A stretch of DNA of 21,446 nt from a virus: the IMG/VR virus record IMGVR_UViG_3300042445_001215, positions 1 through 21,446 of that record, one strand, 5' to 3'. The position numbers and the translations under genes were made by a program. Numbering within the stretch: the stretch's first letter is position 1; every line of letters starts with the position of its first letter. Under the pieces are notes generated by a model. That model was not told the DNA's origin and did not search any database. It saw nothing but the letters and a program-made list of their open reading frames with translations. Positions 1 to 21,446 of the stretch are shown in pieces.

Positions 1-298
1 TAAGTTTTCTTTTTTTAGGATCTTCTTGTGCAGGAGCTTTTTCTTCTTGAGTATATCTTTCTTCAGTTTCAAATTCTTCTGGGTGTTGCATTTGATACAT
101 AGCCATAGATAACTGAGTATCCCATTGGAACTTTTTGAATTTAGCTTCTGCTATATCCATAAGAAGTTTTTCATACTTAACTTGTGATTCTAAGTAAGGA
201 ATAGCATCATCAAAATAAGCTTTCATTTCTTGCTTTCTTTCTGCTAATTGCTCTGGAGTTAATTGGTCTAACTCTTCTTGTTGGTTATTGTTTTCCAT
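1..298 (-). CDS. Acidic coiled-coil-like phage protein, C-terminus cut by window edge
   Basis: Open frame on the minus strand from an ATG at 298 to the left edge, 99 codons with no stop, so the C-terminus is missing. The visible protein begins MENNNQQEELDQL and is rich in Glu, Gln and Lys. A long amphipathic helix is likely over residues 15-70, followed by an acidic stretch and a basic Lys/Arg patch (KKRK) at the edge. No signal peptide or membrane segment is visible. A Bacteroidetes-type promoter lies 20-50 bases upstream and a strong terminator separates it from the lysis-type genes, so it starts a new transcription unit. The family is not recognised; small helical virion or scaffold-associated proteins look like this, but that is a guess. 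Confidence 0.75.
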   Translation of the reverse strand, partial: MENNNQQEELDQLTPEQLAERKQEMKAYFDDAIPYLESQVKYEKLLMDIAEAKFKKFQWDTQLSMAMYQMQHPEEFETEERYTQEEKAPAQEDPKKRKL

Positions 299-320
299 TT
301 TTATACTTTTAAAGTTTACA

Positions 321-348
321 CAAATATACAATTTTTTGTTTAAACAAA
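321..348 (-). promoter_or_regulatory. Bacteroidetes-type promoter for the left-edge gene
   Basis: On the minus strand TATATTTG (321-328) matches the Bacteroidetes -7 box TAnnTTTG. A TTTG at 345-348 lies 16 bases upstream, where the -33 box is expected. The predicted start of transcription is about 20 bases before the ATG at 298, and the site lies just after a terminator. Confidence 0.6.
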
Positions 349-349
349 A

Positions 350-391
350 TAAATTTAAAAGAAAAATCCAGATACATAAGTACCTGGATCT
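350..391 (-). terminator. Rho-independent terminator closing the lysis-type operon
   Basis: Read on the minus strand, a 12-bp stem (two G-U pairs, arms at 364-375 and 380-391) closes on a 4-base loop and is followed by a T-rich tract (350-366). It lies directly downstream of the gene ending at 413. Confidence 0.85.
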
Positions 392-412
392 GAGAATATA
401 TGATAATTTATT

Positions 413-769
413 CTACTTTTTCTTTTTAACTGAAGCTGTTTTTTTAGTCATCATAGGTTTTGATTTTATAGTAGTTTTCTGCATTTTAACAGAACCTCCC
501 TTTTTCATACCTAATGCTTCTTTAGCTTCTTTTCCAAAAAGACCTTTTTTATTAGCTATAAGTGCAGCTGTTGCAAGACCCGCACCTATAATAGGACCCT
601 TAACTTTATCAACACCTTCTTTAAAGTTGTGCCATACTTCGCGTCTTCTATTTTTTCTAGCAGCTTTAGATGATTTACACCCACCATCACCAGGTCCACA
701 TCCTTTAGATGATCCTCCTGTTGAGTAACTTTTCATAGATCTAATGATCTGATTTTTGTCATGTATCAT
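413..769 (-). CDS. Small basic Lys-rich phage protein with Gly/Cys-rich N-terminus
   Basis: 118 aa if the ATG at 769 is used. A second ATG at 736 would give a 107-aa form beginning MKSYSTGGSSKGCGPGDGG. The N-terminal third is Gly/Ser/Cys-rich with a CGPGDGGC motif, then comes an Arg/Lys cluster (KAARKNRRR), a short Gly/Ala segment that could be a weak amphipathic or membrane helix (about residues 59-74), and a very basic C-terminus ending in KKKK. It is the last gene before the strong terminator and starts 3 bases after the stop of the 52-aa gene, so it belongs to the lysis-type operon. No family is recognised. The charge suggests nucleic-acid or membrane binding, but this is inference. Confidence 0.8.
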   Translation of the reverse strand: MIHDKNQIIRSMKSYSTGGSSKGCGPGDGGCKSSKAARKNRRREVWHNFKEGVDKVKGPIIGAGLATAALIANKKGLFGKEAKEALGMKKGGSVKMQKTTIKSKPMMTKKTASVKKKK

Positions 770-771
770 GA

Positions 772-930
772 TTATCTGTTTTTAATTGTTAAGTTAAATA
801 AAGTAAACATATAGAATTCTCTAGATATGTCTACTTCTATAGTTAAAATATCCAGTGAAGATATTCTCAATCTAATTGATACTTTATCCCACTGTTTATT
901 TACTGATTTCCAGCTGTTTCTAAATTTCAT
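772..930 (-). CDS. 52-aa phage protein filling the gap between peptidase and basic protein
   Basis: A complete frame from the ATG at 930 to the TAA at 772-774. It fills the space between the M15 peptidase stop (937) and the next start (769) almost exactly, as expected in a packed phage operon. The product begins MKFRNSWKSVNKQWDKVSI and ends with a hydrophobic and basic segment (FTLFNLTIKNR). It is basic, with Trp residues in an amphipathic N-terminal half, and has no clear signal peptide. Codon use (AAA, AGA, ATA) resembles its neighbours. Function is unknown. The exact fit and lack of a competing frame on this strand support it as a real gene. Confidence 0.65.
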   Translation of the reverse strand: MKFRNSWKSVNKQWDKVSIRLRISSLDILTIEVDISREFYMFTLFNLTIKNR

Positions 931-936
931 ATCTAC

Positions 937-1398
937 TTATTTATATGGTAAATACTTAGTAGCCCCACCTTGCTTAACAGCTCTTAAAACTTGCTTACGT
1001 TGTTTTCCAGTAGATTCATATGATACATGTACCCAGTCAGGGTTAGCTTCTGTACCAAATTCCCAAATCATTTGATCAAAATTTACATGTTGCTTAATGA
1101 AATCAAAAACTTGCTTATTAGTAATTGATGTTCCATCCATGTCAATATCAATTGCTTCACCTGTACAATGTTGGCTGGACAAACTCCCCCCTACCGCAGT
1201 ATTCAAGGCTTTGCTTCTGTACCCAGAGCTCAAATGAATAGGAACTCCAAAGTGTTCTCTAATTGGTTGGAATACATTCTCAGCTAACTTCTTAAAGTTC
1301 TCAATGTGTTCTGGAGTTGGCATATTGCTAATTCCTTTTCTTTTAGCTGTTTCACTTCTTGTTACTTCTGCTAGTGCTAAATTCTTACTTAATTGCAT
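937..1398 (-). CDS. M15-family zinc peptidase, putative endolysin
   Basis: 153 aa, the usual size of single-domain phage M15 (VanY/M15_3-like) peptidases, which cut peptide crosslinks in peptidoglycan at the end of infection. Visible motifs are SGYRS (58-62), SSQHCTGEAIDID (74-86) and WVHVS (122-126). By family knowledge the zinc ligands would be His77, Asp84 and His124, with Glu113 (in IWEFG) as likely general base. There is no signal peptide, so it needs a holin or similar for release. The holin-like gene lies 17 bases upstream in the same operon. The start at 1398 (MQLSKNLALAEVTRSETAKR) gives the typical N-terminal helix and 'SETA' region of this family. Confidence 0.9.
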   Translation of the reverse strand: MQLSKNLALAEVTRSETAKRKGISNMPTPEHIENFKKLAENVFQPIREHFGVPIHLSSGYRSKALNTAVGGSLSSQHCTGEAIDIDMDGTSITNKQVFDFIKQHVNFDQMIWEFGTEANPDWVHVSYESTGKQRKQVLRAVKQGGATKYLPYK

Positions 1399-1415
1399 CT
1401 TATTTATTTTTATTG

Positions 1416-1691
1416 TTAATCTACTACTTCTTCTGAAGTTTCTTCTTTGTTTTCAGCTTTTTTCTTTAATGACATAATTCTTCCGGCAGTTGTGATACCA
1501 AATGCTCCTAATGTAAGAATCATAAATCCATCAAAGATAAACTCCTTGATAATCAATTCTTTACTTAACATTCCTGTTACTACATCTACCAATAATACAA
1601 AGACCATAGCAAAGAAAGAGATAACTCCTACAAATGCTTGTTCATTAATATTGTTATTGTCACTAATTAATTCTCTAAAAAACTTTTTCAT
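1416..1691 (-). CDS. Holin-like two-helix membrane protein
   Basis: 91 aa with a charged N-terminus (MKKFFREL), two strongly hydrophobic helices (about 19-42 and 50-70) joined by a short turn, and a charged acidic tail (KKKAENKEETSEEVVD). This is the shape of small phage holins, which make holes in the inner membrane so the endolysin can reach the wall. It lies immediately upstream of the M15 peptidase, the usual holin-endolysin pairing, and its start overlaps the stop of the exported protein upstream by 4 bases. Assignment rests on topology and position, since holins share little sequence. Another small inner-membrane role is possible. Confidence 0.65.
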   Translation of the reverse strand: MKKFFRELISDNNNINEQAFVGVISFFAMVFVLLVDVVTGMLSKELIIKEFIFDGFMILTLGAFGITTAGRIMSLKKKAENKEETSEEVVD

Positions 1692-2245
1692 TGTTTATAA
1701 TTTAATAAGGGAGCTAATGTTACTTTAGGTCTCTTAGGTTTAATAATATCTGTATACCAATACTTATGTGGTTCTTCCTGGTCTTCTTCTGTATTTACAG
1801 GCTCATCATATCTATAAAAAAATATGTCTCCTGTATGATCATCTTTTCTAACATAATGCTGACTTAAATCTACAGAATACACTAAAGTATCTTTCCATGA
1901 ATAATATAACCATGTGTTATTTATTGCAGCATTTAGTAACCAATGCTCTAATAAATCTAATCTTTTTGCTAATTCTAAGTTATAGGTAAATGTTTCTATA
2001 AGTTCTGTCTTCTGAATTAGTAATGTATCTTTAATAGCAAGTAAACTATCTTTATCAGCTACCTCAATTTTAAAGGCTGCTATCTTAGCTTTCTGGCTTT
2101 CAAATATGTCATTGATATTCTTTGCTTGTGCTTTTGTAAGAATAACAACTGAGTCACCTTTAATTACCGTCTGAAGCGGGTAGTTTGATTGGCTGAAAAT
2201 CAAACTGCTCACCAGTAGACTGCTTAATATTAATAGCTTTTTCAT
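1688..2245 (-). CDS. Exported periplasmic protein with signal peptide, possible outer spanin partner
   Basis: 185 aa. The N-terminus MKKLLILSSLLVSSLIFSQ is a clear signal peptide with probable cleavage near residue 19. It lacks a lipobox Cys, so it should be released or held by partners rather than lipidated. The mature part holds a coiled-coil stretch (about 45-95) and an aromatic, acidic C-terminal region ending with a basic Pro/Lys segment. Its first 86 bases overlap, in another frame, the end of the upstream coiled-coil gene. That nested arrangement, in a lysis-gene setting, recalls Rz/Rz1-type spanin pairs, which fuse inner and outer membranes. The absence of a lipid anchor argues against a classical outer spanin. 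Confidence 0.7.
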   Translation of the reverse strand: MKKLLILSSLLVSSLIFSQSNYPLQTVIKGDSVVILTKAQAKNINDIFESQKAKIAAFKIEVADKDSLLAIKDTLLIQKTELIETFTYNLELAKRLDLLEHWLLNAAINNTWLYYSWKDTLVYSVDLSQHYVRKDDHTGDIFFYRYDEPVNTEEDQEEPHKYWYTDIIKPKRPKVTLAPLLNYKQ

Positions 2246-2549
2246 CTGATAATTCTTTTTTAATATCTTTTACAACTGCATTAGTGCTATCTAAACTTCC
2301 AATAACCTCTGAAACCATAGACTCTAAATTAGCTTTATCTTCCACAAGTGCTTCATTCTTAGCTTTTAATGAATTAACACTTTTTTTTAAACTTCCATTT
2401 TGTTTTGTAAGTGTCTGATTTGCAGTAGTAAGTACTTCATTCTTTTCAACTACTACAACATGACCATGACCAGTTGAAAATACTTGAAAACAAATAAGTG
2501 CTATGAATCCAATAGCAGAACCTAATATGATTCTCTTATTCTTTTTCAT
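2160..2549 (-). CDS. Membrane-anchored coiled-coil protein, inner-spanin-like
   Basis: 129 aa. One N-terminal hydrophobic helix (about residues 7-24) after MKKNKR would anchor it in the inner membrane with the rest in the periplasm. Residues 30-115 form a long predicted coiled coil (repeated Asn/Lys/Leu/Glu heptads), the architecture of an Rz-like inner spanin. The last 86 bases overlap the start of the exported protein downstream, and its own start overlaps the upstream gene by 4 bases, suggesting coupled translation. An odd His-rich turn (GHGHVVVV) follows the membrane helix. Function is inferred from topology and operon position only. Confidence 0.7.
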   Translation of the reverse strand: MKKNKRIILGSAIGFIALICFQVFSTGHGHVVVVEKNEVLTTANQTLTKQNGSLKKSVNSLKAKNEALVEDKANLESMVSEVIGSLDSTNAVVKDIKKELSDEKAINIKQSTGEQFDFQPIKLPASDGN

Positions 2550-2791
2550 TTTCTTTTACCAAACAAAGTCAAAACTGTTTCCTTTAAACTCTTAGAATGC
2601 TCTGTACTTTCTTCTAACTTTTTTTCTAAGTCTTCTCTGTACTCACCTTCTAACTCTTCAACTCTTGATCTATAATCATCCTCACTCTTCATAAGTCTAT
2701 TAAGAAAAATCCAGCACAAATAACCTAATCCTAAGACTGCAAAGCCTAGGATACCGTATTGAGTTAAACTTTCAAATATTCCAAATGACAT
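2546..2791 (-). CDS. Small membrane protein, paralogue of the next gene upstream
   Basis: 81 aa: a short polar start, one hydrophobic helix (about 10-33, containing GILGFAVLGLGYLCWIF), then a charged helical tail (repeated Glu/Lys, about 34-70) and a basic end (GKRK). The membrane segment aligns with that of the gene at 2794-3000 (xGLxGYxxWIFxxRxxxxxD), so the two look like a duplication that diverged in the tail. It is coupled to the downstream gene by an ATGA-type overlap. It could be an alternative holin, antiholin or other lysis-timing protein; the sequence alone does not decide. Confidence 0.7.
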   Translation of the reverse strand: MSFGIFESLTQYGILGFAVLGLGYLCWIFLNRLMKSEDDYRSRVEELEGEYREDLEKKLEESTEHSKSLKETVLTLFGKRK

Positions 2792-2793
2792 GA

Positions 2794-3000
2794 CTATTTA
2801 CTTTTAGTTGTTCTTGTTTTCTTTTTAGCTGTTTTAATTAACTCTTCTTTAAGTCTATCTTTCTCAGCAAGATGTCTTTTAATAAAGATCCATGCAACAT
2901 ATCCTAAAGCTAATACAGCTAATCCAGCAGGTCCGTAGTTTCCTAGTTGACCAAATACTCCAAAGTCTGGAGTTCCGTTTGCTACTGATGTTGTATCCAT
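2794..3000 (-). CDS. Small membrane protein with basic tail, paralogue of downstream gene
   Basis: 68 aa. A polar, Gly-rich N-terminus (MDTTSVANGTPDFGVFGQL) precedes a hydrophobic helix (about 25-45, with LAVLALGYVAWIF), then a very basic C-terminus (KKKTRTTKSK). The helix region matches that of the 2546-2791 product, supporting tandem duplication. It lies 2 bases from each neighbour. Topology fits a pinholin-like or antiholin-like protein, but no family is recognised. Confidence 0.65.
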   Translation of the reverse strand: MDTTSVANGTPDFGVFGQLGNYGPAGLAVLALGYVAWIFIKRHLAEKDRLKEELIKTAKKKTRTTKSK

Positions 3001-3001
3001 A

Positions 3002-3268
3002 TTAATTATGTAATTTTAACATTAATTCTTTTACTGCAGTAGATAAATCACTTACATTTCTTGCAAGCATTTTAAGTTCTAATTGGGTTTGTTCTTGAAT
3101 AGCTTGGTATTTTAATCTTGCTTCTTGTTCTACAAGTTCTACCTTACCTTTTAATTTACCCATATCTTCTACTGTTTTTCTAACATCAGTATGGACCATT
3201 CTTAAAAAATAGCCTATTACAGCTAATGCAGTAATCAGACCTGCTTGAATCAATTCTCCGTATGTCAT
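3002..3268 (-). CDS. Membrane-anchored coiled-coil protein
   Basis: 88 aa with an N-terminal hydrophobic helix (about 8-25, GLITALAVIGYFLRMV) and a long charged coiled coil (30-85). The topology is the reverse of XhlA-type proteins (coiled coil first, anchor last). It is translationally coupled to the upstream gene (4-base overlap at 3265-3268). It sits in a run of five consecutive small membrane or exported genes between the phage promoter motif at 3773-3787 and the endolysin, so a lysis or envelope role is likely. Function unknown. Confidence 0.65.
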   Translation of the reverse strand: MTYGELIQAGLITALAVIGYFLRMVHTDVRKTVEDMGKLKGKVELVEQEARLKYQAIQEQTQLELKMLARNVSDLSTAVKELMLKLHN

Positions 3269-3762
3269 GGCTTTAATATTAATGCACCAGCTAATATCCC
3301 ATTAAGGATAAAAGACCAGTTCCGTTGTCTTTTTATTTTTTTTATGTCTAGTGTTAAGGATGATATGATAGTGTCCTTAGAATTGATTATATAGCGTTGT
3401 GCAGTGATTATAGTGTCTTGACTTGATATGATTAAGTCTTTTTCTTTATCTCTACGGTATAGAGTGTGAATCATTGTATCCTGGATCTGTACAATGTTGA
3501 AAGTATCTCTTGCATTTTTAACAGCATCTAACTGTGACTGTAAATCAAAAAGACCATTATTAAGTTCTGAAATAATAAGTTTACTGTTGTCAATAACTTT
3601 ACCTTTCTCTTTAATAATAGTCTCCTTACCTTCTATTCTTTTCTCAATTGTTTTTTGAGTAGACACGGGGTATACTTGTTTTGGATCTCTCATTAATAAG
3701 ACAAAACACATTACCCCTGAACAAAGGGTTAAAATTATAGATAAGTTCTCTTTTTTAAACAT
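3265..3762 (-). CDS. Coiled-coil protein with hydrophobic segments at both ends, first gene of lysis-type operon
   Basis: 165 aa from the ATG at 3762 (MFKKENLSIILTLCSG). An ATG at 3771 is an alternative; the frame extends to a TTG at 3786, but that TTG lies inside the promoter motif and cannot be the start. Hydrophobic helices lie near the N-terminus (about 7-24) and at the C-terminus (about 148-163, FILNGILAGALIL). The middle is a charged coiled coil with repeats of the type 'SKDTIISS'. With both ends in the membrane and a periplasmic or cytoplasmic coiled coil between, it could be an envelope-spanning or unimolecular-spanin-like protein, though it lacks a lipobox. It is the first gene behind the phage motif. 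Confidence 0.65.
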   Translation of the reverse strand: MFKKENLSIILTLCSGVMCFVLLMRDPKQVYPVSTQKTIEKRIEGKETIIKEKGKVIDNSKLIISELNNGLFDLQSQLDAVKNARDTFNIVQIQDTMIHTLYRRDKEKDLIISSQDTIITAQRYIINSKDTIISSLTLDIKKIKRQRNWSFILNGILAGALILKP

Positions 3763-3772
3763 AGACACCATA

Positions 3773-3787
3773 TCTATAATATACAAA
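3773..3787 (-). promoter_or_regulatory. Recurrent phage promoter-like motif, copy 4
   Basis: On the minus strand TTTTTTTGTATATT runs straight into TATAGATA, just before the first gene of the lysis-type operon. The same two blocks occur at 225-250 bases past 10000, at 14236-14262 and at 15310-15334, always at the head of a minus-strand unit. Here the spacing between blocks is shorter (5 bases, against 10-11 elsewhere). Confidence 0.5.
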
Positions 3788-3824
3788 AAAATTATATAAT
3801 AGGGGCCTTATATTAGTAAAAAGA

Positions 3825-4271
3825 TTATCTTTTCTTGTTGATCTTTAAATATTTATACCAAACTCTTTCATGAAAAAAGTATACAATTGGTTTAATCATT
3901 AACTCACCTACTCCAAGTAAAGAAGATACTTCAAGTGACATACCTAAAGAATAAGCTGAGATAACTGTAATAAGAGTACCTAAGATTCTATAAGAAAATG
4001 TTTTTAATATATGCCTTATCATAACTGACTCTTCTTTAACAGTTATTATGTAAGCTATATTATTTTTAATATTAAGATATCCTTCACAACTAACATGCCA
4101 CTTATAAACTTGAATTTCTTCTATCCAATCTTTTGATGTGTATGTATGACCATCTACTATAACATTAGATACTAAAGTTTCTCTACCATCAGTAATTAAT
4201 CTCCACTGATCTTCTTCAGAAGTAGATGCTGTATTAAATCTAATTTGAAATTGTTGAGATTTTACATTCAT
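3825..4271 (-). CDS. DUF2061 membrane protein with phage-type N-terminal domain (sulfation operon)
   Basis: 148 aa in two parts. Residues 1-80 form a soluble beta-rich domain (begins MNVKSQQFQIRFNTASTSEE, contains WRLITDGRETLVSN and YKWHVSCEGYL). Residues 84-142 match the DUF2061 membrane domain: RHILKTFSYRILGT, a hydrophobic pair of helices, then the HERVWYK signature. DUF2061 proteins are known as small inner-membrane proteins often encoded beside sulfate-activation genes such as cysC. That fits here: the gene is last in a coupled operon with an APS-kinase-like protein and a sulfotransferase, overlapping its neighbour by ATGA. The N-terminal domain is not part of ordinary DUF2061 proteins. 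A role in sulfate or nucleotide handling at the membrane is inferred. Confidence 0.8.
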   Translation of the reverse strand: MNVKSQQFQIRFNTASTSEEDQWRLITDGRETLVSNVIVDGHTYTSKDWIEEIQVYKWHVSCEGYLNIKNNIAYIITVKEESVMIRHILKTFSYRILGTLITVISAYSLGMSLEVSSLLGVGELMIKPIVYFFHERVWYKYLKINKKR

Positions 4272-4675
4272 AATTTCCCTTCTTTATACATTTGTTCTCT
4301 AACTTTTGTTGCTGATATCTCTCCTATTTGTACGGGAGGTACATGCTCAATGATATCATAACCAACTCCTCTACCAAACTCAATTGAGCATATGTCAGGG
4401 ATGATGCTAACTTTAACCACACCTTGATTGCAAAGTTCTTTATATTCATTACTAATATTGTTTAATACTTCTTCTGCTGTCCAAGGATTTTTTGTATCTG
4501 GTGCAATGTCTCTTATTGCTATCCAAACTTTTTTTCCATTATCTAAAGCTTGATTAAATAAAGCTTTATGACCATCATGTAGTGGTTGCCATCTGCCTAC
4601 AAATAAAGCATATTGTTCTGGCTTTGCTGGTAGAGATGAGCCTACATGTACTATTTTTTCCCACTTGTTTTCCAT
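4268..4675 (-). CDS. HxGH-type nucleotidyltransferase (cytidylyltransferase-like)
   Basis: 135 aa. The core motifs of the nucleotidylyltransferase superfamily are clear: GRWQPLHDGH at 27-36 (the HxGH nucleotide-binding motif, His33/His36) and ISATKVR at 120-126 (equivalent of the ISSTxxR motif), with GRGVGY at 101-106 between them. Such enzymes move an AMP or CMP group from ATP or CTP to a small acceptor. The acceptor cannot be read from sequence. NMN, a sugar or polyol phosphate, or in this operon sulfate are the candidates, the last because the next genes are APS-kinase-like and sulfotransferase. It overlaps both neighbours (25 bases upstream, 4 downstream). Confidence 0.8.
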   Translation of the reverse strand: MENKWEKIVHVGSSLPAKPEQYALFVGRWQPLHDGHKALFNQALDNGKKVWIAIRDIAPDTKNPWTAEEVLNNISNEYKELCNQGVVKVSIIPDICSIEFGRGVGYDIIEHVPPVQIGEISATKVREQMYKEGKL

Positions 4676-5109
4676 ACTACGTCTGTTATATAATTAATGC
4701 ATGCATCAACTGAATTAGTGTCTGTGTTTAATATATGTACTCCTTCAGATGCAACAGGAGTTTCAAAATCTTTTACATGATAGTTTTCTCTTCCTCTAGG
4801 TTCTTGATATGTAAGATAAAAGAAATGAGTTTCTGGATATAAATTTTTTATATAACTTCTTACTTCTTCATAAGGAAATACCATAGAATAAATTACATTT
4901 GACTTAAGTAAAGTCTCATGCATGTAATAACCTATATCACAAGCTTTAGTAAGATTTTTAATTCTGCCTTCTTTAGAGTAATCACTATTCTTAAATACTT
5001 CTCTAAATTTATCCCCATCTATTATTTCTGAATCAGAAAGTTTTTTAGCTAACTCTAAAGCTAATGTACTTTTACCAGAATGAGGTTGTCCAAATAATAC
5101 TACTATCAT
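4651..5109 (-). CDS. Adenylylsulfate-kinase-like (CysC-like) P-loop kinase
   Basis: 152 aa. A Walker A P-loop (GQPHSGKST, 7-15) is followed by the DGD motif and downstream Arg (IIDGDKFR, 29-36), an R-x-x-N stretch (RIKNLTKACDIG), a MVFPYEEVR segment that matches the 'FISPYR' region, and a C-terminal RENYHVKDFETP that matches the lid/'KNFTGI.SPYE' part of APS kinases. APS kinase phosphorylates adenylyl sulfate to PAPS, the sulfate donor used by sulfotransferases, and a sulfotransferase is encoded immediately upstream with a 4-base overlap. It is shorter than cellular CysC (about 200 aa) but retains the core. Another small-molecule kinase activity is possible. Confidence 0.75.
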   Translation of the reverse strand: MIVVLFGQPHSGKSTLALELAKKLSDSEIIDGDKFREVFKNSDYSKEGRIKNLTKACDIGYYMHETLLKSNVIYSMVFPYEEVRSYIKNLYPETHFFYLTYQEPRGRENYHVKDFETPVASEGVHILNTDTNSVDACINYITDVVWKTSGKK

Positions 5110-5924
5110 TGTTTGTAATTAAAGGCTTGATTAAACCATTGATAATTATTCCATATCCAATCTACTACATCTTTACCTAAGATATCTTTAGCATTAGAAG
5201 GAACTACATCTAATTTTTTTCTAATAACATGATCTCCAAATGCACCATATACCGCGTCATCTTCTTGAGTAACTTGTTCTATGTTATCAAAGTCATGTTC
5301 ATATTCCGGAATACCTAAGTAGTTATAAATACCTTTCATAACTTGTTCTGGGTATAAACATAAATCTTCAAACTTAACAAAGTGTATCTTCTTATCAATA
5401 CCCATTCTAAAGATCTCTGAGAGTCTTTCTAAAGCCATTCCTACAGGAACACCTTGTGCCCAAATATCTACTCTCTTAGGGACTGATGTACCTTGCATTT
5501 TAGACCAATCTAAAATAGGATCTTGTTGCTCAGGATTTTTTCTATAGTTTTTTTCCATAGATGTAAAAACATCTTTAAGATCTCTAACCATACAAATAAT
5601 CTTAGGCTCTGGATATATTGAATTTAAAAAGTCATGGTGGATACCCCAACCTCTTGATTTATCAACTACATATTTTTTATCAGTAATACCTTCATAGAAT
5701 CCTATCATACCTTTTTGACAAAACTCTAAGAAACCTTTTTTCATTAGTTCAGAATCTTGTGCTTTAAATTCAGGTGAATTAGTATAGTTTGCTCTAGCAG
5801 CAAATACAAGTTCTAATACTCCTGATGTAGGGGTAGCATATATATCTGTATTCTGTGCTAAAATATTTTGCAATAAAGTGCTACCAGACCTAGGCATGGA
5901 AGACTGAAAGAATAATTTTTCCAT
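5106..5924 (-). CDS. PAPS-dependent sulfotransferase
   Basis: 272 aa, typical length for the family. The 5'-phosphosulfate-binding loop is at residues 8-20 (SSMPRSGSTLLQN) and the 3'-phosphate-binding region at 113-130 (VRDLKDVFTSMEKNYRKN). Aromatic/His-rich segments (RGWGIHHDF at 91-99) shape the acceptor site. The pattern is closest to the tyrosylprotein/carbohydrate sulfotransferase type and resembles sulfotransferases known from marine phage metagenomes. It transfers sulfate from PAPS to a hydroxyl of a sugar or protein. It has no signal or membrane segment, so it acts in the cytoplasm. It lies 2 bases after the GT9 gene, and its stop overlaps the APS-kinase-like gene, which suggests in-house donor supply. 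Confidence 0.85.
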   Translation of the reverse strand: MEKLFFQSSMPRSGSTLLQNILAQNTDIYATPTSGVLELVFAARANYTNSPEFKAQDSELMKKGFLEFCQKGMIGFYEGITDKKYVVDKSRGWGIHHDFLNSIYPEPKIICMVRDLKDVFTSMEKNYRKNPEQQDPILDWSKMQGTSVPKRVDIWAQGVPVGMALERLSEIFRMGIDKKIHFVKFEDLCLYPEQVMKGIYNYLGIPEYEHDFDNIEQVTQEDDAVYGAFGDHVIRKKLDVVPSNAKDILGKDVVDWIWNNYQWFNQAFNYKQ

Positions 5925-5926
5925 AG

Positions 5927-6796
5927 TTACTTGCTTAAAGATTCTATAATAGATTCTACATTAAAGATTTCATCTTCACTATTATATGGAAATTCAATAA
6001 GATCTCCAGCAATATTGAATTTAGATAAATAAGCATTTTTTAATTCAGGCTTATTTGTAAATTGATTTGCTACAATGTTAGTATGTAAATCATAACCAAA
6101 TACTTCTGGTTTATTTGTTACCCAACAAACTGTTGATGGTAAACTTAAAGCACTTGCCGCATGTTGTGCAAAACTATCTATTAGTAATCTTTTATTACTT
6201 AAAGTTAATAATACACAAAGTCCTCTAAATGATTCAGATACAGGAATAGTATCTGTATAACCTATTTGATCTTCTCTTTTAATATGCACAATATTATAAT
6301 CATTTTTAAAATGATTAATAATTTTAACTATTGCTGCAGAAGGAATATCTCTAGCCCAAGAATATTTATGTTCTGTTTGAGCTCCACCATTTGTCTGTAA
6401 CAACAAAACTGGTCTATCACTTGCAAATTTGTTTTGAAAATATTGTAATTCTCTTGTAGTAAGATTAATTACTGGTTGTTCTCCATTATATGGAATATCA
6501 AACATTTCACACCAAGTCTTAATTAAGTGTTCATTTTGTTTAATATGATTAGTATGCAAATAAGGATCATTAGCAAATATCAAAAAGTTTTTACCATTAA
6601 TATACTCATCATAAAAATAAGATAGTCCTTGAAATGTAAAAGATCTATAGACATCTTTATTGTTCAAAAATACATCAGGATAACCCGATACTACTAATAA
6701 GTTTGCTTCAGGAAATTTTTTCTTAATTGCTGAGCAAACAGCGGTGGCCATGATACATTTGCCCATGCCACCGCTAATTTGAAATACTATATTCAT
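5927..6796 (-). CDS. GT9-like (heptosyltransferase fold) glycosyltransferase
   Basis: 289 aa from the ATG at 6796. The frame extends to a TTG at 6823, but that codon lies inside the -7 box of the promoter, so the longer form is rejected. The N-terminus MNIVFQISGGMGKCIMATAV gives the first beta strand and Gly-rich loop of GT-B family 9 enzymes, followed by KKKFPEANLLVVSGYPDVF. The C-terminal half has the donor-site region (LLIDSFAQHAASALSLPSTVCW), like the 'D(S)..HhAaaL..P.v.lfG' pattern of ADP-heptose transferases. It probably adds a sugar to an LPS-like or virion glycan. As the first gene of the sulfation operon it may build the acceptor for the sulfotransferase. The sugar is unknown. Confidence 0.75.
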   Translation of the reverse strand: MNIVFQISGGMGKCIMATAVCSAIKKKFPEANLLVVSGYPDVFLNNKDVYRSFTFQGLSYFYDEYINGKNFLIFANDPYLHTNHIKQNEHLIKTWCEMFDIPYNGEQPVINLTTRELQYFQNKFASDRPVLLLQTNGGAQTEHKYSWARDIPSAAIVKIINHFKNDYNIVHIKREDQIGYTDTIPVSESFRGLCVLLTLSNKRLLIDSFAQHAASALSLPSTVCWVTNKPEVFGYDLHTNIVANQFTNKPELKNAYLSKFNIAGDLIEFPYNSEDEIFNVESIIESLSK

Positions 6797-6820
6797 TGGT
6801 TTCTGTTTTAATAACAGATA

Positions 6821-6849
6821 CAAATATAATATATTTTTTTATTCTGCAA
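6821..6849 (-). promoter_or_regulatory. Bacteroidetes-type promoter for the glycan/sulfation operon
   Basis: Minus-strand TATATTTG (6821-6828) matches the host -7 box and a TTG at 6847-6849 lies 18 bases upstream. It overlaps the stop codon of the preceding tail-region gene and the predicted transcript starts about 15-20 bases before the ATG at 6796. It would let the host polymerase drive the sulfation genes independently of the tail operon. Confidence 0.6.
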
Positions 6850-7186
6850 CTACTTCTGGTGCAGTTGAAATTGTATATGCTTCTAATTCAGCAACTAAAG
6901 CATCAATCAATGTAATGTCTAAATCTTTAAACTCAACTCTGAATCCTTTATCTTCTTTTGTTTTAGGCAAAAAACTTGCGTTCATATCATTGAATAAGTT
7001 AATTGCATGAAAATCAGTTGATGATACTACATCAGTTGGTTTTAATGAATATACATTTTGAATAACTGCATTTAATGTTGTTAAAGCTGTTGAAGGAACT
7101 TGTTTGTTTAAATCTTTTCCGATTAATTGAGTTGTTCCAAACCCAAAAATATGGATTGTACCCCATGTTTTTTCTACTGTTGCCAT
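6839..7186 (-). CDS. Small protein downstream of the repeat adhesin
   Basis: 115 aa, begins MATVEKTWGTIHIFGFG and has mixed alpha/beta character with an acidic C-terminal helix (DALVAELEAY). It has no signal peptide, membrane helix or catalytic motif. It follows the YadA-like adhesin gene by 18 bases and closes the tail block. Several tail genes in this window are followed by an unrelated protein of 100-117 aa, which suggests fibre-assembly chaperones or fibre accessory proteins. This is inference from position only. Confidence 0.65.
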   Translation of the reverse strand: MATVEKTWGTIHIFGFGTTQLIGKDLNKQVPSTALTTLNAVIQNVYSLKPTDVVSSTDFHAINLFNDMNASFLPKTKEDKGFRVEFKDLDITLIDALVAELEAYTISTAPEVVAE

Positions 7187-7204
7187 TTTTTATTATTTAA
7201 TTAT

Positions 7205-8845
7205 TTATACTATTGTTAAAATTCCCGCATTACTATAAACTGCACCGATTGGTAAACCCGCTGATGAAGTTGGTATATTCATTATTGAAAGGTTATTTAC
7301 AAATGTTGTGTTTTCTCTATCAGATGTTATATTTGCACCTACAATATAAGAGCATTTAGTACAAGCTAGATTATTTTCACCACCTAAAATTCCCGAATAA
7401 GTATTATCAGCTGTGTTTCCTCTTCCTCCTCCAATTGTTGAATAACATCCACTTGCTGTGTTGCAATAACCACCACTTATTGTTGAGCGATTTTCACTTG
7501 CTGTGTTACTTTTACCACCTCCAATTGTTGATATATAACCACATGCTGTATTACATCTACCACCACCTACTGTTGAATAATATCCACTTGCTGTGTTACC
7601 ATATCCACCACTAATTGTTGAATAATAAAGTCCACTAGCATTATTACCATAACCGCCACTAACTGTTGAACTCTCACCACTTGCTGTGTTCATATATCCA
7701 CCACCAATAAATGACTTACCGCCACTTGCCGTGTTGACAAATCCACCACCAACTGTTGAATAGCAACCACTTGCCGTATTATTTTGTCCACCACCAATAA
7801 ATGAACAATTTCCACTTACTGTGTTTTGTCTTCCACCGACAATAGAAGCACTACCACCGCTAACAATATTAACATAACCACCACTTATTGTTGAACAAAA
7901 TGTATATGAACTAATTGTATTACAATAACCACCACTTATTGTTGATAAATATCCACTATTTGAATTATATTTACCTCCAACAACTGCTGAAAAATCACAA
8001 CTAGCTGTATTAGAATTGCCTCCACCGACAACAGAATCACGACCACTAGCTGTGTTTGATTGTCCACCACTTACAGTTGACCTATCGGCACTAGCTGTAT
8101 TATGTATACCTCCACTAACGGTTGAAGCATAACTACTTGCAGTATTTGAATAACCACCACTTATTGTAGAATAAACTCTATCTGCTGTGTTATTGTGACC
8201 TCCACTAATGGTTGAATATGCTGTATAGTTGATTGTATTATTTAGTCCTCCACTAATAGTATTGTTTTTATGAGTACTATCACTTGCATTAATTTGATTA
8301 CATATTCCTCCACCTATTGTTGAAGCATAACTACTAATTGTATTATGATAACCTCCACTTAATGTAGAAGCAAAGCTATTTGTATTATTACAGTAACCTC
8401 CACTTATTGTAGATTTATATCCACTTGCCGTATTAAACCCACCGCCACTAATTGTTGCTTTATAGCCACTAGCTGTGTTTCCTTGACCACCTCCAACAGA
8501 TGACATAGTACCACTTGATGTGTTTGTAGAACCACCTCCAACAGATGAACAACTACCACTTGCTGTGTTTGATAAACCACCACTTATTGTTGAACCACAA
8601 CCACTAACTGTATTACAATAACCACCACTAATGGTTGAATAATAGTTGCTAGCTGTATTACAATAACCACCACTTATTGTTGAATAATAGCCACTAGCTG
8701 TATTTGTTTTACCTAATGCAGTAGAATATTCACCACTAGCACAATTTGAATTGCCAATACGTCTTGATGAACCCGTTCCGCTATCTAAGTCTATAATACT
8801 AGTAGTACCTCCACCACCTCCGGATATTTGTATAAGTGTACTCAT
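7205..8845 (-). CDS. Tail adhesin built of about 30 YadA-head-like 15-residue repeats
   Basis: 546 aa. After a Gly-rich N-terminus (MSTLIQISGGGGGTTS) residues 48-505 are about 30 copies of a 15-residue unit with consensus NTASGxYSTISGGxx. This is the pattern of trimeric-autotransporter head (left-handed beta-roll) repeats. A few units are longer (16, 17 and 20 residues). Cys residues recur at fixed positions (GGYC, SGC), unusual for such a fold. The C-terminal 41 residues are non-repetitive (SIMNIPTSSAGLPIGAVYSN), typical of phage fibre tips. There is no signal peptide or autotransporter barrel, so this is a virion fibre and not a secreted adhesin. It likely forms a trimer that binds the host surface. 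Confidence 0.8.
   Translation of the reverse strand: MSTLIQISGGGGGTTSIIDLDSGTGSSRRIGNSNCASGEYSTALGKTNTASGYYSTISGGYCNTASNYYSTISGGYCNTVSGCGSTISGGLSNTASGSCSSVGGGSTNTSSGTMSSVGGGQGNTASGYKATISGGGFNTASGYKSTISGGYCNNTNSFASTLSGGYHNTISSYASTIGGGICNQINASDSTHKNNTISGGLNNTINYTAYSTISGGHNNTADRVYSTISGGYSNTASSYASTVSGGIHNTASADRSTVSGGQSNTASGRDSVVGGGNSNTASCDFSAVVGGKYNSNSGYLSTISGGYCNTISSYTFCSTISGGYVNIVSGGSASIVGGRQNTVSGNCSFIGGGQNNTASGCYSTVGGGFVNTASGGKSFIGGGYMNTASGESSTVSGGYGNNASGLYYSTISGGYGNTASGYYSTVGGGRCNTACGYISTIGGGKSNTASENRSTISGGYCNTASGCYSTIGGGRGNTADNTYSGILGGENNLACTKCSYIVGANITSDRENTTFVNNLSIMNIPTSSAGLPIGAVYSNAGILTIV
7331..8704 (-). repeat. About 30 imperfect 45-bp tandem repeats inside the adhesin gene
   Basis: The DNA repeats with a 45-bp period matching the 15-residue protein unit; recurring 10-15 bp words such as accaccacttattgttga are seen throughout on the plus strand. 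The array is a natural site for slippage or recombination that would change fibre length. Confidence 0.8.
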
Positions 8846-8848
8846 GTT

Positions 8849-9202
8849 TTAAGATATATAAGTTATTACAAATGTTGTTCCTGTAGCATTATAGTTAATG
8901 CTGTTTAAAGTATTGTTTAAAGCTCCCGCATCAAAGTTTACAGTTACTCCTGGCTTAATAATACTGCCAGAAATTGTACCGTCAGCAGCACCTACATTAG
9001 CTATTGAAAAACTAAATGCTCCAGATAAAGTAGTACCTGTTGAAGTACTTAATTCATAATGCGGAACTTTAACTTGTGGAGCTAAGTATGATCCAGATCC
9101 AGATAATGCTGCTAAGATCTTATCTAATCCTAATAACATTTTGTATTGCCACGGAAAGTTATTTCCTTTATTTCCGTAATCTTTAGTATTTCCTATTGAC
9201 AT
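8849..9202 (-). CDS. Beta-rich virion-associated protein
   Basis: 117 aa starting MSIGNTKDYGNKGNNFPWQ. The N-terminal third (KDYGNKGNNFPWQYKMLLGLDKI) resembles a segment often seen in proteins beside tail fibres of Bacteroidetes phages. The rest is Gly/Ser/Thr-rich and beta-strand-like (TGTTLSGAFSFSIANVG), suggesting a small beta-sandwich. It lies between the collagen-like fibre and the repeat adhesin with gaps of 3 and 25 bases. It is probably a fibre connector or accessory protein, with no motif to prove it. Confidence 0.7.
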   Translation of the reverse strand: MSIGNTKDYGNKGNNFPWQYKMLLGLDKILAALSGSGSYLAPQVKVPHYELSTSTGTTLSGAFSFSIANVGAADGTISGSIIKPGVTVNFDAGALNNTLNSINYNATGTTFVITYIS

Positions 9203-9227
9203 AATTATTTGTTTTATTATTTTTTAT

Positions 9228-10217
9228 TTAAACTGAAGCAATATAGGTACCATTAACATATGCTTTACTAATTGTAGTTAATACAACAGGAGTTCCTTGT
9301 ATCCATAAACCTTCTCTAATTGGTGAGTTAGCTCCTCCTGATTGTTTTAAATAATGTAAATCTAATACAGTAGTTATACCTGCAGTATCTGCATTAAGTA
9401 TTGTATGACCTGTACCTGTATCAGGATCTATATTCGGATCTGCCCAAATCCAACCATTAAAATGATTATAACCTATACCAGGTGCAAATGGTAATGCTAC
9501 TTTATATTGACCTGTACCAAAATTAGTAACAGTTGTAAAATCAATCTCTATTACAAAACTAACTAGTAATCCTGATTTAACATAATAAGAATTATAGGTT
9601 GGATAGGTTATTCCACTACCTGTAAAGGTCATACCAGTTGCTTGAAATGTTGGAGAATATCTAACCCAAGTTTCTAATCCTGAAGTTCCACTAATACCTT
9701 GTATTCCTTGAATACCTTGAACTCCTTGAATCCCCTGTACACCTTGATTTCCTTGTACACCTTGGGGACCTTGATCACCTTGAGGTCCTTTAATATCTCC
9801 AGCATCAAACCAAACTGTTCCATTCCAAGTCATTAAAGATCCATCAGATAATAAAATCCAAGCATCACCTATATTGGCACCAGGAAGACTTCCCGCACCT
9901 GCATTAAATGCAGCAAGATCAGCATAGGATCCTAGTATAGTAACTGAATTACCTGCTGTACCTTGAGGTCCTTGATTTCCTTGTATTCCCTGAATTCCTT
10001 GTGAACCCTGAATACCCTGAATACCTTGCGGTCCTTGTGGTCCTACTTGTCCAGGTCCTAACTGAGTAATAAAATCTGCTACAGATATAGCACCAGCTAA
10101 ATAACCGTCATCTCTCCTATTGTCTTTTAATCCAACAGGCAGTAAAGTTTGATTAGGGTCAACAGTAGTTACTACTCTTTTACCTTTAATCCAGCTTATG
10201 AAGTTTAGTATATCCAT
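9228..10217 (-). CDS. Collagen-like tail fibre with shared N-terminal anchor module
   Basis: 329 aa. Residues 1-52 are the shared anchor (MDILNFISWIKG ... TLLPVGLKDNRRDDGYLAG). Two collagen-like Gly-X-Y runs follow, about 53-90 and 145-178, rich in GPQGIQG triplets. Between them sits a compact insert (SYADLAAFNAGAGSLPGANIGDAWILL), and after them a beta-rich C-terminal domain of about 150 residues, probably the receptor-binding tip. Collagen-like runs trimerise and act as shafts in phage fibres. The gene is the first of its unit: a terminator and the TTTTTTGTATATT motif lie just upstream. Confidence 0.85.
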   Translation of the reverse strand: MDILNFISWIKGKRVVTTVDPNQTLLPVGLKDNRRDDGYLAGAISVADFITQLGPGQVGPQGPQGIQGIQGSQGIQGIQGNQGPQGTAGNSVTILGSYADLAAFNAGAGSLPGANIGDAWILLSDGSLMTWNGTVWFDAGDIKGPQGDQGPQGVQGNQGVQGIQGVQGIQGIQGISGTSGLETWVRYSPTFQATGMTFTGSGITYPTYNSYYVKSGLLVSFVIEIDFTTVTNFGTGQYKVALPFAPGIGYNHFNGWIWADPNIDPDTGTGHTILNADTAGITTVLDLHYLKQSGGANSPIREGLWIQGTPVVLTTISKAYVNGTYIASV

Positions 10218-10224
10218 AATAAGT

Positions 10225-10250
10225 TATCTATATACTTAATATACAAAAAA
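10225..10250 (-). promoter_or_regulatory. Recurrent phage promoter-like motif, copy 3
   Basis: On the minus strand TTTTTTGTATATT (238-250 past 10000) and TATAGATA (225-232 past 10000) precede the collagen-like fibre gene, 26 bases from the end of the TTTTTTG block to the ATG. A terminator lies just upstream, so a new transcript must start here. Confidence 0.55.
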
Positions 10251-10263
10251 TTATCTTATAAAC

Positions 10264-10293
10264 CAAAAAACCTTAGATGTTTAAATCTAAGGT
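10264..10293 (-). terminator. Rho-independent terminator after the beta-helix spike unit
   Basis: Minus-strand perfect 9-bp stem ACCTTAGAT/ATCTAAGGT with a 6-base loop, followed by a run of six T (265-270 past 10000). It ends the unit that includes the genes at 10317 and 10631. Confidence 0.85.
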
Positions 10294-10316
10294 CTTCAGG
10301 TTATTGTTTAATTTTA

Positions 10317-10628
10317 TTAACTCAGTTTTAAAAAGTTATCATAAATTTCTTTATTTTTATCAGATAGTGTAGTGTAATCAAGAGTTACTACATCTTCATT
10401 AATAACTTCTGATGTCATTCTACTCATGTCAACATCATCTGTATTATTAATTATAGTTGTAGTATTTGCTGCAAAAATATTTACAAAATCTGCATATGTT
10501 TTTTGATCTTCTATAGATAATGCATCTTTAGTAACTGTATAGCCAACTAATTGATTATCAACTGTTTTAGTAACTAATACTAATTCAATTGTGATATCTG
10601 ATTGACCTGCTGAAATAAATGTATTCAT
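10317..10628 (-). CDS. Small acidic protein after the beta-helix spike
   Basis: 103 aa (MNTFISAGQSDITIELVLVT ...), acidic, with a beta-rich N-terminal half and a helical C-terminal end (SDKNKEIYDNFLKLS). There is no signal, membrane helix or motif. It starts 2 bases after the stop of the spike gene and is followed by a terminator, so the two are co-expressed. A spike-specific chaperone or a capping protein are possible roles; the family is not recognised. Confidence 0.65.
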   Translation of the reverse strand: MNTFISAGQSDITIELVLVTKTVDNQLVGYTVTKDALSIEDQKTYADFVNIFAANTTTIINNTDDVDMSRMTSEVINEDVVTLDYTTLSDKNKEIYDNFLKLS

Positions 10629-10630
10629 AA

Positions 10631-12097
10631 TTATATGTATTGTGGCACTCTTAAGTTTGCCTCTTGAGTAAATCCTGTTGCTGTATATAAACTTGTAATA
10701 GAGTTATTAGGTCTAGTTGCTTGTACGTTAATCATACCTGCACTGGATCCTGCTACACCTGACATAAAAAAGTCTGATGCTAAAGCATTTTGTGAAACTA
10801 CATTGTTAGCATAAACCCTAGAAGAAGCTAAAGTTAAATTAATTGTATTAAATCCTCCAATAGTACTTGCATTATAAATAGTAGAGTTATTTAAAAATAA
10901 ATTTGCATTACCAACACTTATAATTGCATTAACATCTGCTTCATTATTTCTTATAATAGTTGAATCTTTAATATGTGTATTTCCACCATTAACAGAAGCT
11001 ACAATGGAAATTGTACTAATGTTACCTTGTACTAATTGTTTACAACCTACATTTAATAAAGCTCTTTGATTAAGAGCGTAAATATTACCATTCATCCTAA
11101 TTGTATAGGCAGCACCTGACCAATCAGAAATACATCCACTATTAGATCCTAAAAAATAATCACTTACTTCATTATATAAATTACCCGTAATAGTAATTAT
11201 AGAAGTAGCTGCTGCAGCATAAACTACTAAACATTGTTTATAAGATGCATTATTACCATATAATCCTCCATCTTCTATAACTATTGCTGGACACGTAATA
11301 TTTAAATTTCCTGTATATCCACCAATTGCTCCTTGACCTCTTACATCAATTACACTATAAGGGGCTTTAATAAACTCCTTAACTGTTAAATTAACATCTA
11401 CCTTTCCTCTAACTCTACAACCATTTGCATTATTTGCAACTGTCTTTAAACTATTACAAATAATATTTATCTTAGGTGAATATGAAATTTCACCATTAGT
11501 AATTTGAAAAAATCCGTTAACTGTAGCATTATCTGTTTTATCAAACTCTAAAGTTAATTTACAACCTCTACTTAAAGTAATACTGGCTGAACCTACAAAC
11601 TGAGCATACCCAAATAAACCAGATTCAGCTTGAGGATCTAAACTACTATCGCTTGCACCAGAAGTATAAAATTGTACTCCATTTTCCGCATAGTAATAAA
11701 TTCTATTTCTAAATACAATACCTTCATTATACTGACCTGCTCTCAAATAAATAATAATTGGAATACTAACTCCTAATGCAACAGCAGCAGCAGTAGCAGC
11801 AGCAATAGTTTTATAAGGTTTAGCAAATGAAAATAATTGTGCAGTACTGTCATTACCATATACTAAATCAACATATAGGGTATACGATGTTTTTATATCT
11901 GTAATTCCAGGTACTGGAGTCGGAACTTGTGCTAAAATAGAATCAGCAAAATCACGGTATGTGTTTAATGCTGGTCTATAATTACCATCATAGTTTGGAT
12001 TTCTTACTCCTAATGTAATTAGATCAGTGTCTTGTGGTACATCCACAATAGCTTTTAATTTAATTAGATCAGGATAATTTGTTAGATTATTTAACAT
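10631..12097 (-). CDS. Tail spike with parallel beta-helix domain
   Basis: 488 aa. Residues 1-55 are a divergent version of the anchor module (VPQDTDLITLGVRNPNYDGN followed by YRPALNTYRDFAD). From about residue 73 the sequence TLYVDLVYGNDSTAQLFSF, AKPYKTIAAATAAA and IIIYLRAGQYNEGI matches the entry of pectate-lyase-like right-handed beta-helices (the 'GNDs...KPykTIqaA' pattern). The rest is a long ladder of short strands with Asn/Gly turns (SGNLNIT, NIYALNQR, NLFLNNSTIYN). Such spikes bind, and sometimes cut, surface polysaccharide. No catalytic residues can be assigned, so enzymatic activity is open. Confidence 0.75.
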   Translation of the reverse strand: MLNNLTNYPDLIKLKAIVDVPQDTDLITLGVRNPNYDGNYRPALNTYRDFADSILAQVPTPVPGITDIKTSYTLYVDLVYGNDSTAQLFSFAKPYKTIAAATAAAVALGVSIPIIIYLRAGQYNEGIVFRNRIYYYAENGVQFYTSGASDSSLDPQAESGLFGYAQFVGSASITLSRGCKLTLEFDKTDNATVNGFFQITNGEISYSPKINIICNSLKTVANNANGCRVRGKVDVNLTVKEFIKAPYSVIDVRGQGAIGGYTGNLNITCPAIVIEDGGLYGNNASYKQCLVVYAAAATSIITITGNLYNEVSDYFLGSNSGCISDWSGAAYTIRMNGNIYALNQRALLNVGCKQLVQGNISTISIVASVNGGNTHIKDSTIIRNNEADVNAIISVGNANLFLNNSTIYNASTIGGFNTINLTLASSRVYANNVVSQNALASDFFMSGVAGSSAGMINVQATRPNNSITSLYTATGFTQEANLRVPQYI

Positions 12098-12108
12098 ACT
12101 TTCTAAAT

Positions 12109-12414
12109 TTAAAATCTGATTTGTTTATGTTCTCCATTAACTCTACAGTTTAAAATACCATTACTTCCAGATACATTCATATTGATAAATGCATATAGAT
12201 CTCCTTCTTTTAATACTGGCTTATGAGCATTGTATAAAGCAACTAATTCAGTTACGTCTTCAACATTAACAAATGAGTTATCTCTAACTGAAGCAATCAA
12301 CTCAGTTTTTTCTACTGAATCTTCTCCCTCAATAACTGATAATTGTTCTTCTGTTAATTTAAGTGCTTGGTTTTCTTTCCAAACTCCTTCTTCTTGTGAT
12401 GTGTAATTTTTCAT
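12109..12414 (-). CDS. Small acidic protein between two fibre genes
   Basis: 101 aa, begins MKNYTSQEEGVWKENQALKL. It has an acidic helical N-terminal half and a C-terminal half with strands (EGDLYAFINMNVSGSNGILN). Two bases separate it from the upstream fibre gene and 11 from the spike gene. It carries no known motif. Position and size match the other proteins of about 100 aa that alternate with fibre genes here. Confidence 0.65.
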   Translation of the reverse strand: MKNYTSQEEGVWKENQALKLTEEQLSVIEGEDSVEKTELIASVRDNSFVNVEDVTELVALYNAHKPVLKEGDLYAFINMNVSGSNGILNCRVNGEHKQIRF

Positions 12415-12416
12415 AA

Positions 12417-13496
12417 TTATAATGTTATTAATGCGTCTGCATAATTAATACAAGCTACTACTTTTCCTGTTCCTGATACAGAAAAGTTTCCATCTATTGC
12501 AGATGTGCCATAAAGTTTTGAATAATATAAAGTTCCAATTACATTTGTTCCAAAAGACCCTAATTGAGCAACGCAGTTAAACCCTGTTCCTGAAAAAACA
12601 GGTGTTCCAGATCCAAATTTATTAGCAAATGAATATGCTTGTGCTGTACAATTTTTAAATACTCCAGTAGATTGATAAAAACCAAATGAATTATCTCTTG
12701 CTTTACAATCAGTAAACGTACCACCAGCCTCTCCTAAACCAAATATTGGATTTGATCCAAAACAATTATCTACTCCAGTGCATCCAATAAATGTACCTAT
12801 TGCTCTTGGATCACCAAAACCTAAATAACTTATACCAATTGGTCCTGATACTGATCCTCCTGCAAATGAAAAGTTACCTCCAATACAATTAATGAAATTA
12901 CCAAATACATCACCACCAAATCCAAATGAATAATCACCTCCAACACAAGTATCAAATGTTTGCATATTAGATGAATAATCTATATTAAATCCGGTTTGGA
13001 TACCACCTATATATCCAGCAAGTAATGTGTTTAATCCTTTTAAATATGTAGCTGGTGAACTAACAGATATTCCACTTAAGTAAACATCTGCATCTCCACT
13101 TAAAGATTTAATATCAATATTTTCTGCATCTACAACAAATTGATTATATTGTGTATCAAAAAAGTAAAATCCCGGAGCAACAAAAATAGTAAATCTATTT
13201 GCAGAATTTAAAGGCTCTCCATAAGGAGTAGCTAACTTAGCTGCATCATATGCTGCTTGAAGTTCCAATCCATTTTCTTCTGGAGTAGCTTTATCACCTT
13301 TTACAACAATAAAAGAAGTTCCTTCAAGTCCTCCAGGTACTAAAGCTAAAAAATCTGTAACTGTAATAGCTCCTGCTAAGTACCCGTCATCTCTTCTTCC
13401 GTCTTTAAGACCTACTGGTAAAAGAGTTTTAGATGGATCAACAGTAGTAACTTGTCTACCTCCTTTGATCCAACTAATAAAATTTAAAATATCCAT
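12417..13496 (-). CDS. Tail fibre: shared anchor module plus beta-helix-like repeat domain
   Basis: 359 aa. Residues 1-52 are the anchor module (MDILNFISWIKGGRQVTTVD ...). Residues 60-150 (FIVVKGDKATPEENG, NRFTIFVAPGFYFF) look like the start of a beta-helix. Residues 180-310 carry irregular repeats of the form F-x-N/D-C-x-G/A-x-x-x-SFG (FDTCVGGDYSFGFGG, FINCIGGNFSFAGG, FTDCKARDNSFG, FKNCTAQAYSFA), one per rung of about 22-30 residues. Regular Cys and Phe columns would stack in the core. It is probably a surface-binding fibre; no enzymatic motif is seen. Confidence 0.8.
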   Translation of the reverse strand: MDILNFISWIKGGRQVTTVDPSKTLLPVGLKDGRRDDGYLAGAITVTDFLALVPGGLEGTSFIVVKGDKATPEENGLELQAAYDAAKLATPYGEPLNSANRFTIFVAPGFYFFDTQYNQFVVDAENIDIKSLSGDADVYLSGISVSSPATYLKGLNTLLAGYIGGIQTGFNIDYSSNMQTFDTCVGGDYSFGFGGDVFGNFINCIGGNFSFAGGSVSGPIGISYLGFGDPRAIGTFIGCTGVDNCFGSNPIFGLGEAGGTFTDCKARDNSFGFYQSTGVFKNCTAQAYSFANKFGSGTPVFSGTGFNCVAQLGSFGTNVIGTLYYSKLYGTSAIDGNFSVSGTGKVVACINYADALITL

Positions 13497-13518
13497 GATT
13501 TTATTTGTTTATTATTTG

Positions 13519-14214
13519 TTATGAGTAGACTCTTATTTCTATTGATACATTTTCAAAATTATCTTGTTGTACAAATGAAGTATCAAAATTTCTAACAATT
13601 ATAGCATTATTTTGAAGAACCCCCATAGCTGTATTATTATTTGCGTACAAGGGAACATTATTATTTTTACCACTTCCAATAAATACAAATGTTTTACCAA
13701 CAATAAAAGGACCATTACTTGGAAAAGATGATAATGATAATTTATATTGTCCAGTAGATAAATATCCCCAAGATAAATTTGCATCAATAGTATTCTCTAA
13801 TACTGTTACTACTGGAGCTCCTGTATTGAATAGTAAAGCACTGCCTCCATAACTTATAGGTGTGTCATTATTTATTGCAACAAAATAAGTACCTGGGTCA
13901 TTGTTTGGTGCACCAACATTTAAGAAGTTTCCACCAGGATTTTGAATTTGATAAGTTACTCCTTTTGTTAATGGTCCAGAACTAATTCCAATTGTATTAC
14001 CAAAACCACTCTGTGTTAATAAAGCTGTATACACTTTATATGCAGGTACTGGCGCAAGTTGTGCCGCTAAGTCTGCTACTGTAATAGCACCAGCTAAATA
14101 ACCATCATCTCTTCGGTTATCTTTTAACCCAACAGGTAATAATGTTTGTGTAGGATCAACTGAAGTAACAACTCTGCCACCCTTTATCCAAGAAATAAAA
14201 TTTAAAATATCCAT
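13519..14214 (-). CDS. Short tail fibre with shared anchor module
   Basis: 231 aa. Residues 1-54 are the anchor (MDILNFISWIKGGRVVTSVD ... DDGYLAGAITVADLAAQL). The remaining 175 residues are beta-rich and Gly/Asn-rich (IQNPGGNFLNVGAPNNDPG, KTFVFIGSGKNNNVPLYANN) and form a probable receptor-binding tip. It is the first gene of a unit, preceded by the phage motif and a terminator. No catalytic residues are visible. Confidence 0.8.
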   Translation of the reverse strand: MDILNFISWIKGGRVVTSVDPTQTLLPVGLKDNRRDDGYLAGAITVADLAAQLAPVPAYKVYTALLTQSGFGNTIGISSGPLTKGVTYQIQNPGGNFLNVGAPNNDPGTYFVAINNDTPISYGGSALLFNTGAPVVTVLENTIDANLSWGYLSTGQYKLSLSSFPSNGPFIVGKTFVFIGSGKNNNVPLYANNNTAMGVLQNNAIIVRNFDTSFVQQDNFENVSIEIRVYS

Positions 14215-14235
14215 GATTAATTTTATATATATATA

Positions 14236-14262
14236 TATCTATATTATAATATACAAAAAAAA
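14236..14262 (-). promoter_or_regulatory. Recurrent phage promoter-like motif, copy 2
   Basis: Minus strand: TTTTTTTTGTATATT at 249-262 past 14000, then TATAGATA at 236-243 past 14000, then an (AT)n run before the ATG at 14214. It follows a terminator directly. Confidence 0.55.
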
Positions 14263-14268
14263 TTTCAT

Positions 14269-14296
14269 AAAAAAAAGTCATTCTATTAAAATGACT
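14269..14296 (-). terminator. Rho-independent terminator
   Basis: Minus-strand 7-bp stem AGTCATT/AATGACT with a 7-base loop followed by eight T (269-276 past 14000). It ends transcription from the fibre gene at 14417-15301 after a repeat-bearing tail. Confidence 0.8.
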
Positions 14297-14300
14297 CTTT

Positions 14301-14405
14301 TTAGTATAAGACTCTTGTAACGGGTCCACCCCCATTAGGAGCATCTCTAAAGATATTCCCCCATTAGGCGCATCCCGTAGGATATGCCCTCTTTAGGTGC
14401 ACCCG
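14301..14405 (-). repeat. Three degenerate ~29-bp tandem repeats, remnant of a coding 3' end
   Basis: Between the fibre stop (14417) and the terminator the minus strand carries three GC-richer units sharing GATGC(G/T)CCTAATGGGGG or close variants. Each unit, read in one of the three frames, encodes Ala-Pro-Asn-Gly-Gly or Ala-Pro-Lys-Glu-Gly. The last continues as APNGGGPVTRVLY and a stop (14342 to 14301). Because the unit length is not a multiple of three, the frames do not join. It looks like a duplicated and decayed fibre C-terminus, or a recombination patch. Confidence 0.5.
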
Positions 14406-14416
14406 GTACAAAAGTA

Positions 14417-15301
14417 TTACATTGTACTTGTAATTTTATTTACATAACTTGTAGTAAAGGTAAGTCTAGTTAATGCTGAATTATTATCAGTATTAAACTT
14501 TAATGCTACATTTTCACTCATTGGACCAATTAAAAATGGTGCATCTGGTGTAGCATTTGGGTTATCAATAACTATTGCAAATCTAAATATAGTTTTCATT
14601 TTAGATGCTTTTACATCTCTATTTGATGTAGGGTACATAAAAGATTTACCAGCTTGAAACATTTTAACATAAAAACCATTAATATTTCCATTATCAGCTC
14701 CAACTGCAGTAGTAGGAACTGGAAAATCTGTTGCAGTTGTTTGTCTAGCAGTATTAGCATTTTGATCACAATACATTACCCATTGATATGGATTTAAATC
14801 AGCAAGATTAAAATACTTATAAGGCAATGTTGTAGGTAATAAAAATTCTGTATTGCGAATTAATGGATCTGGTGCAGAGTAAATAAATTCAATAATTTTT
14901 TGACTTCCTGTCCACCATCTTCCACCAGGTTGAACTCCTGCTGTATTTGTAGGATGTACAAATCCTGAAGGTTTACGTGTTGTTATAAAATTTTTACGGA
15001 TTGTTCTTTTTTTTCTAACTCTATATAAAAAGATTCTAGGATTAAGTTTTTTCCATGCATCTGATTGATAAAAATCAAGAGAGAAAGTTACATCTCCATT
15101 AACTGCTCTAGCAATTAATTTAGGGATCTCAATACCTATTCCTAGTTCATTAGAAAAGTCTGTAACAGAAATACCACCGGTTAAGTACTTATCATCTCTT
15201 CTATTATCTCTTACTCCTACTGGTATTAAAGTAGTGTCTTTATTTACATTAGTAAACTTTCTTCCACTTTTAATCCATGATATGAAATTTAATATATCCA
15301 T
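14417..15301 (-). CDS. Tail fibre with divergent anchor module and large C-terminal domain
   Basis: 294 aa. The anchor (residues 1-53, MDILNFISWIKSGRKFTNVN ... DNRRDDKYLTGG) is the most divergent of the four MDILNF copies. The C-terminal 240 residues are unique: a basic patch (RVRKKRTIRKNFITTRK, about 92-108), then a mixed Trp/Tyr-rich domain (GGRWWTGSQKIIEF, PYQWVMYCDQNANTARQ). It is probably receptor-binding. It is the first tail gene transcribed, behind a terminator and the phage promoter motif. The end of the frame (TSYVNKITSTM) is abrupt, and a repeat-like coding remnant lies just beyond, so the C-terminus may have been replaced. Confidence 0.8.
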   Translation of the reverse strand: MDILNFISWIKSGRKFTNVNKDTTLIPVGVRDNRRDDKYLTGGISVTDFSNELGIGIEIPKLIARAVNGDVTFSLDFYQSDAWKKLNPRIFLYRVRKKRTIRKNFITTRKPSGFVHPTNTAGVQPGGRWWTGSQKIIEFIYSAPDPLIRNTEFLLPTTLPYKYFNLADLNPYQWVMYCDQNANTARQTTATDFPVPTTAVGADNGNINGFYVKMFQAGKSFMYPTSNRDVKASKMKTIFRFAIVIDNPNATPDAPFLIGPMSENVALKFNTDNNSALTRLTFTTSYVNKITSTM

Positions 15302-15309
15302 CTTCTTAT

Positions 15310-15334
15310 TATCTATAATACAATATACAAAAAA
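15310..15334 (-). promoter_or_regulatory. Recurrent phage promoter-like motif, copy 1
   Basis: Minus strand: TTTTTTGTATATT (322-334 past 15000) and TATAGATA (310-317 past 15000), 26 bases from the end of TTTTTTG to the ATG at 15301, the same distance as at the collagen-like fibre. Confidence 0.55.
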
Positions 15335-15342
15335 TATTTGAA

Positions 15343-15375
15343 ATAAAAAAATCCCCAGCCTGTAAACTGAGGATT
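15343..15375 (-). terminator. Rho-independent terminator ending the small-gene operon
   Basis: Minus-strand 9-bp stem AATCCTCAG/CTGGGGATT (one G-U pair), 8-base loop, then seven T. It separates the genes at 15417-16953 from the tail block. Confidence 0.85.
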
Positions 15376-15416
15376 AAATTTTTTAGCTAAATGAGGTAAC
15401 AAATACTAGAATACTT

Positions 15417-15620
15417 TTATGCACATAAATAACCAACTGTAAAAGCAACAATAATGATTAAAGCTATAGCAACATTGCTCATAAATCTTGCTTCCGGATC
15501 TTCTTCCCACATATGTTTTTGTGGATTGTAGACAGGCTTAGTTAAACTTATTGAAGCTGCCCAAAGAGTAATTACTAGTATCACTGCTATAAACCATCCT
15601 ATTGCTTTAATAATTATCAT
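15417..15620 (-). CDS. Small two-helix membrane protein
   Basis: 67 aa with hydrophobic helices at about 3-24 and 49-66 joined by a polar, acidic loop (KPVYNPQKHMWEEDPEARF). Both ends lie on the same side of the membrane. Its start overlaps the stop of the DUF3310 gene by 4 bases. The family is not recognised; it could be a holin-type or superinfection-exclusion-type protein, but it is far from the endolysin. Confidence 0.65.
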   Translation of the reverse strand: MIIIKAIGWFIAVILVITLWAASISLTKPVYNPQKHMWEEDPEARFMSNVAIALIIIVAFTVGYLCA

Positions 15621-15922
15621 AGTGAGTCAATTCTTTTTTGTAAATATACTAAAGCTTTTTCTAAATCTTCTTTTTCTTTAGATTTATTTTTCTTTCCTGC
15701 TCTAGCTACATACTTAATTACATTACCAAGATAGAAGTCTTTATCTAAACCCCACGCTTCCAGTACGTTAAACACTTCATATACATTACCAGCTCCACCA
15801 TAATGATTAGGTCTTGTAGGATTTTCTGCAATACCTTTTCTTTCATTGTACTGGTTACATACCAAATCATGTTCTGCTGAACTTGTCATTACATAACGGA
15901 AGTCTTCATGATTAGTATCCAT
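15617..15922 (-). CDS. DUF3310 phage protein
   Basis: 101 aa from the ATG at 15922; a TTG at 15931 would overlap the previous stop and is less likely. Residues 35-100 match the DUF3310 pattern: RPNHYGG, then YEVFNVLEAWGLDKDFYLGN, VIKYVARAGKKNKSKEKEDL and EKALVYLQKRID. DUF3310 is widespread in phages, sometimes called 'nucleotide kinase', but it lacks a P-loop and its role is unproven. The compact helical domain carries conserved His, Tyr and Lys residues suited to binding a small anionic ligand. Confidence 0.8.
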   Translation of the reverse strand: MDTNHEDFRYVMTSSAEHDLVCNQYNERKGIAENPTRPNHYGGAGNVYEVFNVLEAWGLDKDFYLGNVIKYVARAGKKNKSKEKEDLEKALVYLQKRIDSL

Positions 15923-15924
15923 GA

Positions 15925-16218
15925 TTACCAAATTATTACAACATCCATTTCACTAAGTACAAACTTCATTGTACCACCAACTTCTAGTCTTTCAACTGTT
16001 TCTAAGTTCAATGCAGATGTACGGACATACACTTTATCTCCAACTTTTACATCTTCAACTTTGTCTCCTACTGCATACACATTCAACTTGTTCCACAACT
16101 TAATTGTTTCTTGCATAATGTGTTCTTCATCTTTTTCAGATAACTGGATAGATGATTCTTTTCTTACTGGTACATCAACTAAGATTGTACGGCCTCTTAA
16201 TACTTTAAACTCTGACAT
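15925..16218 (-). CDS. GroES-like co-chaperonin protein
   Basis: 97 aa, close to the GroES length. The start (FKVLRGRTILVDVPVRKESS) matches the 'L.DRVlVk....e..s.GGI' opening of Cpn10. VYAVGDKVEDVKVGDKVYVR (48-67) matches the 'V.AVG.G....VKvGD.VlF' core, and the end (MKFVLSEMDVVIIW) matches 'yliv.e.DILAIv'. The middle mobile-loop region is atypical, with a helical QLSEKDEEHIMQETIKLWNK in place of the usual loop tip. Phages carry such proteins (for example T4 gp31) to retune host GroEL for capsid folding. The assignment is moderately secure. Confidence 0.6.
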   Translation of the reverse strand: MSEFKVLRGRTILVDVPVRKESSIQLSEKDEEHIMQETIKLWNKLNVYAVGDKVEDVKVGDKVYVRTSALNLETVERLEVGGTMKFVLSEMDVVIIW

Positions 16219-16221
16219 AAT

Positions 16222-16509
16222 TTAATTTTTAAATGTTACTACTTTTACTGCTGCCATTTGTGCACTTACTAGTTCTCCTACTGCATGGTCAAATAACAAG
16301 CTCTTAATCGGAGATTTTCCGTTTTCTTCATATGATTCTAACATGATATTAGCAACTTCAGCCATCAGGCTTTTTACTTTAGCTACCTTGTCATCATTAG
16401 AAGGATTGAATTCAATACCTACTAATAACTCACCAAAAGATAAAATCTTTGTTTCTTTAAAGCCTACTGTTTCTTCTGCAGCTTCATTTACATTTGTGTT
16501 CTCTTCCAT
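16222..16509 (-). CDS. Small phage protein, possible Acb2/Tad1-like cyclic-nucleotide sponge
   Basis: 95 aa. After an acidic disordered start (MEENTNVNEAAEET) comes GELLVGIEFNPSNDDKVAKV, KSLMAEVANIML and, after a linker, LLFDHAVGELVSAQMAAVKV. The two helices joined by a loop and the 'F-NPS...D.KV..VK.L.A' opening resemble the helical-hairpin proteins annotated DUF7681/Acb2, which bind cyclic oligonucleotides and block CBASS or Thoeris-type defence. Size matches (about 90-95 aa). The resemblance is judged by eye, so function is tentative. It lies 3 bases from the GroES-like gene and shares one base with the gene upstream. Confidence 0.7.
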   Translation of the reverse strand: MEENTNVNEAAEETVGFKETKILSFGELLVGIEFNPSNDDKVAKVKSLMAEVANIMLESYEENGKSPIKSLLFDHAVGELVSAQMAAVKVVTFKN

Positions 16510-16757
16510 TATACAACTGTTTCATATGTTAATTTAAATATATCTTCCCGGCAAGGATAAAACTCACCCTTAATACCTCTGATAATATAATCTCCTACTG
16601 TAGCTGTCATATCTCCTTCTAGAGTTACAACAACTAAATTGTTTACCTCACCTTTGCTAAAGCATCTTTCACAAAAACCTAACATCTCAGTTAAGTTGTC
16701 ACCTGTCCATTGTTTTGCTTGAATGACTACAGGTTTTTTTCTATAGAACTTTGGCAT
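16509..16757 (-). CDS. Conserved small phage protein of the 'PGDYIIRGxKGEFYPC' type
   Basis: 82 aa from the ATG at 16757. Upstream ATGs at 16772 and 16769 overlap the previous gene, and the frame extends to a TTG at 16793. The start MPKFYRKKPVVIQAKQWTG matches the common form of this family, followed by VVVTLEGDMTATVGDYIIRG and KGEFYPCREDIFKLTYE. The protein is very widespread in tailed phages of many hosts and has no established function. It forms a compact beta domain with a conserved Cys in the YPC motif. The longer start would give a duplicated MPKF-MPKF, an oddity. Confidence 0.75.
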   Translation of the reverse strand: MPKFYRKKPVVIQAKQWTGDNLTEMLGFCERCFSKGEVNNLVVVTLEGDMTATVGDYIIRGIKGEFYPCREDIFKLTYETVV

Positions 16758-16761
16758 AAAC

Positions 16762-16953
16762 TTAGGCATCATATTGAGCTTCTTTCTTCTCAATGTTTTT
16801 AAACATTTGATCTTTTAACATATCAAACTTAATTTGCTCTAGAATTCCAATCAAAGTGATTGCATTCATTTCACCTTTCTCTAAGGCTACTTCAATTTCT
16901 ACTCCTTGATCCTTATGGATATGGATAGCTAGAATTGTTGTTTTTTCTGACAT
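16762..16953 (-). CDS. Small hypothetical protein, first gene after tRNA-Cys
   Basis: 63 aa, MSEKTTILAIHIHKDQGVEI ..., with a beta-hairpin-like N-terminal half and an amphipathic helix (IGILEQIKFDMLKDQMFKNI). No motif is recognised. It begins 22 bases after the tRNA-Cys 3' end in the same direction, so it is probably transcribed from the tRNA promoter and released by tRNA processing. Confidence 0.65.
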   Translation of the reverse strand: MSEKTTILAIHIHKDQGVEIEVALEKGEMNAITLIGILEQIKFDMLKDQMFKNIEKKEAQYDA

Positions 16954-16974
16954 ACTTATTTGGTTTTTAGTTTG

Positions 16975-17049
16975 AGGTACAGATAGGATTCGAACCTATG
17001 GCTTTACAGTTTTGCAGACTGTTGCTTTTGACCACTCAGCCACTGTACC
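16975..17049 (-). tRNA. tRNA-Cys (anticodon GCA)
   Basis: A full cloverleaf reads on the minus strand: acceptor GGTACAG/CTGTACC, anticodon stem ACAGT/ACTGT with loop CTGCAAA (anticodon GCA), and T arm ATAGG-TTCGAAT-CCTAT. The discriminator base is U73, the identity base of tRNA-Cys. CCA is not encoded. The gene may top up Cys decoding for Cys-containing fibres such as the repeat adhesin, which carries recurrent Cys, but this is inference. Confidence 0.92.
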
Positions 17050-17059
17050 TTATTTTATA

Positions 17060-17090
17060 CAAATATAAACTTTTTTTATTTACAAACAAA
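17060..17090 (-). promoter_or_regulatory. Bacteroidetes-type promoter for tRNA-Cys and the small-gene operon
   Basis: Minus-strand TATATTTG at 17060-17067, with TTTG words at 17083-17086 and 17087-17090 near -33. The start of transcription would be just before the tRNA 5' end. It abuts the T-tract of the upstream terminator. Confidence 0.65.
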
Positions 17091-17117
17091 AATCCCTAGA
17101 ATATTTTCTAAGGATCT
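17087..17117 (-). terminator. Rho-independent terminator upstream of tRNA-Cys
   Basis: Minus-strand 9-bp stem ATCCTTAGA/TCTAGGGAT (one G-U pair) with a 6-base loop and a five-T run. It ends a very short unit that begins near 17147. Confidence 0.75.
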
Positions 17118-17120
17118 TTC

Positions 17121-17160
17121 TTACCTAACCGTAGCAAAAATTTTCATCAATACAAATATA
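17121..17160 (-). other. Tiny promoter-minigene-terminator unit
   Basis: A -7-like TATATTTG (17153-17160) is followed by an 8-codon frame, MKIFATVR (ATG at 17147, TAA at 17121-17123), and 6 bases later by the terminator at 17087-17117. The -33 box is weak. It may be a small RNA or leader-peptide attenuator for the tRNA operon, or chance. Confidence 0.3.
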
Positions 17161-17175
17161 TAAATTATTTATGAT

Positions 17176-17657
17176 ATAAAAAACCCAGGTAGTAATTCTT
17201 GATCAGAGAAACTTTCCTGGGTGTGTTAATGGTTATACATTTCTGCTTTCCCATTAACGGAGAGACCAAGCAGCAGATCTTACGGGATGCATGCATGGTA
17301 CTGAGCCTATGTAATGAAATACACAGGGGGGTAAAAGACCTACCCTGGTACGCTCGGCTGGGTGACACCCCAACCCAGAAGCGTGGTAGGTACTATTATC
17401 TTATACCTGATATACTACAAAACTAATAATTTTTACTGTACGATATCTAATACGGGTATAAAAACAGAGGCTCCCACCTGCCTTACTCTCTGTTATGAAC
17501 TTATCTCTCCAGTAGTTCTCCCGGTGCCACAATGCTTAACCATTTGCACTCCCTCTAATAATGTTAAGTTATTGTATGAGCCAGTCTTATTTCTTCAGGG
17601 AGAACTTGAAATGGACATCCTAACGGTTATATTCCACAGCTTTTTGTCTCCCGTCTT
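17176..17657 (-). ncRNA. Candidate large structured non-coding RNA (~480 nt)
   Basis: A gene-free stretch, GC-richer than its surroundings, bounded on the minus strand by a good host-type promoter (17664-17695) and a clear terminator (17183-17222). Long perfect complementary segments include AGTTCTCCC/GGGAGAACT (17514-17522 with 17598-17606), CTTAAC/GTTAAG with an adjoining ATT/AAT (17535-17568) and GTTAATGG/CCATTAAC (17225-17258). There is also a nested 18-bp hairpin made of ACCTACC/GGTAGGT, ACGCT/AGCGT and CTGGGT/ACCCAG (17338-17391). Another stem, AACAGAG/CTCTGTT (17463-17494), is followed by five T on the minus strand and could be an internal terminator splitting the locus into two RNAs. 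No RNase P, tmRNA or group I core motif was recognised. Large phage RNAs found near tRNA genes, such as GOLLD and ROOL, are candidates to compare. Confidence 0.7.
17177..17222 (-). terminator. Rho-independent terminator of the structured RNA
   Basis: Minus-strand 7-bp stem ACCCAGG/CCTGGGT (17216-17222 with 17183-17189) around a 26-base partly paired loop, followed by six T. Its polarity fixes the RNA on the minus strand. Confidence 0.8.
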
Positions 17658-17663
17658 ATACCA

Positions 17664-17695
17664 CAAATATATATTATAATATGCATAACACCAAA
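17664..17695 (-). promoter_or_regulatory. Bacteroidetes-type promoter for the structured RNA
   Basis: Minus-strand TATATTTG (17664-17671) with TTTG at 17692-17695, 20 bases upstream. The predicted transcript start is near 17657. Confidence 0.6.
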
Positions 17696-17826
17696 TATAA
17701 CTTACAAATGCATGCTATACTTTACATATTATACCAAATATACTTTACATAATAGTACTACATTGTAAATTTTATTTAAGGTTATACCCTTAAGGTAGAT
17801 CCCTTAGTTTCAGGTTATACCCTTAA
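17690..17826. repeat. Repeat-rich regulatory stretch upstream of the structured RNA
   Basis: Two pairs of direct repeats. ACCAAATATA(A)CTTTACA-like words lie at 17690-17706 and 17731-17747, and TATACTTTACATA occurs at 17715-17727 and again about 24 bases on. A 14-base GGTTATACCCTTAA lies at about 17780 and again at about 17813. The first pair carries extra TAnnTTTG boxes on the minus strand; the second contains TTAAGG/CCTTAA inverted repeats near the stop of the gene at 17828. They may be operator or alternative promoter sites, or a weak terminator. Confidence 0.45.
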
Positions 17827-17827
17827 A

Positions 17828-18460
17828 TTATTCATTATCATAGAACATTCTTTCTGAATCTTCTGTACTCCATTTCTCAAATCCTTCACAATTATAGTAG
17901 TCTTTGTTAACTAAGTAGTCTGGTTTTTCAGGAAATGGTTTAGTTACAAAGCTAGGTTCAGACCACTTAATTCTGTTGTTAGGTTGTAATGCTATTTGAC
18001 CGTTGTCAAGTAATATAATGTGGTGACTCTTATGTTCTAATGGATCTTCTGCTAAAGATAGATCTGTGTTGTGATCATTAGACCCCCAGTTGATAGTAGC
18101 ATAATAACTACCCGGGTAGAACTTGTGATCTTTCATATAGACTTCTACCCTAGTGTCGTACAAATATGACAAGTGTAGTAGAGTAAAGTTATAAGAGAAG
18201 CAATTCCATATCTGAAGATAATGAAACGGTAGATCTACTTCCGGTATTTTGTTCTCATGAAGTAGAGCATGGCTTGGTAACTTATCTCTAAGTACTCCAT
18301 TATCTAACAGTACTTGAAATAGTGCTGCTTGTCCCGGCATACATCTTACTGATATAATTACCCCCGGTGTTAATTCTCCGTGTCCTTTCTTATGTTGGTA
18401 CATGTACTCATTTCTAACAAAGACTTTGAGTGGAAAAAAGTTATGTTCTATATGTGCCAT
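17828..18460 (-). CDS. Conserved hypothetical phage protein
   Basis: 210 aa, MAHIEHNFFPLKVFVRNEYM ..., rich in aromatic residues and His. Recognisable blocks are YQHKKGHGELTPG, VISVRCMPGQAALFQVLL, DLPFHYLQIWNCFSYNFT and IALQPNNRIKWSEPSF. Proteins of this type occur in marine T4-like and other aquatic phages without an assigned role. There is no signal peptide or membrane helix. It lies one base after the AlkB-like gene's stop and is probably co-transcribed from the 18974 promoter. The PNNR and WxxPS motifs late in the protein may mark a binding site, but nothing more can be claimed. Confidence 0.75.
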   Translation of the reverse strand: MAHIEHNFFPLKVFVRNEYMYQHKKGHGELTPGVIISVRCMPGQAALFQVLLDNGVLRDKLPSHALLHENKIPEVDLPFHYLQIWNCFSYNFTLLHLSYLYDTRVEVYMKDHKFYPGSYYATINWGSNDHNTDLSLAEDPLEHKSHHIILLDNGQIALQPNNRIKWSEPSFVTKPFPEKPDYLVNKDYYNCEGFEKWSTEDSERMFYDNE

Positions 18461-18461
18461 A

Positions 18462-18956
18462 TTATTTAATTTTTCCTAGTTGTCTAAATACTATTGATAT
18501 TCTTTTGTGTTCTAGTTTTTCTATGCTGTGTTTCCAATGTGTTCTGTATACACCTTTAAGCTGTATAATAGATCTTGCTGGTAAAGTTATAACTTCTCTT
18601 TTTGTTCCATATGTCAAAATAAGTTTTGCATCTGATAACAAACTAAGCACAGTTATTACAGGTCCAGCAGCTATGGTATCTATATGAGGAACCATTTTAT
18701 TTCCTGGATAATAAGTATTCACAGTAACATCTTCTGGTAAAGCATCTAGTATCTTTTTATCTATCAACCTATAACATAGATCTAGTAGATACTCAGGAAT
18801 AGGATCTAACTTCTCATTACTATAAATAGAATTACCATATCTTACTAGAGTTCTATCATTAGATAACTTACTATCTTTTTCAGCTTGTGCCAGAGACTCT
18901 AACAGTAAGAGTTCTTCTTCTATAGATATAACATTAAGTTCTGGTGTTACTATCAT
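18462..18956 (-). CDS. AlkB-like 2-oxoglutarate/Fe(II)-dependent dioxygenase
   Basis: 164 aa. The iron-binding facial triad is visible: HID (His91, Asp93) and the distal His143 (WKHSI). It is followed by the RxxxxxR signature (Arg152 to Arg158, RISIVFR) that binds 2-oxoglutarate. An N-x-Y-x-x-G motif (NTYYPG, 80-85) and an upstream VRYG (38-41) are typical of AlkB-type enzymes. These oxidatively remove alkyl groups from DNA or RNA bases. In phages they may repair genomes or act on modified bases, and protein or nucleotide substrates are also possible. It is the first minus-strand gene from the divergent promoter region, so it may be expressed early. Confidence 0.8.
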   Translation of the reverse strand: MIVTPELNVISIEEELLLLESLAQAEKDSKLSNDRTLVRYGNSIYSNEKLDPIPEYLLDLCYRLIDKKILDALPEDVTVNTYYPGNKMVPHIDTIAAGPVITVLSLLSDAKLILTYGTKREVITLPARSIIQLKGVYRTHWKHSIEKLEHKRISIVFRQLGKIK

Positions 18957-18969
18957 ACTAAATAATTAT

Positions 18970-19020
18970 GTCACAAATATAGTATAAGTTTGTGACAAAT
19001 ATAGCATAAATTTGTTACAG
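18970..19020. promoter_or_regulatory. Tandem 22-bp repeat with outward -7 boxes on both strands
   Basis: About 2.3 copies of a 22-bp unit (starts at 970 and 992 past 18000, and 19014), built as GTsACAAATATAG followed by yATAArTTT. Each full unit contains TATATTTG on the minus strand (18974-18981 and 18996-19003) and TAAnTTTG on the plus strand (18985-18992 and 19007-19014). It lies at the switch point between the leftward and rightward genes and probably serves as a bidirectional promoter or operator. Confidence 0.6.
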
Positions 19021-19270
19021 ATTATCCCCGGTCTATTATCTAAGTTTATGTGCCCCAGGGGTATGGCTAGATGGGGAATTACGGGATATGGGATTATAGT
19101 ATGTTAGGGATTGTGAAGGGTAAATAGAACTATAGTATATGAGGGCTAGAGGTGGGTCCCTATAGAACACACCCCACCCCCAACCCAGGGACTGGGTACC
19201 CCCCATTGTTTTACAGAGAGGATTTGCATACCAGAATATGTTTGGTGTTTTATTTACCAGGAGAAGTTTG
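19021..19270 (+). other. Gene-free leader with G/C-rich hairpins
   Basis: No frame is supported in this stretch. On the plus strand, downstream of the divergent promoter, mutually exclusive pairings can be drawn: GGTGGG/CCCACC (19151-19178) and ACCCA/TGGGT (19183-19197), or instead GTCCCT/AGGGAC (19156-19192). C-runs at about 19172-19202 are striking in an AT-rich genome. It could be a structured 5' leader, a small RNA or a replication-related site. Confidence 0.35.
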
Positions 19271-19272
19271 TC

Positions 19273-19307
19273 AGCCTACGGCAGCTTTCTATCTACAGCT
19301 TCATACT
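19273..19307 (+). promoter_or_regulatory. Recurrent plus-strand element, copy 1
   Basis: AGCCTACGGCA (19273-19283; GCC/GGC with a three-base loop) followed by ACAGCTTCATACT (19295-19307), 30 bases before the ATG at 19337. Three more copies lie at 19546, 19809 and 20215. Confidence 0.6.
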
Positions 19308-19336
19308 AATATTGATATTAATTAAACTATAGTGAT

Positions 19337-19522
19337 ATGATTGTACAGAATATGATTGAAGAAATTGAAGGTATTATGATACTTCTCAAAGCAAAGGTAG
19401 ACCATAAGGTGCTTGTTGCCTTAAAGGACCTAGATCCTAAAGACATTAAGGATTACCGCAATAGCCTAGCACTAGAATGGCAGGTTAAGCACAAGAACAA
19501 GATGATACTATTAGAGGATTAA
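19337..19522 (+). CDS. Small hypothetical protein, first rightward gene
   Basis: 61 aa, MIVQNMIEEIEGIMILLKAK ..., all helical in appearance with charged heptads and a C-terminal basic stretch (KHKNKMILLED). An internal ATG (residue 6, MIEEIEG) is an alternative start, but the conserved AT-rich leader ends at the first ATG. The stop codon lies in the loop of a Rho-independent terminator, so the gene is a single-gene unit with the recurrent element upstream. Small, separately terminated genes next to an early-type promoter are often host-takeover proteins, but no function can be read here. Confidence 0.7.
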   Translation: MIVQNMIEEIEGIMILLKAKVDHKVLVALKDLDPKDIKDYRNSLALEWQVKHKNKMILLED

Positions 19523-19540
19523 CATCCTCTTTTATTATCC
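19513..19540 (+). terminator. Terminator overlapping the stop codon of the 61-aa gene
   Basis: AGAGGAT/ATCCTCT (19513-19519 with 19524-19530), loop taac, then a T-rich tract. The TAA is in the loop. Confidence 0.85.
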
Positions 19541-19545
19541 ATTAT

Positions 19546-19572
19546 AGCCTACGGCAAATACAGCATTATACT
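19546..19572 (+). promoter_or_regulatory. Recurrent plus-strand element, copy 2
   Basis: AGCCTACGGCA (19546-19556) and ACAGCATTATACT (19560-19572), only 3 bases apart, directly after a terminator and 26 bases before the ATG at 19598. Confidence 0.6.
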
Positions 19573-19597
19573 ATTATTAAATTTTAAACTATATAAT

Positions 19598-19786
19598 ATG
19601 AAAACAATTATTTTTATTTGGTACTTAGTATCAGGAACTATTGTACCACAAGACAAAGTAGAAGGTAGACAGACTTATGCTCTATTCTTTGAGGATGGGA
19701 AGGTAGTAGACTTTGCCTTTAAAGCAGAGATATTAGAGTACATTGAAACAGGTACATTTGAGTACAATGAAGACAAAGAGGATTAA
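19598..19786 (+). CDS. Small acidic hypothetical protein
   Basis: 62 aa, MKTIIFIWYLVSGTIVPQDK ..., with a hydrophobic beta-strand-like N-terminus and an acidic C-terminus (EYIETGTFEYNEDKED). The hydrophobic stretch is short and followed by polar strands (QTYALFFEDGKVVDFAFKAE), so a small soluble beta/alpha fold is more likely than an exported protein. It is expressed as a single-gene unit: the recurrent element and AT-rich leader are upstream, and a terminator overlaps its stop. Function unknown. Confidence 0.7.
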   Translation: MKTIIFIWYLVSGTIVPQDKVEGRQTYALFFEDGKVVDFAFKAEILEYIETGTFEYNEDKED

Positions 19787-19800
19787 GTTCCTCTTTTTTT
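19775..19800 (+). terminator. Terminator overlapping the stop codon of the 62-aa gene
   Basis: AAAGAGGA/TCCTCTTT (19775-19782 with 19789-19796) with loop ttaagt containing the TAA, followed by a T-run to 19800. Confidence 0.85.
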
Positions 19801-19808
19801 ACCATATC

Positions 19809-19843
19809 CGCCTTCGGCATCTTGTCTTATACAGCTTTATACT
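19809..19843 (+). promoter_or_regulatory. Recurrent plus-strand element, copy 3
   Basis: CGCCTTCGGCA (19809-19819) and ACAGCTTTATACT (19831-19843), after a terminator and before the AT-rich leader of the gene at 19887. Confidence 0.6.
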
Positions 19844-19886
19844 GTTTTGGATATTTATATTTATTAATCCATTAAAACAAATTATT

Positions 19887-20174
19887 ATGGAAACTCAAAA
19901 AACATCTTGCGTATTAAAAACTGTAGGTAATGCAGTAAAGGAAAACACTAACGGTACTAAGTTCCGTACTTGCACTGTTGACATTAACGGTACAGTTTGG
20001 TTTGCTAAAGTTTGGGAGAAAAGTGTACAGAACGGTTTGACTGTTGGTGCTACTTACCAAGCTGAGTTACAAGCAGACGGAGATACTGTTTGGATCACAT
20101 TGTTGAACGGTACAGATGCTAAGATTGCTACAGTAGCAGATTTTGCACACTTGTTCAGCAACATTACTGTTTAA
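19887..20174 (+). CDS. Small beta-rich protein, possible OB-like fold
   Basis: 95 aa from the ATG at 19887. The open frame runs back to 19743, but that part covers a terminator and the recurrent element, so it is not coding. The product (METQKTSCVLKTVGNAVKEN, then TKFRTCTVDINGTVWFAKVW, then YQAELQADGDTVWITLLNG) alternates strands and short turns in a way that suggests a five-stranded barrel such as an OB fold, possibly nucleic-acid-binding. Codon use is more GC-balanced than its neighbours (GGT, AAC, GTT), which may mark a highly expressed gene. A strong terminator follows. Confidence 0.75.
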   Translation: METQKTSCVLKTVGNAVKENTNGTKFRTCTVDINGTVWFAKVWEKSVQNGLTVGATYQAELQADGDTVWITLLNGTDAKIATVADFAHLFSNITV

Positions 20175-20181
20175 GGTTAAC

Positions 20182-20210
20182 ACACACTCTACGGAGTGTG
20201 TTGTTTTTTT
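20182..20210 (+). terminator. Strong Rho-independent terminator with TACG tetraloop
   Basis: ACACACTC/GAGTGTGT (20182-20189 with 20194-20201) closed by C(TACG)G, a UNCG-class stable loop, followed by a T-run (to 20211). Confidence 0.9.
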
Positions 20211-20214
20211 TGAT

Positions 20215-20245
20215 AGCCTGCGGCATCCTCATACAACTTTATACT
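20215..20245 (+). promoter_or_regulatory. Recurrent plus-strand element, copy 4
   Basis: AGCCTGCGGCA (20215-20225) and ACAACTTTATACT (20233-20245). Unlike the other copies no gene starts soon after; the next supported start is at 20807. Confidence 0.55.
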
Positions 20246-20731
20246 ATTATTGTTCTCAAGAATACACATACTGTTGTCCATAGCAAATATTTTGTCTCCA
20301 CACGGTGGAGCAACCGCACTTTTGTTCTGATAATCAGTTAGTTACAAAATGTGCTAGTTTAAAAATATGGGTGTTTAGGGTACATTTGCTGTTGTATGTA
20401 GCAAATGTTTACATATAAATAGTATATAAGGAGTATGTTTAAAGTATAATCATAGTATGTAAATAGATGCTTACAACATCTGTTTAATGCTTACTAAGAC
20501 TGCATTAAGATTTACTGAAATGCAGTGTGCATAAGGGTTACAGGATGATTGAGTGTAAAACTATCCTCATATCTATGCCATTAGCCTCAGTAACAGATTT
20601 AGTCCACATGCTTATATACTTATTTATATATAGCTAATCAACACTATATACACTACTATTACTATTAGTCTTATCATTAGTGTTATATCCTATAAGAGTA
20701 ACATAACAACATCTTCCGGAATATATCTTTT
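20246..20731 (+). other. Gene-free stretch with hairpins and imperfect direct repeats
   Basis: No frame longer than about 30 codons is convincing. Visible structure: an imperfect 22-bp direct repeat (20271-20292 and 20389-20410, core TAGCAAAT), and inverted repeats ACATTTGCT/AGCAAATGT (20382-20408), CTCCAC/GTGGAG near 20296-20310 and AGATG/CATCT (20465-20481). TTAATGC/GCATTAA (20484-20508) is in competition with ACTGCATT/AATGCAGT (20499-20526). It could be a non-coding RNA driven by copy 4 of the recurrent element, or an origin-like iteron region. Confidence 0.4.
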
Positions 20732-20777
20732 AGCCTTAGTATGGAAATCCTACTAACATATCTAGCGGACTAAGGCT
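20732..20777 (+). repeat. 9-bp inverted repeat in the leader of the 71-aa gene
   Basis: AGCCTTAGT (20732-20740) and ACTAAGGCT (20769-20777) are perfect complements 28 bases apart, ending 29 bases before the ATG at 20807. It may form a leader hairpin that affects translation, or part of a terminator-like structure. Confidence 0.55.
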
Positions 20778-20806
20778 CTCTTATTAATCTTTTAAAACTA
20801 TATCTT

Positions 20807-21022
20807 ATGTATACACATCACACTATTAACAACCAAAGATTTACTGTTAGGCTATGCGGAGTAGCACAATACTTTAACTTTAAGAAAGTAGGCTCACTTG
20901 AAAAGTTCTTAAAAAAGCATGAAGCTAATATTAGAATTACTTGGGGTTTTGGACGTACAGTAAATGTTCTTCAGTTACTTAAAGAAATTGAAGAATATAA
21001 AGAAGAGTGTAATGCTCATTAA
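20807..21022 (+). CDS. Small basic hypothetical protein
   Basis: 71 aa, MYTHHTINNQRFTVRLCGVA ..., basic, with an N-terminal strand region and a C-terminal acidic helix (LLKEIEEYKEECNAH). The block RITWGFGRTVNV is notable but not assigned. It is preceded by the conserved AT-rich leader and a leader hairpin, and followed by the structured stretch at 21030-21247. Function unknown. Confidence 0.65.
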   Translation: MYTHHTINNQRFTVRLCGVAQYFNFKKVGSLEKFLKKHEANIRITWGFGRTVNVLQLLKEIEEYKEECNAH

Positions 21023-21029
21023 TGCACCA

Positions 21030-21216
21030 TTTCTACTTCCCAAGGGTAGACAGTTGTAAAGGTTATTACTAGAAAAAACCGTGAGGAACAAGAGAGAGAT
21101 ACGGGTCTCCTAACAACTGAGTGCAGAGGGATTAAAGTAGAAACAATTGTTCCCTAGTTTCTTGTCCAGTGCACATGGAAGGATTTAAAAGGACAAGCTT
21201 CAACCTGCTAAACGGT
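21030..21216 (+). ncRNA. Candidate structured RNA with pseudoknot-like pairings
   Basis: No gene fits here. Perfect complementary pairs on the plus strand are TTTCTACTT/AAGTAGAAA (21030-21038 with 21135-21143), CAGTTGT/ACAACTG (21051-21057 with 21113-21119), GGAACAA/TTGTTCC (21085-21091 with 21147-21153), CTTGTCC/GGACAAG (21161-21167 with 21191-21197) and ACCGT/ACGGT (21078-21082 with 21212-21216). The GGAACAA pair crosses the first two, so a pseudoknot is implied if all form. A terminator-like hairpin follows at 21220-21247. No known RNA class was recognised. Confidence 0.5.
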
Positions 21217-21219
21217 GAG

Positions 21220-21247
21220 AGAGGGTAACCAAGCCTCTTATTTTTTA
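21220..21247 (+). terminator. Probable terminator after the structured RNA
   Basis: AGAGG/CCTCT (21220-21224 with 21234-21238) with a 9-base loop, then a T-rich tract with six T (21241-21246). Confidence 0.55.
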
Positions 21248-21275
21248 TCTTATTAATCTCTTAAAATTAAATCTT

Positions 21276-21446
21276 ATGAACAAAAACATTTTAAACTATC
21301 TTCCAAGCAACAGTTGTGTGGAAAGTATTGTAATTAGGAAACATCCTGAACTATATAATCATTATAAACTATTAGAACTTAAAAGATCTCATAGGCCTGA
21401 AGCTAAAACTTTTTATGATAAACCACATGATCAAGGTATGTATGGT
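21276..21446 (+). CDS. Hypothetical protein, C-terminus cut by window edge
   Basis: 57 codons are open from the ATG at 21276 to the right edge. The product starts MNKNILNYLPSNSCVESIVI and is basic, with a helical YNHYKLLELKRSHRPEAK segment. The start is chosen because the same AT-rich leader (TCTTATTAATCTCTTAAAAT then TAAATCTT) precedes it as precedes the gene at 20807. The family cannot be judged from the visible part. Confidence 0.6.
   Translation, partial: MNKNILNYLPSNSCVESIVIRKHPELYNHYKLLELKRSHRPEAKTFYDKPHDQGMYG

Follow-up and report, generated by a model that had tools for sequence, protein, structure and literature searches.

Sulfate enters biology via ATP sulfurylase, an enzyme described in the form of Sat (PF01747) or of CysDN, in which CysN is the GTPase subunit. 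In phages, the closest described proteins were a sulfotransferase family and a putative kinase. Marine phage sulfotransferases (e.g., that of Synechococcus phage S-SKS1) belonged to the same family as the one in the present virus record and were 27-31% identical to it across more than 90% of the length. The records of these marine phages gave no tblastn match to the kinase gene studied here (KIN), and none of them was among the matches listed for its neighboring nucleotidyltransferase (NT). The PHROG 10255 'kinase' matched KIN with its N-terminal part and NT with its C-terminal part. It was a fusion found in cultured phages of Stenotrophomonas, Xanthomonas, and Clavibacter, and as a single polypeptide it was unlike the arrangement in our window (the entire virus record of 21,446 bases). 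Its records were labelled kinase or hypothetical only and did not mention a link to sulfate.

The whole window had no match to named phages in a megablast search, and its tail protein (14417-15301) had no match to phages either. The preliminary description of this DNA pointed to four overlapping genes on the minus strand (3825-5924) as a translationally coupled unit for making and using a sulfate donor. All four open reading frames were present, and each product matched its proposed Pfam families (PF13469/PF00685, PF01583, PF01467, and PF09834). The locus had the following features.

5927..6823, minus strand: weakly GT9-like glycosyltransferase, the leading gene of the conserved unit (PF01075 matches in relatives)
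5106..5924, minus strand: PAPS-dependent sulfotransferase, 272 aa (PF13469 at 2e-18, PF00685 at 3e-14)
5877..5894, minus strand: predicted 5'-phosphosulfate-binding loop PRSGST, sulfotransferase residues 11-16 (conservation in 43 sequences)
4651..5109, minus strand: compact putative APS kinase (KIN), 152 aa (PF01583, profile, and predicted model)
5065..5091, minus strand: KIN P-loop GQPHSGKST, residues 7-15 (conservation in 47 sequences)
4268..4675, minus strand: HIGH-type nucleotidyltransferase (NT), 135 aa, candidate new ATP sulfurylase (PF01467, model, and homologue context)
4568..4597, minus strand: NT catalytic HxGH loop GRWQPLHDGH, residues 27-36 (100% conservation of key residues)
4358..4375, minus strand: NT family-defining motif GRGVGY, residues 101-106 (100% conservation of G101, R102, G105, and Y106)
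4298..4318, minus strand: NT motif ISATKVR, residues 120-126, of the phosphate-binding ISxTxxR type (43 viral sequences)
3825..4271, minus strand: DUF2061 membrane protein, 148 aa (PF09834 at residues 88-138, 3e-14)

The overlaps between the sulfotransferase, KIN, NT, and DUF2061 genes were 4, 25, and 4 bp, in this order, and a gap of 2 bp separated the end of the GT9-like gene from the start of the sulfotransferase gene. The GT9-like gene had a TTG start as listed, with an ATG at residue 10 as a possible internal start. Thus, the idea of a coupled unit was supported by the overlaps and by the conserved core described below, but its extent had to be revised from four genes to at least five.

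KIN matched PF01583 at 1e-9 (39.1 bits, cut-off 21.1). Its score against the APS kinase equivalog TIGR00455 was 38.1 bits, below the cut-off of 138.7, and therefore KIN was assigned to a divergent APS kinase clade rather than to the standard CysC. When the KIN profile was compared with solved structures, the top matches were all APS kinases (1.2e-17), and the first unrelated family appeared at 3e-9. The predicted model (pLDDT 95) aligned with 7yq1, an APS kinase with bound AMP-PNP and APS, at Z 21.2 and 1.7 A over 147 residues, compared to Z 17.5 for gluconate kinases and Z ~14 for adenylate kinases. Residues G7, Q8, G12, and K13 were invariant in 47 sequences, and G7, G12, K13, D31-D33, R36, S45, R49, N52, P79, and R84 were more than 85% conserved in phage KIN and CysC. 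Namely, all the core motifs of APS kinases were present (the P-loop, DGDxxR, FSxxxRxxN, and PYxxxR), including R36, R49, and N52, whose equivalents contact APS in the Penicillium enzyme. A lack of APS-binding residues had been named in advance as fatal to the proposal; the core residues were kept, and the model was nearest to APS kinases. Judged by its sequence and predicted model, KIN is a divergent member of the APS kinase family and would presumably have the corresponding activity. About 14 residues of the CysC lid segment (KKARxGEIKxFTG) were missing in KIN, with RGREnFHVkDYE.P in that place, and this was an observation against the APS kinase reading.

NT matched PF01467 at 1e-5 (25.9 bits, cut-off 21). 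The nearest folds to its predicted model (pLDDT 90.8) were CoaD (Z 9.9) and NMN adenylyltransferase of the NadM type (Z 9.3), at 3.0-3.7 A over ~110 residues. The Pfam match, the HxGH motif, and the fold all placed NT in the HIGH nucleotidyltransferase superfamily. Conservation was followed in ~180 family proteins from three groups (viral, bacterial, and SAR11), where G27, R28, Q30, H33, H36, R55, P64, G101, R102, G105, Y106, and R126 were 100% conserved; the invariant H33 and H36 agreed with the original identification of an HxGH nucleotidyltransferase. Additionally, I120, S121, A122, T123, and R126 were invariant in the 43 viral sequences.

The sulfotransferase matched both PF13469 (67.8 bits) and PF00685 (53.5 bits) above the cut-offs. 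Among 43 sequences, P11, R12, G14, S15, and T16 of the proposed PAPS-binding loop were invariant and S13 was variable, giving the pattern PRxGST, so that the sulfotransferase with such a loop was recovered as first described. R114 and S122, a candidate 3'-phosphate site, were invariant in the same set. The closest solved relatives were protein-tyrosine sulfotransferases (1e-10), and a glycan was our guess for the sulfation acceptor because of the GT9-like neighbor. PF01075 (Glyco_transf_9) was matched by 7 of the 37 relatives of this neighbor, at best with 5.5e-5; the window protein itself did not match PF01075, and the glycosyltransferase profile had no match to solved structures at E 1. The DUF2061 protein scored 53.5 bits against PF09834 (cut-off 23.1) and had an additional N-terminal domain of ~85 residues. 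In bacterial cysCDN loci, a DUF2061 gene was located in the cysC region in 3 of 13 cases, adjoining cysC in two of them, and an SLC13-type permease was present in 6 of the 13 and never together with DUF2061, the numbers being small. We considered DUF2061 as a sulfate transporter and do not claim it, the mutual exclusivity being only suggestive at such numbers; any part in sulfate uptake is no more than a lead.

Viral contigs were profiled in three scans that gave 190 loci, and the core statistics were taken from 55 dereplicated viral loci seeded by NT alone. KIN was present in 53 of the 55, the remaining two being truncated at the contig edge, and it adjoined NT in 51. DUF2061 was also found in 53, following NT in 51. 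The sulfotransferase family of the window occurred in 30 of the 42 NT-seeded loci with full flanks. Its inclusion in the unit was therefore only partly upheld, as its tie was looser than those of KIN, NT, and DUF2061 among themselves; its absence from the other 12 of 42 spoke against the unit reading. The GT9-like gene adjoining the sulfotransferase was kept in many viral loci, and KIN-NT-DUF2061 frequently lacked a glycosyltransferase in the flanks. Some sulfotransferase-seeded loci were without the KIN-NT-DUF2061 core, as expected if such phages draw on host PAPS. According to these counts, KIN-NT-DUF2061 was the core, and the sulfotransferase and glycosyltransferase were frequent companions. 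The viral gene arrangement was not due to chance.

A single scan of genome contigs with NT gave 80 cellular loci. In Marinimicrobia and Bacteroidota, the neighbor of NT was either a kinase of the KIN type or a canonical CysC, and NT was fused to CysC in the order NT-CysC in Omnitrophota and Planctomycetota and in the order CysC-NT in Acidobacteriota and Saprospiraceae. Thus, the homologous operons in both viral and cellular loci were consistently tied to sulfate activation. Of 49 NT genomes, 43-44 encoded an APS kinase, 4 encoded Sat, and 3 encoded CysD above the cut-off, where many of the genomes behind the cellular counts were incomplete MAGs or single cells.

In Flavobacteriales, 7 of 196 genomes had NT, all 7 with CysC and without CysD, and Sat was found in none of the 196. 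When CysC was present without NT, CysD was encoded in 72 of 73 genomes, and the remaining genome had an incomplete CysC match close to the beginning of a contig. The Fisher test for NT versus CysD gave P 2.5e-9 with shared ancestry ignored, and the 7 NT genomes may represent few events. The gene order explained this mutual exclusion. Two loci (L286 and L290) had sulfotransferases, a flippase, a CysQ-like phosphatase, and a DeoC-like gene upstream of cysC-cysD-cysN, and a TonB-like gene, a glycine-cleavage-H-like gene, and a large gene beyond cysN. Two others (L275 and L272) carried cysC-NT inside flanks of the same type on both sides, with flank identities of 33-82%, and L274 kept most of these flank genes plus an inserted block. 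Since the flanks were shared, NT occupied the slot of cysDN. NT thus replaces cysDN in the sulfation loci of Flavobacteriales.

These loci also bear on the possibility that KIN and NT supply the GT9-like enzyme with an activated sugar or alcohol, by phosphorylation and subsequent nucleotidyl transfer, and that the sulfotransferase works on host PAPS. A kinase and a cytidylyltransferase-like enzyme beside a glycosyltransferase would suit this scheme, and the viral loci that had the sulfotransferase and glycosyltransferase without KIN-NT suggested that host PAPS can serve. However, we regard it as very unlikely, since the viral core so often had no glycosyltransferase nearby, the cellular partner of NT can be a canonical CysC, and the mutual exclusion of NT and CysD would be left unexplained.

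Another association of NT was observed in SAR11. According to published accounts, most SAR11 have no ATP sulfurylase (PMC10356861), and aprAB belong to the SAR11 core, with strong purifying selection acting on them (PMC12636525). Therefore, the sulfite oxidation route in this group had no known last step. Using 118 genomes of the order, NT at E < 1e-15, and AprA above the cut-off, we found NT in 93 genomes and AprA in 93, with both in 86, each alone in 7, and neither in 18 (Fisher P 1.8e-10, shared ancestry ignored). Canonical Sat was detected in 7 of the 118, and 87 of the 93 AprA genomes lacked it. Five genomes with NT and AprA (G028, G038, G043, G047, and G048) had no APS kinase match, which showed that the association of NT with AprA was independent of the kinase. 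The AprB and AprA proteins of the NT neighborhood were above their equivalog cut-offs. In some lineages, NT directly adjoined aprA. The arrangement of close pairs varied, as NT either preceded the apr genes or pointed toward aprA in a convergent orientation; for example, one locus (L234) had the order NT, membrane gene, aprB, aprA. The distance between NT and aprA was at most 3.3 kb in 24 genomes and at least 37 kb in 14, and in 48 the two were on separate contigs; this wide separation in many SAR11 genomes was an observation against a sulfurylase function. The SAR11 NTs were divergent, on a branch of length 2.34 in a tree of only 132 columns, and their substrate may differ.

APS is the compound common to APS kinase, APS reductase, and ATP sulfurylase. 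Since NT was fused to the first, co-occurred with the second, and replaced the third, the simplest inference is that it acts as an ATP sulfurylase. The preliminary description had raised this function as its main question, and the idea gained strong genomic support, with the cysDN replacement in Flavobacteriales and the AprBA association in SAR11 as new lines of evidence; NT is a candidate by its genomic context. On the same context, the five genes very probably constitute a sulfate-activation and sulfation unit with NT as the candidate ATP sulfurylase. NT would convert sulfate and ATP to APS and pyrophosphate, and KIN would phosphorylate APS to PAPS. With PAPS as the donor, the sulfotransferase would then sulfate an acceptor, which is probably a glycan made with the help of the GT9-like enzyme, and DUF2061 may act at the membrane. 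In SAR11, NT would run in reverse behind AprBA, where sulfite and AMP would give APS, and APS and PPi would give ATP and sulfate.

It could be argued that NT acts on APS without being an ATP sulfurylase, for example as an ADP sulfurylase, which would turn APS and Pi into ADP and sulfate, or as a hydrolase that removes APS. This would fit the AprBA association in SAR11, where APS must become sulfate, but not the cases where APS must be made, such as NT fused to CysC. Moreover, in Flavobacteriales without CysD or Sat, NT was the sole candidate at the locus, and so we give such activities little chance.

The family tests of NT were compared with the ATP sulfurylase reading as well. NT had no Pfam match to PF01747 and was therefore rejected as a member of the Sat family; a profile comparison with Sat gave a probability of 48% and E 2.8e-5, with only superfamily motifs in common, and no Sat chain was among the structural neighbors listed, although the two may still be related. 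No match to the CysD models (TIGR02039) was found, and the curated matches were only HIGH-type nucleotidyltransferase models. The top-scoring ones were NMN adenylyltransferases, which, together with the CoaD and NadM fold neighbors, was an observation against a sulfurylase. The best score was 37 bits against a cut-off of 409; the bifunctional NMN models gave 18-37 bits (cut-offs 312-449), and NadM TIGR01527, the archaeal enzyme, gave 27 bits (cut-off 181). An NMN- or sugar-phosphate-specific clade, combined with homologous operons lacking a steady tie to the sulfotransferase, had been named beforehand as an outcome that would overturn the proposal, and NT fell far below the cut-off of every NMN model. 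A NadR-like NAD-salvage pair, with NT as the NMN adenylyltransferase and KIN as a nucleoside kinase, would agree with these best curated matches and with solved NadM structures being the closest in sequence (4e-9), but it was rejected on cut-offs and genomic context as the least probable reading of all, because that alignment ended before the GRGVGY part, the best relatives of KIN were APS kinases, and neither the cysDN replacement, the fusion to canonical CysC, nor the AprA association would be predicted.

As NT fell outside Sat, CysD, and the NMN adenylyltransferases, it would form a separate ATP sulfurylase family of ~115-150 residues. It is likely that this is a third family, independent of Sat and CysDN, that completes sulfite oxidation through AprBA with ATP gain in SAR11, takes the place of CysDN in marine bacteria, and makes up minimal PAPS synthetases when fused with CysC, and that phages have acquired it within a complete pathway from sulfate to a sulfated product, possibly with DUF2061 as an aid to sulfate uptake. 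We found no prior proposal of an NT-type, alternative, or missing ATP sulfurylase, including for SAR11, in the open-licence literature. The family had apparently not been recognised before, and it seems to supply the ATP sulfurylase 'missing' from many marine bacteria, SAR11 among them. SAR11 is the most abundant group of the ocean, and NT is a concrete candidate for the last step of its sulfite oxidation. If this is true, sulfate activation would be encoded in many marine genomes that had been scored as lacking it, and some phages would bring all steps of donor synthesis for sulfating a product without reliance on the host. The phage gene set probably turns sulfate into the activated donor and attaches sulfate to a product.

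In comparison to known systems, NT shared the fold of NadM (archaeal NMN adenylyltransferase) and CoaD, its closest solved structures (Z 9-10), but had a shorter C-terminal half, the invariant GRGVGY motif, and scores below all family cut-offs. With Sat, it had in common the proposed reaction and the HIGH superfamily, and the H-x-x-H loop and the ISGT/ISAT-x-x-R motif of the two were aligned by profile comparison; however, the Sat proteins compared had ~330-600 residues and NT had 115-150. CysDN of the NodPQ type resembled NT in the proposed reaction and in lying next to cysC in the sulfation loci of Flavobacteriales. In contrast, CysD belonged to another family and CysN was a separate subunit, whereas NT was a single small HIGH-type protein. 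Finally, the bacterial fusions of NT and CysC were similar to PAPS synthetase (a Sat-APS kinase fusion, e.g., human PAPSS1) in combining two presumed activities in one chain, and the overlap of the phage genes was a point on the same side. Unlike PAPS synthetase, they had ~300-420 residues, contained NT in place of Sat, and occurred in both domain orders across phyla.

In the tree of NT, the HIGH-type nucleotidyltransferase considered here as a candidate new ATP sulfurylase, one viral NT (L183:5776-6846) clustered with the Bacteroidota cysC-NT clade with a support of 99, apart from the other phage NTs. This placement suggested that the viral gene had been acquired separately. In Marinimicrobia and one gammaproteobacterial MAG, a sulfotransferase-like protein (SGPRNISTALMRSWSSR) and a class IV aminotransferase-like gene formed a pair near the pair of NT and APS kinase (cysC/KIN) genes (L193:3873-5491 and L196:4952-6572).

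Outside the sulfation unit, we identified the following features in the window:
7205-8845, same strand as the sulfation unit, YadA-head/UspA1-like repeat protein of 546 aa
9228-10217, 12417-13496, 13519-14214 and 14417-15301, four proteins with a common N-terminal domain
16974-17049, minus strand, tRNA-Cys (gca)
17828-18460, homologue of a protein known from 114 records
18462-18956, 2OG-Fe(II) oxygenase (PF13532, 1e-10)

The repeat protein gene was located upstream of the sulfation unit, with a small gap between them, and its product could be an adhesin at the surface and might itself accept the modification. The domain common to the four proteins spanned ~45 residues (MDILNFISWIKG...LLPVGLKDNRRDDGYLAGAI), while their C-termini were mutually unrelated and collagen-like in one case; these proteins appeared to be interchangeable fibre or adaptor components of the virion. 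The 114 records with relatives of the 17828-18460 protein came mostly from cyanophages and pelagiphages, and the 'ferredoxin' and 'purM' labels that these relatives carried looked unreliable.

A few SAR11 genomes (L294-L300) encoded divergent proteins of ~283-354 aa resembling Sat, the canonical ATP sulfurylase; in one (G031), ~0.6 kb separated such a gene from an APS kinase match. Among the 13 bacterial cysCDN loci (L278-L290), which encode APS kinase together with the CysDN sulfurylase, six had an SLC13-type permease and three had DUF2061, and no locus had both. DUF2061 could have a role in sulfate uptake.

Follow-up and report, generated by a model that had tools for sequence, protein, structure and literature searches.

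A small noncoding-RNA island of a phage, with two predicted structured RNAs in tandem

Introduction
A gene-free block of about 480 nt beside a tRNA gene in a freshwater phage genome raises the question of what it encodes, whether one long ornate RNA of a kind already described or something else. GOLLD and ROOL are phage RNAs found near tRNA islands, GOLLD forming a 14-mer RNA nanocage and ROOL a kissing-loop homo-oligomer, and both have recently been shown to build RNA-only cages (PMC12286853). The 3' region of GOLLD is conserved, its 5' region is less so, and the linker holds a tRNA (PMC12286853). The block treated here lies at 17657-17176 of a window that comprises an entire IMG/VR virus record of 21,446 bases. 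A preliminary sequence-only reading took it for a single RNA of ~480 nt between its own promoter and terminator, compared its habitat with that of GOLLD and ROOL, and left open whether it was a divergent member or a new class. In this study, metagenomic relatives of the block were collected and compared, and the results support a small noncoding-RNA island that encodes two structured RNAs, here RNA-A and RNA-B, and favour a new class over a divergent member of GOLLD or ROOL.

Results
The minus strand of the window carries most genes up to ~19,000, and the block is a gene-free, structured RNA locus in minus-strand sense, running from a Bacteroidota-type promoter to a strong intrinsic terminator (Table 1). 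It forms a local GC maximum (~0.40-0.44 against ~0.31 in the flanks) and adjoins tRNA-Cys; its gene-free character, raised GC, framing signals and neighbouring tRNA were all confirmed as first described. The strong minus-strand terminator that had been claimed is the stem CCCAGG 17221-17216 / CCTGGG 17189-17184, followed by U's. Ahead of RNA-A the promoter has the spacing TTTG-N20-TATATTTG and is conserved in the related loci L003, L004 and L117; promoters of the form TTTG...TAnnTTTG are well established for Bacteroidota and point to a host of that phylum. The upstream gene, of family phrog_3704, is annotated as 'ferredoxin' or PurM in cyanophages, and Flavobacterium phage immuto carries a distant relative. 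Between RNA-B and tRNA-Cys a third tiny transcript is possible, made up of TATATTTG at 17160-17153 and a terminator hairpin ATCCTTAGA 17115-17107 / TCTAGGGAT 17100-17092 with a U run; terminator units resembling it are present in L058, L061 and L077. Further short terminated units were seen downstream of RNA-B in L009, L022 and L107, and also in L025, L046 and L112.

Table 1. Positions of the RNAs, their parts and neighbouring features (window coordinates unless a locus is named)
Feature	Position	Strand	Remarks
Gene upstream of locus	17828-18460	-	phrog_3704
RNA-A promoter	17664-17695	-	-33-like TTTG 17695-17692 and -7 box TATATTTG 17671-17664; Bacteroidota type
RNA-A	~17657-17460	-	~200 nt
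RNA-A 5' domain	17598-17655	-	GGGAG/CUCCC stem around a second hairpin
RNA-A core	17455-17584	-	five main hairpins; alignment A3, 12 sequences
Candidate -7 box before RNA-B	17418-17425	-	TAGTTTTG, weak
RNA-B	~17412-17177	-	~235 nt here
hp0 (18-bp hairpin)	17337-17393	-	starts GUACC, ends GGUC, as in the P2/P3 domain downstream
RNA-B conserved core	17163-17330	-	match to model R1, 168 bits; hp3, P2/P3, P4 with hp4, P5
hp3	17327-17306	-	RNA-B helix
P2 and P3	17301-17264	-	RNA-B helices
P4	17225-17258	-	GUUAAUGG 17258-17251 / CCAUUAAC 17232-17225; encloses exchangeable hp4
P5	17178-17223	-	serves as intrinsic terminator and 3' domain; CUGAUCA in apical loop, 17206-17200
Possible third tiny transcript	17088-17160	-	between RNA-B and tRNA-Cys; sequence only
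tRNA-Cys(GCA)	16974-17049	-	TATATTTG in front at 17067-17060
Lipoprotein ORF	L003:3008-3367; L004:5601-5951; L006:2688-3044; also L117, L135		follows RNA-A
freshwater-1 (RF02979)	L162:9983-10044	-	74.5 bits
freshwater-1 (RF02979)	L114:668-729	-	70.9 bits, just below its cut-off

Elsewhere on the minus strand of the window, several tail-region proteins (9228-10217 and 12417-15301) share an N-terminal module, MDILNFISWIK(G/S)GR..T.VDP..TLLPVGLKDxRRDDGYLAG, and differ in their C-terminal parts, the product of 9228-10217 having collagen-like GPQGxQG repeats in addition. A 546-aa protein encoded at 7205-8845, also on the minus strand, is built of SGGYxNTASGxYSTISGG repeats.

With the neighbouring gene as bait, 80 loci were retrieved from IMG/VR, and the RNA was then located by profile search and DNA patterns. 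Every homologue is metagenomic, and the homologue counts, coming from exact-pattern scans, are lower bounds. RNA-B, the better-conserved 3' half, is represented by 50 distinct sequences with a mean pairwise identity of 67.5% (minimum 51%), and RNA-A, the 5' half, is rarer, with ~7 arrangements. The usual dose of RNA-B is one copy per virus record. Two tandem copies occur in L119 (at ~3.5-3.9 kb, minus strand) and L132, and the second tandem copy has diverged and bears GACG as its P5 loop. The exact RNA-B core pattern had 0 matches among 84,980 bacterial and archaeal species, each represented by a single genome, an absence that fits an element of lytic phages. Searches of phage records by blastn with three queries gave chance or tRNA matches only and no homologue, and the RNA-B model did not match the Bacteroidota phage isolate immuto.

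Comparison of the homologues shows a conserved, covarying predicted fold for RNA-B. It carries a terminator of its own, and often it either has a separate promoter as well or lies within a tRNA array. In other phages its length, measured from hp3 through the U run, is 150-230 nt. The 18-bp hairpin first noticed at ~17338-17391 is real and recurs in L004, L085, L135, L131 and L159; since its ends match those of the P2/P3 domain, and since it replaces that domain in L159, hp0 is probably a duplicated P2/P3 domain. The hp4 of the window is a short form capped by GAAA. In P5 both the outer stem (8 pairs) and the inner stem (4 pairs) are retained with many compensatory changes, one pair appearing as AU, UA, CG and GC and the inner stem showing CG, GC and AU. 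In a MAFFT alignment made without fitting to the structure, pairing holds in 93.8% of cells and 17/34 pairs are changed on both sides; in slid controls, where partners were moved by 1-3 columns, the corresponding values are 31-42% and 3-7 pairs. Doubly changed cells in this alignment numbered 125, compared with 41 in shuffles, a control that ignores relatedness, as the slid control does not. The 50 model-aligned sequences, in an alignment whose fitting leans towards the structure, gave 95.8% paired cells and 21 doubly changed pairs out of 34. No conserved protein frame crosses RNA-B (0-5 of the 50 sequences open per frame), and RNA-B alone (17412-17177) folds with an energy z of -4.5, none of 200 shuffles being as stable. 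For the whole block z is -2.9 on either strand, thus energy cannot tell the strand.

RNA-A likewise shows a conserved, covarying predicted secondary structure among its homologues, and its folding energy taken alone (z = +0.3) is no more stable than that of shuffled sequence. Under the RNAalifold structure, derived from the same alignment of 12 sequences as was scored, 99.0% of cells are paired and 13/32 pairs are doubly changed, with 34-49% of cells paired in slid controls. In both RNAs compensatory changes stand above the slid controls, and the claim of a structured RNA locus proved right; in both, too, double changes are not independent of one another, as the sequences are related. The 5' domain is confined to the closer relatives of the window and L085, and is missing in L107, L134-L136 and L162; in L085 an inserted tRNA parts it from the core. 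The 9-bp long-range pair proposed at first between 17514-17522 and 17598-17606 is not conserved among relatives: its 5' partner GTTCTCCC is constant in L004, L005, L003 and L117, although the 3' partner, GGGAGAAC in the window, is GGGTAGAC or GGGTGAGT in these loci. GTTCTCCC instead pairs with GGGAG 17652-17648 in the predicted 5' domain, in 6/6 sequences folded. The last RNA-A hairpin, AACAGAG 17494-17488 / CTCTGTT 17469-17463 with a U run, is terminator-like and has a conserved loop, AAGNYAGGUGGGAG; the U run is found in most relatives and not in L085, L134 and L136.

Two ORFs of relatives are missing from the window. One, after RNA-A in close relatives and flanked by RNA-B where the two RNAs are neighbours, encodes a predicted lipoprotein of 116-119 aa (lipobox LTGCKKEEY) with no Pfam match; the other, L004:4720-5190, is of the GIY-YIG type (MUG113/T5orf172) with an HTH and is inserted after the phrog_3704 gene, ahead of RNA-A.

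Every RNA-B copy except two has YUGAUCA as its P5 loop, while the stem covaries; in the two exceptions, L161 and the second of the L119 copies, a GACG hairpin takes its place. The hp4 hairpin is swapped between backgrounds in three forms: short forms, including that of the window, end in tetraloops of GNRA, UUCG or UUAG type that are not self-complementary, medium forms contain GUAC or GAUAUC in the loop, and long forms carry either ACGCG or an invariant GACG, the latter on six different stems. Self-complementary loop sequences are UGAUCA, ACGCGU, GGUACC and AGAUAUCU. Shuffle tests of the palindromic hp4 loops, each weak by itself, were no more than suggestive (P of 0.015-0.28, with L127 and L158 as exceptions). 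The P5 loop never switched to another palindrome, hence its covariation provides no proof of dimers.

At the Rfam gathering threshold there was no GOLLD, ROOL or intron match in the window or its relatives; no known RNA matched the block, tRNA alone being found in the window. With E up to 10, the region 17050-17830 likewise gave no GOLLD or ROOL match, and the STnc130, STnc370 and psRNA6 matches returned by the permissive search were rejected as far below cut-off. Neither RNA corresponds to a described family in Rfam 15 or in the open-access literature searched, which supports RNA-A and RNA-B as new RNA families outside those described there.

Discussion
The comparative evidence resolves 17657-17176 into a minus-strand tandem of two structured RNAs, each a separable gene or module. 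Most loci have RNA-B without RNA-A, and in phages carrying both, RNA-A always has RNA-B downstream on the same strand, at spacings of 179, 233, 283, ~365, ~600-650, 1424 and 11087 nt. Between the two lie a tRNA-Met in L085 and the 116-119-aa lipoprotein ORF in L003-L006, L027 and L117, and RNA-A is split from RNA-B in L107 and L162 by a terminator-like hairpin together with a fresh TAnnTTT[GA] box. An unlikely alternative is that RNA-A and RNA-B are halves of one long ornate RNA of GOLLD/ROOL type, ~480 nt here and reaching ~700 nt in relatives, whose 3' region would be conserved and 5' region variable, at times with a tRNA embedded in it. The constant order on one strand is consistent with this, as is the published account of the GOLLD layout, with its conserved 3' part, its less conserved 5' part and its linker tRNA (PMC12286853), and so is L085, where the last RNA-A hairpin lacks its U run, a tRNA lies within RNA-A, and tRNA-Met, hp0 and RNA-B come next without an obvious promoter. 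However, RNA-B is solitary in most phages, the two are 1.4 kb apart in L135 and 11 kb apart in L134, the units are kept apart in the window, as in L107 and L162, by a terminator-like hairpin with its U run plus a box resembling TAnnTTT[GA], and no conserved pair between RNA-A and RNA-B was found. Thus the promoter and terminator framing of the original proposal holds, and its single RNA gives way to two separable units; in the window these may nevertheless form one transcript, since the RNA-B promoter box TAGTTTTG is weak. The ORF between the two RNAs in relatives had also raised the idea of an intron, which was dropped because the ORF codes for a small lipoprotein rather than an endonuclease and none of the intron models gave a match.

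The first sizeable genes downstream of RNA-B, defined as the longest ORF to begin within 700 nt and present at 47 of the 50 loci, fall into 19 unrelated clusters, without the one consistent gene or pathway expected of a cis-regulator. About one third of loci have tRNA genes within 600 nt of RNA-B, several have it inside tRNA arrays (L086, L097, L108, L114, L131, L159 and L163), and TAnnTTTG stands at most 140 nt upstream of it at 27/50 loci, against 3.9 expected from mononucleotide shuffles. Given the unrelated downstream clusters, the tRNA arrays and the freshwater-1 neighbour described below, RNA-B probably acts in trans rather than as a riboswitch. We propose that RNA-B would be synthesised during infection alongside the phage tRNAs, would be kept stable by its terminal hairpin and would function as a folded RNA; on balance, we lean towards the whole locus being a Bacteroidota phage island of two trans-acting RNAs, RNA-A and RNA-B, in minus-strand tandem.

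Other modes of action fit less well. It is rather improbable that the RNAs are decoys or mimics shielding the phage translation apparatus, for example tRNA-like hairpins for host anticodon nucleases. The tRNA-array habitat would suit such a role, and the 7-nt P5 loop Y-U-G-A-U-C-A on its short stem, a pyrimidine followed by U, would look like an anticodon loop (Y32, U33, GAU), but the would-be position 37 is C where tRNAs have a purine, a GACG tetraloop hairpin can substitute, as in L161 and the second L119 copy, and no further tRNA-like feature was seen. Very unlikely, in our view, is a cis-regulatory leader or riboswitch-attenuator of the next gene: an intrinsic terminator does lie immediately upstream of genes at some loci (L057, L087), but what follows RNA-B includes tRNAs and other small RNAs besides the unrelated genes, fresh TAnnTTT[GA] promoter-like boxes often come after the terminator, and inspection revealed no obvious alternative antiterminator pairing. 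That the segments are mere strong terminators or intergenic punctuation without trans function is hardly credible, for even if P5 and the last RNA-A hairpin are terminators or terminator-like and the same intergenic regions hold many short promoter-terminator units, covarying structure and invariant loops lie far upstream of the terminators (P2, P3, P4, hp3 and all of RNA-A), and structure beyond terminators is not selected by termination alone.

How two trans-acting RNAs might work is hinted at by the loops. Retroviral RNA dimers are linked by GACG tetraloops and palindromic loops (PMC516450), and RNA-B shares with those dimer-linkage stem-loops its hairpins capped by short palindromes or GACG, a resemblance of loop motifs without homology. 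The loop sequences suggest, short of proof, self-association of RNA-B by kissing loops, in which RNA-B molecules would pair via their self-complementary apical loops (UGAUCA or GACG in P5; GACG, ACGCG, GUAC or GAUAUC in hp4). We raise tentatively that the dimers or larger assemblies so formed would bind or sequester a host factor, in a GOLLD/ROOL-like manner and without homology to either. Somewhat more doubtful is that RNA-B represents a new class of small phage RNA which would homo-oligomerise via exchangeable self-complementary loops, that of its own terminator included. On that view RNA-B would be a functional equivalent of GOLLD and ROOL in miniature, and would be produced alongside RNA-A and freshwater-1 in Bacteroidota phage tRNA islands. 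A pairing between the P3 loop (AGAUCU) and the P5 loop (UGAUCA) was also considered and is unsupported, as the P3 loop varies (GAAC, GCAC, GCUC) and P5 is constant; complementarity to the 3' end of host 16S was likewise weighed and dropped.

The likeness to GOLLD is thus one of habitat and plan, not of homology: RNA-A and RNA-B are phage-borne, intergenic and structured, lie near or inside tRNA islands, sometimes with embedded tRNAs, and pair a conserved 3' part with a variable 5' part. In this the earlier comparison was apt, whereas divergent membership found no signal even in the permissive cmscan and the option of a new class is upheld. GOLLD is often >800 nt, whereas RNA-B has 150-240 nt and 5-6 simple hairpins in separable units, and its oligomerisation is a hypothesis drawn from loop sequences. 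ROOL also occurs near tRNA islands, in phages and prophages, and is itself a homo-oligomer through kissing loops, but it has a single complex fold with pseudoknots, of which none was identified in RNA-A or RNA-B, and no Rfam match links them. Because the models fail and the size is much smaller, RNA-A and RNA-B are not filed as members of either family. With GOLLD and ROOL known to build RNA-only cages (PMC12286853), a much smaller pair of tRNA-island RNAs with clean covariation, a compact fold and self-complementary loops that can be interchanged would lend itself far more readily to synthesis, mutation and testing.

A third RNA of such islands is freshwater-1 (RF02979), which in L162 and L114 shares a phage tRNA island and strand with RNA-B and lies upstream of it. 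Like RNA-A and RNA-B it is an orphan small structured RNA of phage tRNA islands, but its sequence and fold (62 positions) are different, and its model misses both RNAs and has no match in the window. Its presence in RNA-B islands provides a phage context for that orphan family, and together these findings suggest that Bacteroidota phages have in their tRNA islands a wealth of structured RNAs yet to be described. The islands of L162 and L114 contain further unannotated, structured-looking spacers, and L114:2664-2725 (minus strand) matches the Pistol ribozyme with 48 bits, against a cut-off of 34.5.
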